From Selenomonadales bacterium (GTDB lineage: Bacteria > Bacillota > Negativicutes > Sporomusales > UBA7701), in the NCBI GenBank assembly GCA_029976065.1, contig JARKNV010000062.1:61317-125316 (forward strand): a DNA stretch of 64,000 bases. The letters run 5' to 3'. The notes beneath the pieces were generated by a model. That model did not search any database and was not told where the DNA came from. It saw only the letters and a list, made by a program, of their open reading frames with translations. This document shows, piece after piece, positions 1-64,000 of this stretch (its first letter is position 1; each line of letters opens with the position of its first letter). Position numbers and translations under genes: made by a program.

Positions 1-83
1 GTTAGCTATGTAAAAAGGAGGACTTGGATACTGTTGGTATAATATGTAATGTGTTGTGAGAGTTTTAGTGCGGAGGTGTCGAA

Positions 84-3080
84 ATGGCTTTTTGGGGCGG
101 ATTTATCGGGATAAATAAATATATGGATAGTCGTGTGAACGAGCTAACAGGTGCATGTAGAGATGCAATTGCCTTGTGGTCATTGTTTAAAGATTCTATT
201 CCCGAAATGTCCGCCAAATTGTTAATTAATGAGAATGCAACTACTCAAGCAGTATTAGATATGATGTCCGAGACATTGTCTTCCGCAGGTCCTGACGATA
301 CCGTTGTCGTATTCTTTTCTGGGCATGGAACACGAAATCACAGATTAGTAATGTATGATACACAGATAGAGCATCCGTTCGATACAACTATATCTATGGA
401 GAAAATTGCTGAGTTATTTAGGGAGTCGAACGCGAAACTCGTAATTCTGATTTTAGACTGTTGTTTTAGTGGGGGGGCGGCTGCGAAGGTATTTGATGAC
501 TTTCCCGTTGCGAAGGATGCCTTTTTTGATTGGAACAACATTGTGGGAACTGGAAGAGTAATCATAACAGCATCGAGTGCAAATGAACCTGCTTATGAAC
601 ATCCAGGGGTAGGACACGGTATACTTACCAAAGCCCTCCTTGATGTACTTCAATCCGAAGAGGTTGGAGTAAGTTTGGTAACTGCTATGGATAGCGTTTT
701 GATGCGAGTAAGGGCGGAATGTGGCAGATTAGGGCTTTCACAAACGCCTGAATTACTCGGACATTTTGAAGGTGGAGTATTCTTGCCTTCATTAAGACCA
801 GGCGAAAACTATTACAGGAATTTCCCCGAACTACAGATTATAAAAGTATCCAACAATATTACGGACTTACTCCAATATAATATTCCAGAATCAGTATGTG
901 ATTACTGGGGCACTCAGTTTGCAAACGGGCTTAATAACTTACAGGTTAAAGCAATCAATGAGCACGGGGTATTAAGTGGAAACTCACTTCTTGTTGTTGC
1001 GCCTACAAGTTCGGGAAAAACCTTTATAGGTGAGATGGCTTCGATTCGTGCCATTAAGCGGGGGAGAAAGGTCGTCTTTCTACTCCCTTATAAGGCTCTC
1101 GTCAATGAAAAATTCGAATATTTTTCCGAGCTATATGGCGAAAAGATAAACGTTCGCGTAATCCGATGCTCTGGGGACTATTATGACCAAACTGAGGATT
1201 TTGTTCGCGGGCGTTATGATTTAGCAGTCTTAACGTATGAAATGTTTTTGAATCTTGCAGTTTCTAGACCATCCGTGCTAACAAAAATAGGTTTGATAGT
1301 CCTTGATGAGGCACAGTTTATTACAGACCCCAATAGGGGCATTATTGTGGAACTTATACTTACCAACTTAATTGCTGCGCGTGAAAAAGAAATCAACCCA
1401 CAAATAATTGCACTTTCGGCTGTTATTGGTGATATCAATAATTTTCATATTTGGCTAGGATGTCAGGCATTAATTTCCAATGAACGCCCAGTTCCATTAA
1501 TTGAGGGAGTACTTGATAGAACTGGAGTTTATCAATATTTGGATGAGGATGGGCAAGAAAAAACTGCTCAACTTTTACCGGCGACAGCAATCCGTGTAAG
1601 GGGAGTAAAGCAAAGTTCTCAGGATGTTATTATTCCTCTTGTTGCAAAGCTGGTAGGGCAAGGAGAAACGGTAATCGTATTCAGAAATACACGGGGACTG
1701 GTCCAAGGATGCGCTAGATATTTGGCAAAAAATCTTGGTTTAGATGCCGCGACTGATGTTATTAGCAGACTTCCAGACCAAGATATAACAACGACATCTG
1801 AAGAATTGCAGGAATGCTTGCGTGGAGGGATTGGATTTCACTGTACGGATTTAGATAGGGATGAACGGCAAGCTGTCGAACAAGCTTTTCGTGCGTCCGA
1901 TAGTAAAGTTCGTGTTTTGGTAGCTACAACCACTATTGCCGCAGGTATCAATACCCCAGCCTCAACTGTGATTATTGCCGAACATGAGTTTATGGGTAGT
2001 GCAGTACAACCGTATACTGTCGCCGAATACAAAAATATGGCAGGGCGGGCAGGGAGACTGGGGTACAACGAAAAGGGCAAAGCTATTCTTTTGGCCGCAA
2101 CATATAGTGAACGTGATACATTGTTTAAAAAATATGTCGTAGGAAAGCTTGAGCCACTACGCTCTTCCTTTAATGTTTCAGAGATAGATACTTGGATTTT
2201 GAGACTTCTTGCTCAAGAAAAAGCTGTTCATCGAGATGATGTATTTCGTATTCTCGCCAATACTTATGGTGGGTTTTTACAAAGCCGTCTAGACCCGACT
2301 TGGCGAGAGAAAGTTGAAGCACATCTGCAAAAGCTGCTTCCGGCGATGCTCGAACTTAATTTGTTAGAGCAAGATGGGGAGATAATTCAGCTTTCACTTT
2401 TGGGACGTGCTTGTGGACAATCATCACTGTCCTTAAAATCGTCACTGCAATTAGTTGAATTATTATTAAGAGCATCTGCTGAAGACCTTACTCCCGAAAA
2501 GTTAATGGCACTAATGCAGGCATTACCAGAGGCGGACCAAGGATATACCCCTATTTTGAAGAAAGGCCGTTCCGAATCTGACCATGCATATAATTGTTCT
2601 AAATGCTTTGGCTCTGGTGTTATGCGAGAGTTACAGAGGAAAGCCCAATCAGAGTCGGATTATTTCGCAAGATGCAAGCGGGCTTTAATATTGTGGGATT
2701 GGATAAATGGCGTATCTATTGGGGGGCTAGAACGCAAATACACAGTTAATGATTATGCACGGACAAGGCGAGGGGATATTGGTAGATTTGCGGATTCTAC
2801 TCGCCACCACATGCATTCCGCACATCAGATTATGATTTTGACTCGTCCAGAAGATGCTCCTAGACAAGAAGAATATAATGTGTTATTGCAACGCTTGGAG
2901 TTTGGCATACCATTGGAAGCGCTTTTGTTACTCAAATTGCCTTTCACATTAAATCGTGGCCAATATCTTGCTTTGTTGGAACGAGGAATTCGAACGCCAG
3001 AAGACCTTAGGAAACAGGATGAGGATTGGCTTGTTAAATTTTTGGGTAAGCGAAAAGCTTACGTCTTAATGCAAAATTAG
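84..3080 (+). CDS. Caspase-like (peptidase C14) protease fused to Ski2/Hel308-like DExH helicase
   Basis: 998 aa ORF with RBS ggaggtg; caspase motifs FFSGHG and LDCCFSGG; helicase motifs APTSSGKT, LDEAQ, NMAGRAGR; HhH-like C-terminus. Confidence 0.9.
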   Translation: MAFWGGFIGINKYMDSRVNELTGACRDAIALWSLFKDSIPEMSAKLLINENATTQAVLDMMSETLSSAGPDDTVVVFFSGHGTRNHRLVMYDTQIEHPFDTTISMEKIAELFRESNAKLVILILDCCFSGGAAAKVFDDFPVAKDAFFDWNNIVGTGRVIITASSANEPAYEHPGVGHGILTKALLDVLQSEEVGVSLVTAMDSVLMRVRAECGRLGLSQTPELLGHFEGGVFLPSLRPGENYYRNFPELQIIKVSNNITDLLQYNIPESVCDYWGTQFANGLNNLQVKAINEHGVLSGNSLLVVAPTSSGKTFIGEMASIRAIKRGRKVVFLLPYKALVNEKFEYFSELYGEKINVRVIRCSGDYYDQTEDFVRGRYDLAVLTYEMFLNLAVSRPSVLTKIGLIVLDEAQFITDPNRGIIVELILTNLIAAREKEINPQIIALSAVIGDINNFHIWLGCQALISNERPVPLIEGVLDRTGVYQYLDEDGQEKTAQLLPATAIRVRGVKQSSQDVIIPLVAKLVGQGETVIVFRNTRGLVQGCARYLAKNLGLDAATDVISRLPDQDITTTSEELQECLRGGIGFHCTDLDRDERQAVEQAFRASDSKVRVLVATTTIAAGINTPASTVIIAEHEFMGSAVQPYTVAEYKNMAGRAGRLGYNEKGKAILLAATYSERDTLFKKYVVGKLEPLRSSFNVSEIDTWILRLLAQEKAVHRDDVFRILANTYGGFLQSRLDPTWREKVEAHLQKLLPAMLELNLLEQDGEIIQLSLLGRACGQSSLSLKSSLQLVELLLRASAEDLTPEKLMALMQALPEADQGYTPILKKGRSESDHAYNCSKCFGSGVMRELQRKAQSESDYFARCKRALILWDWINGVSIGGLERKYTVNDYARTRRGDIGRFADSTRHHMHSAHQIMILTRPEDAPRQEEYNVLLQRLEFGIPLEALLLLKLPFTLNRGQYLALLERGIRTPEDLRKQDEDWLVKFLGKRKAYVLMQN

Positions 3081-3264
3081 ATTTAGCAGTAACCGTTGCA
3101 AAGAACAGTATTTTATTGATTGTCCCAACATCCTAAAACATGTAGGAGGTATGGTCAGGAAGTTGTTCGTAAGAAGGAAGGGTTTTTCAAGGTTTTCTTA
3201 TCGACCAAGATTTTTCGCGCTTCCTAAGGCCTCCTAGGTGGTTAACTTTTTGTGTGGGGTGTGA

Positions 3265-3300
3265 CGCCGCTGGTCCCCGGTTCGAATCCCGTTGCCCAGT
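3265..3300 (+). other. tRNA 3'-end-like fragment (T-loop GGTTCGAATCCCG), possible att site
   Basis: ggttcgaatcccgttgcccagtc resembles a tRNA T-loop plus acceptor 3' strand, with no intact 5' half upstream. Confidence 0.45.
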
Positions 3301-3613
3301 CTAGAAGAAACAAGCCTTCCAGGCAGTTGCTTGAAAGGCGTTTTTGTGTTTGGTTCCTTATTTGATTCCTAAAGGCATTTATGCGTTCCCTTTAGCCAGA
3401 AAAACTGAGGGCAAAATGTTAAAGAAAGGGGACTTTTTCACAAGAGGGGGAGGGGGCGAAATGCGGGCAGGCAGGGTCACAAAAAAATTTGCTGGTTTTG
3501 AGGAAAAAGGAGTATTTCCCTAGGCGATTCGGCAAAGGAGTTGAAGTACAAAAATGGATTTTGAAAACCCTGTTAATAGATACTTGGGCAGTAATAGGCC
3601 ATTAACTCTTTGG

Positions 3614-3823
3614 TTATTTATTTAGAGCTAAGTGAGGTATCTTCGCAAAATAGTTTGACCTATACTTTTCAGTTTGTGTGCAGGGACCGCATACCACAAT
3701 GTTGATGGCGCTGACTTCTTCCAGCGCTTTATTCATTTGTTCCGCCAGTAATTTATAATCATTCTGGCCAAAAGGTATCGCCCGTCCGCAGATAGCACAG
3801 CACACTTCTTCTTTAGAACTCAT
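3614..3823 (-). CDS. Small zinc-ribbon-like protein (CxxC...CxxC)
   Basis: MSSKEEVCCAICGR...VVCGPC; RBS-like gggag upstream of the internal ATG. Confidence 0.55.
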   Translation of the reverse strand: MSSKEEVCCAICGRAIPFGQNDYKLLAEQMNKALEEVSAINIVVCGPCTQTEKYRSNYFAKIPHLALNK

Positions 3824-3950
3824 AAAAATACTCCCTTCGCACATCTCACCAAATTATTTGATAAATAAATAAGTATTCCTTCTACATTCGAACAATTGTT
3901 CGCGACACAGACAGGATTTGCTAAATAAGTATAGAAATAGTTTGTAGCTT

Positions 3951-5054
3951 ATGGGAGTAATTGAACTGGAGGGAGCTAATGTGCAAATAGATTTTCATCA
4001 TGGTGTTATGTATGTGCTGTCTCGTCTGGCAGGATTCAATACTGAAGAAGCAAACATCATATCGTATTGTTCTCAATATGTAGATGACGCAATAAATGGA
4101 GGTTTTATTAAGTTTAAAAATCATCCAATGTTCTACAGAATTTCGACTGCGCATGGAATGTTAGACACTCGAAACACCGATGAGCAGGCAAATCAACACT
4201 CCTGGTTGCCATTTCACTTTCTACCGGGGAACGAGGCGGGTAATTCGAGGGATTTAGGTTTTGTGGCTCGCTTGATATGTAGGCAAAACAGCGACTTAGC
4301 CAAAGAAATGGTTACTGAATGTATTAGCAAGAAAAATGATTATAACGGACTCCATCGTCTAGGCATTACTATGCACGTATATGCGGATACTTGGGCGCAT
4401 CAAGGATTTGCCGGCATCAAGCATGAAATCAACAAGGTTCAAAACCTTAGTGATGACTCAGGTAATGACTTAGTCGAGAAGATTATCGAGCCCTTGGAGG
4501 GCGCTGTAGACCACATCAAAAGTTTATTAATAGACAACTTTCCTTTAGGACACGGTGCCGCCTTATCTTGCCCTGACCAGCCTTATTTAATATGGGAATA
4601 CAAAAATCACTTTGGCGAGTATATTCCAGTAAACAATTTGATTCGGTTCATGGGAGCAGTAGATAACGTTTTTGTAGCTCTTCAACGCTACAAGTTAGGT
4701 GATGCTACGGCAGCGGTTCCTAGTATTCCTCAAGATATTCGTGCCAAAATGGAAGCATTGTTTAAAACCAACTATGACGATGTTGAATGGGCAAGAAACA
4801 GAGCTTGGCTAAATAAGATTGAGGAAAACTATTTCGGATTTGGGGCAGAGAAGGTACAGTATATCCCCAAAGGCCCAGGTTCGTGGAAACATAGTGCTTT
4901 GGGAACTACAAAGGAAAAGGATGATGCTGCAGAACTTTTTGAATTCAGGTCTGAGTTTTTGGATAGCGATTGGAAGAAATTTCATGAGTCAGCGCTTGAC
5001 CATTGGAAATATGTCATGTTTAAATTATTACCTAGCTATGGGATTATTCTTTAA
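3951..5054 (+). CDS. DUF6765-like protein (zinc-dependent phospholipase C/hydrolase-like)
   Basis: FHHGVMYVLSRLAGF, MHVYADTWAHQGFAG, HSWLPFHFLPG; His/Asp-rich metal-site-like motifs. Confidence 0.65.
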   Translation: MGVIELEGANVQIDFHHGVMYVLSRLAGFNTEEANIISYCSQYVDDAINGGFIKFKNHPMFYRISTAHGMLDTRNTDEQANQHSWLPFHFLPGNEAGNSRDLGFVARLICRQNSDLAKEMVTECISKKNDYNGLHRLGITMHVYADTWAHQGFAGIKHEINKVQNLSDDSGNDLVEKIIEPLEGAVDHIKSLLIDNFPLGHGAALSCPDQPYLIWEYKNHFGEYIPVNNLIRFMGAVDNVFVALQRYKLGDATAAVPSIPQDIRAKMEALFKTNYDDVEWARNRAWLNKIEENYFGFGAEKVQYIPKGPGSWKHSALGTTKEKDDAAELFEFRSEFLDSDWKKFHESALDHWKYVMFKLLPSYGIIL

Positions 5055-5236
5055 GGTTTTGTTTCTGGAAGACCCTGATGAGTCTATAAGGCTGGCACAA
5101 ATAGATATTTTGAGAGGGAATAAAATAGAGGCTTTTTTGTCTATATTTGGTAGAATAAACGTCGGAGAATAAAAGGGAGACCAACACAGAATAGCGAAAA
5201 TCAAAATTGTAGAATATTAATTTTGGAGCTATTCAT

Positions 5237-5617
5237 ATGAATATTTGGGAAGCGGATAAGTTACTGATATTTCTAGCCTTATTTATTCCTGGATTTATAA
5301 TAATCAAGGTTTATGATGTATTATTTCCTAATTCATCGCGTGACTTTTCAAAAGCTTGGTTTGATGCAGTCGCTTTTAGTTCCCTGCATTATGGTATAGC
5401 TTATATTTACCTTATGGTAATAAAGCAATATTTGCAGATTGTACCTACTGCATCAATAGTATTTTTATGGGTTGTCTTTATACCGGCATTATATCCCATT
5501 TTGTTCTATGGGATAGTAAAATTCAAATTCTTTAGTAGGTTTTTTAGGCATCCTATTCAGCGTCCGTGGGATTATTTCTTTTCAGAGGGAAAGAAGTACT
5601 GGCTATGGTCCATTTGA
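5237..5617 (+). pseudogene. DUF6338-like membrane protein, N-terminal part; frame interrupted at about 5605
   Basis: MNIWEADKLLIFLALFIPGFIIIKVYD...PIQRPWDYFFSEGKKYW, then the frame ends; C-terminal part continues in the -1 frame. Confidence 0.6.
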
Positions 5618-5862
5618 AAAATGGTGAGAAAGTTGCGGGTATGTATGATGAAGATTCATTCACGTCTTCATACCCTGAAGTCCCTGAAATACTAATAGAA
5701 GAGGTTTGGGCTATAAATGATAAGGACGAGCCGATTGAACCTATTCAACCCAGGCGAGGGGTTATTATCTTGGGGAGCGATATTAGTAGAGTAGAGTTTT
5801 ACATATGGGACGAAAGTAGCGAAAAAAAAGAGGAAGGAGGGAGTAGTAGTGAACAAACTTAA
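5600..5862 (+). pseudogene. DUF6338-like protein, C-terminal part in shifted frame
   Basis: AMVHLKNGEKVAGMYDEDSFTSSYPEVPEILIEEVW...GVIILGSDISRVEFY, continuous with the preceding ORF if one nt is restored. Confidence 0.6.
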
Positions 5863-6001
5863 TAGTGGACAAGCCGTTCAAAAAATTGATAAACCGACCT
5901 TTATTAGAGGCTATACACCAACCTTGGGAAACATAAGTGCAAATAATCCACCTCGGATTAATCCCCCAGCACCTGCAAGTAACAACAATAAGCCTAAATA
6001 A
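5849..6001 (+). CDS. Pro/Asn-rich small protein (50 aa)
   Basis: GTG start after ggaaggaggg RBS; VNKLNSGQAVQKIDKPTFIRGYTPTLGNISANNPPRINPPAPASNNNKPK*. Confidence 0.5.
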   Translation: MNKLNSGQAVQKIDKPTFIRGYTPTLGNISANNPPRINPPAPASNNNKPK

Positions 6002-6017
6002 TCGGAGGGATAGGGTT

Positions 6018-6071
6018 ATGGCCGGAAAACCGTTAGGAAAAGTCCAAGGTGGCCTAGCGAGGGAAAACTAA
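6018..6071 (+). CDS. Micro-ORF MAGKPLGKVQGGLAREN, possibly extended by -1 shift to ...LNPGNPPKVEPKSPK
   Basis: RBS ggaggga; Pro-rich continuation in the -1 frame to about 6115. Confidence 0.3.
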   Translation: MAGKPLGKVQGGLAREN

Positions 6072-6154
6072 ATCCTGGTAATCCTCCTAAAGTTGAACCC
6101 AAGTCTCCCAAATAAAAAGATAAAATAGAATATTGATAGTTGGAAGGGGATAAC

Positions 6155-7108
6155 TTGCGAAAGGCTCTTGTTGTAGGAATTAACTACTATGCGAACGGCG
6201 GGCCTCTGTTCGGCTGTGTAGTAGATGCTTGTGATGTAAAAAATGCACTGGAACGTAATGCGGATGGTACTTTGAATTTTGATGTACAAATAATGCTAGC
6301 TACGAGTGATAAAGATGCAGTATCAAAAGCACAGCTAAAAGAAAAGGTTAAGGCACTTTTTGCTGGAGATTCAGATATTGCTCTATTTTACTATTCGGGG
6401 CATGGATATATTGAAACAACCGGCGGTTACTTGGTTACATCTGAATGTCCATCCGGAGATGATGGCCTACCTTTGGCGGATTTGATGACTATTGCAAACG
6501 AATCAAAAGCAAAAAATAAAATTATTATTCTAGATAGTTGTAACGCTGGTATAGCTGGCGATTTGGCAATCAATAGTGCTTTTGCGCAAATCAGTGAGGG
6601 AATGACGATTTTAACTGCCTGTGGTAAAGAGCAATATGCTTCAGAGAGCAATGGACACGGTGTTTTTACCGCTTTACTTGTGGATGCTTTGCTTGGAGGC
6701 GCTGCCAATCTTATGGGAGACGTTACGCCAGGTAGTATTTATGCGCACATTGACCAATCTCTAGGTCCGTGGGAACAAAGACCTGTATTTAAGACTAATG
6801 TTAGAAACTTTATCTCTTTGCGCAAAAATTTTCCACCGATTTCTTTAAGTGATTTGAAAGAAATTGTGACCTTATTTGAAAACAGTTCGGATATTTTTGA
6901 ATTAAATCCAACCTTCGAGCCGACGGAAACATCATATTCTGAAGAAAATGGAATTAAGTTTAAAATACTGCAAAATTATGCAAGGGTAAATCTTGTCGTG
7001 CCTGTAGGAGAAGAACATATGTATTATGCTGCTTTAAATAGTAAGGGGTGTAAACTAACAGCGTTAGGCACTCACTATTGGAACTTGGTAAAGAAGGGCA
7101 GGATTTAG
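6155..7108 (+). CDS. Caspase-like (peptidase C14) protease, type IV Thoeris-like effector
   Basis: KALVVGINYY...FYYSGHGY...IILDSCNAG; TTG start after ggaagggg RBS; 34 nt upstream of the TIR-like gene. Confidence 0.85.
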   Translation: MRKALVVGINYYANGGPLFGCVVDACDVKNALERNADGTLNFDVQIMLATSDKDAVSKAQLKEKVKALFAGDSDIALFYYSGHGYIETTGGYLVTSECPSGDDGLPLADLMTIANESKAKNKIIILDSCNAGIAGDLAINSAFAQISEGMTILTACGKEQYASESNGHGVFTALLVDALLGGAANLMGDVTPGSIYAHIDQSLGPWEQRPVFKTNVRNFISLRKNFPPISLSDLKEIVTLFENSSDIFELNPTFEPTETSYSEENGIKFKILQNYARVNLVVPVGEEHMYYAALNSKGCKLTALGTHYWNLVKKGRI

Positions 7109-7142
7109 AAAGGCAGATTATAAAGAAAGAAGGCTTCAAAAT

Positions 7143-7532
7143 ATGGCGAAAACGAGAACTTTTATTAGCTTTGACTACGACAATGATTCTGACCTCAAAG
7201 TATTATTGGTTGGACAGGCAAAGAATACAGATTCCCCGTTTGAAATAACAGATATGTCTATTAAAGAGGCTATAGATACAAAGTGGAAAGAAAAAGCACG
7301 TACAAGAATTAAAGGCTGCGATGTTGTTATAGTAATTTGCGGGGAGAAGACGAACTCTGCGACTGGAGTTTCGGCAGAACTAAAGATTGCCCAGGAGGAA
7401 AAAGTACCATACTTTCTCTTATATGGTCGCTCTGATAAGGACTGTGTGAAACCTACCGCTGCTTTGTCAACTGATAAAATGTATAAGTGGACGTGGGATA
7501 ATCTTAAAAAGCTTATTGGTGGAGGAAGATAA
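7143..7532 (+). CDS. TIR-like (DUF1863/ThsB family) protein
   Basis: RTFISFDYDND...KARTRIKGCDVVIVICGEKTNSATGVSAELKIAQEEKVPYFLLYG; TIR-like beta strands and a candidate catalytic Glu in SAEL. Confidence 0.8.
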   Translation: MAKTRTFISFDYDNDSDLKVLLVGQAKNTDSPFEITDMSIKEAIDTKWKEKARTRIKGCDVVIVICGEKTNSATGVSAELKIAQEEKVPYFLLYGRSDKDCVKPTAALSTDKMYKWTWDNLKKLIGGGR

Positions 7533-7687
7533 TATAAGTGTGTGAAAATGTATGAAGATGCGTGACAAATAATACCGCTACATATTGCATCCGTAAAAAC
7601 AAGGTAAATTTTCTGAGTTTCTACAGATGACGCGCGAAGCGATGTCCTCTCCAGATGCTTCATATATCTTTCTCTCTTATATATCGT

Positions 7688-7722
7688 ATGCATGGGTGCA
7701 TATCTAAATATGCACCAGTGCA
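7688..7722. repeat. Inverted repeat / hairpin
   Basis: GTGCATAT-CTAA-ATATGCAC perfect at 7696-7715, inside flanking TGCAT repeats. Confidence 0.6.
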
Positions 7723-7882
7723 TGAAGAAGTGAGAGATTTCACAAGTTCATGCGTGCATGCATAGAGAAGTGAAAATTCCCACGTATTAGTTAAGAAGCG
7801 GAAAATCAAAAAGCCGCTTCTTTTTATTTTAGAGCAAGAGCGGCTTTAATAAGCAGAAGAGACGGCAGGATAATACTGCTTT

Positions 7883-8488
7883 TTACTTTTTCATCATAGC
7901 GGCAGCTTCGAGAAGGCGCTTAACCTGTTCAGGGGTAAAGCCATTGGCGACAGATAAATCTATTATTTCACGCCACTTGGGGTCGTTCTGGAGCAAGTCT
8001 TGAGTATCGTATAGCCTAGGGTGTCGAATAATAGCCACGATTGTTCCGAGTAGTTCAGCCTTTAAGTTCTCGCTATAAAAACAGACAATAGTTTCATTGA
8101 CTAGCTTGGCAGCTATAATCTGATTAAATTGTGTGGTATCACTTGCTTTCTTGAATAACGCAATATCGCCAGCTTCTAGACCGGCAGAGACTAACTCGTT
8201 ACCAGTAATGCGAATCGCAAAATCGGCGGTAAGTTCGGTTGCCGTATTTATAAAGTCGTTTGTGCCTAAGACTGGGATTACAGTAGGGGTTACTTCACGA
8301 CCTGCAAGCCAATCTATACTGACGTTAAACATATCAGCTATACGGGATAGTGTGTCAAGGTCTGGCTCTCTACGGTCAGTCTCCCATGAAGACAGAGTTG
8401 TTCTATCAACGCCGATTCTAGCGGCAAAATCATTCTGATTCTCGTCTTTTCGAAGCAATCTCAAACGATTGCCTAAGCATATTCCCAT
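7883..8488 (-). CDS. XRE-family HTH regulator with S24/LexA-like C-terminal domain
   Basis: NDFAARIGVDRTTLSSWETDRREPDLDTLSRIADMF; ITGNELVSAGLEAGDIALFKKA. Confidence 0.8.
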   Translation of the reverse strand: MGICLGNRLRLLRKDENQNDFAARIGVDRTTLSSWETDRREPDLDTLSRIADMFNVSIDWLAGREVTPTVIPVLGTNDFINTATELTADFAIRITGNELVSAGLEAGDIALFKKASDTTQFNQIIAAKLVNETIVCFYSENLKAELLGTIVAIIRHPRLYDTQDLLQNDPKWREIIDLSVANGFTPEQVKRLLEAAAMMKK

Positions 8489-8669
8489 ACAAAAGCCACA
8501 CTCCCTGCCTTTTACGATACCCGGACAAAAAACACACTTCAATCAATGCGTCGATAAGACTCTTAAAGGCAGGATAATGGGAAAGTTTGTTGAATTTGGA
8601 AATAAAAAAGCGTCACAATGACGCATTAGATTGTTCGGAGCTATGTATTTGGAAAGGAAGGTACCTTGA

Positions 8670-9776
8670 ATGCCAACTATTGAAGAGATTCAAGAACAAA
8701 TCAAACGGCTAGACGGGACAAGTAAACTTTTGGGTTTTAAAGAAATTGGTGAATTGCCTAACATCCTATGGGAAGATGAGAAGGTTGAGGCAATTATTCA
8801 GGGGCGCTATGCAGATAGAAATGGTATACTCGTTGCCACCAATAAGCGGCTAATTTTTGTTGAAAAAGGTTTGCTATGGGGGTTGCGAGTCGAAGATTTT
8901 GAATATAGCAAGGTTTCTTCAATCCAGTATAATGCCGGATTAATACTCGGGAAAATCACTGTGTTTGCCGCAGGGAATAAAGCGGAAATTGACCAAGTGC
9001 CAAAACAGCAGGGCAAGACGTTTACCGATTATGTTCGGGCAAGAATGACGGGGGCAACCCCCCACGCAAGTTATAAAGAATTAGCTGCCACTTCAGAAAA
9101 GCCAACTGGCACGAAAATTTGCCCGGAATGCGGAAAACCGATAGCCGACGAAGCTAATTTTTGTGCTGGGTGCGGCAAACAGATACCGCAGACCCTTATT
9201 GCGCAAGAGATTAGCTCAAGTAAACCTGAACCCCCGGCAACGGGGAAGCGAGAAGGGGAAACTGGAGTAGCTAAGAAAGGATGCCTTGGTTGTTTGGGTC
9301 TAATAATTGTCCTTGTAGTAGTGGTGGCAATTTTTGGAGGTTCTTCGGATAAGACAAAGCCTTCGACCGTACCAGCCACGACCCAACAACAAGGGCAGGC
9401 TAAACAAACCGCCGAAGCGCCAAAGAAATCAGCACGAGAAGCGAATATCATCAGCAACAATTTCCTATCGTTTGACAAGGCATATGACGAGAAAACCGAT
9501 ATTCAACGAACGGAGTATTGGAAGCAAGTAAGAGGTAAGTACGTTAAGTGGACAGGGACCGTCGCCGATGTCAGAGACGGGGGAAATATTTATTTTATTG
9601 TAAGGCCGGACACGCTAGTAGCAGATTTCGTAGCGGACTTTGGTTCTAGCCCAGAAGCAAAGAAAACACTTGTGAATATTAAGAAGGGAACGAGACTAAC
9701 AATAATTGGGAAACTGCTTGGGGATAAAGGGGCTGTTATGCCTTGGCTACTGGAAGATATTGAAATAGTTCAGTAG
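8670..9776 (+). CDS. bPH-domain / zinc-ribbon / TM / OB-fold (tRNA_anti-like) protein
   Basis: PH-like N-terminus GRYADRNGILVATNKRLIFVEKG; ICPECGKPIADEANFCAGCGKQI; TM LGLIIVLVVVVAIFG; OB-like VKWTGTVADVRDGGNIYFIV. Confidence 0.7.
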   Translation: MPTIEEIQEQIKRLDGTSKLLGFKEIGELPNILWEDEKVEAIIQGRYADRNGILVATNKRLIFVEKGLLWGLRVEDFEYSKVSSIQYNAGLILGKITVFAAGNKAEIDQVPKQQGKTFTDYVRARMTGATPHASYKELAATSEKPTGTKICPECGKPIADEANFCAGCGKQIPQTLIAQEISSSKPEPPATGKREGETGVAKKGCLGCLGLIIVLVVVVAIFGGSSDKTKPSTVPATTQQQGQAKQTAEAPKKSAREANIISNNFLSFDKAYDEKTDIQRTEYWKQVRGKYVKWTGTVADVRDGGNIYFIVRPDTLVADFVADFGSSPEAKKTLVNIKKGTRLTIIGKLLGDKGAVMPWLLEDIEIVQ

Positions 9777-10357
9777 CAAGCCTTGCGGCTAGGGAAGAGG
9801 GCTTTCGAAAATTTACCTATATACCATTTAGGAAGCGGGAAACAATGCCCCGCTTCCTTTTCTTTTTGAAATATCTTAATGGGATGCTAAGCGCCTGTTT
9901 GGGCTGCTACGAGTTTAACACTTTTCCTTAATAATTAAATGGTTTTTAAAGGCGGGGACTTTGCGAGGCGTGGGGGGCGGGGTCAATATTGGGGCGGGCA
10001 GGGTCTGAAAAATTTTTGCAGGTTTTTGGGGAAATGGCCAATAAAGCAGAATGCTTCATCAGTCCGTAGCAAGGCGGTTCCAATGTGAAGGGTTTCCCCC
10101 TAGGGCAAGATTTTTCGTGCTTCCTACGGTCTCCTAGGCGGCCAATTTTCATGCATGAGGCTATTTTTGCCCAAAATGCAATGATAATAACATACAGATA
10201 TGATAAAGCTAGGGAAATACCGGCTTTAAGTCAACAGCTAAGCCGATAATACGCTTCGCGTTTGTTGGCGCATCTGAAAAAAATATAAGAAATTTTGTCC
10301 AAACAGTGTATGAAAAATAGGGCATGCTGAATAGGATGTTAGTGACTATAGAAAGGA

Positions 10358-10549
10358 GTGAAAATAATGGAAAACACCAAACTAATTCCGCTAGCATCTC
10401 TTTGCGCCAAGAGAGGAGGGCCTATCGACTGTTCACTTAGCCATTTGTACAAGGCTGCAAGGACTGGGGAAATACCGGTAGTTCCTATAGGGAGAAAAAT
10501 CCTGGTGCCGACGTGGTGGGTTGAAAAAGTGACGGGCAATAATTCCTAA
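10358..10549 (+). CDS. Excisionase/HTH_17-like small DNA-binding protein
   Basis: LSHLYKAARTGEIPVVPIGRKILVPTWWVEKV. Confidence 0.6.
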   Translation: MKIMENTKLIPLASLCAKRGGPIDCSLSHLYKAARTGEIPVVPIGRKILVPTWWVEKVTGNNS

Positions 10550-10757
10550 GCATTTCCCAAGTGAGCGGCGGGGAGCTGGTGGACAAGCAGGTAGCTTATG
10601 AACAATACTTTGCTCGTTCCGCTACGGCCGCTTGCGAATCGGGTTCCGCCGCTTGCGGATTCACCTGCATCAGCGCGCAGTAGATGGAGAGTTTAGATAA
10701 GTCAGTCTAGATATAAGTCAGTATAGTTAGTGTGCTGTTTTTCTTCACTACTACATG

Positions 10758-10826
10758 GTAAAAAACTTGCACTAGTAGATGTAAAAAACTTGCACTAGTG
10801 GATGTAAGAAATCTACACTACATGCT
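10758..10826. repeat. Three 23-bp iteron-like direct repeats
   Basis: gtaaaaaacttgcactagtagat / gtaaaaaacttgcactagtggat / gtaagaaatctacactacatgct, in register. Confidence 0.8.
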
Positions 10827-10872
10827 GGAGACGCTTCATCTATATAGTGGGAAATAACAACGTCACGAAAGG

Positions 10873-11559
10873 ATGATAAATATGAAAAACGCTCCCAAAT
10901 TTGTAAAAATGCCAAAGCTACCACAGCTTGCAAGTGCAAAAAGTATGGCGGTCTTATACGTCTTGTGCAATATGGCAGATAATCAGACAAAACAATGTTT
11001 TCCTTCTAGGCCATATTTAGCTGAAAAGACGAACCTGTGTGAGCGAACGGTGGACTTAGCTATTAAAGAATTAGAAGCATTAGGAGTGCTGTTGGTAGAC
11101 CGAAGGGCTAAGTATAGTAGTAATCTTTACACGGTAAATTTTCATTCTTGTGATGGTAGCGATGCGCCTACAGACGTAAACGAGAAGATGGTCCAAGAGA
11201 CCAACAAAAACACCAAGTTCAAACAATCACCCCAGGAGGTGACCGCCGCAGGGGGCGGAAAAGAGGACGATTCTCTGATAGAAGACGATAAAGAGGTAAG
11301 CGAGGAGGAATACTCGGAATTCACTCGTCATGCGAAACTTTGCATGAAAGAGGTTTTTGGGCTTGAGATTTCGGAAAAAGAGACCAAAAAGTTGAGCAAG
11401 GCGACGAAAAATAACTGTGATATATTAAAGGAAGCTTTCAAGCGTTGCAAAACGGTACCGAATATTAAACACCCAATTCCTTATCTTTTGGGAGTTACAA
11501 AGGAACTTAATCCTGCAGATTGGCCTAAACCCCAATTTCCAGTAAGCGTGTGGGGCTGA
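10873..11559 (+). CDS. HTH_36-type replication-initiation-like protein
   Basis: CFPSRPYLAEKTNLCERTVDLAIKELEALGVLLVDRR; directly downstream of iteron-like repeats. Confidence 0.6.
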   Translation: MINMKNAPKFVKMPKLPQLASAKSMAVLYVLCNMADNQTKQCFPSRPYLAEKTNLCERTVDLAIKELEALGVLLVDRRAKYSSNLYTVNFHSCDGSDAPTDVNEKMVQETNKNTKFKQSPQEVTAAGGGKEDDSLIEDDKEVSEEEYSEFTRHAKLCMKEVFGLEISEKETKKLSKATKNNCDILKEAFKRCKTVPNIKHPIPYLLGVTKELNPADWPKPQFPVSVWG

Positions 11560-11652
11560 GAGAACCCCTTTTGAGTCATGTCAGTATGAAGTCATTATGA
11601 TGTCAGTCCAAAGGCTGAGTTCCAAATAATTTCGGTAAAAAGAGGTGTTATC

Positions 11653-12549
11653 TTGGGCGGTTTGGGGAGCGGAACCTGGAGAAGACAAGGCCGGAAGCGT
11701 CTGACATCGGAATGTATGGCTCTAGATATAAAAGATGCCGAAAAAGTGGACAACCTTCAGATAGGGGTTCAGTTTCAAGAAGCCGCGTGCAACTTCGGGG
11801 GAGAGCGTAAATGGTTCGTATGTCCCGGAGGGTGCGGGAGGCGGGCGCGAAAGCTCTACAGGTGGCAAGGAGTATGGCGATGCAGAAAGTGTCATGGGCT
11901 TGCTTATAGGAGCCAATTACGTAGTAAGCCATTGAATAGCCTGGAAAAAGCCAGGAAGCTGAGGATGCGGCTTGGTGAGGATAAACCCATAATAATGGCC
12001 CCAATGCCCCCTAAGCCGCTTCAGATGACTCATAGAAGATACCAGAAGGTAATTGCAGATATAATGCAAGCAGAAATTAAAGCCATAAGAGAGATAGCGG
12101 TCTTAGGGCTGGGGTGTGACCAATTATTCAGCAGGAGGGAAAAAGCCGTGAAAGAAGTTCAGGGGAAGGTAGAAACGAGATTACCAGCAGAGCAACAAAG
12201 CGTGATAGAACTGCTCTCTCAAGGCATACAGGATGCGGAGGTTGCCAGGGTTACGGGTGTAAGCCTGGACGAGGTAAGGGTCTGGAAAAGCAATGACTCG
12301 GTTTTTATTGCAGAGCTAAACCGTCTGCGCAAAATTCATTGGGAGAACTCCGTTGACCAACTGCGGGGACTGGTACCCCGTGCCCTTGCTGCCCTACTGG
12401 AGGTGTTAAATGATTCTGCGAACCCCCAGAGGTGGCGTGCGGCCATGGAAATATTAAAGGTTGCGGGACTAAGCCCTGAAGCCTCTCACGATTTAGGACG
12501 TATGATAGGACCGGACGACCCTAAAGAGATAGAACGTAGGATTCGGTAG
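11653..12549 (+). CDS. Phage/mobile-element GGLGSG-type protein with zinc-finger and HTH-like region
   Basis: MGGLGSGTWRRQGRKRLT...FVCPGGCGRRARKLYRW...CRKCHGLAYRSQ. Confidence 0.65.
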   Translation: MGGLGSGTWRRQGRKRLTSECMALDIKDAEKVDNLQIGVQFQEAACNFGGERKWFVCPGGCGRRARKLYRWQGVWRCRKCHGLAYRSQLRSKPLNSLEKARKLRMRLGEDKPIIMAPMPPKPLQMTHRRYQKVIADIMQAEIKAIREIAVLGLGCDQLFSRREKAVKEVQGKVETRLPAEQQSVIELLSQGIQDAEVARVTGVSLDEVRVWKSNDSVFIAELNRLRKIHWENSVDQLRGLVPRALAALLEVLNDSANPQRWRAAMEILKVAGLSPEASHDLGRMIGPDDPKEIERRIR

Positions 12550-12557
12550 ACCAAAGG

Positions 12558-12587
12558 AAAAAGAAGAGCTAAAAGCTCTTCTTTTTT
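12558..12587 (+). terminator. Rho-independent terminator
   Basis: aaaagaagagctaaaagctcttctttttt. Confidence 0.75.
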
Positions 12588-12710
12588 GCTGTTTATATGT
12601 GATATTACCCTTTTAGTCGTTTGGACATTTACCCCAAAGAGTGTGGTATCATAATATCAACTAGTGAGGTCACTCTGACCCGCTTATTTCCTGGGAACCA
12701 AACGCGCAGT

Positions 12711-12754
12711 GAATGCCCCTACAGGCGACGGTTCAAATCCGTTCGGGGTCGCCA
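12711..12754 (+). other. tRNA-like 3' fragment with variable-arm-like stem
   Basis: gcccctacaggc stem, gacggttcaaatccgtt T-arm, cggggtcgcca acceptor 3' end; no clear 5' half. Confidence 0.4.
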
Positions 12755-12757
12755 TTT

Positions 12758-12832
12758 GCGGAAGTAGCTCAGTGGTAGAGCATCGCCTTGCCAAGGCGAG
12801 GGTCGCGAGTTCGAATCTCGTTTTCCGCTCCA
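12758..12832 (+). tRNA. tRNA-Gly (GCC)
   Basis: Cloverleaf by eye: GCGGAAG/TTTCCGC acceptor, loop TTGCCAA, T-loop, encoded CCA. Confidence 0.85.
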
Positions 12833-12837
12833 TTCAT

Positions 12838-12911
12838 AGGGGTATAGCTCAATTGGTAGAGTAGCGGTCTCCAAAACCGTTGGTTGTGGGTTCAAGTCCT
12901 CCTAACTAAAC
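12838..12911 (+). tRNA. tRNA-Trp (CCA)-like, 3' end degenerate
   Basis: aggggtatagctcaattggtagagtagcggtctccaaaaccg is a good 5' two-thirds; sequence after the T-loop does not pair with the 5' acceptor. Confidence 0.5.
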
Positions 12912-13089
12912 CGTAAGATAAGTTGAGCAGGTAGAAATAACCTGCTCTTTCCTATTTATAGGCAGTATGAGCTTTCTCTTTCTTGGCTAAAATGGATAAT
13001 TATACGTTCCCAAAGTATGGTATACTAAATATACAAAATGGCGTTGTGAGGTAGATATAACGTCAAAAATTAATAAAGCTAGACAGGAA

Positions 13090-13335
13090 ATAGCCGTTGC
13101 CCCGGAAGTAGTCAAAAAGGGTGTCGGCCGCGAGTTGGTCGCCAGGCTGACCCAGGAGGCCGAGGAGCTGGGAGTCAAGACCCTATTCGCCCTCACCTAT
13201 CAACCTGAATTTTTCGCCAAACAGGGCTTTACCGAGGCCAACAAAGACAAACTCCCCCACAAGGTGTGGAAAGAATGCATCAACTGCCCCAAGTTCCCCA
13301 ACTGCGACGAAGTTGCCATGATCAAGGAACTGTAA
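13090..13335 (+). pseudogene. 5'-truncated GNAT (ArgA-like) acetyltransferase
   Basis: In-frame IAVAPEVVKKGVGRELVARLTQEAEELGVKTLFALTYQPEFFAKQGF...CINCPKFPNCDE; N-terminal half absent. Confidence 0.7.
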
Positions 13336-13442
13336 ACTTGTCGCCTCCGGGCCCGCGTCTTCGGACGCGGGCTATTTTAGTTTGCAGGACAATGGCCGCG
13401 CCGACGCCAATATATAAGACATCCGATTCGGGAGGAAAAGCG

Positions 13443-16400
13443 ATGCACACTCTCTATTGCACGCCGCTGGGCGAAACGGTGCGGGACGAGTTCACCGCCG
13501 GACTGGCCGCAGCCGTAAGCCAGGGTCTGGGCCGCGAGCAGGCCTTTCTCCTGCCCAGCGCCCACCTGCTCGGCGTCGTCCGCCGCGGCCTGCGGGCGCA
13601 GGCGCCGGCAGGCTACGAGCAGCCCAACCTGCTCGCCTTCGACGACCTTGTCAGCGAAATCGTCGCCCGCGCCGGCCTTTCCTGCCGCCTGATGGACAGA
13701 CTGACGCAGGAAATGGTGGTCGCCGACGTTCTCGACGGCCTGACCAGAAGGCAGGCCCTGCCGTATTTCGGCGCCATAGCCTCCTTCCCCGGCTATATCG
13801 GCACCGTTACCAGCCTGCTGGCCGAAATCAAACGCACGGCCGCCCCGCCCGAGGAATTCCCCGTGGGGGCCAGCGGCAGCCCCGCCAAGGACGCCGAAGT
13901 CCTCGCCATCTACGAGGCTTACCAGGAAAGGCTGGCGACGAGCGGGCTGGCCGACCTCGAAGAATTGTATTTCCTGGCCATAAAAGCCCTCGACGCCGGG
14001 CTGGAGTTGCCATACAAAAAGCTTTACATAAGCGAATTCTACCTTCTCACGCCGCTCCAGCTCGCCCTCGTCAAAGGACTCAAACGCTCGGCGGCGATCG
14101 ACATCGGCATCGTCTACGAGCATAACCGCCCCGAGGTCTTTGCCGCCGTCGAGCAGACCTACACCGACCTTGTCGGCATGGGCTTCAGGCCCGTCTTCGT
14201 CGCCGGCCGGCGGCAGACGGCCGCCAGCCTCGACCATATCCGCCGCACCCTGTTCGCCTCCAGACCGGAACCTTTGGCCGCCGCGCCCGGCGTAGCCGTC
14301 GTCAGCAGCCCCACCCGCGCCAAGGAAATGGCGGTGGCTGCGGCTGCCATCAAGAAACTGCTGCTCGCCGGCGCCTGCCGGCCGGACGAGGTCGCCGTCG
14401 TCGTCCGCGATCCCGGCCTGTGGGGCGGGTTTCGCGAAGTGTGCGGCGAATTCGGCCTGCCGGTCAGCCTGGCCCGCGAGGAGCGGCTGGCCGACCAGCC
14501 GCCGGCCCGTTTGCTGATAAATATCCTGAGCGCCAGGGTCGACGGCGGCTCACGCCCCACCGTCCTCAACCTGATCAAGTCGCCGCTCGTCGCCGACCGG
14601 CTCGGCATCGACGCCGACGCCGCCGAGCAGGCGGCGTTGGGGCGGATCATCCGCACCTGGCGGGACTGGTTCGGCGTCTTCCGGGGCGAAAATGCTCCGG
14701 AAAGCCTGCTCGCCTCCCGGCGGGGCTTCGACACGCTCGGCCGCCTGGTCACGGCGCTGCCCCGGCAGGCGACAGGCGCCGCCTTTGCCGCCGCCCTCAA
14801 AGCCGTCTTCGACACCCTCGGCATCCCGACGACGCTTGGGAAATCCTACAAGGACGGCCGCATACCCTTGTCCGTCCTCCAGGCCGGCCTGCTGGCCTGG
14901 CAGCAATGCGTCGACACGCTCGATGCCCTCACGGACGGCTTCGCCCTCGCCGGCCAGGCCGACAGGCCGCTGGCGGCCGCCGACTTCCTGCGCTGCTTCC
15001 GCCAGGCGCTGGCCGGGCAGACGGTGCGGCTGGACGGCCATAACGAGCAGGCCGTCCAGGTAATTAGCCCCGCCGGCGTGCGGGGGGTCACCTTCCGGGC
15101 CGTGTTCATCCTCGGCCTCGCCGACGGCGAATTTCCCCTCAGGGAACGGGAGAACTGGCTGTACGACGACCGCGAGCGCGCCGCAATGGCCGCCCTGGGT
15201 CTCACCCTCACCACCGCCGCCTTCCGGCGGGCGGAGGAGGACCTCTATTTCGCCGTCGCTGTCGCCCTGGCCGGCGAAACCCTCACCCTCAGCTGCCGCG
15301 AGGACGCCGAAACGCTGCTCTCGCCTTATGTCGCCGAAGTGCTCCGCCTTTTCGCGCCCGGGGCCGTGGCCACTGAAAAATTCAGTACCGTCGACTTCTT
15401 CCCCGCAGCCTACGAAGCGGTCTTCTCGGCTCGCGAACTCACCGGCAAAGCCCTCCTCGACAGCCGGGACGCCGCCGGTCCCGAGGCGTGCGCGGCCGCC
15501 GGCCATGTCCTCGCCAACCTCGCCGACGACGACTTTTCGCGGCGGGTCGCGGCCGAAAGCAGCCGCGGCCGCGGTCCCGGCCCCTACGACGGTCTGGTGG
15601 GGCCGGACGAAGGGGAGGGGGGGCCGTACGCGCTCAGCATCACCGCCCTCGAAGACTACGCCCAGTGTCCCTTCCGTTACTTCGCCACCCGTATCCTCAA
15701 GCTCCGTGAGTGGGAGGAAAAAGAAGAGGAAGCCGGCTTCGACGTTATCGGCAACATCTATCACGAAGTGCTGGCCGCCTTTCTGCGCGCCCACCGCGGC
15801 GAAATCCTCAAACCCGAGCGGGCCGCGGAATACCGCGCCGAACTGTCCGATCTTCTGGACGTCGTTTGCCGCCGCCTCGCCGCCGAGGACAAAACCTTCG
15901 GCAGCAAAGCGTGGGAATACAGGCGGCGCCGCCTCGAAACCGCCTTCGGCCGCTGGCTGGAATTCGAAATCGCCGAGCAGAACGGCACAGGCCTGTCTTT
16001 CACCCCCGCCTACCTCGAATGGGGCTTCGGCCTGCCGCCCGGCGATGGCATGGACGACGCCTCCGTCACCGCACCGCTGGTGCTGGATGGCGGCGGGCAG
16101 TCGCTCCGGGTGGCCGGCAAGATCGACCGCATCGACGCCGCCGGGAGCAAACTGGCGGTCATAGACTACAAACGCAAATACGCGCCCCCCTTCCGCGATC
16201 TGGCCGCAGGCACCGACCTGCAGGCCGCCCTCTACATCATGGCCGCCGAGACCTTCCTGTGCCCGCCCGGCGGCGAAGTGGCCGGCGGGGGCTATTACTC
16301 GGTCGAGAATGCCAAAAAGGAAGGCGGCATGTGGCGGGCCGAACTTGCGGAAGAGATAAGCCACCGTGCCGCCAAAGAGGCCGGCAACCTCGACGCTGCC

Positions 16401-16580
16401 GCCTGGGAGGCCGTGCAGGCCGGCATCCGCCGCCGCGTGGTCGAATACGCCGCCGGTATCAGGGCCGGGCTCTACCCGCCGCGGCCGGCGGCCGAATGTC
16501 CGCCTTACTGCGTCGCCCGTTCCGTCTGCCGCTACCGGCCCGAGGACGTCCGCCAGGTGGGAGGTGAAAACAATGGCTGA
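13443..16580 (+). CDS. addB: AddB-like ATP-dependent nuclease subunit B (PD-(D/E)XK)
   Basis: Adjacent to addA; ALEDYAQCPFRYFATRILKL, KIDRIDAAGSKLAVIDYKRK; Cys-rich C-terminus. Confidence 0.8.
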   Translation: MHTLYCTPLGETVRDEFTAGLAAAVSQGLGREQAFLLPSAHLLGVVRRGLRAQAPAGYEQPNLLAFDDLVSEIVARAGLSCRLMDRLTQEMVVADVLDGLTRRQALPYFGAIASFPGYIGTVTSLLAEIKRTAAPPEEFPVGASGSPAKDAEVLAIYEAYQERLATSGLADLEELYFLAIKALDAGLELPYKKLYISEFYLLTPLQLALVKGLKRSAAIDIGIVYEHNRPEVFAAVEQTYTDLVGMGFRPVFVAGRRQTAASLDHIRRTLFASRPEPLAAAPGVAVVSSPTRAKEMAVAAAAIKKLLLAGACRPDEVAVVVRDPGLWGGFREVCGEFGLPVSLAREERLADQPPARLLINILSARVDGGSRPTVLNLIKSPLVADRLGIDADAAEQAALGRIIRTWRDWFGVFRGENAPESLLASRRGFDTLGRLVTALPRQATGAAFAAALKAVFDTLGIPTTLGKSYKDGRIPLSVLQAGLLAWQQCVDTLDALTDGFALAGQADRPLAAADFLRCFRQALAGQTVRLDGHNEQAVQVISPAGVRGVTFRAVFILGLADGEFPLRERENWLYDDRERAAMAALGLTLTTAAFRRAEEDLYFAVAVALAGETLTLSCREDAETLLSPYVAEVLRLFAPGAVATEKFSTVDFFPAAYEAVFSARELTGKALLDSRDAAGPEACAAAGHVLANLADDDFSRRVAAESSRGRGPGPYDGLVGPDEGEGGPYALSITALEDYAQCPFRYFATRILKLREWEEKEEEAGFDVIGNIYHEVLAAFLRAHRGEILKPERAAEYRAELSDLLDVVCRRLAAEDKTFGSKAWEYRRRRLETAFGRWLEFEIAEQNGTGLSFTPAYLEWGFGLPPGDGMDDASVTAPLVLDGGGQSLRVAGKIDRIDAAGSKLAVIDYKRKYAPPFRDLAAGTDLQAALYIMAAETFLCPPGGEVAGGGYYSVENAKKEGGMWRAELAEEISHRAAKEAGNLDAAAWEAVQAGIRRRVVEYAAGIRAGLYPPRPAAECPPYCVARSVCRYRPEDVRQVGGENNG

Positions 16581-19500
16581 GTTCACCGCTCCCCAACGGC
16601 AGGCCATCGACACCCTCGACGCCAACGTCGCCGTATCCGCCGGCGCCGGCGCCGGCAAAACGCGCGTCCTCGTCGAGCGGTACCTCAACATCCTCGCCCA
16701 GGACAAAGCCGCGTGCGACGAAATCCTCGCCATCACCTTCACCAACAAGGCCGCCAAAGAGATGAAGGAGCGCATCCGCAAGCGGGCGGCCGAGCTGGCC
16801 GCGGCCGACGACGGCAGTGCCGCCCGCTGGCGCGCCGTGCTCGGCGAGCTCGAGTACGCCCCCATCGGCACCTTTCACAGCTTCTGCGCCCGCGTGCTGC
16901 GCGAAAACCCCGTCGAAGCCGGGCTTGATCCCAACTTCGCCGTCCTTGACGAAGCCGAAACCGCCCTCCTCACCGAAAAGGCGCTGGCCGAAGTTTTCGC
17001 CGCCGGGCTGGCTGCTGACGCCCCCTGGCTGGACAGCCTCCTCCAGGCTTACGACAAGGCCATGCTTATCGCCGTCGCTCCCGAACTCTACGACAAAATC
17101 GCCTCCCAGGGCCTGCTTGCCGAAGACCTGGCCGAGGCGCTGGCCGCCCCTTACCGCCAGGCGGTCGACGCCGCCGGCGGCCTGAAAGAGAAGCTTACAT
17201 CGGAATGCCTCGAACTGATCGCCTATAAGGACAATCTCAAAAAAACGGGGGCCCAATTCGCCCGCGTCGAAAAACTGGCCCGCGACTGGCCGCGGGTCGC
17301 GGCCGCCATCGACGCCGCCGACGGTGACGACGCCGCCGGCGCCGTCCTGCGCGAATACCTCGACTGTCTCGACCGCCGCTCCGGGGACAAGGAAATCGTC
17401 GCCGCCATCAGGGAAACGCTCAGGCACCTCCGCCAGGTGCGCCACGACCGGGTCGCCCTCGGCCTCGTTTCCGCCTTCTGCAGCCTGCTGACGGCCCTTG
17501 ACGCCGTCCTGGCCGGGTACAAACGCGAGCAGCGGGTGCTCACCTTCACCGACCTGGAGGTCCGCACCGCCCGCCTCCTCAGGGAATATCCGGCCGTCAG
17601 GCAGCGGTACCTCGGCCGCATCCGCCACATCATGGTGGACGAATTCCAGGACACCAACGACCTGCAGCGCCAGATCGTCTACCTCGTAGCCGGCGGCGAC
17701 GCCGAAAGCCTGCGCGGCCGCAAGCTGTTCGTCGTCGGCGACCCCAAGCAGTCCATCTACCGCTTCCGCGGCGCCGACGTCGCCGTCTTCGCCCGCGTCA
17801 GCGGCGACATCAGGGCGGGCGGCGGCGAAGTCCTCGATCTCGACGTAAACTTCCGCTCCCTCGACAGCCTGCTCACCCTCTACAACGAATGCTTCGCCGC
17901 CGTCATGGGCACGCCGGAGGACGCCATCCCCTTCCAGCCCCTCCGAGCCTTCCGCCGCGACGACCGGACCGGCGCGATCCGCGCCGAATTCCTGGCCGTC
18001 GCCGCCAATGGGGAGGGGGAGGCCGGCGGGTCGCGGAAAAGCGAAGCCGAAGCCGTCGCCTGCCGCATAGGCGCGATGGTGGCCGGCCGCGAGGAACTAA
18101 TCGACCGGGACACCGCGCCGCGGCCCGTTGCCTACGGCGACATCGCCATCCTCTTCCGCACCGTCACCGACCTCGATACCTACGCCGCCGCCCTTCAGAC
18201 CGCCGGCATCCCCTACTACGTCGTCGGCGGCCGCGGCTTCTACCACCGCCAGGAGATCATCGACATCCTCAACCTCCTGCAGGTCGTCGACAATCGCGGC
18301 AACGAAACCGCCCTCGCCGGCGTGCTGCGCTCGCCCCTCTTCCTCCTCTCCGACGCCGCCCTGCTCGCCCTGAAAAAGGGCGGGGCGACCCTGTGGCAGG
18401 GGCTTGAGCGCCATGCCGCCGTCGCCGGGCTGCCGGCAGACCAGCGCCGGGCCGCGGCAAGGGCATGGCGGATCATCGCCACCCTCCGCGACCTGCGCGG
18501 CGCGGTCGGCGTCGCCCGCCTCATCACCCTGGCGCTCGACGAAACGGGCTACCTCAACTTCGTCCTCACCCAGTTCATGGGCCAGCAGAAATACGCCAAC
18601 CTCCTCAAACTGTCGGCGGTCGCCGACGCCTTCGAAAGCAAAGGCTCCGCTACCCTCGGCGACTTCCTGCGCTACGTCGCCAAGCTCGTCGCCGGCGAGG
18701 TCCGCGAAGGCGAAGCCCAGGTCGAAAGCGAAGGCGGCGACACCGTCAAGCTCATGACCATCCACAAAGCCAAAGGCCTGGAGTTCCCCGTCGTTTTCCT
18801 CCCCGACCTCCACCGCCGTTTCCGCGACGAAACCGGTCCCGCGCTGTTCGGCGCCGGCCTGGGGCTCGGCCTCAAGGTCCCGGCCGCCGGCGGCGAACTC
18901 GTCGCCACCTCGGTGCACGAGGCGGTCGCCGCGCAGGAAAAAAGGCTCTCCCTCCTCGAACTCAAGCGGGTGCTGTACGTCGCCTTCACCAGGGCCAAAG
19001 ACTACCTCGTGCTGTCGGCGGCCGGCGACAAGGTCAACACCGGCAAAGACTTCACCGCTCTCGGCACTTGGCTCGGCTGGCTGGGCAAAGTCTACGGCTT
19101 CGGCGACCTGTCCGCCCTGCCCGCGCGGCTGACGGCCGGCGAGTCCGCCATCCTCGTATGCCCCGCCCCCGCCGCCTTGTCCGCACCTCCCGCCCGCCCC
19201 AAGGCGGCCGTCGCGGACGGCTCCGTACCGGCCGGCTGGCTCGACGGCATCGCCGCCCGCATCGCACCCCTGCCGCCCGTCCGTCCCGAGACGGTCTTCA
19301 CCGTCAGCGCCGTCGGCAAATACCGGCTTTGCCCCCGCGCCTACTATTACGGCTTCATCGCCGCCCTGCCCGAGCCGCCGGCCGAAGCGCCGTTCCGCCG
19401 GGCCGAGGACGCCAAACCGCCGGGCCGGATCGTCGGCGACATCCTCCACCGCGCCCTCGAACTGGCCGTTCCCGGCCGGCCGGCCGAGGAATGGCTGGCC

Positions 19501-20052
19501 CGGGCGGCGGAAGAAAAAGCGCCCCCGCGCTGGCGCCGGGCGGCGATGGATGAAGTGCGGCCGCTGCTGGCCCGCTTCGCCGCCAGCGGCCTTTTGCGGG
19601 AAACCGCTTCCCACCCCGTCCGCCGCGAATGGCAGTTCACCTACCGCCTCCCCGACCCCGCCGGACCCGATCCTTATACCTTTGCCGGCCGGATCGACTG
19701 CCTCATCGACTACCGGGACGGCACCTGCGGCATCGTCGACTACAAAACCGACCGCGTGACCGCCGGCGAGGCGGCCGGCAAAGCGGACGAATACGCCCTC
19801 CAGCTCGCGCTGTACGCCCTGGCCGCCGAGGCGGCCGGCCTCGGGTCCGTAAAAACCGCCCGGCTCCACTTCCTGCGGCCCGGCGTCACGGTGGCCGTGC
19901 CGGTCGACGTCCCCGCCAGGGAGGCCGCCGCGGCCGAACTCGCGGCTGCCTGCCGCCATATCCGCGGCAGCGACCGCGAGCGGGACTACCCTGTCAACAC
20001 CGCCTGGTGCTCGCACTGCGGCTACCGTGTCTTGTGCAGCCAGGGCCGTTGA
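16573..20052 (+). CDS. addA: AddA-like UvrD-family helicase/exonuclease subunit A
   Basis: AVSAGAGAGKTRVLVERYL; VDEFQDTN; GRIDCLIDYRDGTCGIVDYKTD. Confidence 0.9.
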   Translation: MAEFTAPQRQAIDTLDANVAVSAGAGAGKTRVLVERYLNILAQDKAACDEILAITFTNKAAKEMKERIRKRAAELAAADDGSAARWRAVLGELEYAPIGTFHSFCARVLRENPVEAGLDPNFAVLDEAETALLTEKALAEVFAAGLAADAPWLDSLLQAYDKAMLIAVAPELYDKIASQGLLAEDLAEALAAPYRQAVDAAGGLKEKLTSECLELIAYKDNLKKTGAQFARVEKLARDWPRVAAAIDAADGDDAAGAVLREYLDCLDRRSGDKEIVAAIRETLRHLRQVRHDRVALGLVSAFCSLLTALDAVLAGYKREQRVLTFTDLEVRTARLLREYPAVRQRYLGRIRHIMVDEFQDTNDLQRQIVYLVAGGDAESLRGRKLFVVGDPKQSIYRFRGADVAVFARVSGDIRAGGGEVLDLDVNFRSLDSLLTLYNECFAAVMGTPEDAIPFQPLRAFRRDDRTGAIRAEFLAVAANGEGEAGGSRKSEAEAVACRIGAMVAGREELIDRDTAPRPVAYGDIAILFRTVTDLDTYAAALQTAGIPYYVVGGRGFYHRQEIIDILNLLQVVDNRGNETALAGVLRSPLFLLSDAALLALKKGGATLWQGLERHAAVAGLPADQRRAAARAWRIIATLRDLRGAVGVARLITLALDETGYLNFVLTQFMGQQKYANLLKLSAVADAFESKGSATLGDFLRYVAKLVAGEVREGEAQVESEGGDTVKLMTIHKAKGLEFPVVFLPDLHRRFRDETGPALFGAGLGLGLKVPAAGGELVATSVHEAVAAQEKRLSLLELKRVLYVAFTRAKDYLVLSAAGDKVNTGKDFTALGTWLGWLGKVYGFGDLSALPARLTAGESAILVCPAPAALSAPPARPKAAVADGSVPAGWLDGIAARIAPLPPVRPETVFTVSAVGKYRLCPRAYYYGFIAALPEPPAEAPFRRAEDAKPPGRIVGDILHRALELAVPGRPAEEWLARAAEEKAPPRWRRAAMDEVRPLLARFAASGLLRETASHPVRREWQFTYRLPDPAGPDPYTFAGRIDCLIDYRDGTCGIVDYKTDRVTAGEAAGKADEYALQLALYALAAEAAGLGSVKTARLHFLRPGVTVAVPVDVPAREAAAAELAAACRHIRGSDRERDYPVNTAWCSHCGYRVLCSQGR

Positions 20053-20071
20053 TAAAGCCCCATCAGCGTAA

Positions 20072-20106
20072 AAACAAACCCCGCCGGATTCCCGGCGGGG
20101 TTTCGG
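20072..20106. terminator. Bidirectional terminator hairpin
   Basis: aaaaccccgccggattcccggcggggttt. Confidence 0.75.
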
Positions 20107-20121
20107 ATCGGACGGAAACAA

Positions 20122-20232
20122 TCAGTTTTTCTGTGGCAATTGAGGGGAAGTGGTAACTATGTCGGCACATTTCTCGCAGTCGCGCCAGAAATCGCATCCC
20201 GGGCCGAGGCAGGCGATATTGCAATCGTACAT
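20122..20232 (-). CDS. Cys-rich 36-aa microprotein
   Basis: MYDCNIACLGPGCDFWRDCEKCADIVTTSPQLPQKN*; ggaggg RBS upstream of ATG; not in the supplied ORF track. Confidence 0.6.
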   Translation of the reverse strand: MYDCNIACLGPGCDFWRDCEKCADIVTTSPQLPQKN

Positions 20233-20305
20233 GGAAACACCCTCCTTTCCCTTCTTGACTAAAGTATACCAGAAACCATATTATTTAATCAATAAAAAAC
20301 GACAA

Positions 20306-20376
20306 GTTAAATAAATAACTTATAGAATGTTACGAATATAACTTATTTTAAAAAAGAAAGTTACGTGAATAACTTA
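20306..20376. promoter_or_regulatory. Three 17-bp repeats of GTTA-N6-TAAC(TTA) operators
   Basis: 20306 gttaaataaataactta, 20329 gttacgaatataactta, 20360 gttacgtgaataactta. Confidence 0.6.
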
Positions 20377-20474
20377 ATTTATTCCGTGAGTATGATATTA
20401 TTGTAACGTATTCGGCTGCCGTAACGCGGCCAAAAAAAAAAGAATCCGGCACCTGCGTGCCGGATTCTTGCGTC

Positions 20475-21146
20475 CTATGCGAGATCTTGCGTCGCGCCCG
20501 GTTTAAGCACCAGCACCGGGATGCCGAGGCGCTCTTCCACATCCCGCTTGAAGTCCTCCGGATTCTGGGCGATTACCGGCCAGGTGTTGTAATGCATCGG
20601 CACCACAAAGCGCGGCTTGAGCATCGCCACGGCTTCGACGGCGTCCGCCGGCCCCATGGTGAAGTTGTCGCCGATCGGCAGCAGGGCATAATCGATCTTT
20701 TCCAGCCGGCCAAGGAGAGCCATGTCGCCGAAAAGGGAGGTATCGCCGGCATGGTACACCGTCGTGCCGCCGAAATTGACCACGAACCCGCAGGCATGGC
20801 CGCCAGGCACGCCGGCGCCGTGGAAAGCGAGGGTCAGGCGGACGTAGCCGAAATCGAACGCGCGCTTCCCGCCCAGATGCATCGCGTGGGTCTTACAGCC
20901 CTGCCCGCCGCACAGCCCCGACATCTCCGCCGTAGACACGACCGTGGCCCCGGTGCGTTTGGCGATCTTCACCGTATCGCCGAGGTGGTCGTTATGGGCG
21001 TGGGAAGGCAGCACGTACTGGCAGTCGATATCGGCTGCCGCCGCCGCCGCGTTGGGGTTGTCGGTAAGGAACGGGTCGAAAATGATCGACGTCCGGCCGT
21101 CGGAAAGCAGAAAGCAGGAATGACCGAGATATTTGAGGGTCTTCAT
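20475..21146 (-). CDS. UPF0173-type metal-dependent hydrolase (beta-lactamase fold)
   Basis: MKTLKYLGHSCFLL...VLPSHAHNDHLGD. Confidence 0.9.
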   Translation of the reverse strand: MKTLKYLGHSCFLLSDGRTSIIFDPFLTDNPNAAAAAADIDCQYVLPSHAHNDHLGDTVKIAKRTGATVVSTAEMSGLCGGQGCKTHAMHLGGKRAFDFGYVRLTLAFHGAGVPGGHACGFVVNFGGTTVYHAGDTSLFGDMALLGRLEKIDYALLPIGDNFTMGPADAVEAVAMLKPRFVVPMHYNTWPVIAQNPEDFKRDVEERLGIPVLVLKPGATQDLA

Positions 21147-21350
21147 CGTACAACCTCCTTACAATATTATTCCCGGCTTCATTGTAAACAATATCCAATA
21201 TAAATATTATCGCTCCGGCGGCAAAAACCTCCCCCTCGGTGCGCATCTTTTGCGTCTTTCGTTTTTCCGTTCCCCCGGGCAGGTTATCCGTCCACGGCGG
21301 CGAATACAGTAATCTACATCCCTATCCGGGGAGCGAAGGGAGGCGAAGCA

Positions 21351-22331
21351 ATGCGCGACGGCCATGACCGGACGATCCATTATCTCCGGGTATCGGTCAC
21401 CGACCGCTGCAACTTCCGCTGCGCCTATTGCATGCCGCCGCGGGGAGTAAAATGGCTGCCCCATGCCGAGATCCTCACCTACGAGGAACTGCTGCGCCTT
21501 ATCGCCATTTTCAGTCGCGAAGGCATCAGAAACGTGCGGCTTACCGGCGGAGAACCCCTGGTCCGCAAGGGTTTGGTCGATTTCGTCGCCGCCGTGAAAA
21601 AACTCGGCACAATCGAGGACCTGTCGCTCACCACCAACGGCAGCCTCCTGCCCCGGTACGCCGGCGACCTCAAAGCGGCCGGCCTCGACCGGGTCAATAT
21701 CAGTCTCGACACCGTCGACCCCGCCAAATTCGCCAAAGTGACCTACTGCGGCCGGGTCGAAGACACCCTGAGGGGAGTGGAAAGCGCCCTCGCCGCCGGG
21801 CTTACGCCCGTCAAGCTGAACGTCGTGCTTACCGAAGCCCTGAGCCGGGCCGACCTCGCTTACTTCATCGACCAGGTCCACCGCTACCCCATCGCCGTGC
21901 GCTTCATCGAACGCATGCCGCTCGGCGGCAAACGCGGCCTGGAAACCGGCCCCGGCGTCGCCGCCGTCAAACGCCTGCTCGAAGAAGCCGGGCACGGCCG
22001 GCTCGAACCGGCCGCCATCAAAGGCAACGGACCGGCCCGTTACTGGCGGCTGCCGAAATCGCTCGGCACTTTCGGCTTCATCACCCCCATCTCCGAGCAT
22101 TTCTGCAACGCCTGCAACCGCCTGCGGCTGACGGCCGACGGCCGTCTGCGGCCCTGCCTGCTCAGCGACAGCGAGATCGACGTAAAGACCCCGCTCCGCG
22201 CCGGCGCCAGCGACGCCGACCTGGCGGCACTGTTCGTCGCCGCCGTCCGCGCCAAGCCCCAGGGCCATTCCCTGTGCCGCACCAGCGGCTATCCGGGCTT
22301 CGGGCGCCGGATGTCACAGATCGGCGGATGA
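21351..22331 (+). CDS. moaA: GTP 3',8-cyclase MoaA
   Basis: VSVTDRCNFRCAYCMPPRG; C-terminal CNACNRLRLTADGRLRPCL. Confidence 0.95.
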   Translation: MRDGHDRTIHYLRVSVTDRCNFRCAYCMPPRGVKWLPHAEILTYEELLRLIAIFSREGIRNVRLTGGEPLVRKGLVDFVAAVKKLGTIEDLSLTTNGSLLPRYAGDLKAAGLDRVNISLDTVDPAKFAKVTYCGRVEDTLRGVESALAAGLTPVKLNVVLTEALSRADLAYFIDQVHRYPIAVRFIERMPLGGKRGLETGPGVAAVKRLLEEAGHGRLEPAAIKGNGPARYWRLPKSLGTFGFITPISEHFCNACNRLRLTADGRLRPCLLSDSEIDVKTPLRAGASDADLAALFVAAVRAKPQGHSLCRTSGYPGFGRRMSQIGG

Positions 22332-22444
22332 CGATAAACTGTTAATAATTGGTAAAAAGTGGCAGGATTTTAACCGAACTGCCCGAATAATGATATGTGA
22401 CATTATCTAGAGATAACGCATATGCGGGAAGGTGTGGGGCAGGT

Positions 22445-22690
22445 TTGGTTATCGAAGTGCGCTTATACGCGTCGCTCAGGCGCTACCGGCCGACAGGATC
22501 GGATACCGGCATGCTGGCCGTCGACGTTCCCGACGGCATTTCCTTGGGCGAGCTTCTTTCCGAGTTGGAGATAAACACCGACGAGATAAAACTGGCGGCC
22601 GTCAACGGCGACGAGAGCGCCAAATCAAGAGTGCTGGCCGACGGCGACCGGGTGGAACTTTTCCCCCGCGACTTCGCCGCCAAGACCTAA
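22445..22690 (+). CDS. MoaD/ThiS-like sulfur carrier
   Basis: [14 protein letters not shown]...LAVNGDE-like core; lies between moaA and moaC. Confidence 0.7.
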
Positions 22691-22713
22691 GCCGCGCAGG
22701 AAGGGGCCAGAGA

Positions 22714-23247
22714 GTGGAATTAACCCATTTCAATAAAGCCGGCCGGGCGCGGATGGTGGACGTATCGGCCAAGGACGACACGCAGCGCGAGGCGGTAGCC
22801 GAAGGCCGCGTCAAAATGCTGCCAGCCACCCTCGCGCTTATCAAAGCGGGGGCGATCGGCAAGGGCGACGTCCTGGGCGTGGCCCAGGTGGCCGGCGTCA
22901 TGGCCGCCAAGCAGACCTGGCAGCTCATCCCGATGTGCCATCCGCTGCTGCTCACCGGCATCGACCTCGGCTTCTCCCTTGATGAAGAAGCCAGCGCGGT
23001 CAACATCGTCGCCACGGTAAGAACCACCGGCAAAACCGGTGTGGAAATGGAAGCGCTTACGGCCGCGTCCGTGGCCGCCCTGACCATATACGACATGGCC
23101 AAGGCGGTGGACAGGGGCATGGTCGTCGAATACATCCGCCTGGCCGCCAAATCGGGCGGCAAGAGCGGCAACTACGTTCGTGGCGACCACGACCAGGAGG
23201 ACAATAGTGCAAGGGAACATCATCGCAGTATGTACGAGCGTCCATAA
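22714..23247 (+). CDS. moaC: Cyclic pyranopterin monophosphate synthase MoaC
   Basis: [27 protein letters not shown]...[14 protein letters not shown]. Confidence 0.93.
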
Positions 23248-23650
23248 AGGCGAACGCAAGCAAAACGTCGGCCGCGCCAACCTGCTGCCGGGACTGGGGC
23301 TGGAAGGCGACGCCCACGCCGGTTTCGCCCATCGCCAGGTTAGCCTGCTGGCTCTGGAAAGCATCGACAAAATGCGCGCGAAGGGCCTTGACGTCAATCC
23401 GGGCGACTTCGCCGAAAACATAACAACCCAGGGGATATCCCTCGTGTCGCTGCCGGTGGGCACCCGCCTGAAAATCGGCGACACCCTTCTGGAAGTAAGC
23501 CAGATAGGCAAAGAATGCCATACCCGCTGCGCCATCTACTACCAGGCCGGCGACTGCGTCATGCCCAAGGAAGGCATCTTCGCGATCGTGCTGACCGGCG
23601 GACCGGTGGCGGTCGGCGATACTCTAGAGGCGGTGACGGAAAATGTTTAG
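23207..23650 (+). CDS. MOSC domain protein
   Basis: [19 protein letters not shown]...[19 protein letters not shown]. Confidence 0.9.
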
Positions 23651-24146
23651 CATCGGTATAATCACGGCAAGCGACAAAGGCTCCCGCGGCGAACGCGAGG
23701 ACGTCAGCGGGCGGACCATCGCCACCATGCTCGCCGGCATCGGCGAAGTCAGGCACTACGTCGTCGTCCCCGACGAGCGCGACGCGCTCAGTCGGGAAAT
23801 CATCAACATGGCGGACACCCTCGCCGTCGACCTCATCCTCACCACCGGCGGCACCGGCCTCAGTCCGCGCGACGTAACGCCCGAGGCCACCCTGGCCGTC
23901 ATCGAGCGCCAGGTGCCCGGCATACCCGAAGCCATGCGGGCCAAATCGCTGGAAGTAACCTCCCGGGCCATGCTGTCGCGGGCCGTGGCCGGCATCCGCG
24001 GCCGCACGCTCATCATCAACCTCCCCGGCAGCCCCAAAGGCGTCAAGGAATGCCTCGAAGTCGTCCTGCCCGCCCTGGAGCACGGCCTGGCGATCATGAA
24101 GGGCGAAGCCGGCGAATGCGGCGGGCCGGCGCCTGCCGGCAAATAG
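23643..24146 (+). CDS. MogA/MoaB-type molybdopterin protein
   Basis: IGIITASDKGSRGEREDVSG...ILTTGGTGLSPRDVTPEA. Confidence 0.92.
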   Translation: MFSIGIITASDKGSRGEREDVSGRTIATMLAGIGEVRHYVVVPDERDALSREIINMADTLAVDLILTTGGTGLSPRDVTPEATLAVIERQVPGIPEAMRAKSLEVTSRAMLSRAVAGIRGRTLIINLPGSPKGVKECLEVVLPALEHGLAIMKGEAGECGGPAPAGK

Positions 24147-24221
24147 CTTTTTCCCTGTTGCCATAAAATTAGCTTGACATGGCCAAACCCTTTTTGCTAT
24201 AGTTACTATCAACAACACATC

Positions 24222-24488
24222 CAAATGCGATGAGCGGGAGAAGTAAGCCAGAAGCGTTTCCCAGAGAGCCGGGGGTCGGTGCGACCCGGCAAACGCGCTG
24301 ACCGAAATACACCCGCGAGCAGCAGGTTGAAAGCCGCAGGCAAGTAGACCTCGCCGGAGCGCCACCGTTAACGCAGGCTAGGGTATCGGACGAAATGTCC
24401 CGTACCTGAAAAGAGCGGCTTGCCACAAGCAAGCAGGGTGGTACCACGGATTAAAACCCGTCCCTGATTTCAGGGGCGGGTTATTTTA
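24222..24488 (+). promoter_or_regulatory. T-box riboswitch, likely Tyr specifier (TAC at 24308-24310)
   Basis: AGAGAGCCGGGGGTCGGTGCGACCCGGC distal stem I; T-box motif AGGGTGGTACCACGG at 24435-24449; terminator aaacccgtccctgatttcaggggcgggtt. Confidence 0.9.
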
Positions 24489-24496
24489 TTTCCGGG

Positions 24497-24617
24497 GAGG
24501 CTGCCTAGAAAGTTCATCTGTTGTGTCGCTTCTCCGGGCGCTCCTCCGACGTACTTCCAGTACGCCTCCGGTCGCGTCCTCGTCGCTCCTTGCATCTGAA
24601 GCTTTCTAGACAGCCTC
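24497..24617. repeat. Palindromic intergenic repeat copy 1 (divergent)
   Basis: Arms gaggctgcctagaaag / ctttctagacagcctc; ends in ccttgcatctg. Confidence 0.75.
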
Positions 24618-24655
24618 GCACAGTCCATTAAAGAATAACGGGGAGGAACACAATC

Positions 24656-25672
24656 ATGATCATCGTAATGCAGTCCCACGCCAGCGAAGCCGACATCAAC
24701 CGCGTAGTCGAGAAAATAACCGGCCTCGGCCTCAAAGTTCATCTCTCGGAGGGCCGATACCGCACCATCATCGGCGTCATCGGCGACAAAAAGGTCATCA
24801 ACGGTTTCCCGGTCGAAGTCCTGCCGGGGGTCGAGAAGGTTGTCCACGTCACCGAAAGCTTCAAACTTGTCGGCCGCGAATTCAAGCACGAGGACAGCGT
24901 CATCGACGTCGGCGGCGTGCCCGTGGGCGGCGAAACCATCGTCGTCATGGCCGGGCCGTGCGCGGTCGAAAGCCGCGAGCAGCTCATGGAATCGGCCTTG
25001 GCCGTCAAGGCCGGCGGGGCGCAGTTCCTGCGGGGCGGGGCCTACAAGCCGCGCACGTCGCCCTACTCCTTCCAGGGCCTTGAAGAAAAGGGCCTCGAAA
25101 TGCTCGCCGAGGCCCGCGAGAAAACCGGCCTGAAGATCGTCACCGAAGTGGTCGACATCCAATCCGTGCCGGTGGTATGCGCCTACGCCGACGTCCTCCA
25201 GGTCGGCGCCCGCAACATGCAGAATTTCCAACTCCTCAAAGCCGTCGGCAAGGCCGGCAAACCCGTCCTCCTCAAGCGCGGCATGGCGGCCACCATCAAC
25301 GAATGGCTCAACGCCGCCGAATATATCATGAACGAGGGCAACTACGACGTCATCATGTGCGAACGGGGCATCCGCACCTTCGAGGACTACACCCGCAACA
25401 CCCTCGACCTCAGCGCCGTCGCCGCCGTGAAGAACGTCAGCCACCTGCCGGTCATCGTCGACCCCAGCCACGGCACCGGCGTATGGAAGCTCGTCCGGCC
25501 GATGGCCCGGGCCGCAGTGGCCGCCGGCGCCGACGGGCTGATGATCGAGGTCCACCCCAACCCGGCCGAAGCGCTATCCGACGGCAAACAGTCGCTCACC
25601 CCCGAAAATTTCGCCGGCCTGATGCGGGAAGTTGCCGGCATCGCCGGCCTCATGGGCCGGAGGATGGCATGA
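24656..25672 (+). CDS. aroF: 3-deoxy-7-phosphoheptulonate synthase (AroF type)
   Basis: MIIVMQSHASEADINRVVEKI...VMAGPCAVESREQLM...FLRGGAYKPRTSPYSFQGL. Confidence 0.95.
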   Translation: MIIVMQSHASEADINRVVEKITGLGLKVHLSEGRYRTIIGVIGDKKVINGFPVEVLPGVEKVVHVTESFKLVGREFKHEDSVIDVGGVPVGGETIVVMAGPCAVESREQLMESALAVKAGGAQFLRGGAYKPRTSPYSFQGLEEKGLEMLAEAREKTGLKIVTEVVDIQSVPVVCAYADVLQVGARNMQNFQLLKAVGKAGKPVLLKRGMAATINEWLNAAEYIMNEGNYDVIMCERGIRTFEDYTRNTLDLSAVAAVKNVSHLPVIVDPSHGTGVWKLVRPMARAAVAAGADGLMIEVHPNPAEALSDGKQSLTPENFAGLMREVAGIAGLMGRRMA

Positions 25673-26529
25673 AAACCCCGCGCATCGCCATCGTCGGCGT
25701 CGGTCTCATCGGCGGGTCGCTGGGACTCGCCTTCAAAGCCGCCGGCCTCGACGTCACCGGCGTCGACAACGACCGGGGCAGCCTCGACATCGCCGCCGGG
25801 CGCAGCTCGATCGACCGCGGCACAACCGACCTCGCCGCCGGCGTGGCGGGCGCCGACGTCATCTTCCTCTGCACCCCCGTGCTCCAGATACCCGCGGTCG
25901 TCGCCGCCCTCGCTCCCCATCTCAAGCCCGGCGCCATCGTCACCGACGTCGGCAGCACCAAACGGTTCCTCGGCGAAAAAATAACCCGCCTGCTGCCGCC
26001 GGGCGTCCACTACGTAGGCGGACACCCCATGGCCGGACGGGAAAAAAGCGGCATCGCCGCCGCCGACGTAAACCTGTTTCGCAACAAACGCTATATCTTC
26101 ACCCCCGGTCCGGCGACCCCCCCGGAGGCGGTCGCCGCCGTCGCCGCCCTCGTCCGCCTGACCGGGGCGAGCGTAACCGTCATGGACATCGCCCATCACG
26201 ACGACTGCGCGGCCGTCATCAGCCACATCCCCCACGTCGTCGCCGCCGGCCTCGTCAACCTCCTCGGCCGCTATCCCGGCGAAGAGGAAAACCTCGGCGC
26301 GCTCGCGGGCGGCGGCTTCTGCGACACCACCCGCATCGCCTCCTCGGATGCCGACATGTGGGCCGACATCTGCCTCACGAATCCGGCCGCCATCACCGGC
26401 GGGCTCGAAGAACTGCAGGCCCTGCTCGGCGACGTCGTCGCCGCCATCCGCCGCGGCGACCGGGCCGCCGTCCACGCCTACTTCTCCGCCGCCAAGGCGC
26501 GGCGCGACGGCATCATCGCGTCACTCTAG
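25669..26529 (+). CDS. tyrA: Prephenate dehydrogenase
   Basis: RIAIVGVGLIGGSLGLAFK...GGHPMAGREKSGI; ATGA overlap with aroF. Confidence 0.92.
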   Translation: MKTPRIAIVGVGLIGGSLGLAFKAAGLDVTGVDNDRGSLDIAAGRSSIDRGTTDLAAGVAGADVIFLCTPVLQIPAVVAALAPHLKPGAIVTDVGSTKRFLGEKITRLLPPGVHYVGGHPMAGREKSGIAAADVNLFRNKRYIFTPGPATPPEAVAAVAALVRLTGASVTVMDIAHHDDCAAVISHIPHVVAAGLVNLLGRYPGEEENLGALAGGGFCDTTRIASSDADMWADICLTNPAAITGGLEELQALLGDVVAAIRRGDRAAVHAYFSAAKARRDGIIASL

Positions 26530-28126
26530 CCCACTGGGCGTTGATTATCTGCGCGATGACCTTCTTCGCCTCGATATCGGGGTGGAGGCCGTCGATCGCG
26601 TAGTAATCCGGCAATTCCCGCCCGGCGTCCGCCAAGTGCGGGTCGAGATCGATATAATAGCGCTGCTGCCTGATGAAATTATTGACGGTGTCGAACTCCT
26701 GTCGCCAGTTTGACGCCGTTTCTTCGTTGAAAACCTTCTTGATCGCCTCGGGATTTATCGGCGGCAGCGTGAGGAAGATCGGCCGGATGCCGCGGGCCTG
26801 ACACTTGGTGCGGACCGCCGCCAGGTCCTCGATGACCTTCTCGGCCGGCGTGCCGCCGCGCAGACTGTTGGTGCCGCCCATGATCAGCAGGAATTTCGGG
26901 TGGAAGGGCAGCACGTCGCGCTCGAACCTCTCCGCCATCGTTTCCGAAGTGTCGCCGCTGCGCCCCAGATTGACGACCGGGAAATTGAGATATGTCTGGA
27001 AGCTGTATTCCCAATCGCAGGGCGCATAGGAGACCGCCCCGCCGCCGTGGGTGATGCTGTCCCCCAGGGTGGCGGCGTAATTGCCCTTCCTGGGATCGAC
27101 GACGAAACTGCCGGCCTCGGAAAATTCGCCCACCGGCCCGCCGGCGGCGTCCAGGCCCCGCACCCGCCAGTAATAAGTGCCCGGCGTCGCGCGCGGCTCG
27201 TCGTCATAGCACGCGAACCCGGTCACTTCTTTCCGCCAGATGCGGTGCACCGAAGGGGCAATGCCCCCAGGCAGCTCGGGGGGCGCGCTGAGCACTTCCA
27301 CCTCGTAGCTGACCGCGCCGGCAATCGGTATCCAGGCGTAGGCCGGGTAAAGCGGCGTCGGCATGCCGTTGCGGTTGAAGACGGTTGTTATCAGCGGCCG
27401 CAGCACCTGCTCCTTGCCATGAGCGATGAAAATCTCCTGGGCGTCCGCGAAAACACCCAGCGGGTCGCCGTCGTAATCGAGGGCCCGTACCCGCCACCAG
27501 GCGCGATTGCCGGCGTAGCGGGAAAAATCCGCGTTATAGCCGTTGATGAACACCTCGCGGGAGTGGGTGAAGCGGTGCTTCGACGGCTCGGTGCCGTTCG
27601 GATTCTCCGGCGGCGCGTCCAGGAATTCGATCTCGTAGTACACTGCCCCGGGCACCGTCGTCCAGGTGAGCATTGGCTTGTCCGCCGCCGGGTCGGCGGC
27701 CGGGTAGGCCGACGTAGCGGCAGGCTTGAGACGCTGGAAATCCGTCACCGACTGTCCCATCAGCTTCGCCAGATCGAGCGGGTCGGAATAATCGCCCAGC
27801 GGGTGGCGGAACAGGCCGTGGGCCGAAACGCGCCAGTATGTACGGAAAGGAAAATTCTCGTTGACCGTGAAACTGTTCCGCCACGTGCGGAAAAAGAAAA
27901 TACGCTCGCCGGGGGGCGCCGCGAACTTGCTCAGCGGCGGCGTCTTCAGCACCTCCACCTCGTAATAACCGAAATACGGCAGCCGTTGCCAGGTCAGGAC
28001 ATACTCGTTGGCGGCGAATGCCGCCTCCAGTTTGGGCTTGTAGCCGCCCAGAACGGCAGCGGCGGCAGCCTCGACCATATATACGGAGACGAGGGCGATA
28101 ACGATCGTCACCCAAAAACGCTTCAT
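26513..28126 (-). CDS. GDSL/SGNH hydrolase with N-terminal repeat (FN3-like) modules and signal peptide
   Basis: AATLGDSITHGGG, LIMGGTNSLRGG, IDGLHPD; repeated YEVEVL/YYWRV segments. Confidence 0.8.
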   Translation of the reverse strand: MKRFWVTIVIALVSVYMVEAAAAAVLGGYKPKLEAAFAANEYVLTWQRLPYFGYYEVEVLKTPPLSKFAAPPGERIFFFRTWRNSFTVNENFPFRTYWRVSAHGLFRHPLGDYSDPLDLAKLMGQSVTDFQRLKPAATSAYPAADPAADKPMLTWTTVPGAVYYEIEFLDAPPENPNGTEPSKHRFTHSREVFINGYNADFSRYAGNRAWWRVRALDYDGDPLGVFADAQEIFIAHGKEQVLRPLITTVFNRNGMPTPLYPAYAWIPIAGAVSYEVEVLSAPPELPGGIAPSVHRIWRKEVTGFACYDDEPRATPGTYYWRVRGLDAAGGPVGEFSEAGSFVVDPRKGNYAATLGDSITHGGGAVSYAPCDWEYSFQTYLNFPVVNLGRSGDTSETMAERFERDVLPFHPKFLLIMGGTNSLRGGTPAEKVIEDLAAVRTKCQARGIRPIFLTLPPINPEAIKKVFNEETASNWRQEFDTVNNFIRQQRYYIDLDPHLADAGRELPDYYAIDGLHPDIEAKKVIAQIINAQWARVTR

Positions 28127-28223
28127 AGACAGCCTCGCATTTTTGACGGATTTTACCAAAAAGGGATTCAACCGCGCCGTACCGAACCTTTTTTCTCATG
28201 TCCTAGTTACGGGAGATGATCTG

Positions 28224-29396
28224 TTGATCGACCGCGGGTTTTACAACCGTTCTTTTCTCGGCCTGGTTGCCGCTAACGGGTTCTTCTGGATGAGCGTCAA
28301 CTTTTTTCTGCCGGTGCTACCAATATATTACCACAGCCTGGGCATGAGCGACCATCAGATTGGCTTCGCCATCGGGGCTTTCTCGCTCGGCGCCCTCGCC
28401 TTTCGCCTTTATTCGGGCCGGGCCGTGGACCGCTACGGCGGCGCCCCCGTCCTGACCGCCGGCACAATCCTGGCGGTTGCCGCCATCGGCGGCTACTATT
28501 TCGCCGTCACCCTGGCCGCGGCCGTGATAATCCGTTTCCTGCACGGCGTCGGCATCTCCGGCTACAGCGCCGCCGCCCTCACCACCGTAACCATGATGCA
28601 CGACGAAAAACGCACCACCGAAGCGGTGGCCGTATACACCCTCTCCACCATGATCGGCGCGGGCCTGGCGGCCAGCACGGCCAACTGGCTGCTGGCCGTG
28701 GGCGGCATGCCGCTGGTCATCGCCGCCGGCGCGGTCACGACCTCCATGTCCCTGTTATTATTCCCCCGAAAATTCAGGCCAAAAGCCGCCGCCGCCTCCG
28801 GCCAATCCCTGCCGCTCAAAAAAATCGTGGCCTCCCCGGCGGTGATGATATCCACCGTCAGCCTGCTGGCTGCCAACATGTGCTACGGCAGCATCATGAC
28901 CTTCCTGCCCCTCCTCATGCTCAGCCGCGGCATCACCGAGTACAACTCCTTCTACGTCGCTTACGCGGTCGCCGTCATCTTTTCCCGCATGTGGATCGGC
29001 CGGCTCTGCATCGTCATGCGGCCCGACCGGCTGGTGTTCTACATCCTCGCCGTCCTCGGCCTCACCATGCTGATCGCCGGGAACGTCACCGGCGGCTGGG
29101 TGCCGGCGGTATGCGGCGCAGGCATTGGCATCGGTTACGGCCTGGCCTTTCCCGCCATGGCGACGATCATCACCGCCAACGTTCCGGCGGCCAACCGCGG
29201 CACCGCCTTCGGCTTCTTCACCATGGCCGTGGACATGGGCTTCGGCGCCGGCGCCATCGGCATGGGGGCCGTCGCCACCGGCTGGGGCTACCCCGCCGTC
29301 TTCGCCGTCGCCGGCGTCTACACCCTGGCGTATGCCGCCCTGTACCAGCTGTGGCTGCAGAGGAGAATCGCCCGGGAAGGGGAGAGCGGAGCATAA
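28224..29396 (+). CDS. MFS transporter
   Basis: Many TM segments; GALAFRLYSGRAVDRYGG. Confidence 0.88.
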   Translation: MIDRGFYNRSFLGLVAANGFFWMSVNFFLPVLPIYYHSLGMSDHQIGFAIGAFSLGALAFRLYSGRAVDRYGGAPVLTAGTILAVAAIGGYYFAVTLAAAVIIRFLHGVGISGYSAAALTTVTMMHDEKRTTEAVAVYTLSTMIGAGLAASTANWLLAVGGMPLVIAAGAVTTSMSLLLFPRKFRPKAAAASGQSLPLKKIVASPAVMISTVSLLAANMCYGSIMTFLPLLMLSRGITEYNSFYVAYAVAVIFSRMWIGRLCIVMRPDRLVFYILAVLGLTMLIAGNVTGGWVPAVCGAGIGIGYGLAFPAMATIITANVPAANRGTAFGFFTMAVDMGFGAGAIGMGAVATGWGYPAVFAVAGVYTLAYAALYQLWLQRRIAREGESGA

Positions 29397-29403
29397 TAAA
29401 AGC

Positions 29404-29440
29404 AAAGGCCGGTCGGCAATTATTGCCGACCGGCCTTAAT
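29404..29440. terminator. Convergent terminator hairpin
   Basis: aaggccggtcggcaattattgccgaccggcctt. Confidence 0.75.
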
Positions 29441-29446
29441 TATTTT

Positions 29447-30877
29447 CTAGAAATACAGGTCCCGTTTCCCGGCCTCGATATCCTGCAGGCGCGCGACCGT
29501 CGCCGTCCGGATATGCTCCTGGGGTATATCGTCCAGCGAACGGGTAATGAGGCTTTCGCCCAGCGCCTTCGTCCGCTCGTCGGCATAGTCGAGCAGATAC
29601 TCCTTGAAGGTGAGGAGGGCGTTGGGGAGGCAGACATTTTGGATCTCGCCGTTCTTGGCCAGGGCCATGAACCGGTCGCCCGTGCGGCCCTGGCGGTAGC
29701 AGGCCGTGCAGTAGCTGGGCACGAAACCCTTCTCGCACAGCATGCGGAGAATCTCGTTCGGCGACCGCTGGTCGCTCGGCTCGAACTGCTGGCCGCTGTT
29801 GGGGCCGCAGGCAACATGCTGTTGGGCCTGCTGGTAGCCGCCCACGCCCGTGCACGACCCGGCGCTGATCTGGGAAATGCCGTAGGTGATCAGCTCGTCG
29901 CGCAGCCCGGGCTCCTCGCGGGTGGACAGGATCATGCCGGTGTACGGCACCGCCAGGCGGATAATGGCGATGACCTTCTTGAAATCCTCGTCGTTCACCA
30001 GATGGGGGAAGCTCTCCAGATTCACGCTGCCGGCGGGGCGGAGGCGCGGTACCGAAATGGTGTGGGGGCCCACGCCGCAGTCGCGGTCGAGATGTTCGGC
30101 ATGGAGGAACATCGCCACCGTCTCGTACTTATAATCGTACAGGCCGTACAGCACGCCGATGCCCACGTCGTCGATGCCGGCCTTCATTGCCCGGTCCATC
30201 GCCGTCGTGTGCCAGTTGTAGTCGCGCTTTGGGCCGCTGGGATGCAGCGCGGCGTAAGTCGGGCGGTGGTACGTCTCCTGGAAGAGGATATACGTGCCGA
30301 TGCTGGCCTCCTTCAGCTTGCGGTAATCCTCGACCGTCGTCGCCGCGATGTTGACGTTCACGCGGCGGATGCTGCCGTTGCCGTCCTTGATGCTGTAAAT
30401 CTCCCTAATGACATCGGTGACATAATCGATCGGGCAGTTCACAGGATCTTCGCCGGCCTCCACCGCCAGCCGCTTGTGGCCGAGTGACTCCAGCACCTCC
30501 ACCTCTTCTTTGACCTCCGCCGGCGTCAGGCGGCGGCGGAGCTGCTCCTTGTTGCCGGTGCGGTAGCCGCAGTACACGCAGTTGTTGATGCAGTAGCTGG
30601 AAATGTACAGGGGAGCGAAAAGCACGATGCGCTTGCCGTAGATCGCCTCCTTCACGGCGGCGGCGGCGGCGAACATCTCCCGCAGCAGCCCGGGGTCGGT
30701 CACCTCAAGCAGCACCGCCACCTCGCCGGCGGTAAGCCCCTTATGGTCCCCGGCTTTGGCGATGATGCGCCGGACGCCGTCCCTGTCGGCGGCCTTCGTT
30801 TTCGCCTCGGACAATAGCTTCCCGATGAGGGCGTCGTCGATGAACGCGTCGGAAGTGCGCTGTTTTTCGTCAATCAT
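29447..30877 (-). CDS. hydG: [FeFe] hydrogenase maturase HydG
   Basis: LYISSYCINNCVYCGYRTGNKEQLRRRLT radical-SAM motif; full-length HydG-like sequence. Confidence 0.93.
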   Translation of the reverse strand: MIDEKQRTSDAFIDDALIGKLLSEAKTKAADRDGVRRIIAKAGDHKGLTAGEVAVLLEVTDPGLLREMFAAAAAVKEAIYGKRIVLFAPLYISSYCINNCVYCGYRTGNKEQLRRRLTPAEVKEEVEVLESLGHKRLAVEAGEDPVNCPIDYVTDVIREIYSIKDGNGSIRRVNVNIAATTVEDYRKLKEASIGTYILFQETYHRPTYAALHPSGPKRDYNWHTTAMDRAMKAGIDDVGIGVLYGLYDYKYETVAMFLHAEHLDRDCGVGPHTISVPRLRPAGSVNLESFPHLVNDEDFKKVIAIIRLAVPYTGMILSTREEPGLRDELITYGISQISAGSCTGVGGYQQAQQHVACGPNSGQQFEPSDQRSPNEILRMLCEKGFVPSYCTACYRQGRTGDRFMALAKNGEIQNVCLPNALLTFKEYLLDYADERTKALGESLITRSLDDIPQEHIRTATVARLQDIEAGKRDLYF

Positions 30878-31145
30878 CGTTCTTCTCCTCCTCTAAACTT
30901 TGCGTGGTAAGGGCCGATTTCACCGTTACGCCCGGCAGCTTGCCGAGCTTGCCGGTGAGGGCGCCCACATCGTCGGTCGTGCCCTCGATAATCAGGGCGA
31001 TCACGCCGACGTTGGCCTCGGGCCGCGGTATGCCCATGCGGCCGATGACGATGTGGCCGTAGGCGGAAATGACGGTATTGACCTTTTCCGCGACATTCCT
31101 GGGCTCGTGGATGACGATGCCGACAACCCCGATGCGTTTTGCCAT
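30870..31145 (-). CDS. TM1266-family iron-only hydrogenase system regulator
   Basis: KRIGVVGIVIHEPRNVAEKVNTVISAYGHIVIGRMGIP; overlaps hydG. Confidence 0.88.
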   Translation of the reverse strand: MAKRIGVVGIVIHEPRNVAEKVNTVISAYGHIVIGRMGIPRPEANVGVIALIIEGTTDDVGALTGKLGKLPGVTVKSALTTQSLEEEKNDD

Positions 31146-31445
31146 GTGCCATTCCTCCCGAAAATACAGAAAGCCTTCTTCTGCCAAGGGCAAAAGAAGG
31201 CGACGCTACCGTGCGGGTAATCATCGTCATCCTCGGCGCAGGCGCGCTGCCCTTGCTTGCAGATACTCGAGGGGTATTTTCCTTCGCAGCCGGCAAAGCC
31301 CACTGCGTCAGAACCTATTTTTTTTATTATACACCGTCCGCGGGGAAAAAAGAAAGCTATTTTTCGCATCCGCATAGCGCGCGGCGTCGGCGGCCATAAT
31401 AACCTAGTTGATCACACCGCGCGCGTTGCGAAGGGATGATGTGTT

Positions 31446-32357
31446 TTGCCGCTCAGGATCGGCATTCCCCGCGGGCTTTTATACTATTACTACGGCGACG
31501 TCTGGAGCGACTTCTTCCGCACGCTCGGCGCCGAACCGGCGGTGTCGCCGGAAACCACCCGGGCGGTCCTCGCGGCCGGCGGCTGCATCGACGAAGTCTG
31601 CCTGCCGGTCAAAGCCTTTTACGGCCATGCCCGCGTTCTCGCCGGCACGGTCGACCGCCTGTTTCTGCCGCGGGTGGTCAGCGCAGCTCCCGGCCATTAT
31701 ACCTGCCCCAAAATCATCGGCCTGCCCGACATCCTGCGCAGCAGCCTCCCCGGCGGGCCGCCCCTCATCGCCCCGACCGTCGACCTGCGCGCCGGCCGCC
31801 TCAGCCTTTACCGGGCGATAACCGGCGTGGGCGCTCTCCTCGGGCGCTCCCCGCTCTATAGCCTCTATGCCTGGCAGCGGGCCTGGCGGGTGCGGCGCGG
31901 CGAACAGGCCGCCGCCGTCGGGGAAGGGGATGGGGGCCGCCCGCGGGTCGTCCTCGTCGGGCACCCTTACCTCCTCTACGACCGGCAGATCAGCATGGAC
32001 GTAATCGGTCGCCTGACCGCCCTGGGGATGGCCGTCGTCACCCCCGACCGCGCCGACCGGCGGGCGGCCGACCGCGCGGCGGCCGCCCTGCCGAAAAACA
32101 TCTTCTGGCACTACTGCCGCAGCCTGGCGGGAGCGGCGCTCGCCTTCCTGGGAGCTGCCTCGCCGCCGGCCGGCATGATCTTCCTTACCTCCTTCGCCTG
32201 CGGCCCTGATTCCCTTATCGGCGAACTGCTGCGGCGGCAGGCCGGGAAACGCGGCGTTCCCTTCCTGCTGCTCGCCCTCGACGAGCATACCGCCGAGGCC
32301 GGTCTCGTCACCAGGCTGGAGGCGTTCACCGACATGCTCCGCCGGAGGCGGCCATGA
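31446..32357 (+). CDS. DUF2229-like / acyl-CoA dehydratase activase-related protein
   Basis: RIGIPRGLLYYYYGDVWSDFFRTLGAE...EVCLPVKAFYGHA...TRLEAFTDML. Confidence 0.8.
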   Translation: MPLRIGIPRGLLYYYYGDVWSDFFRTLGAEPAVSPETTRAVLAAGGCIDEVCLPVKAFYGHARVLAGTVDRLFLPRVVSAAPGHYTCPKIIGLPDILRSSLPGGPPLIAPTVDLRAGRLSLYRAITGVGALLGRSPLYSLYAWQRAWRVRRGEQAAAVGEGDGGRPRVVLVGHPYLLYDRQISMDVIGRLTALGMAVVTPDRADRRAADRAAAALPKNIFWHYCRSLAGAALAFLGAASPPAGMIFLTSFACGPDSLIGELLRRQAGKRGVPFLLLALDEHTAEAGLVTRLEAFTDMLRRRRP

Positions 32358-33451
32358 CCGTCACCTTCCCCCACATGGGCACGCTGCACATCGTCCTCAA
32401 GGCGCTGCTGACAACGCTGGGCGTCCGCGTTGCGCCGCCGCCCCCCACCAGCAAGGCGACGCTCGAAATCGGCGCCCGCTACTCTCCCGAGACGGCCTGC
32501 CTGCCGTTCAAGACGACCCTCGGCAACTTCATCCAGGCCCTCGAGGCGGGCGCGGACACCATCCTGACCTGCGGCGGGGAGGGGCCCTGCCGCCTCGGCT
32601 ATTACTCCGCCATCCAGCAGGACATCCTCCGCGACCTCGGTTACAAATTCGCCATGCTCGCCATCGAGCCCAATCCGGCCAGCGTCTGGCGAAACCTCGA
32701 ACGCCTCAGCCCCGGCGGCTGGCGGCGGCTATGGCCCGCCCTCCGCCTGGCCGGCGCCAAGCTCGGCGCGCTCGACGCCATTGACCGCGCCGCCTGCCGC
32801 GCCCGGCCGCTGGCTCGGGAGGCGACCGCCGTCGACGCCGTCCGCCTCCGGGCCATGGCCGCCGTCGATGCCGCCGGCCGCCCGGCCGCCGCCGCCGAAG
32901 CCGTCGCCCCGCTGCTTGCGGCGCTCGCGGCCCTGCCCGCGGGCAATGGGCCCGCCCCTCTCCGCATCGGCCTGGTGGGGGAAATATACGTCATGCTCGA
33001 AAGCTTCGTCAACGGCGAGCTCATCCGCCGCCTCGGGCAGATGGGGGTCGAGGTCTGCCCCACCATGCTGCTGGGCGACTATGTCCGCACCCATATCCTC
33101 AAGGCCCCGGCCGCCCGGCGAAGTTCCGCCGCCGTCCTTGCCGCCGCCGTCCCTTATCTCGGCCACTACGTCGGCGGCCACGGCATCAAAAGCATCGGCC
33201 ACACCGCCGTCATGGCGCGGAGCGGCTTCGACGGCGTCATCCACGTCTTCCCCTTCACCTGCATGCCGGAAGTCATCGCCAAAAACATCCTGCCGGGGGT
33301 GAGCGAACAGGAAGGCATCCCCGTGCTGTCCCTCGCCTTCGACGAGCAGACAGGCGCGGCCGGGATGGTGACGCGGCTCGAAGCGTTCGTCGACCTGCTC
33401 CGTTACCGGCGCAAAAAACAGGAACCGGCCGTTGCCACACAGAAGAAATAA
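32354..33451 (+). CDS. 2-hydroxyacyl-CoA dehydratase/activase-related protein
   Basis: PHMGTLHIVLKALLTTLG...ETACLPFKTTLGNFIQALEAGAD...TRLEAFVDLLR; overlaps the preceding gene. Confidence 0.8.
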   Translation: MTVTFPHMGTLHIVLKALLTTLGVRVAPPPPTSKATLEIGARYSPETACLPFKTTLGNFIQALEAGADTILTCGGEGPCRLGYYSAIQQDILRDLGYKFAMLAIEPNPASVWRNLERLSPGGWRRLWPALRLAGAKLGALDAIDRAACRARPLAREATAVDAVRLRAMAAVDAAGRPAAAAEAVAPLLAALAALPAGNGPAPLRIGLVGEIYVMLESFVNGELIRRLGQMGVEVCPTMLLGDYVRTHILKAPAARRSSAAVLAAAVPYLGHYVGGHGIKSIGHTAVMARSGFDGVIHVFPFTCMPEVIAKNILPGVSEQEGIPVLSLAFDEQTGAAGMVTRLEAFVDLLRYRRKKQEPAVATQKK

Positions 33452-33560
33452 ATGGATAAACCGCCGCGGCGAAAAAAACGGCGGAGTGTGACGGAAATCA
33501 CTGCGGCCCGCTCTGCCGCCGGATATACTAGAAACAGACATACAGCGAGAGGTGAAAATA

Positions 33561-33953
33561 ATGGCTAAAGTAAAACGCAAAATCGTGAAAATCGACGAAG
33601 CTCTCTGCACCGGCTGCGGCAAGTGCGTCTCCCCCTGCGCCGAAGGGGCGATCGAAATAGTGAACGGCAAGGCCAAGGTCCGCCGCGAACAGCTCTGCGA
33701 CGGCGCCGGCTTCTGCCTGGGCGTATGCCCCACCGGCGCCCTCACTCTCGAGGAGCGCGAAACCGTGCCCTTCGACGAGCACGCCGTCCACGAACATAAA
33801 AAAAACCTGGCCGACAAGCCGGAATACAACGTCACCATGAAGTGCCACCTGTGCGGCGCCTCCGAGCACGACCGGCCGCTGCTGCCCATCAAGTCGAAGG
33901 GGGAGAGCGATTGGGTGTGCGTTAAGTGTATCCCCCGCCTCATCCACGGGTAA
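33561..33953 (+). CDS. Two-cluster 4Fe-4S ferredoxin with C-terminal Cys motifs
   Basis: LCTGCGKCVSPCAEGAI; LCDGAGFCLGVCPTGA; CHLCGA...CVKC. Confidence 0.9.
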   Translation: MAKVKRKIVKIDEALCTGCGKCVSPCAEGAIEIVNGKAKVRREQLCDGAGFCLGVCPTGALTLEERETVPFDEHAVHEHKKNLADKPEYNVTMKCHLCGASEHDRPLLPIKSKGESDWVCVKCIPRLIHG

Positions 33954-33961
33954 CCGGTACC

Positions 33962-34080
33962 GGCCGTTGATAAGCCCCGCCTGCGGCGTTGCTCCTCGGC
34001 TGCCATCCTCAGCGTACGTTCCGTGTACGCTTCCGGTGTCATCCTCCGGTGCGCCTTGCAGGCAAGGCTTCTGAACGGCC
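33962..34080. repeat. Palindromic intergenic repeat copy 2
   Basis: Arms ggccgttgataagcc / ggcttctgaacggcc; ggtgcgccttgca right core. Confidence 0.75.
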
Positions 34081-34179
34081 TTAAGCTTCTACCAACAAAA
34101 CGCTCCATACGGGGCGTTTTTGTTTTAGAGGGCGTTATAGGATTTTTCCCGGCCGCTATGGAAATATAACAGCAGGAAG

Positions 34180-34578
34180 GTGAGCAGCATGGACAAATTC
34201 GTCGTCTCCACCCCCGCCGAAGGGTTCGTCGACATCACCGCCCAGGTCGCCGCCATCGTCAGAACCGGCGGCGTCGCCGAAGGCCTATGCCACGTCTACG
34301 TTCCCCACACCACCGCCGGCGTCACCATCAACGAAAACGCCGATCCCGACGTCGTCGCCGACATGCTGGCCGGCCTGGGGCAACTCGTGCCGCAACTGCC
34401 CTACCGCCACGCCGAGGGCAACTCGCCCGCCCATATCAAAGCCTCCCTGCTGGGCGCGGCCGCGACCGTGCCGGTAACGGGCGGCGGCCTCGTCCTCGGC
34501 ACCTGGCAGGCGATCTACCTGGGCGAATTCGACGGTCCGCGCCGGCGGACGGTCTGCGTTACTCTGGTGGGCCGGTAG
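34180..34578 (+). CDS. YjbQ-family (secondary thiamine-phosphate synthase) protein
   Basis: CHVYVPHTTAGVTINENADPDV...GTWQAIYLGEFDGPR. Confidence 0.92.
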   Translation: MSSMDKFVVSTPAEGFVDITAQVAAIVRTGGVAEGLCHVYVPHTTAGVTINENADPDVVADMLAGLGQLVPQLPYRHAEGNSPAHIKASLLGAAATVPVTGGGLVLGTWQAIYLGEFDGPRRRTVCVTLVGR

Positions 34579-34579
34579 C

Positions 34580-34861
34580 ATGGCGGTCGTCGTCCTGACC
34601 ATCGAACTCCATATTCCCGCCGCCGGCTCGCTCAAGGCCAAGCGCCACGTCGTGCAGAGCGTCGCCGGCCGCATCCGTTCCCGCTGCGCCGCCGCCGTAG
34701 CCGAAACCGGCCACCAGGACGTCTGGCAGCGCGCCGCGCTCGAAATCGCCCTCGTAGGCAGCAGCCGGACCGTGCTCGCCAAACAGGTCGAGCTCGTCCG
34801 GAAAATCGTCGACGATTGCGGCGACGCCGAAGTCGCCTCCTTCACTGTCGACTATCTTTGA
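34580..34861 (+). CDS. DUF503 family protein
   Basis: AVVVLTIELHIPAAGSLKAKRHVVQSVAGRIR. Confidence 0.88.
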   Translation: MAVVVLTIELHIPAAGSLKAKRHVVQSVAGRIRSRCAAAVAETGHQDVWQRAALEIALVGSSRTVLAKQVELVRKIVDDCGDAEVASFTVDYL

Positions 34862-34954
34862 CCCGTGCTGTCCACGTTTGCGGACAGTTGTGTATATGAT
34901 GCTAGACAAGGCCGCAGGCTAAAATGGACAGGCTGTCCTATATGAGGTGACCCT

Positions 34955-35413
34955 ATGCACATCGTCCTCGTCGAACCGGAAATCCCCGGCAACACCGGCA
35001 ACATCGCCCGCCTCTGCGCCGCCACCGGCTGCGAACTCCACCTCGTGCGGCCGCTCGGCTTCTCCACCGACGACCGCTACCTCAAGCGGGCGGGGCTTGA
35101 CTACTGGCACCTCGTCAAAGTCCGCTACCACGACTCCTTCGCCGACGTGGAAAAAATGCTCGCCGGCCGCAGCTTCTACTTCAACACCACCAAGGCGGAC
35201 CGCTTCCACAGCGAAATCGTCTACACCCCCGACGACGTCATCGTCTTCGGCAAGGAAACCGCCGGCCTGCCGGAAAGCCTCCTTGCCGCCAACCGCTCCC
35301 GCTGCGTGCGCATCCCCATGCTGGCCGGCGCGCGATCACTCAACCTTTCCAACGCCGTCGCCGTGGTCGTCTACGAAGCGCTCCGCCAGCAAGATTATCG
35401 GAATTTTATTTGA
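34955..35413 (+). CDS. trmL: tRNA (cytidine(34)-2'-O)-methyltransferase
   Basis: HIVLVEPEIPGNTGNIARLCAATG...LNLSNAVAVVVYEALRQ. Confidence 0.93.
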   Translation: MHIVLVEPEIPGNTGNIARLCAATGCELHLVRPLGFSTDDRYLKRAGLDYWHLVKVRYHDSFADVEKMLAGRSFYFNTTKADRFHSEIVYTPDDVIVFGKETAGLPESLLAANRSRCVRIPMLAGARSLNLSNAVAVVVYEALRQQDYRNFI

Positions 35414-35458
35414 AAAAACGACAAAAATTGGCATAAAAATTGCAGGAGTTGATGGGAT

Positions 35459-36322
35459 ATGCACCAAGCTCAGTTCGGTTCGGCCGGAAACCCGGACGCT
35501 TTCTACGCGGCGGGACACAAAGCCTCGGTCGAGATGCCCGCCTGGTTGGCCTCCCAGGGGCTTAACGCCTACGAATACCAGTGCAGCCGCGGCGTCACCA
35601 TCCGCGAAGAAACGGCCCGCGCCATCGGCGCAGCCGCCCTTCGCCACGGCGTCAGGCTCAGCGTCCACGCCCCTTACTACATCAACCTCGCCACCGAGGA
35701 CCCCACCATCGCCGCCAACACAACCCGGCATATCCTCAAATCACTCGAAGCCGCCCGCTGGCTGGGGGCCGACCGCATCGCCTTCCATATCGGCGGACCG
35801 GGCAAACAGCCCCGCGGCCAGGCGCTCGAACGGGCCGCCGTCCTCTTCCGCGCCGTCCTTGAAGAAGCGGATAAGCAGGGGCTTCTGCAAGGCATCTACC
35901 TGGCCCCGGAAACGATGGGCAAACAGAATCAGCTCGGCACCCTCGAAGAAGTGCTGGCCTTCTGCGCCTTCAGTGAATGGACCATCCCCGCCATCGACTT
36001 CGGCCACCTCCACGCCGTCACCGGCGGCCGCTACACCACCCGCGCCGAATACGAGGCCGCCTTCGACCTCGTCGCCGCGAAACTCGGCGAACAAAAAGCC
36101 GCCGCCGTCCACATCCACTTCAGCCGCATCGAATTCACCAAAGCGGGCGAAAAGCGGCACTGGACCTTCGACGACGACTTCGGGCCCCCGCACGAACCCC
36201 TTCTCGACACTATCGCCGCCCGCGGCTACGCCCCGCGGATCGTCTGCGAATCGGCCGGCACTCAGGCCGCCGACGCCATAACCATGCGCGACTACTACCA
36301 GGCGATCCTCGCGCGCCGCTAA
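35459..36322 (+). CDS. TIM-barrel AP endonuclease family 2 (endonuclease IV-like)
   Basis: SVHAPYYINLA, IAFHIGGPGKQPRG, LAPETMGK, AIDFGHLHA. Confidence 0.8.
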   Translation: MHQAQFGSAGNPDAFYAAGHKASVEMPAWLASQGLNAYEYQCSRGVTIREETARAIGAAALRHGVRLSVHAPYYINLATEDPTIAANTTRHILKSLEAARWLGADRIAFHIGGPGKQPRGQALERAAVLFRAVLEEADKQGLLQGIYLAPETMGKQNQLGTLEEVLAFCAFSEWTIPAIDFGHLHAVTGGRYTTRAEYEAAFDLVAAKLGEQKAAAVHIHFSRIEFTKAGEKRHWTFDDDFGPPHEPLLDTIAARGYAPRIVCESAGTQAADAITMRDYYQAILARR

Positions 36323-36364
36323 GGGCAGACTATCTCCGACAAGCCGAAAATGGAGGAATGAGCA

Positions 36365-37204
36365 GTGAGCGACACACATCCCTTGCTGGATCACTTTCTG
36401 CACGTCATGCCTGTCCTGGTCGATCTCCATGCGGGCGAAATCGGCGTAGCCGTAACCGACCGCGAAAAGTACCTCTACTACCGGCCGTCGAAAAAACTCG
36501 ACCTCAAAATCGCCGCCGGCACGCCCCTCAAGGCCGGTACGGCGATCGTCAAAGCCCTGGAAGAAAATCGCCGGGTCGTGGTGCGGGGCGACAAAGCCAC
36601 CTTCGGCCTCCCATACATCGCCACCGCCTACCCGATAACCGACGCCGCCGGCCGCGTACTCGGCGGAGCGGTCGTCATCGAACCCACCGACCGCCAGGAC
36701 GCCCTCAAGGAAATGGCCGCCAAGCTCAGCGACAACATCAGCGTACTCGCCAGCACCACCGAAGAAATCTCCGCCCAGGCGGAAGAAATCGCCACCGTCA
36801 GCGCCAACCTTTCCCACCTCTCGCGCGAATCCCAGCAACGCGTCAAAGAAACCGACCAGGTCCTGGGGCTCATCAAAAACATCGCCGGGCAGACGAACCT
36901 CCTGGGCCTCAACGCCGCCATCGAAGCCGCCCGGGTCGGCGACGCCGGCAAGGGGTTCGGCGTCGTGGCCGAAGAAATCCGCAAACTCGCCACCGGCAGC
37001 GCCGACTCCATCAAAAAAATCGAAAACATCGTCAAAGCCATCCAGGCCGACAGCGACAGCACCTACGGGCAACTGAACCAGGTCAACGACGTCATCGGCC
37101 AGATCGCCTCCGCCCTCGCCCACGTCGCCGGCGCCGTCCAGGACGCCGGCGGTATGGCCCAGCAGCTTGATACCATGGCCGACGACCTCGGCCACGACAA
37201 ATAG
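36365..37204 (+). CDS. Soluble methyl-accepting chemotaxis-like protein
   Basis: [39 protein letters not shown]. Confidence 0.88.
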
Positions 37205-37206
37205 TC

Positions 37207-37393
37207 GACTTTATCTGAAGCCCCATCTGCGGCGTTGCTCCTCAAAGCGCTTGCTAGCGTACGTCTCGTGTACGCGTCGCGTCGCGCTTTTCCGGTGCGG
37301 CCCGCACACCGTCCGAGCGATTATCGCCTAAAGCGGCGAATGCTGATAAGGCTATCGAAATCAGGACGTGCATCTGGAGCTTCATATAAAGTC
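37207..37393. repeat. Palindromic intergenic repeat copy 3 (expanded)
   Basis: Arms gactttatctgaagcccc / gagcttcatataaagtc; core catctgcggcgttgctcctcaaagcgcttgctagcgtacg. Confidence 0.75.
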
Positions 37394-37583
37394 TCCGGCT
37401 TTCACAAACCTACAGCCCCGCCGGCCCGGCGGGGCTTTTCCGTTCATTTTGCCCGCTGTCGGCAGGATTTACCCCTGGCGCCATTGAATACACCAATGTC
37501 ACCACCCGGTATGCCCCGACAAGTCCGCGTGTATTAAACCGGGCCGGTGAGCATAAGATACATTGTATACTGGAGGAGTAGGC

Positions 37584-37931
37584 TTGAATCCTTACGACAA
37601 AGCGCACGAACTGGCCAGAACGCTCAAAGCGTCTGTCGAATACCGCGCCTTCCTCACCGCCAAGGAAGCCCTCGCGGCCGACCTGGACGCGCAAAAAATG
37701 ACCCAGGACTTTCTCCGCAAGAAAATGGAACTGGAATACGAAGCGCTCGCCGGCAGAGAAGATAAGGCCAAGACGGAAGCCCTGCAGCGGATGTACGAAC
37801 TCCTTGCCATGAACGCCAAGGCGCGGGAATTTCTCGAGGCCTATTTCCGTTTCCAGCGCATCATGGCCGACATAAGCAAAATTATTGGCGACTCCGTCGC
37901 CGAAGGACTGGATCTGTTTGCAAAGGATTAA
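37584..37931 (+). CDS. YlbF family protein
   Basis: NPYDKAHELARTLKASVEYRAFLTAKEAL; TTG start after ggaggag. Confidence 0.85.
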   Translation: MNPYDKAHELARTLKASVEYRAFLTAKEALAADLDAQKMTQDFLRKKMELEYEALAGREDKAKTEALQRMYELLAMNAKAREFLEAYFRFQRIMADISKIIGDSVAEGLDLFAKD

Positions 37932-38844
37932 GCTGAAGGAAGACTTCTTCACACAACTCCAGAAAGTAATCGCCGCCGACCGTCTTTTGCTCGACGAGCC
38001 CATGTCCAAGCATACCACCTTCCGCATCGGCGGCCCGGCCGACTACCTCATCCTGCCCGCCTCCGCCCGGGAAGTATCGGCGGTGCTTGTCATCGCCCGC
38101 GAACACGGCCTGCCTGTCACCATTCTCGGCAACGGCTCCAACGTCCTCGTCCTCGACAAAGGGATCCGCGGCCTCGTACTCAAATTCGACGCCACCATGG
38201 GCCGGATCAGCCATACCGGCACGACCGTGAAAGCCGGCGCCGGAGCGTCCCTCGGCGACGTCTCCCGCTACGCCGCCGCCCATGGCCTCACCGGGCTCGA
38301 ATTTGCCGTCGGCATACCCGGCAGCATCGGCGGCGCCGTCTTCATGAACGCCGGCGCCTACGACGGCGAAATTGGCTGCTTCGTCGCCGCCGTCACCGCC
38401 GTCTGTCCCGACGGCAAACTCAAACGCTTCAGCCACGCCGACATCCGCTTCGGCTATCGGGACAGCGCCTTCCAGCACAACCGCTGCATCATCTGCGAGG
38501 TCGAACTAACCCTCGCCGCCGGCGACGACGATGCCATCGGCATGAAAATGACCGACTACACCACCCGGCGCGAAGCCAAACAACCCATCGAAATGCCCAG
38601 CGCCGGCAGCACCTTCAAGCGCCCCCCCGGCCACTACGCCGGCACCCTCATCGAGCAAGCCGGCCTCAAAGGCTTTAAAATCGGCGGCGCGCAAGTATCC
38701 GGCAAGCACGCCGGCTTCATCGTCAACGCCGGCGGGGCCACGGCCACCGACGTCCTCAGCCTCATCAAGGAAGTCCAGCGCCAGGTTCACGAACGCTTCG
38801 GCGTCAGGCTCCAGCCCGAGGTCCGCATCTTCGGCGAGGAATAG
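37918..38844 (+). CDS. murB: UDP-N-acetylmuramate dehydrogenase
   Basis: TTFRIGGPADYL...GIPGSIGGAVFMNAGAYDGEI. Confidence 0.95.
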   Translation: MQRIKLKEDFFTQLQKVIAADRLLLDEPMSKHTTFRIGGPADYLILPASAREVSAVLVIAREHGLPVTILGNGSNVLVLDKGIRGLVLKFDATMGRISHTGTTVKAGAGASLGDVSRYAAAHGLTGLEFAVGIPGSIGGAVFMNAGAYDGEIGCFVAAVTAVCPDGKLKRFSHADIRFGYRDSAFQHNRCIICEVELTLAAGDDDAIGMKMTDYTTRREAKQPIEMPSAGSTFKRPPGHYAGTLIEQAGLKGFKIGGAQVSGKHAGFIVNAGGATATDVLSLIKEVQRQVHERFGVRLQPEVRIFGEE

Positions 38845-38887
38845 GGGAGAGGCGGCCCATAATGCCAAACTGCGGCGCAATATCTTA

Positions 38888-38914
38888 AAAAGCGGGTTAT
38901 AACCCGCTTTTTTC
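38888..38914 (+). terminator. Rho-independent terminator
   Basis: aaaaagcgggttataacccgctttttt. Confidence 0.85.
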
Positions 38915-39089
38915 GGTCCCTCAACAAAGATAAGCTTTCTGATGGGCATAAGGACAAGCTATGGCTTAGCCTGCGCCGGGAGTATTGGCGAAGCCAAGTT
39001 TTCTGATGGGCAGGAAATGGTATACTAACGTGGAAAATAAATAAAGCTGGCAAAAATTTGGAGAATATTGGCGAAGGAGCGTTCAAAAA

Positions 39090-40715
39090 ATGCGACTGAC
39101 CTTTTTAGGAGCCTCGGGCATGGTTACGGGATCCTCATACCTTCTGGAAGCAGGCGGACGTAAAATCCTCGTGGACTGCGGCATGTTCCAGGGCTCGAAA
39201 GCCACCGAAGCCCTCAACCGGCGGCCGTTCCGCTTCGAACCGGCCGCCATCGACGCCGTCCTCCTCACCCACGCCCACATCGACCATAGCGGCCTGCTGC
39301 CGAAACTCTGCAAACAAGGCTACAAAGGCAACATATACGCCACCCACGCCACCACCGATCTCTGCCGCATCATGCTGCCCGACAGCGCCCACATTCAGGA
39401 ATTCGAGGCCGAAATCCTCGGCCGCAAAGGGCGGCGCGCCGGCAAGGCTCCCCTCGAACCCCTCTACACCGTCGACGACGCCTACACTTGCCTGAAGAAT
39501 TTCGCCCCCCTGCCTTACGGGAAAAAAATCGAAATCACCCCGGAAGTAGCCGTGTCCTTCAACGACGCCGGCCACATCCTCGGCTCGTCGATCATCGAAA
39601 TATGGATCGCCGAAAACGGCCAAACCACCAAACTCGTCTTCTCCGGAGACCTCGGCCAGCCCGATCAGCCGCTCATCAAAGATCCGTCCCCCATCGAAGC
39701 CGCCGACTACATCGTCATGGAATCCACCTACGGCAACCGCAACCACGAGCAGTACGACAAAGGCGAAGCCCTGGCCGCCATCATCAACGACACCGTCGCC
39801 CGCGGCGGCAACATCGTCATCCCCGCCTTCGCCGTCGGCCGCACCCAGACCATCATCTACTACCTCTACAAACTCCTCAAAGCCGGCAAAATACCCAGCA
39901 TCCCCGTCTTCATCGACAGCCCGCTGGCCATCAACGCCACCGACATCTTCGCCCATCACCCCGAGGACTTCGACGCCGAAGCCCACCAAATGCTCTACGA
40001 CAGCCGCGAGAACATCCTCAAACTGCTCAAGCTCAACTTCACCAGAACGCCCGACGAATCCAAAGCCATCAACTTCCTCAAAGAGCCCGCCGTCATCATC
40101 TCCGCCAGCGGCATGGCCGACGCCGGCCGCATCCTCCATCACCTCAAACACAACCTCTGGCGGCCCGAATCCAGCGTCGTCCTCGTCGGCTACCAGGCCG
40201 AAGGCAGCCTCGGCCGCCGGCTGATCGAAGGCGTCAAACGGGTCAAGATAATGGGCGAGGAAGTGGGCGTACGGGCTAAAATCCATAACCTCGACGGCTT
40301 TTCCGCCCATGCCGACCAGGACTACCTCATCAAATGGCTCACGATGTTCACCCAGCCCCCCGCCAATGTCTTCATCGTCCACGGCGAACCCGAGCAATCC
40401 GCCGCCCTCGCCGGCGTCATCAACGCCAAACTCGGCTATTCGACCTACCTGCCTCACTTCGGCGACGTCGCCGTCATCGACGGCCGCAGCTTCACCGTCG
40501 AAGCCAGCGGCCTGGTGCTCGTCGACCCGGCCGTCATCGAGCTGCAGGAACTCCTCGAACAACTCGACAGCGAATTCATGGAATTCCGCAAACGCCTGGA
40601 AACCGCCAGCACAGCCGACCCGGTCAAGCTGTCCGCCATGCTGCGCGGCGCCCAGAAAGTCCGCAAATTCGTCCGCCAAACCCTCGAAGCCGCCGGCGGC
40701 AACGGCGCGAAATAA
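39090..40715 (+). CDS. MBL-fold beta-CASP RNA exonuclease-like protein
   Basis: [42 protein letters not shown]. Confidence 0.93.
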
Positions 40716-40797
40716 CGGGAATAAACACAGCCCGGTCTGCAAGAGACTAAACACTAAACACAGCAAAACAGGCACCTGAACTGCAGGAGGAGAAATT

Positions 40798-42630
<1,833 letters not shown>

Positions 42631-42632
42631 GC

Positions 42633-44336
42633 ATGTTGTCTCCCGAAGCCCTATCCGTCCTTCAGGCCCGCTACCTTAAAGACGGCGAAACCGCGGCCGG
42701 TCTCTTCCGGCGGGTCGCCGACCACGTAGCCCGGGCCGAAGCCCTGCACGGCCGCGACGCTGCTGAGGCGTCCGCACACTACCGGCGGCTGATGGAAGAG
42801 CTCGTATTCCTGCCCAACTCGCCGGCCCTCATCAACGCCGGCAAGGCGCGAGCCCAACTCGCCGCCTGCTTCGTCCTGCCGGTCGAAGACTCTCTCACCA
42901 GCATCTTCGAAACCCTCAAGAACGCCGCCCTCATCCACCAGAGCGGCGGTGGCACCGGCTTCGCCTTCTCCCGCCTCCGGCCGTCCGGCGATCGGGTATC
43001 CACCACCGGCGGCACGGCCAGCGGGCCGGTATCCTTCATGCACGTCTACGACGTCGCCACCCATGTCGTCAAACAGGGCGCGGCCAGACGCGGCGCCAAC
43101 ATGGCCGTCCTCAGGGTCGACCACCCCGACATCGAACAGTTCATCACCGTTAAACGCAACCACGACGTCCTCAACAACTTCAACCTGTCGGTGGCGATCA
43201 CCGACAGCTTCATGCAGGCGGTCGACGGCGACCGCCCCTTCGCCCTCGTCAGCCCCCGCGACGGCCGCACCGTCAGGACCGTCGCCGCCCGCTCCCTGTT
43301 CGACCTCCTCGTCAGAATGGCGTGGGAAAGCGGCGAACCCGGTCTGTTCTTCCTCGACACCGTCAACCGCTTCAACCCCACCCCGGCCCTCGGCGCCTTC
43401 GAAGCCCCCAACCCCTGCTCCGAACAGCCCCTCCTGCCGTACGAATCGTGCGTCCTCGGCTCCATCAACCTCACAAAGCTCGTGAACCCCGGGGCCAAAG
43501 ACCCGGCGCTCGACTTCGCCCGTCTGCGGGAAGCCGTCCGCATCGCCGTCCGCTTCCTCGACAACGTCATCGACATCAACGACCATCCCCTGCCCGCCGT
43601 CGCCGAGGCCACCGGCCTTACCCGCAAGATCGGCCTCGGCATCATGGGCCTGGCCGAAATCTTCATAATGCTCGACATCCCTTACGCCAGCAAGGCGGCC
43701 GTCGAATTGACCGGCGCCATCCTTGAATTCATCACCCGCGAAGCGCGGCAGGAGTCCGCCCGCCTCGGCGCCGAGCGCGGCAGCTTCCCGGCCTTTGCCG
43801 CCAGCGTCTACCCCGGCCGCGGCTTCACCGCCATGCGCAACGCCACCGTCACCACCATCGCCCCCACCGGCACCATCAGCATCATCGCCGGCTGCTCCAG
43901 CGGCATCGAGCCCCTGTTCGCCCTGGCCCTCTCCCGGCGGGTCCTCGAAGGACGGGTGCTTACCAGCGTCAGCCAAACGGTCATCGACTATCTAAGTCAA
44001 CGTAACCTGTATACGGAAGAAGTCGCGGCCGCCATCGCCGCCTGCGGCAGCGTCGCCGGCACCTCGCTGCCCGGCCATGTCAAAGAAGTGCTCGCCACCG
44101 CCCGCGACATCGACCCTTACTGGCACGTCGCCCATCTCGCCGCCGCCCAGGCGTTCACCGACAACGGCGTATCGAAAACCGTCAACATGCCCCACGACGC
44201 CAGCGAAGCCGACGTCGCCGCCATCTTCCGCCAGGCGTACGCCGGCGGCTGCAAGGGCGTCACCGTCTACCGGGACGGGAGTAGGGCGGAGCAGGTTCTC
44301 ACCGGCGGCACCCTCTGCGAGGACTGTGTGCTGTAA
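42633..44336 (+). CDS. nrdJ: Adenosylcobalamin-dependent (class II) ribonucleotide reductase
   Basis: FLPNSPALINAGKARAQLAACFVLPVEDS; NPCSEQPLLPYESCVLGSINL. Confidence 0.93.
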   Translation: MLSPEALSVLQARYLKDGETAAGLFRRVADHVARAEALHGRDAAEASAHYRRLMEELVFLPNSPALINAGKARAQLAACFVLPVEDSLTSIFETLKNAALIHQSGGGTGFAFSRLRPSGDRVSTTGGTASGPVSFMHVYDVATHVVKQGAARRGANMAVLRVDHPDIEQFITVKRNHDVLNNFNLSVAITDSFMQAVDGDRPFALVSPRDGRTVRTVAARSLFDLLVRMAWESGEPGLFFLDTVNRFNPTPALGAFEAPNPCSEQPLLPYESCVLGSINLTKLVNPGAKDPALDFARLREAVRIAVRFLDNVIDINDHPLPAVAEATGLTRKIGLGIMGLAEIFIMLDIPYASKAAVELTGAILEFITREARQESARLGAERGSFPAFAASVYPGRGFTAMRNATVTTIAPTGTISIIAGCSSGIEPLFALALSRRVLEGRVLTSVSQTVIDYLSQRNLYTEEVAAAIAACGSVAGTSLPGHVKEVLATARDIDPYWHVAHLAAAQAFTDNGVSKTVNMPHDASEADVAAIFRQAYAGGCKGVTVYRDGSRAEQVLTGGTLCEDCVL

Positions 44337-44343
44337 TACAATG

Positions 44344-44464
44344 AAAACTGCCTAAAAGCCCATCTGCGGCGTTGCTCCTCAGAGCGCTTGCTAGCGTACG
44401 TTCGAGTACGCGTCGCGGCGCGCTCTTCCGGTGCGCCTTGCATCTGGAACTTTTAGGCAGTTTT
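44344..44464. repeat. Palindromic intergenic repeat copy 4
   Basis: Perfect terminal arms aaaactgcctaaaag / cttttaggcagtttt; full core. Confidence 0.85.
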
Positions 44465-44615
44465 GTCCTATCCATTTGAAATTTTCCTTAAGTTTTCGCT
44501 TCTTTTTGACGAATTTATGGACAAATGCCATTTTCATGCAGGAAAATGGCAAGAGATGTCGAAACTTTACCGGAAAATGGATTCGACAAATTCTTATGTC
44601 AAGGAGGTGGGGAAC

Positions 44616-45023
44616 TTGGCTTCGGGCCTCATCGACAAACTGACCAACTTCCTCATGCCGGTGGAAGAAGAACAGCAGGTTGTGGAAGCGCCGGCCGTAG
44701 TCGGCGACCGCCGCGCCCAATTGAGAGTGCATAGCCCGGCGGCGCTGAAAGTGTTCATCGCCTCGCCGGCCGAGTTTGACGACGTCAAACTGTGCGCCGA
44801 CTATCTGAAAGCCAACGTCGCCGTAATGATGAACTTCGAGGCCGTCGACGCCACTGTTCGGCAGCGCATCGCCGATTTCCTCGACGGTCTGCTGGTCATC
44901 ACCGGCGGCGCCTGCCAGCGCGTGTCCGAGTCCGTTTTCGTCTATGTGCCCGCCCACGTCGACATCAACAAGGAAATGTACGCCTATTCCATCCCGTCCT
45001 ACAGCAAACGCAACCGGGAGTAA
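44616..45023 (+). CDS. sepF: Cell division protein SepF
   Basis: AALKVFIASPAEFDDVKLCADYLKANVAVMMNFEAVD...RIADFLDGLLVITGG; TTG start after aaggaggtgg. Confidence 0.9.
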   Translation: MASGLIDKLTNFLMPVEEEQQVVEAPAVVGDRRAQLRVHSPAALKVFIASPAEFDDVKLCADYLKANVAVMMNFEAVDATVRQRIADFLDGLLVITGGACQRVSESVFVYVPAHVDINKEMYAYSIPSYSKRNRE

Positions 45024-45241
45024 GACGGGCCTTAAACAATCGCACGGAAAGAGCGGTTCCGAGAGCCGCTCTTTTTTGCTTTTCTCAATAATTAACCTTC
45101 CTCCCGTCCCCGGCGCCGCTCGGCGGCGGAAAAGGAAATCGCCGCCCCGTGGCGAAAAATCCCTGTAATAGTACTTCTTGCCGGCGTCACACGGTTCCAC
45201 CCCGAGGGCCGCCTTGCCGGGAGACGAAAGGACTGACCGAA

Positions 45242-47215
45242 ATGCGCACCCTGAAAGCCGTACCGCTTCTGCTGGCGGCCTGCCTGCTGCTCCTGGCGGG
45301 CGCTTCCGCCGCCGCCGCGCCGCTGTCCGACGCCGACTGCAAGGACCTCTTCGTCACCGCCAACCAGCAGCTGCTCAAAGCGAACAGCTACCATATGACC
45401 TTCGAAATGGCCGCCTCCGTGCCGCTAAGCGGCCAAAAAGCCGCCTTAGCCCTCGCCGGCGACTTCGACGTCCAAGTCAAACCCATACTGATGAAAAACA
45501 CCATGAATTTCAGCATGGAAGCCGCCGGCAAAAAAAACGAAATGACCATCAAGCAGTACCTCGAGGAAACCGACGGCAAAATGGTCTCCTACTCCTTCGC
45601 CGCGAACAAGTGGGTCAAACAGATCCTCCCCATACCCGTCATCCGGCAGAACCAGGCCGAGTTTCTCGAATACTGCGAAGGCGTCTTCCGGGACACCGCC
45701 GTAACCTTCGCGCGGGAAACGGACGACGAGCTTGAACTGGAAGCCACCATCAGCGCCGACAAACTGCGGGAACACTTCGAAAAATCGCTCGCCCTCCAGG
45801 GCGTCAAGGACGTCAAGCTGCCCGCCGACCTGTTTGAAGATGTCGCCGATCTGACATACACCGTCGCGATCGACAAAAAGACGCAGCTCATCACCCGGAT
45901 ATCCATGGACATGACCGTCTTTCTACGCTCGGTCGGCGAGAAAGTCCTCGCCGCGGCGCAAATGCCTGAGGACAAAAAAGCGCCCTTCCGGGAAATCCTT
46001 GCCGGCGGCAACGTGCAGATAAACGTCGGCATCTCCCGCGTGAACGCCGTCCCCGCCATCGTCATCCCCAAAGAAGCCAGGAACGCGCCCCTTGCCCCCG
46101 AGCCGCCCGCCAAGAAGCCGTCGCCGCCCGCCGCTTCCGGGGCCGTCGTCAAAATCGGCCTCAATCTTGAAATGACGGGCGCCCAGGCCGTCTTCGGCCA
46201 GCGGGCTCTGGAAGGCGTCCGTCTGGCGGCCGGGGAAATCAACGACGCCGGAGGCCTGTTCGGGCGGCAGATCGAGCTCGTCGTCAGGAACAACGCCGGC
46301 CTGGCGACAGAAGCCGCCAGAGCTTCCGCCGCCCTCATCAACGAGGACAAGGTCGTCGCCATCGTCGGCTGCATCACCAGCACCAACACGCTGGGCGCCG
46401 CCCTCACCGCCGAAAGATACCGCATTCCGCTGCTCACCCCTTCGGCCACCAACCCCAGGGTGACCGTTCCCCAACAAGGCCAGCGGCGCGAATACGTCTT
46501 CCGGGCCGCCTTCATCGATCCCTACCAGGGGAAGGTTATGAGCCGCTTCGCCGCCGACAGCCTGAACGCCAAAACGGCGGCCATCCTCACCGACGCCAGC
46601 TCCGAATACTCCAAACAACTCGCCCGCGAGTTCGCGGATCACTTCGCCGCCATGGGCGGCACCGTTATCGCCCGGGAAATATACTATCAGAAGGATGCCA
46701 ACTACAGCGTGCAACTAATGCGCATCCACAACCTCAACCCCGACGTCCTCTTCGTTCCGGGCTACTATCAGGAAGTCGGCCTCATAATCCGTCAGGCGCG
46801 GGAAATGGGCATAACCGTCCCCATCCTGGGCGCAGACGGCTGGGACTCGCCGAAAATAGTAGGGATCGCCGGCCCCGACGCCCTGAAAAACACCTACTTC
46901 AGCAACCATTTTACTCCGCAGGACCAAGCGCCGGTGCCGAAAAAATTTGTTGCCGCCTATAGCAAAAAATACGGCAAGCAACCCGACGCGCTGGCCGCCC
47001 TCGGCTACGACGCCGTCCTTCTCCTGGCCGCCGCCGTGAAAAAAGCCGGCAGCATCCAGCCGGAAAAAATCCGCGCCGCCCTCGAAAGCGTGGAGATCGA
47101 AGGCGCCACCGGCAAGATAACCTTCGACGCCTTTCACAATCCCGACAAGACCGCGGTTGTCATGACCTTCCACAAAGGGCAGTTCACGCTCTTCCGGCGG
47201 GTCGACCCCGACTGA
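45242..47215 (+). CDS. Secreted fusion: DUF6612/LppX-like domain plus branched-chain amino-acid-type ABC substrate-binding domain
   Basis: Signal peptide MRTLKAVPLLLAACLLLLAG; N-terminal SYHMTFEMAASVPL...; Pro-rich linker; C-terminal VKIGLNLEMTGAQAVFGQRALEGVRLAAGEINDAGG. Confidence 0.8.
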   Translation: MRTLKAVPLLLAACLLLLAGASAAAAPLSDADCKDLFVTANQQLLKANSYHMTFEMAASVPLSGQKAALALAGDFDVQVKPILMKNTMNFSMEAAGKKNEMTIKQYLEETDGKMVSYSFAANKWVKQILPIPVIRQNQAEFLEYCEGVFRDTAVTFARETDDELELEATISADKLREHFEKSLALQGVKDVKLPADLFEDVADLTYTVAIDKKTQLITRISMDMTVFLRSVGEKVLAAAQMPEDKKAPFREILAGGNVQINVGISRVNAVPAIVIPKEARNAPLAPEPPAKKPSPPAASGAVVKIGLNLEMTGAQAVFGQRALEGVRLAAGEINDAGGLFGRQIELVVRNNAGLATEAARASAALINEDKVVAIVGCITSTNTLGAALTAERYRIPLLTPSATNPRVTVPQQGQRREYVFRAAFIDPYQGKVMSRFAADSLNAKTAAILTDASSEYSKQLAREFADHFAAMGGTVIAREIYYQKDANYSVQLMRIHNLNPDVLFVPGYYQEVGLIIRQAREMGITVPILGADGWDSPKIVGIAGPDALKNTYFSNHFTPQDQAPVPKKFVAAYSKKYGKQPDALAALGYDAVLLLAAAVKKAGSIQPEKIRAALESVEIEGATGKITFDAFHNPDKTAVVMTFHKGQFTLFRRVDPD

Positions 47216-47227
47216 ACCGCAGCAACG

Positions 47228-47257
47228 CAGGAGCGGCGTACGCCGCTCCTTTTTTAT
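47228..47257 (+). terminator. Rho-independent terminator
   Basis: gcaggagcggcgtacgccgctcctttttta. Confidence 0.8.
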
Positions 47258-47266
47258 TGGCGCAAA

Positions 47267-47383
47267 TTTCATATTGTGAACTATCGTGCCATTTTTGCGC
47301 ACCTGCAGCAGGATTATGGCGCAGTAAAGCATAAATTAGCACTGAAATTCTATCATGCGGCATATAGTTTCACAATATGAAAC
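47267..47383. promoter_or_regulatory. Two KdgR/IclR-like operators flanking the iclR promoter region
   Basis: TTTCATATTGTGAA at 47267-47280 and GTTTCACAATATGAAAC at 47367-47383. Confidence 0.6.
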
Positions 47384-47394
47384 GGAGAAAGAGT

Positions 47395-48165
47395 ATGGAA
47401 AAGCACTTTTTGGAAGTCCAGGTACTGCAAAGGGCGATGGACATTCTCGAAGTCATCGGCACCAGCTCCGACCCGGTAAGCCTGAAAAACATCACCGAAA
47501 AAGTCAGGCTGCCCAAGTCCACGGTCTACCGCATCCTCTCCAACCTCGAATCGCGCGGCTACGTCTGCTGCAGCAACGAAGGCGGCTACCGCCTGGGGCT
47601 CACCTTCCTCACCCTGGGGCAGAAGGCGGAACGGGGCTTCGAGCTCAAGCGCCTGGCGCGCCCCCACATGGCCAGGCTCAACCAGCTCACCAGCGAATCC
47701 GTCCACCTCGGCGTGCTGGCCCGCAACCGGGTCCTCTACCTCGACTCCATCGACAGTCCCCATTCCATCCGCCTCGTGGCCCAGATCGGCGGCAGCAACA
47801 GCCTGCACTGCACCTCGCTCGGCAAAGCCCTGCTCATCAGCCACAGCGACGAGGAAATCAGGCAGATCCTCGCCGAATCCGGCATGGAACGCCGCACCCA
47901 CTACACCATCTCCACCCCCGAAGCCTTCATCAAAGAAATGGAAGTCGTCCGCCGCGTCGGCTTCGGCTTCGACGACCGGGAAAGCGGCGACGACTGCTTC
48001 TGCATCGGCGCCCCCATATACAACCATCTCGGCCAGGTGCTCGCGGCCATCAGCGTCTCCGGGCCGATCTCCCGCGTCTCGCGGCGGACGGCCGAAACCA
48101 TCGTCGCCCCGCGCCTGCTCGAAGCTACCAAATCCATCTCCCGTTCATTGGGGCATGTTTCCTGA
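47395..48165 (+). CDS. IclR-family transcriptional regulator (KdgR-like)
   Basis: VLQRAMDILEVIGTSSDPVSLKNITEKVRLPKSTVYRILSNLESRGYV. Confidence 0.93.
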   Translation: MEKHFLEVQVLQRAMDILEVIGTSSDPVSLKNITEKVRLPKSTVYRILSNLESRGYVCCSNEGGYRLGLTFLTLGQKAERGFELKRLARPHMARLNQLTSESVHLGVLARNRVLYLDSIDSPHSIRLVAQIGGSNSLHCTSLGKALLISHSDEEIRQILAESGMERRTHYTISTPEAFIKEMEVVRRVGFGFDDRESGDDCFCIGAPIYNHLGQVLAAISVSGPISRVSRRTAETIVAPRLLEATKSISRSLGHVS

Positions 48166-48212
48166 AGCAGCAGACAACCAAATCACTCACAAGTACGAAG
48201 GAGGCCATTAAA

Positions 48213-49040
48213 TTGGAAATCAGAAACCCCGCCCATCCCCAGGATGCCAAGCACTACACCACCGATCGGCTTCGCAACGATTTTCTCATCCAGAATCTGT
48301 TCGTCCCCGGCGAAACGAAAATGGTATACAGCCATTTCGACCGCATCATCACCGGCGGGGCCTGCCCGAAAAAGCCCCTGACCCTTGAAGCCGGCAAAGA
48401 GATTGCCGCCGACTACTTCCTCCAGCGGCGCGAGATCGGCATCATCAACGTCGGGGCCCCCGGCAAGGTCATCGTCGACGGCAGCGAATACCCCCTCAAG
48501 AAGACCGACGGCCTATACATCGGCATGGGCGCCAAGGAAGTCTCCTTCGTAAGCGACGACCCCGCCAACCCGGCCAAATTCTACTTCAACAGCACCCCGG
48601 CGCACAAAACCTACCCCACCACCAAAATCCTCGTCAACGACATCACCCCCGCCGCCCTCGGCAGCATCAGCCAGTCCAACGAACGCAAAATCTACAAATA
48701 CATCGTCCCCGGCGGCGTCCAGAGCTGTCAGCTCGTCATGGGCATGACCGTCCTCGCCCCCGGCAACATGTGGAACTCCATGCCCTGCCACACCCATGAA
48801 CGGCGGATGGAAGTATACTTCTACTTCGACCTCGCCGCCGACGCCGTCGTCTTCCACCTCATGGGCGAGCCGGAAGAAACGCGCCACGTCGTCATCCGCA
48901 ACGAAGAAGCGGTAATATCGCCGAGCTGGTCCATCCACTCCGGCGTAGGCACCGGCAACTACACCTTCATTTGGGGGATGGCGGGCGAAAACCAGGAATT
49001 CGGCGACATGGACAATGTCGCGATGACCCGCTTGAAGTAA
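48213..49040 (+). CDS. kduI: 5-dehydro-4-deoxy-D-glucuronate isomerase
   Basis: MVYSHFDRIITGGACP; MPCHTHERRMEVYFYFDL. Confidence 0.95.
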   Translation: MEIRNPAHPQDAKHYTTDRLRNDFLIQNLFVPGETKMVYSHFDRIITGGACPKKPLTLEAGKEIAADYFLQRREIGIINVGAPGKVIVDGSEYPLKKTDGLYIGMGAKEVSFVSDDPANPAKFYFNSTPAHKTYPTTKILVNDITPAALGSISQSNERKIYKYIVPGGVQSCQLVMGMTVLAPGNMWNSMPCHTHERRMEVYFYFDLAADAVVFHLMGEPEETRHVVIRNEEAVISPSWSIHSGVGTGNYTFIWGMAGENQEFGDMDNVAMTRLK

Positions 49041-49125
49041 GATATCATTCATAAGACGGATAGGAGGTGCTGCAACCGAGAACGACAGCATAAACAAGGC
49101 AAAAGAACCAAGAGGAGGGCAAGAA

Positions 49126-49488
49126 ATGGCAGAAGAAAAGCAATATGTGTTTACTGTCAAGGAGCTTCCCCCGGTGCCGCTGACCGACAAAGTCAACACC
49201 CGCTTTCTCCTCGGCGACAACCTGCTCCTGAGCTTCATCGAGCAGCCGCCGGGAGCCGTCTTCCCCATCCATGCCCACGACTGCGAACAAATTCTCATCA
49301 TCCTCGAAGGGTCCAACGAACAAATCGTCGACGGAAAGACATACCACATGGAAGCCGGGGACGTCTGCGTCCACCCCGCCAACATTCCCCACGGCGGCGA
49401 AACCAAAACCGGCTTCAAGGGGATCGACATCTTCTCCCCGCCCCGTCAGGATTATGTAGAAAGAATCAAACAATATTCCCAGAAATAA
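49126..49488 (+). CDS. Cupin domain protein
   Basis: EQPPGAVFPIHAHDCEQILIILEG...HMEAGDVCVHPANIPHG. Confidence 0.9.
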   Translation: MAEEKQYVFTVKELPPVPLTDKVNTRFLLGDNLLLSFIEQPPGAVFPIHAHDCEQILIILEGSNEQIVDGKTYHMEAGDVCVHPANIPHGGETKTGFKGIDIFSPPRQDYVERIKQYSQK

Positions 49489-49554
49489 CCGCCGTCGGCT
49501 GACGGTACGGAGCACACGGGAACTTCGGTGAAAATTTAATTATGGTAGAGAGGG

Positions 49555-50580
49555 ATGCTTGTGAAAAAGACGCTCAGCATTTTGCTTGCCCTTACTCTCC
49601 TGGCCGGCGTCATCGCCATGGCCGGGTGTGGCGGCAAGAGCGAACCCGCCAAGCAGGAAGTCAAAGCCATTACCATGAAGTTCGGCCACTACGCTCCGGC
49701 CGGTCACCCCGGTCACGCCGCTGCCAAGATGTTTGCCGAAAACGTCGAAAAGCGGACCAACGGCGCCATAAAAATCTCCGTCTTCCCCGACAACCAGCTC
49801 GGCGCCCCGCCCGAAATGCTTGAACAGAACATCATGGGCGCCATCGACATGAGCCTGCCCACCCAGGGCGCGCTCGACAAATACTCCAAGAAATTCGCCG
49901 TAGTAATGCTGCCCTTCGTCTTCAAAGACGCCGACCACGCTTACAAAGTCCTCGACGGCCCCTTCATGCAATGGGCGGCCCCCGACCTCGAAAAACAGGG
50001 ACTCATCTTCCTCGCCAACTGGGAATGGGGCTTCCGCAACCTCACCAACAACATCCGCCCCGTCAACGCCCCCGATGACGTCAAAGGCCTGAAAATCAGG
50101 ACGCCGCCGGAGATCCAGCTCCAGGCGGCCATGGAGGCGCTCGGCGGCAACGTCACCAAGATCGCCTTCCCCGAACTCTTCATGGCCCTCAAGCAGGGTG
50201 TCGTCGACGCCCAGGAAAACCCCCTGTCCATCATCTTCCACAACAAATACTACGAAGCCCAGAAACACCTCGCCCTCACCAACCATGTCTACAACTCCAT
50301 GGTTCACGTCATGAGCAAAAAGACCTGGGACAAACTGACGCCGGAACAGCAGAAAATCATCAAGGAAGAAAGCAAAAAAGCCGGCGACTACATGAGGGCC
50401 GAAGTCCAGAAAGAAGAAGCCAACCTCGTCAAACAGCTCGAAGAAAAAGGCATGAAAGTCACCAGGCCCAACGTCGCCGACTTCAAAGCCAAAATGCAGC
50501 CCGCCTATGACAAAATTGGCACCTATGCCGGCAAAGACAACGTCGACGCCTTTATAAAGATGGCTGACTCCACCAAATAA
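49555..50580 (+). CDS. TRAP transporter substrate-binding protein (DctP)
   Basis: Lipoprotein signal LLAGVIAMAGCGG; MKFGHYAPAGHPGHAAAKMFAENVEKRTNG. Confidence 0.93.
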   Translation: MLVKKTLSILLALTLLAGVIAMAGCGGKSEPAKQEVKAITMKFGHYAPAGHPGHAAAKMFAENVEKRTNGAIKISVFPDNQLGAPPEMLEQNIMGAIDMSLPTQGALDKYSKKFAVVMLPFVFKDADHAYKVLDGPFMQWAAPDLEKQGLIFLANWEWGFRNLTNNIRPVNAPDDVKGLKIRTPPEIQLQAAMEALGGNVTKIAFPELFMALKQGVVDAQENPLSIIFHNKYYEAQKHLALTNHVYNSMVHVMSKKTWDKLTPEQQKIIKEESKKAGDYMRAEVQKEEANLVKQLEEKGMKVTRPNVADFKAKMQPAYDKIGTYAGKDNVDAFIKMADSTK

Positions 50581-50692
50581 TCCGCCCCTTCCATGGAAAC
50601 CCGGCCGGCCGGACCACGGCTAGGCCCGGTTCGCCCCGCCGGGTTTCCTTTTCCCCTCCCACAGCGCGGACCAGTCACTCTTTACTAAGGAG

Positions 50693-51985
50693 TTGGGATT
50701 GAGCATGCTTGCTCTCATGATCTTCTTCGTACTGGTCTTTTTCATGTTCATCGGCGTACCGGTCGCCGCCGCCATGGGCATCACCTCCATGCTGTTCTTC
50801 ACCATCCTCGACACCTTCGACAACCTCACCATGGTCGCCCAGCGCATGTACTCCGCCACCACCGGCTTCACCCTCCTGGCCATCCCCTTTTTCATCGCCG
50901 CCGGCAACCTCATGAACATGGGCGGCGTCACCACCCGCATCTTCCGCTTCGCCTCCTCCCTCGTAGGCCACATCTGGGGAGGCCTCGGCCAAGTCGTCAT
51001 CGTCGCCGCCGTCATCATGTCCGGCATGTGCGGCGCGGCCGTCGCCGAAGCCGCCGGCCTCGGCATGCTTGCCATGAAAGCCATGCCCGAGCGGGGCTTC
51101 GACCGCCGCTTCACCGCCGCCATAACCGGCGCGGCCGCCACCATCGGCCCCGTCATCCCGCCCAGCATCCCCTTCGTCATCTACGGCAGTATCACCGGCG
51201 TCTCCATCGGCCAGCTCTTCCTCGCCGGCTTCCTGCCCGGCTTCCTGATGGCAGCCGCCATGGGCCTCGCCGTCTACTTCATCTCCAAAAAACGCGGCTA
51301 CCCCCGCCAGGACCCCGCCCCGATCAAGGAAATCCTCGTCAGCTTCAAAGAAGCCTTCCTCGCCCTCATGTGCCCCGTCATCATCATCGGCGGCATCGTC
51401 AGCGGCATCTTCACCCCCACCGAAGCCTCGGTCGTAGCCTGCGTCTACGCCCTCTACCTCGGGCTGTTCGTCTACCGGGAAATCAAGCTCGCCGACCTGC
51501 CCCGCATCGGCTGGGAAACCACCGTATTCACCATCCGCATCATGTTCATCATCTCCGTCGCCGGCTTCTTCGGCTGGCTCCTCATCCACCAGACCGTGCC
51601 CCAGCAGGTCATCACCGAACTCACCGCCCTCGGCACCAGCGCCAACGTCTTCATGGCCATCACCATCTTCATCCTCCTCATCCTCGGCTGCTTCATGGAA
51701 GGCATCGCCATCATCGTCATCACCGTCCCCGTCTTCATGCCGATCGTCTACCAATACGGCATCGACCCCGTCCAATTCGGCGTCGTCAACATCCTCTGCT
51801 CCATGGTCGGCCTCCTCACCCCGCCGGTCGGGATGTGCCTCTACACCATGGCCAGCATCAGCAACGTCGGCATATGGGACCTCAGCAAAGAACTGCTCCC
51901 GTACATCCTCGGCATATTCGGCGTGACTGTTCTGTGTGCGTATTCGACGGACCTCGTCCTATGGATACCCAACATGTTCAAATAG
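50693..51985 (+). CDS. TRAP transporter large permease (DctM)
   Basis: GVPVAAAMGITSML...IPFFIAAGNLMNMGG; full length. Confidence 0.95.
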   Translation: MGLSMLALMIFFVLVFFMFIGVPVAAAMGITSMLFFTILDTFDNLTMVAQRMYSATTGFTLLAIPFFIAAGNLMNMGGVTTRIFRFASSLVGHIWGGLGQVVIVAAVIMSGMCGAAVAEAAGLGMLAMKAMPERGFDRRFTAAITGAAATIGPVIPPSIPFVIYGSITGVSIGQLFLAGFLPGFLMAAAMGLAVYFISKKRGYPRQDPAPIKEILVSFKEAFLALMCPVIIIGGIVSGIFTPTEASVVACVYALYLGLFVYREIKLADLPRIGWETTVFTIRIMFIISVAGFFGWLLIHQTVPQQVITELTALGTSANVFMAITIFILLILGCFMEGIAIIVITVPVFMPIVYQYGIDPVQFGVVNILCSMVGLLTPPVGMCLYTMASISNVGIWDLSKELLPYILGIFGVTVLCAYSTDLVLWIPNMFK

Positions 51986-51991
51986 GAGGGG

Positions 51992-52519
51992 ATGACAATG
52001 GAAGCGTTGAAAACAATTGATAAAGTATTCGGCGGCATCCTCCGCTGGGGCAGCGTCGCCATGCTCGGCGCCATCTTCCTGCTCCTCATCGCCAATGTCT
52101 TTGTGCGGTTTTTCCCCTTCACCTCCTTCGGCTGGTTCGACGAAGTCGTCGAAATGCTCATCGCCTGGTTCGTATTCCTCGGCGCCGCCGCCCTCTGGCG
52201 GGAAAACGAGCACTTCGTCGTCGCCTTCCTGCCCGATTACCTCAAAGGCAAAAAAACCGGCCAGCTCCTCGACATCCTCATCAACCTCATCGGCATCTCC
52301 TTCATCGGCGCCTTCACCTACTACTCCTTCAACCTCACGCTACGTGCCGAAGACTGGACCCCGATCATCAACATGCCGAAAAAACTGCTCTACGCCAGCA
52401 TGCCGTTCTCCGGGGCGCTCATGATCGTCTACAGCGTCCGCAACATCGTCCAGAGCGGCTGCCGGCTGGCGCAAAAACACAATAGCATCAGCAAACAATC
52501 AGGGGTGATCAAAACGTGA
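51992..52519 (+). CDS. TRAP transporter small permease (DctQ)
   Basis: FGWFDEVVEMLIAWFVFLGAAALWRENEHF. Confidence 0.92.
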   Translation: MTMEALKTIDKVFGGILRWGSVAMLGAIFLLLIANVFVRFFPFTSFGWFDEVVEMLIAWFVFLGAAALWRENEHFVVAFLPDYLKGKKTGQLLDILINLIGISFIGAFTYYSFNLTLRAEDWTPIINMPKKLLYASMPFSGALMIVYSVRNIVQSGCRLAQKHNSISKQSGVIKT

Positions 52520-53658
52520 AAGAACTGAGATTTCACGGCCAGGCCATCATCACCGGCCGCGGCTCCGTCGAAGCCTTGAAAGACCTGCCCATCGGGCGGG
52601 CTTTCCTCGTGACTGGCGGCAGCTCCGTAGTCAAAAACGGCATGCTCGCCAAAATCCAGCACCTGCTGGCCGCCAAAGGCTGCCAGACCTTCGTCTACAG
52701 CGGCGTGCCCAAGAACCCGCCCGTCGAAACCGTCGTCGACGGCATCGCCCGCATGCGCGAATTCGCGCCCGACACCGTCATCGGCATCGGCGGCGGCTCA
52801 TGTCTCGACGCCGCCAAAGTAATGAGCGTCTTCTACGAGCACCCCGGCCTCGACGTGGCCACCGCCTTCCGCCAGGCCATTCCCCAGCAACGGGAGCGAA
52901 TCAAACTCATCGCCATCCCCGGCACCTCGGGGACAGCCAGCGAAGTCACCTGCTTCGCCGTCCTAACCTTCCGCGGCGAAAACCTCAAAGTAGGCGGCAA
53001 ATCGCCCGCCTTCGTCCCCGACTACGCCATCCTCGACGCCGACATGACCCTGTCCATGCCCAGGAACGTAGCCGCCGAAACAGGCATGGACGCCATGGCC
53101 CACGCCGTCGAATGCTACACAAACCCTGCCCTCGACGACTTCACCGAAGCCCTGGCCGCCGGCGCCGTCGAAGGCCTCTTCCGCAACCTCCCCGCCAGCG
53201 TCGCCGCCGGCGACGCCGCCGCCCGCGAAAAAGTCCACAACTACCAGTGCCTGGCCGGCTGCGCCTTCGCCAACGTCGGCACCGGCCTCGACCACGGCCT
53301 CGCCCACGCCTTCGGCGGCAAATACGACCTCGGCCACGGCCTGCTCATCGCCGTCGCCCTGCCCTATGTCCTCGAATTCAACTCCCGCGACGCCGGCGTG
53401 CGCGAAAAACTCGCCCGCCTCGCCAAGCGGATCGACCGCGACGACTTCGTCGCCGCCATCCGCGAACTCAACGCCCGGCTCGGCATCCCCGCATCCTTCA
53501 AAGCCCTGGGCATCAGCGAAACCGACTTCGCCGCCGACCTCCCCGCCCTCGTCGAAAACTCTCTCAAGGGCTCGACCAAAGTCAACCCCGTCCCCGTCTC
53601 GGCCGGCGACATGCAGGTTATTCTACGCTCCATCTATGCAGGCCGGAGCATCAAATAA
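52516..53658 (+). CDS. Iron-containing alcohol dehydrogenase
   Basis: GIGGGSCLDAAKVMSVF; GTSGTASEVT; HGLAHAFGG..HGL. Confidence 0.93.
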   Translation: MKELRFHGQAIITGRGSVEALKDLPIGRAFLVTGGSSVVKNGMLAKIQHLLAAKGCQTFVYSGVPKNPPVETVVDGIARMREFAPDTVIGIGGGSCLDAAKVMSVFYEHPGLDVATAFRQAIPQQRERIKLIAIPGTSGTASEVTCFAVLTFRGENLKVGGKSPAFVPDYAILDADMTLSMPRNVAAETGMDAMAHAVECYTNPALDDFTEALAAGAVEGLFRNLPASVAAGDAAAREKVHNYQCLAGCAFANVGTGLDHGLAHAFGGKYDLGHGLLIAVALPYVLEFNSRDAGVREKLARLAKRIDRDDFVAAIRELNARLGIPASFKALGISETDFAADLPALVENSLKGSTKVNPVPVSAGDMQVILRSIYAGRSIK

Positions 53659-53689
53659 CAAAACGCGATATAATTTTGGAGGCGATCAC

Positions 53690-54451
53690 ATGATTCTCGA
53701 CCAATTCTCCCTGGCCGGCAAAAAAGCCATCGTCACCGGCGCCAGCCGCGGCCTCGGCGCGGGCATGGCCCTCGGGCTCGCCGAAGCGGGTGCCGACGTA
53801 TTAGTCGTAGCCAGCAGCGACCGCATCAACGAAACCGCAGCCAAGATCTCCGCCCTCGGCCGCAAAGGCATCGCCCTTAAAGCCGACCTCACCGACGTCA
53901 AAGCCGTCCCCAAAGTCATCGACGCCGCCCTGCAGAACCTCGGCCGCATCGACATCCTCATCAACTGCGCCGGCATCATCCGCCGCGCCCCGGCCATCGA
54001 ATTCTCCGAAAAAGACTGGGACGACGTCATGAACGTCAACCTCAAGACCATGTTCTTCATGTGCCAGGCGGCCGCCAAACAAATGATGAAACAGGGCAAG
54101 GGCAAAATCGTCAACATCGCCTCGCTGCTCTCCTTCCAGGGCGGCATCATCGTCCCCTCCTATACCGCCAGCAAATCAGGCGTCGCCGGCATGACCAAGG
54201 CGCTCGCCAACGAATGGGCTCCCCACGGCATCAACGTCAACGCCATCGCCCCCGGCTACATGGCCACCGAAATGACCGAAGCCCTCCAGAAAAGCGCCGA
54301 ACGCGCCCCCGCCATCCTCTCCCGCATCCCCCAGGGCCGCTGGGGAACGCCCGACGACATGGCAGGCGCCGCCGTCTACCTCTCCTCCGCCGCCTCCGAC
54401 TACCTCCAGGGCCACGTCCTCGTCGTCGACGGCGGTTGGATGGGCCGCTAA
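53690..54451 (+). CDS. kduD: SDR oxidoreductase (KduD-like 2-deoxy-D-gluconate 3-dehydrogenase)
   Basis: KKAIVTGASRGLGAGMALGLAEAGAD; YTASKSGVAGMTKALANEW. Confidence 0.85.
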   Translation: MILDQFSLAGKKAIVTGASRGLGAGMALGLAEAGADVLVVASSDRINETAAKISALGRKGIALKADLTDVKAVPKVIDAALQNLGRIDILINCAGIIRRAPAIEFSEKDWDDVMNVNLKTMFFMCQAAAKQMMKQGKGKIVNIASLLSFQGGIIVPSYTASKSGVAGMTKALANEWAPHGINVNAIAPGYMATEMTEALQKSAERAPAILSRIPQGRWGTPDDMAGAAVYLSSAASDYLQGHVLVVDGGWMGR

Positions 54452-54529
54452 CCCCCGCATCCGCACACAAAATAAAATGTTGCGTTCCCGACCTCCCGAA
54501 AATGAGGCCGGGAACAGGGAGGCAAATCC

Positions 54530-55543
54530 GTGAAAGCAGCGATCCTTTACGGGCCCCACGACCTGCGAATCGTCGAAAAAGACATGCCCGCCGTCACCCC
54601 CGACGGCGTCCTCATCCGCGTCAAAGCCATGGGCATCTGCGGCTCCGACCTCCACGCCTACCACGGTAAACTGGCCACCGTCGTCTATCCGCGGCTCATC
54701 GGCCACGAAGTCGTCGGCGAAGTCGTCGAAACCGGCAGCGCCGTCAGCAAAGTCAAAGCCGGCGACCATGTCGTCATGGACCCCGTCGTCAGCTGCGGCG
54801 TCTGCCCGGCCTGCAAGGCGGGGCGCGGCAACGTCTGCCGCGACGTCAAATGCATGGGCGTCGCCGCCGAGGGCGGCTGCGCCGAATACATCGTCCTGCC
54901 CCAAGGCAACGTCGAAAAAATCCCCGCCGACATCCCCTGGAACGAAGCGGCCCTCATGGAACCCTACACCATCGGCGCCCAGATCACCGCCCGCGGCGAA
55001 GTCGCCCCCGGCGACACCGTCCTCATCATGGGCGCCGGCCCCATCGGCCTCGTCGCTCTCCAGGCCGCCAAACGCCGCCGCGCCAAAGTAATCATCACCG
55101 ACGTCTCCGAAGGGCGGCTCGAACTGGCCCGCAAACTCGACGCCGACGTCACCGTCAACCCCCGGAAACAGGACCTCGCCGTCGCCGTCAGCCAGTTCAC
55201 CGACGGCTGCGGCGTCAACGTCGCCGTCGACGCCGTCGGCCTGCCCGAGCTCTTCGCCCAGGCCGTCGAATACACCGCGCCCACCGGCCGCGTCGTCATC
55301 ATCGGCTTCAACCCCGCGCCCTCCCAGGTGCCCGAACTGCCCATCACCCGCAAAGAACTCGACATCCGCGGCTCGCGCATGCACTCCGGCAAATTCCCCG
55401 AAGTCATCAAATGGTTCGCCGCCAGGGAGGTCAAAACCACGCCGCTCATCTCGCACCAGTTCCCGTTTGACAAGGTCAACGACGCCTTCAAGATCCTCGA
55501 AAGCGAACCCGACAAAACCTGCAAAATAATCATCACCTTCTAA
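54530..55543 (+). CDS. Zinc-type medium-chain alcohol dehydrogenase
   Basis: GICGSDLHAYHGK...GHEVVGEVVETGS...CGVCPACKAGRGNVC. Confidence 0.93.
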   Translation: MKAAILYGPHDLRIVEKDMPAVTPDGVLIRVKAMGICGSDLHAYHGKLATVVYPRLIGHEVVGEVVETGSAVSKVKAGDHVVMDPVVSCGVCPACKAGRGNVCRDVKCMGVAAEGGCAEYIVLPQGNVEKIPADIPWNEAALMEPYTIGAQITARGEVAPGDTVLIMGAGPIGLVALQAAKRRRAKVIITDVSEGRLELARKLDADVTVNPRKQDLAVAVSQFTDGCGVNVAVDAVGLPELFAQAVEYTAPTGRVVIIGFNPAPSQVPELPITRKELDIRGSRMHSGKFPEVIKWFAAREVKTTPLISHQFPFDKVNDAFKILESEPDKTCKIIITF

Positions 55544-55628
55544 GGTGAAAGCCGGCGGGGACTCCGCCGGCTTGAACCTTGCCCTCATACCATTAATTAC
55601 CTTATACTATTCACAAGGAGGAATAACA

Positions 55629-56276
55629 ATGCTCTCACGACAAGCCGTAGTCCAGAAAATCACCGCAGCGGGTCTCGTCGCCGTCGTCCGGGCCGAAAGC
55701 TCCGAACAGGCGGCCAAAATAGCCGACGCCTGCATCCAGGGCGGCGTGGCCGCCATCGAAATCACCTTCACCGTCCCCGGGGCCGCCGACACCATCAAAG
55801 ACCTTTGCAAAACCTACAAATCCGGCGAAATCATCATCGGCGCCGGCACCGTCCTCGACCCCGAAACCGCCCGCATCGCCATCCTCGCCGGCGCCCAGTA
55901 CGTCGTCGCCCCCAGCATCAACTTCGACACCATCAAACTCTGCAACCGCTACCAGATCCCCATCATGCCCGGCTGCGGCACCATCAGGGAAATCGTCGAA
56001 GCCATGGAAGCCGGCGCCGACGTCATCAAGGTATTCCCCGGCGAAACCCTCGGCCCCACCTTCGTCAAAGCCGTCAAAGGCCCGCTGCCCCAGGCGCCCC
56101 TCATGCCCACCGGCGGCGTCAGCCTCGACAACGTCGCTGACTGGATCAAAGCCGGCTGCGTGGCCGTCGGCGTAGGCGGCAACCTCACCGCCGGCGCCAA
56201 GAAAGGCGACTGGCAGTCCATCACCGCCATCGCCAAGGAATTCGTCGCCAAAATACGCGCCGCCCGCGGCCAATAA
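55629..56276 (+). CDS. eda: KDPG/KHG aldolase
   Basis: GLVAVVRAESSEQAAKIADACIQGGVAAIEITFTVPGA. Confidence 0.93.
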   Translation: MLSRQAVVQKITAAGLVAVVRAESSEQAAKIADACIQGGVAAIEITFTVPGAADTIKDLCKTYKSGEIIIGAGTVLDPETARIAILAGAQYVVAPSINFDTIKLCNRYQIPIMPGCGTIREIVEAMEAGADVIKVFPGETLGPTFVKAVKGPLPQAPLMPTGGVSLDNVADWIKAGCVAVGVGGNLTAGAKKGDWQSITAIAKEFVAKIRAARGQ

Positions 56277-56294
56277 GGAAGGAGACCCCCGACA

Positions 56295-57314
56295 ATGAAA
56301 GCAGTTACCTTCGGTGAAATCATGCTGCGCCTCGCCCCTCCCGGCTACCTGCGCTTCGAGCAGACCAACGTCTTCGAAGCCGTCTACGGCGGCGGCGAAG
56401 CCAACGTCGCAGTATCGCTCGCCAACTTCGGCATTCCCGCCCTCTTCGTCACCAAAGTTCCCGACAACCCCATCGGCCAGTCCGCCGTCAACGAAATGCG
56501 CCGCTACGGCGTCGACACCACCTACATGCTCAAAGGCGGCGACCGCCTCGGCATCTACTTCCTCGAAAAAGGCGCCTCCCAGCGGCCCTCCAAAGTCGTC
56601 TACGACCGCAAACCGTCCGCCATCTCCCAAGCCAAGCAGGAAGACTTCGACTGGCCGGCCATCTTCAAAGGCGCCGACTGGTTCCACTTCACCGGCATCA
56701 CCCCGGCCCTCGGCGACAACGTCGCCGCAGCCGTCCTGGACGCCTGCAAGGCCGCCAAAGCCGCCGGCCTCACCGTCAGCTGCGACCTCAACTTCCGCAA
56801 AAACCTCTGGACCAGCGAAAAAGCCGGCCAGACCATGGCCCAGTTCATGCCCTACGTCGACGTCTGCATCGCCAACGAAGAAGACGCCGAGAAAGTCTTC
56901 GGCATCAAAGCCCCCGACACCGACATCGTCGGCGGCAGCCTCAGCCACGACGGCTACAAAGCCGTGGCCCAGGAACTCAAAAACCGTTTCGGCTTCAAAG
57001 CTGTCGCCATCACCCTCCGGGGCAGCATCTCCGCCTCCGACAACAACTGGGCGGCCATGTTCTTCAAAGACGGCGAATTCCACTTCTCCCGCACCTACCC
57101 CGTCCGCATCGTCGACCGCGTCGGCGGCGGCGACTCCTTCGCCGGCGGCCTCATCTACGCCCTCCTGAACAACTTCGCCAACAAGGACGCCCTCGAATTC
57201 GCCGTGGCCGCCTCCTGCCTCAAACACTCCATCGAAGGCGACCATAACCACGTCACCGTCGCCGAAGTCAAAACCCTCGCCGGCGGCGACGCCTCCGGCC
57301 GCGTCCAGCGCTGA
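56295..57314 (+). CDS. kdgK: PfkB-family sugar kinase (2-keto-3-deoxygluconate kinase-like)
   Basis: TFGEIMLRLAPPGYLRFEQTNVFEAVYGGGEANVAVSLA; DRVGGGDSFAGGLIYALL. Confidence 0.88.
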   Translation: MKAVTFGEIMLRLAPPGYLRFEQTNVFEAVYGGGEANVAVSLANFGIPALFVTKVPDNPIGQSAVNEMRRYGVDTTYMLKGGDRLGIYFLEKGASQRPSKVVYDRKPSAISQAKQEDFDWPAIFKGADWFHFTGITPALGDNVAAAVLDACKAAKAAGLTVSCDLNFRKNLWTSEKAGQTMAQFMPYVDVCIANEEDAEKVFGIKAPDTDIVGGSLSHDGYKAVAQELKNRFGFKAVAITLRGSISASDNNWAAMFFKDGEFHFSRTYPVRIVDRVGGGDSFAGGLIYALLNNFANKDALEFAVAASCLKHSIEGDHNHVTVAEVKTLAGGDASGRVQR

Positions 57315-57338
57315 GCGACAAAATTGGCCCTCCCCCAA

Positions 57339-57364
57339 GGCGCCCTCCGGGCGCCTTTTTCCGT
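57339..57364 (+). terminator. Rho-independent terminator
   Basis: aaggcgccctccgggcgcctttttc. Confidence 0.75.
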
Positions 57365-57444
57365 CGGTCCCAAAAACTTCCGCCTTAAGTCCCGTTGTCC
57401 CCGCCGCAGCCGTATGGTACCCTTAACTTAGGGAGGTGTACCCC

Positions 57445-58512
57445 ATGCTGTGGCTCACCAGGCACCATCTGCTCTCCGAAGTCCAGGCGGGCATGATCCT
57501 GGCACGACCGGTCGTTTCGGACGACATGAGCATCCTGCTCAACGAAAACTCCGTCCTGACCGAGTCGATGCTCACCCTGCTCAAAACCTGGAGCATCCAG
57601 TCCGTATACATCAAAGAAATCATCCGCGAAGGCGGCAGCCACCTCCACAGCTTCGTCTCCGAACGGGAAGCCTTTGCCGGCAAATACGCCGACATCATCC
57701 GCACCCTCCGGGACGTCTTCGTAAAAACCCGCTACTTAAAACAAGTCCCCCTGGCGGAAATCGACGAACTCGCCGACCAGACCATCGAATCCCTCGTCAA
57801 AACCACCGGCGTCATCAGTCACCTCGCCTATCTCAAACCCGCCGACGACTATATCCTGCGCCACTCCCTCAACGTCGGCGTCCTCGCCGGCCTCCTCGGC
57901 AAATGGCTCAAAGCCAAGGACAAAATGCTCCGCGAAATCGTCCTCGCCGGCCTCCTCCACGACATCGGCAAAACCCAGATACCGCTGAACATCCTCAACA
58001 AGCCCGGCGCGCTCTCGCCCGAGGAAAGGGCCGTCATCGAAGAACATCCGGCCCGCGGCTACAAACTCCTCGAAGACGCCGACCGCATTCCCCAATCCGT
58101 CAAACTCAGCGTCTTCCAGCACCACGAACGCCTCGACGGCAGCGGCTACCCCCTCGGCCTCGCCGGCCGGGACATCGCCGACTACGCCCGGATAATCGCC
58201 ATCGCCGACATCTACGACGCCATGAGCTCCCAGCGCGTCTACAGCGGTCCCCTCAACCCGTTCGGCGTCGTCGCCGAAGTGTTCGGCGAAATGTTCACCG
58301 GCCTCGACCCGGCCGTCGCCCTGCCGTTCGTCAGCAACGTGCGCGACTCGCTCATCGGCTTCATCGTCCGCCTGTCCGACGGCAGCGAAGCCAGAGTCGT
58401 CTACCTCGACCGGGAAAGGCCCGCCCAGCCGGTCGTCAAGCTGGCCGGCGGCGATTATATCGACCTGGAGAGGCGGAAAGACCTAACGATCCTCGAAGTC
58501 GTCGCAAGCTGA
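57445..58512 (+). CDS. HD-GYP domain phosphodiesterase-like protein
   Basis: LLHDIGKTQIP; HHERLDGSGYPLGLAGRDI. Confidence 0.92.
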   Translation: MLWLTRHHLLSEVQAGMILARPVVSDDMSILLNENSVLTESMLTLLKTWSIQSVYIKEIIREGGSHLHSFVSEREAFAGKYADIIRTLRDVFVKTRYLKQVPLAEIDELADQTIESLVKTTGVISHLAYLKPADDYILRHSLNVGVLAGLLGKWLKAKDKMLREIVLAGLLHDIGKTQIPLNILNKPGALSPEERAVIEEHPARGYKLLEDADRIPQSVKLSVFQHHERLDGSGYPLGLAGRDIADYARIIAIADIYDAMSSQRVYSGPLNPFGVVAEVFGEMFTGLDPAVALPFVSNVRDSLIGFIVRLSDGSEARVVYLDRERPAQPVVKLAGGDYIDLERRKDLTILEVVAS

Positions 58513-58517
58513 CACGC

Positions 58518-58637
58518 GGACGTTGATAAGCACCCATCTGCGGCGTTGCTCCTCAAAGCGCTTGCTAGCGTACGTTCGGGTACGCGTCGCGGCGCGCTTT
58601 TCCGGTGCGCCTTGCATCTGGGCGCTTCTGAACGTCC
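58518..58637. repeat. Palindromic intergenic repeat copy 5
   Basis: Arms ggacgttgataagc / gcttctgaacgtcc; full core. Confidence 0.85.
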
Positions 58638-58782
58638 TTAAGTTTTCTGCCACCAGCTTTCCGCACAAAAAGGCGACGCAAGTCGCCTTTTCTGTTTATA
58701 TAATTTCGCTGGGGAAGGGGGAGGGAGGATTATCCGCGCAGGGAGCGAAAGAAGTGGTAAATCATCCCCCAAGGAGGGACGC

Positions 58783-60402
58783 ATGAGCGCCGGCCGCAAA
58801 CCCTACCTCAACCTCCAGACCAAGATCGCCATCCTCGTCTGCGGCGTCGTCGCCCTGGCGCTCCTGGTCACCAACGCCCTCACCACCCGCCACATCGCCG
58901 CCACCGTCGAAACCAGCATCGGCGAAAACGCCGCCGACATCGCCCGCATCATGGCCCGGTCGCCGCTCGTCGTCGCCAGCCTCGAGGGCAGCCCCGGCGC
59001 AGCCGATGCCGACCTCCAGGCGTTCACCGGCGGCATCCGCAAAGCCACCAACGTCGAATTCATCGTCGTCATGGACATGAACGGCATCCGCAAAACCCAC
59101 CCCAACCCGGCGATCATCGGCCAGCACTTCGTCGGCGGCGACGAAGTCGCCGTGCTCAAGGAAGGGCGCGAATACACCTCCGTCGCCCTGGGCACCCTCG
59201 GCCTCTCGCTGCGCGCCTTCACCCCCGTGCTCGCCGCCGACGGCCGCCAGCTAGGCGCCGTCGCCGTCGGCATCCTCCTCCACGACGTTGAACGGGAAAT
59301 CGCCCGGGCCCGCTCCATCATCTACCTCGCCGTCGGCGTCGGCCTGCTCGTCGGCATCGCCGGCGCCCTCGCCCTCGCCGCCAACATCAAAAAAACCATG
59401 TTTGGCCTCGAACCCTTCGCCATCGCCCGCCTCGTCGAGGAACGCAACGCCACCCTCCAGTCCGTCCGCGAAGGCATCATCGCCGTCGACCGGGAGGCCC
59501 GCATCACCGTCGTCAACGACGAAGCGGCCCGCATCCTCAAAAAAGCCGGCCTCGGCGAAGACCTCGTCGGCCAGAAAATCACCGACACCATCGCCAACAC
59601 CCGCCTGCACGAAGTCTTAGAAAGCGGCCGGGTCGAACTAGATCAGGTGCAGAACATCAACGGCGTCGAAATCCTCACCAACCGCATGCCGATAAGAGTC
59701 GACGGCGAAGTCGTCGGCGCCCTCGCCACCTTCCGCGACAAAACCGAAATCCGCCTGCTCGCCGAACAGCTTTCCGGCATCCGCACCTACGCCGAGGCCC
59801 TCCGCGCCCAGACCCACGAATTCATGAACAAACTCCACGTCATCCTCGGCATGGTCAAAATGGAATGCTACGACCAGCTCGCCGCCTACATCACCGGCAT
59901 CGCCCAGGCGCGCCGCAACGAAGCGGGCTTCGTCACCGCCCAGATCCGCGACCCCGTCCTCGCCGGCTTCCTGCTCGGCAAACTCAGCCGGGCCAGGGAA
60001 CTGGGCGCCGAAATCATCCTCGCCCCCGCCGGCAGCCTGCCCGCCCCCGCCGACCCCGAAACCGTCCACGAACTCATCACCATCGTCGGCAACCTCATCG
60101 ACAACGCCCTCGACGCCGTCGCCGACGCCCCCCGCAAGCGCGTAACCCTCGAATTCGCCCATGAAAACGGCCTGCTCACCATCGCCGTCGCCGACAGCGG
60201 CCCCGGCATCGACCCCGCCCTCCGCGGCCGCATCTTCGCCAAAGGCTTCTCCACCAAAGCCGACGACCGCGGCCTCGGCCTCTACCTCGTCCAGTGCAGC
60301 CTCGACCGCCTCGGCGGCCGCGTGGAACTATCCACCGGCAGCGACGGCGGGGCCCGCTTCACCATCACCGTACCCTACCAACCGGCGGAGGGAACAGCAT
60401 GA
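58783..60402 (+). CDS. DcuS/CitA-type sensor histidine kinase
   Basis: TM, extracytoplasmic PAS-like, PAS (VREGIIAVDREARI), THEFMNKLHVILGM, NLIDNALDA, GLGLYLV. Confidence 0.92.
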   Translation: MSAGRKPYLNLQTKIAILVCGVVALALLVTNALTTRHIAATVETSIGENAADIARIMARSPLVVASLEGSPGAADADLQAFTGGIRKATNVEFIVVMDMNGIRKTHPNPAIIGQHFVGGDEVAVLKEGREYTSVALGTLGLSLRAFTPVLAADGRQLGAVAVGILLHDVEREIARARSIIYLAVGVGLLVGIAGALALAANIKKTMFGLEPFAIARLVEERNATLQSVREGIIAVDREARITVVNDEAARILKKAGLGEDLVGQKITDTIANTRLHEVLESGRVELDQVQNINGVEILTNRMPIRVDGEVVGALATFRDKTEIRLLAEQLSGIRTYAEALRAQTHEFMNKLHVILGMVKMECYDQLAAYITGIAQARRNEAGFVTAQIRDPVLAGFLLGKLSRARELGAEIILAPAGSLPAPADPETVHELITIVGNLIDNALDAVADAPRKRVTLEFAHENGLLTIAVADSGPGIDPALRGRIFAKGFSTKADDRGLGLYLVQCSLDRLGGRVELSTGSDGGARFTITVPYQPAEGTA

Positions 60403-61103
60403 TCAAAGTCCTCATCGTCGAAGACGACCCCATGGTAGCCGAATTCAACCGGCGGTACCTCGCCAGGACCGAAGGCTTCGAACTCGTCGCCGTCGCCGCC
60501 TCGGGCGACGAAGCCCTGGCCGTCCTCGCCCGCGAACCCGTCGACCTCGTCCTCCTCGACATCTTCATGCCCGGCAAAAACGGCCTCGAGCTCCTCCGCG
60601 ACATCCGCCAGGCGGGAGGCGGCGTAGACGTCATCCTCGTAACCGCCGCCGCCGACCGCGGCAGCATCCAAAAAGCCCTCCAGTACGGGGCGGTCGACTA
60701 CCTCATCAAACCCTTCGAATTCGAGCGCCTCAACGCCTCGCTCACCGCCTACCGCGAACGGGTGAAGCTCATGCGCCGCAGCGCCGTGCTCAGCCAGGCC
60801 GACCTCGACCGCCGCATCCTCCACAAAGACCTTCCCTCCCAGACCGAACTGCCCAAGGGGCTCGACCGCAACACCCTGCGCCGCGCCTGGACGAGCATCG
60901 CCGCCGTCGGCGCCGCCCCGTTCTCCACCGAAGACATGGCCCGCACCGTCGGCATCTCGCGCGTCTCCATGCGCAAATACCTCGACTTCCTCACCCGCCA
61001 GGGCGTGCTCGACGTCGCCGCCGTTTACGGCGCCATCGGCCGGCCGGTCTACAAATACCGCTGCGTCAACGCCGACGAAGCCCTCGTGGCCCGCTACTGG
61101 TGA
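60399..61103 (+). CDS. DcuR/CitB-type response regulator
   Basis: IKVLIVEDDPMVAEFNRRYL...LVLLDIFMPGKNGLELL; ATGA overlap with the kinase. Confidence 0.93.
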   Translation: MIKVLIVEDDPMVAEFNRRYLARTEGFELVAVAASGDEALAVLAREPVDLVLLDIFMPGKNGLELLRDIRQAGGGVDVILVTAAADRGSIQKALQYGAVDYLIKPFEFERLNASLTAYRERVKLMRRSAVLSQADLDRRILHKDLPSQTELPKGLDRNTLRRAWTSIAAVGAAPFSTEDMARTVGISRVSMRKYLDFLTRQGVLDVAAVYGAIGRPVYKYRCVNADEALVARYW

Positions 61104-61300
61104 ACGGCTCCGCTTGCATTAGTTATAAAACCCTTACTTTAATTGCATAAATGTTTACAAACTAACCTAAGATATCGGAATCAGCAGCCGAAAAGGTATT
61201 ATTGAAATGATGAGCGGGCCGGCAGTGTATGCGCCCCCACCGGCATCATTTCATAATCCGGCATGCACAGCAGCCCGAAGGAAGAAACAGGAGGGATAAC

Positions 61301-62725
61301 GTGAACAAAAACCTCATTCGGGCCCTGATAACCATCGGCATCGGGGCGATCATCTGGTTCTCCCCCGTGCCGGCCGGAGTCAAGCCGCAGGCTTGGCACC
61401 TCTTCGCCGTCTTCGTCGCCACCATCCTCGGCTTCATCCTCCAGCCCCTCCCCATGGGTTCGTTAGCCATCATCAGCCTGACCTTCACCGCCCTCGCCGG
61501 CATCCTCAAGCCCAACGAAGTCCTGAGCGGCTTCGCCAACGGCACCATCTGGCTCATCGTCGCCGCCTTCCTCTTCGCCCGCGGCTTCATCAAATCCGGC
61601 CTCGGCCGCCGCATCGCCTACCAATTCATGAGCGCCCTCGGCGGCAGCACCCTCTCGCTCGGCTACTCCCTCGTCGCCAGCGACCTCATCATCAGCATGG
61701 CCACCCCGTCCAACACCGCCCGCGCCGGCGGCATCCTCTTCCCCATCGCCCGCAGCCTCAGCTCCGCCTTCGGCTCCGAGCCCGGCGACAATCCCCGCCG
61801 CTTCGGCTCCTACATGATGCAGACCGTCTACCAGGGCAACGTCGTCACCTCCGCCATGTTCATGACCGCCATGGCCGGCAATCCGCTGTGCGTGGAACTG
61901 GCGCGCAAAACCCTCAACATCAGCATCAGCTGGGTCGACTGGGCCCTGGCCGCCATCGTCCCCGGCCTCATCTCCCTCATCGTCATCCCCTACATCCTCT
62001 ACATAATCTATCCGCCCGAAGTCAAAAAGACGCCGGAAGCCAAAGAAATCGCCGCCGCCGAACTCGCCCAAATGGGCCCCATGACCAGGGATGAAAAAAT
62101 CGTCGCCGGCGCCTTCGTCCTCGCCCTCGCCCTGTGGGTCGCCGCCGGCCTCAAAAAAGTCCTTCCCTGGGTGCCGGTTGTCGACGCCACCATCGTCGCC
62201 CTGCTCGCCGTATCCATCATGCTTGTCAGCAAAGTCATCGACTGGAAAGACGTTACCGAAGAAAAAGGCGCCTGGGACACCCTCATCTGGATGGGCAGCA
62301 TCGTCTGCCTGGCCGACTTCCTCTCCAAGCTCGGCTTCATCCCCTGGTTCGCCAAAACCGTCAGCGCCGGCATCGCCGGCGTCTCCTGGGTGCCGGCCCT
62401 CGGCATCCTCCTCGCCGTCTACATGTACGCCCACTACGGCTTCGCCAGCCTCACCGCCCACATCACCGCCATGTACGCCGCCTTCACCGCCGTAGCCGTC
62501 GCCGCCGGCGCCCCCGTAATGCTGGCCGCCCTCGCCTTCGCCTTCCTCTCCAACCTCTGCATGTCCCTCACCCACTACGCCGCCGGCCCCTCGCCCATCT
62601 TTTTCAACGCCGGCTACATCGACCAGGGCACCTGGTGGCGGCTCGGCTTCATAACCTCGGTCGTCAACTTCGTCATCTGGGTCGGCCTCGGCTCCATGTG
62701 GTGGAAAATCCTCGGTCTGTGGTAG
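61301..62725 (+). CDS. DASS-family anion (dicarboxylate) symporter
   Basis: LQPLPMGSLAIISLTFTALAG; ATPSNTARAGGILFPIARSLS; GTG start after ggaggg. Confidence 0.93.
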   Translation: MNKNLIRALITIGIGAIIWFSPVPAGVKPQAWHLFAVFVATILGFILQPLPMGSLAIISLTFTALAGILKPNEVLSGFANGTIWLIVAAFLFARGFIKSGLGRRIAYQFMSALGGSTLSLGYSLVASDLIISMATPSNTARAGGILFPIARSLSSAFGSEPGDNPRRFGSYMMQTVYQGNVVTSAMFMTAMAGNPLCVELARKTLNISISWVDWALAAIVPGLISLIVIPYILYIIYPPEVKKTPEAKEIAAAELAQMGPMTRDEKIVAGAFVLALALWVAAGLKKVLPWVPVVDATIVALLAVSIMLVSKVIDWKDVTEEKGAWDTLIWMGSIVCLADFLSKLGFIPWFAKTVSAGIAGVSWVPALGILLAVYMYAHYGFASLTAHITAMYAAFTAVAVAAGAPVMLAALAFAFLSNLCMSLTHYAAGPSPIFFNAGYIDQGTWWRLGFITSVVNFVIWVGLGSMWWKILGLW

Positions 62726-62760
62726 AATAACCTCAGGAAGATAAGACAAGGGGGAGAAAA

Positions 62761-63984
62761 ATGAACATCCGCGAAGAAGCGCTCAAAGTCCGTCAGCAAC
62801 ACCAGGGCATCCTGGGCGTTGCCCCCAAAGTGCCGCTCACAAACCGGCAAGACCTCAGCATCCTCTACACCCCGGGCGTCGCCGAACCCTGCAAGGACAT
62901 CAAAACCGACAAAGACCTGTCCTTCGAAATAACCTGCCGCGGCAACATGGTCGCCGTCGTAACCGACGGCACCCGCGTCCTCGGCCTGGGCGACATCGGA
63001 CCCGAAGCCGGCCTGCCGGTCATGGAAGGCAAATCAGTCCTCTTCAAAGTCTTCGGCGACGTCGACGCCGTGCCCATCTGCCTCGACACCAAAGACCCCG
63101 ACAAAATCATCGAAACCGTCAAACTCCTCCAGCCCAGCTTCGGCGGCATCAACCTCGAAGACCTCTCCTCCCCGAAATGCTACGACATAGAAGACAAACT
63201 CAAAGAAATCATGGACATCCCCGTCTTCCACGACGACCAGCACGGCACCGCCATCGCCGCCCTCTCCGCCCTCATCGGCGCCCTCCGCTTCGTCAAAAAA
63301 GACATCAAAACAGCGCGGATAATCGTCAACGGCGCCGGCGCGGCCGGCACCGCCATCGGCCGCCTGCTCGTCAAAGCCGGCGCCGCCAACCTCGTCATGG
63401 TCGACATCAAAGGCGCCCTCTACGACGGCATGGAAGGCCTCAACCGCATCCAGGCCGACCTCGCCAAAAACACCAACAAAGACAAGAAAAAAGGCAACCT
63501 CGCCGACTTCGCCCAAGGCGCCGACGTCCTCATCGGCGTCTCCGGCCCCAACCTGTTCACCAAAGAAATCATCGCCAGCATGGGCAAAGACGCCATCGTC
63601 TTCGGCATGGCCAACCCCGTGCCCGAAACCACCTACGCCGACGCCAAGGCCGCCGGCGCCCGGGTCGCCGGCACCGGCCGCTCCGACGCCCCCAACCAGG
63701 TCAACAACGTCACCGTCTTCCCAGGCATCTTCCGCGGCGCCCTCGACGTCAGGGCCCGCCAGATCAACGAAGAAATGAAGCTCGCCGCCGCGTACGCCAT
63801 CGCCGACCTGCTGCCGGAAAAAGACCTCCGCGAAGACTTCGTCGTCGTCGACGCCTTCGACCCGCGGGTCGCCCCGGCCGTAGCCGCCGCCGTCGCCAAA
63901 ACCGCCATCGAAACAGGCGTGGCGAGAGTCAAAGTCGATCCGGAAGAAATTCGCGCCAAGACAGCAGCCCGGGTAGGCCGGTAA
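62761..63984 (+). CDS. NAD(P)-dependent malic enzyme
   Basis: LSILYTPGVAEPCKDI; VFHDDQHGTAIA; NGAGAAGTAIGRLL. Confidence 0.95.
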   Translation: MNIREEALKVRQQHQGILGVAPKVPLTNRQDLSILYTPGVAEPCKDIKTDKDLSFEITCRGNMVAVVTDGTRVLGLGDIGPEAGLPVMEGKSVLFKVFGDVDAVPICLDTKDPDKIIETVKLLQPSFGGINLEDLSSPKCYDIEDKLKEIMDIPVFHDDQHGTAIAALSALIGALRFVKKDIKTARIIVNGAGAAGTAIGRLLVKAGAANLVMVDIKGALYDGMEGLNRIQADLAKNTNKDKKKGNLADFAQGADVLIGVSGPNLFTKEIIASMGKDAIVFGMANPVPETTYADAKAAGARVAGTGRSDAPNQVNNVTVFPGIFRGALDVRARQINEEMKLAAAYAIADLLPEKDLREDFVVVDAFDPRVAPAVAAAVAKTAIETGVARVKVDPEEIRAKTAARVGR

Positions 63985-64000
63985 ACAGCACTACTAAAGG

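Follow-up and report, generated by a model that had tools for sequence, protein, structure and literature searches.

Helicase-gated immunity, as known to date, mostly ends in a nuclease, while the triggers of known prokaryotic immune caspases are messengers, CRISPR or adaptors; the Hel308 family is, to our knowledge, described as absent from bacteria. In the Hachiman system, a nuclease effector is switched on by HamB, a DNA-damage-sensing Ski2-like DNA helicase described as functionally nearer to Hel308 than to the Ski2 RNA helicases (PMC12278908). Gated immune proteases have also been described, these being protease-fused Hachiman and Avs and the caspase-nuclease system Canu, and they include a MALT1-like caspase (PMC12799240). 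Caspases with attached helicases have already been tabulated in two surveys: one from 2012 puts the number of prokaryotic caspase homologues bearing helicase-type domains at 12 (PMC3501461), and one from 2021 records DEAD in three cyanobacterial orthocaspases and Helicase_C in three (PMC8283722), with no follow-up in the accessible parts of either. Our search of open full-text papers, together with part of the subscription literature and of bioRxiv, found no functional study of such a fusion. Moreover, PADLOC, Pfam and NCBIfam hold no dedicated model for it, in line with the original prediction, which knew of no named defence system with this single-protein architecture.

The window (the whole stretch of 64,000 nucleotides analysed) opens on a gene with an intact reading frame and no internal stop codon (Table 1), at which a scan for promoters and terminators gave matches at chance level only. 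Pfam, NCBIfam and AlphaFold2 agree with the original prediction that its single product joins an N-terminal C14/caspase part to a helicase. Here, Peptidase_C14 (residues 8-224, 5.7e-15), DEAD (residues 286-449, 1.8e-23) and Helicase_C (residues 587-660, 6e-11) all score above the curated Pfam cut-offs, and Helicase_dom4_arc (PF21280; residues 850-940, 3.7e-6) is barely above its own. The motifs FFSGHG (with His81), LDCCFSGG (with Cys127 as the second cysteine), DEAQ and MAGRAGR, all named beforehand, are present and family-conserved. While the description as a full Ski2/Hel308-like DExH helicase is thus sound as far as it goes, the helicase is specifically of the Hel308 type by NCBIfam and by structure, with Hel308-type models covering residues 260-997 (8.5e-91 and 8.8e-85). 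Since its scores of 305 and 285 bits fall far under the equivalog cut-offs of 887 and 1200, we regard it, on sequence grounds, as a relative of Hel308 and not an orthologue.

Table 1. Coordinates of the fusion gene, its predicted parts and the neighbouring TIR-caspase pair in the window.
Feature	Position	Strand	Basis or remark
Caspase-Hel308 fusion gene, putatively stand-alone	84..3080	+	998 aa, ATG start; single ORF likewise in 84 aligned members
Shine-Dalgarno GGAGGTG, 5' of ATG	~72..78	+	Genome contig sequence, L004 6389-6395
Caspase (C14) domain, residues 1-235	84..788	+	Pfam PF00656; AF2 and Foldseek
Asp27, predicted S1 pocket	162..164	+	At least 97% conserved; HMM alignment to 4afr (MCA2 Asp95)
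His81, catalytic (predicted)	324..326	+	84/84 conserved
Asp125-Cys126-Cys127; Cys127 catalytic (predicted)	456..464	+	Asp125 84/84, Cys127 83/84
Disordered loop 131-146 after catalytic Cys; candidate self-cleavage/activation loop	474..521	+	pLDDT and loop alignment; function inferred
Helicase RecA1 domain	939..1463	+	PF00270
Helicase motif I APTSSGKT	999-1022	+	Motif conservation
Helicase DEAQ, residues 408-411	1305-1316	+	Motif conservation
Helicase RecA2 domain	1644..2093	+	PF00271
Helicase motif VI NMAGRAGRL (MAGRAGR = residues 652-658)	2034-2060	+	Motif conservation
Hel308 domains 3-5: winged-helix, ratchet helical bundle (PF21280), C-terminal helices	2094..3077	+	NCBIfam Hel308 alignment reaching residue 997; fold match 2va8/2zj8
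Neighbouring caspase, type-IV-Thoeris-like pair, separate from fusion	6140..7108	+	
Neighbouring ThsB-type TIR gene, same pair	7143..7532	+	PF08937 1.1e-8

Where a lone protein had been implied, the fusion is actually a widespread conserved family. A genome scan with the single fusion sequence as query gave zero relatives, and an alignment-based scan (tblastn) gave 357, from which the best 80 were kept, the other 277 being in part helicase-only matches. Among the fetched loci, nearly all hold one frame of ~1000-1060 residues, two look split and several end at contig edges. In total, 84 full-length single-ORF members from ~15 phyla were aligned, with 35-54% identity to the window protein from end to end. 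As regards DISCRETENESS and rarity, a helicase-only profile gave 875-1237 bits for the family copies in 45 member genomes and found one additional copy, clipped by a contig end, at 823 bits. The next-best helicase, a separate 736-residue Hel308-type gene of the archaeal member bin, reached 290 bits, and by these sequence scores (875-1237 versus at most 290 bits) the family is discrete from other helicases.

AlphaFold2, supplied with 42 family members, gave one well-packed model of the whole chain (pLDDT 88.2, pTM 0.87), whose top PDB matches were the Hel308/Hjm structures 2va8, 2zj8 and 2p6r (target-normalised TM-score of 0.81-0.86), followed by the helicase domain of DNA polymerase theta. The five-domain Hel308 fold, ratchet domain included, is present by the NCBIfam alignment, PF21280 and this structure match. 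Such a fold argues for a DNA motor, with a predicted 3'-5' DNA unwinding activity. The proposed helix-hairpin-helix tail is weak in Pfam (HHH_5, E 0.075), though the model does have a helical tail, which takes the place of the C-terminal helical domain of Hel308.

When the N-terminal 245 residues were modelled separately (pLDDT 89.8), Foldseek ranked the MALT1 paracaspase first (TM ~0.7) and then CED-3, caspases, metacaspases and the bacterial caspase homologue GSU0716. The predicted structure thus has the caspase fold that the original prediction expected, a true one with a His-Cys dyad, from which protease activity is predicted. Residues 131-146 form the sole very-low-confidence stretch of the chain (pLDDT <50 at 131-139 and 141-146), and include basic residues that are mostly conserved in the family alignment. 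The activation cut of caspases falls in the loop after the catalytic cysteine, and as residues 131-146 lie at this position, self-cleavage is predicted there. In addition, Asp27, aligned with Asp95 of the metacaspase MCA2, and Asp125, two residues ahead of Cys127, are each kept in at least 97% of the 84 members. The S1 pocket of Arg/Lys-specific metacaspases is made up of these two positions, from which cleavage after Arg or Lys is predicted.

Compared with the described systems, the fusion protein has HamB as its chief relative in PADLOC (4e-37), and like Hachiman it couples a Ski2-like helicase to an effector. However, this effector is a protease in cis on the same chain, the N-terminus has a caspase fold and not the HamA-binding N-terminal helical domain of HamB, and the helicase resembles Hel308 far more than HamB (PDB phmmer, 1.8e-63 versus 1.6e-19). 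Moreover, a HamA/DUF1837 nuclease was not found among the scanned neighbours in the window, and the family loci have no universal neighbour. With no HamA found and a caspase fold at the N-terminus, we rejected an assignment to Hachiman; the PADLOC model PDC-M23B (1.8e-35) was likewise set aside, its best match being confined to the helicase part. The entire helicase fold and motifs are shared with archaeal Hel308/Hjm, but the fusion carries a caspase and is mostly bacterial, mobile and patchy. Type IV Thoeris (TIR and caspase) also has a caspase as immune effector, yet there the TIR is a separate protein and the signal is a nucleotide, whereas here a DNA helicase is joined to the caspase; this assignment was rejected too, as an adjacent TIR pair is rare and has its own caspase. 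Canu and protease-fused Hachiman and Avs resemble the fusion in having an infection-gated protease in immunity, but Canu includes a pro-nuclease partner as well as Ig-like domains, and we rejected it because the fusion is without a constant partner and a Pfam scan found no Ig domain in the protein.

The gene had been placed in an accessory island beside another caspase-based system, and indeed a caspase and a ThsB-type TIR gene lie downstream in a defence-rich setting, while an IS110-type transposase and a 995-residue SIR2 protein, and farther off a tyrosine integrase and a resolvase, are found to its left. A TIR-caspase pair also flanks the fusion on alphaproteobacterial plasmids from Bosea and Rhodopseudomonas (L017 and L019; TIR 43-67% and caspase 44-51% identical to the window pair), and is seen only in the window and these two of ~93 loci. 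Besides this pair, the neighbours on plasmids include Piwi, SAVED, N6-methylase/XamI restriction-modification, ABC-three-component (ABC-3C), ubiquitin-like multiubiquitin/ThiF/DUF6527, Fic and CHAT-TPR genes. With PADLOC (E ≤1e-10), 139 genes within ~4 kb of a family gene matched 259 models, whereas 118 control genes, drawn from 8-kb regions in other parts of the contigs carrying the family, matched 24, mostly UvrD-type (GajB) and cysteine-desulfurase-type; as PADLOC models are redundant, these totals should be read as a contrast, not as a rate per gene. The family thus sits in defence islands, a setting that speaks for a defence function through guilt by association, and the surroundings of its members are accessory and not housekeeping. 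There is no constant operon partner across the family loci, and the recurring neighbours are clade-limited: DUF2158 in 6 loci at -1, AbiE-like genes in 7 on the upstream side, and Qat-like genes in 7 on the downstream side, the last assigned by eye from sequence. Nor does any gene for a protease substrate accompany the fusion. Without a universal partner gene, the fusion most likely acts alone.

Members occur in phyla that include Bacillota, Acidobacteriota, Nitrospirota, Cyanobacteriota, Bacteroidota, Pseudomonadota, Armatimonadota, Verrucomicrobiota, Gemmatimonadota, Chloroflexota, Deinococcota, Planctomycetota, Myxococcota and candidate phyla, with one Methanosaeta bin as archaeal source. 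Even so, their presence is patchy: the window's own genome is the only carrier among 199 genomes of its phylum, the fusion is absent from 99 close-to-moderate relatives (from the window's genus up to its class), and among 274 genomes around Verticiella it occurs in that genome only, this set also having one helicase without an N-terminal extension (264 bits). The tree has two deep branches with phyla intermixed in both, and the window protein clusters, though weakly (support 80), with copies from cyanobacteria, gemmatimonads and bacteroidetes. Patchy presence and a phylum-mixed tree together point to an accessory, horizontally moving gene. A viral family was ruled out, since viral databases yielded one full-length copy (L101, from IMG/VR), and phage records and predicted viral structures gave matches at the helicase or caspase level only and no fusion. 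In the sampled genomes, we saw no Hel308-like helicase with another N-terminal effector, and hence no effector swapping, the search turning up just plain Ski2/Mtr4-type or Hel308-like helicases with no recognised added effector. Two IMG/VR contigs (L103 2544-5180 and L104 6851-9487) encode 878-residue Hel308-like helicases that have no caspase and carry an additional C-terminal region of ~150 residues, each with a serine recombinase upstream.

This mobility bears on whether the protein acts against plasmids or competing elements, or in plasmid maintenance, by killing or arresting cells that gain rival DNA or lose the element. We consider such a role unlikely, if the foremost of the alternatives: 13 plasmid records carry the fusion at 80% coverage or more, several of them conjugative, and with integrases, transposases and resolvases close to the fusion loci, plasmids or integrated elements could favour maintenance; yet many members lie on chromosomes or large contigs, antiphage models predominate among the neighbours, and an antitoxin-like constant partner is absent. 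Taken together, its presence in ~15 phyla and in defence-rich mobile regions makes the fusion a probable, as yet uncharacterised, single-gene antiviral system.

The way conservation is divided along the chain concerns which half is the effector. His81, Lys312 (motif I), Asp408/Glu409 (DE) and GRAGR are each invariant in all 84 members, and Cys127 is kept in all except L051, which has serine. Because conservation peaks in the helicase core (column means of 0.70-0.71, versus 0.55-0.62 in the caspase), the helicase itself might unwind or disrupt phage replication intermediates, with the caspase as a regulator that releases or destroys it. We hold this arrangement to be improbable, given that the caspase active site equals the helicase motifs in invariance and that known immune caspases act as effectors or initiators (PMC12799240). 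Caspase and helicase distances correlate at r = 0.90 when 62 dereplicated members are compared (in the Mantel test, 0 of 2000 reached this value), the pattern that a single ancient fusion would leave if its parts had stayed together, and a constant single-ORF fusion with co-evolving halves argues that the two function jointly. As separate observations, the Cys-to-Ser change of L051 and a Gly80-to-Cys change in L090, which is without a Pfam C14 match, may mark inactive-protease variants and weigh against the antiphage reading given below.

Still less probable, in our estimate, is a non-immune role in DNA repair or stress, with a bacterial Hel308 and a DNA-damage-tuned protease forming an SOS-like regulator, for although archaeal and human Hel308/HELQ work at damaged forks and HamB too responds to DNA damage (PMC12278908), the extreme patchiness, horizontal spread and island setting ill suit a housekeeping repair factor. 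Misassembly or a chance fusion, conceivable for a metagenome-derived draft genome (87.9% complete, 6.0% contamination), is refuted by the identical architecture in dozens of unrelated genomes, complete plasmids included.

We therefore favour, as the likely function, a stand-alone antiphage protein of the abortive-infection type in which the Hel308-type motor would sense DNA and the fused caspase would execute. In the sequence of events that we infer, the motor would survey DNA, bind structures that arise when phages replicate or DNA is damaged (ssDNA-dsDNA junctions, 3' ssDNA), hydrolyse ATP and change shape, and this change would relieve or oligomerise the fused caspase. Once activated, the caspase may cleave itself in the post-Cys loop and would then cut at least one cellular or phage protein, probably after Arg or Lys, so that growth would stop before phage release and the cell would be arrested or killed. 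By analogy, this would be a Hachiman-like working mode with the helicase sensor gating a protease in cis. That the helicase gates the caspase directly, as a one-gene immune system and a bacterial branch of Hel308, is a narrower proposal toward which we lean slightly. What would be new here, beyond the earlier tabulation, is helicase-gated immunity with the caspase effector in the same chain.

In animals, RIG-I/MDA5 or DNA sensors connect a nucleic-acid helicase sensor to protease or death signalling; their architecture is not homologous, the fusion being one bacterial polypeptide whose helicase is of the DNA type. If our reading is correct, bacteria would have a nucleic-acid-sensing, protease-executed suicide switch, the Hel308 branch an immune role in bacteria, and animal helicase-to-caspase signalling a simple parallel. 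Since one chain holds both the DNA motor and the death-type protease, a single purified protein could serve for the study of sensing, switching and killing.

A few further details of the island were noticed. The SIR2 protein (L003 12561-15548, minus strand) lies ~4.5 kb upstream of the fusion gene, and its residues 1-240 resemble ThsA/Dsr1, the remainder having no family match. Shortly downstream of the fusion gene is a tRNA-like 3' half (3262-3298, plus strand; GGTTCGAATCC), for which no intact matching copy was found nearby and which is possibly an old attachment site. Also downstream, within the island, are a DUF6765 gene (3951-5054, plus strand; 5.8e-96) and a DUF6338 coding region (5237-5862, plus strand), the latter split across two overlapping frames by a frameshift or a programmed frameshift.
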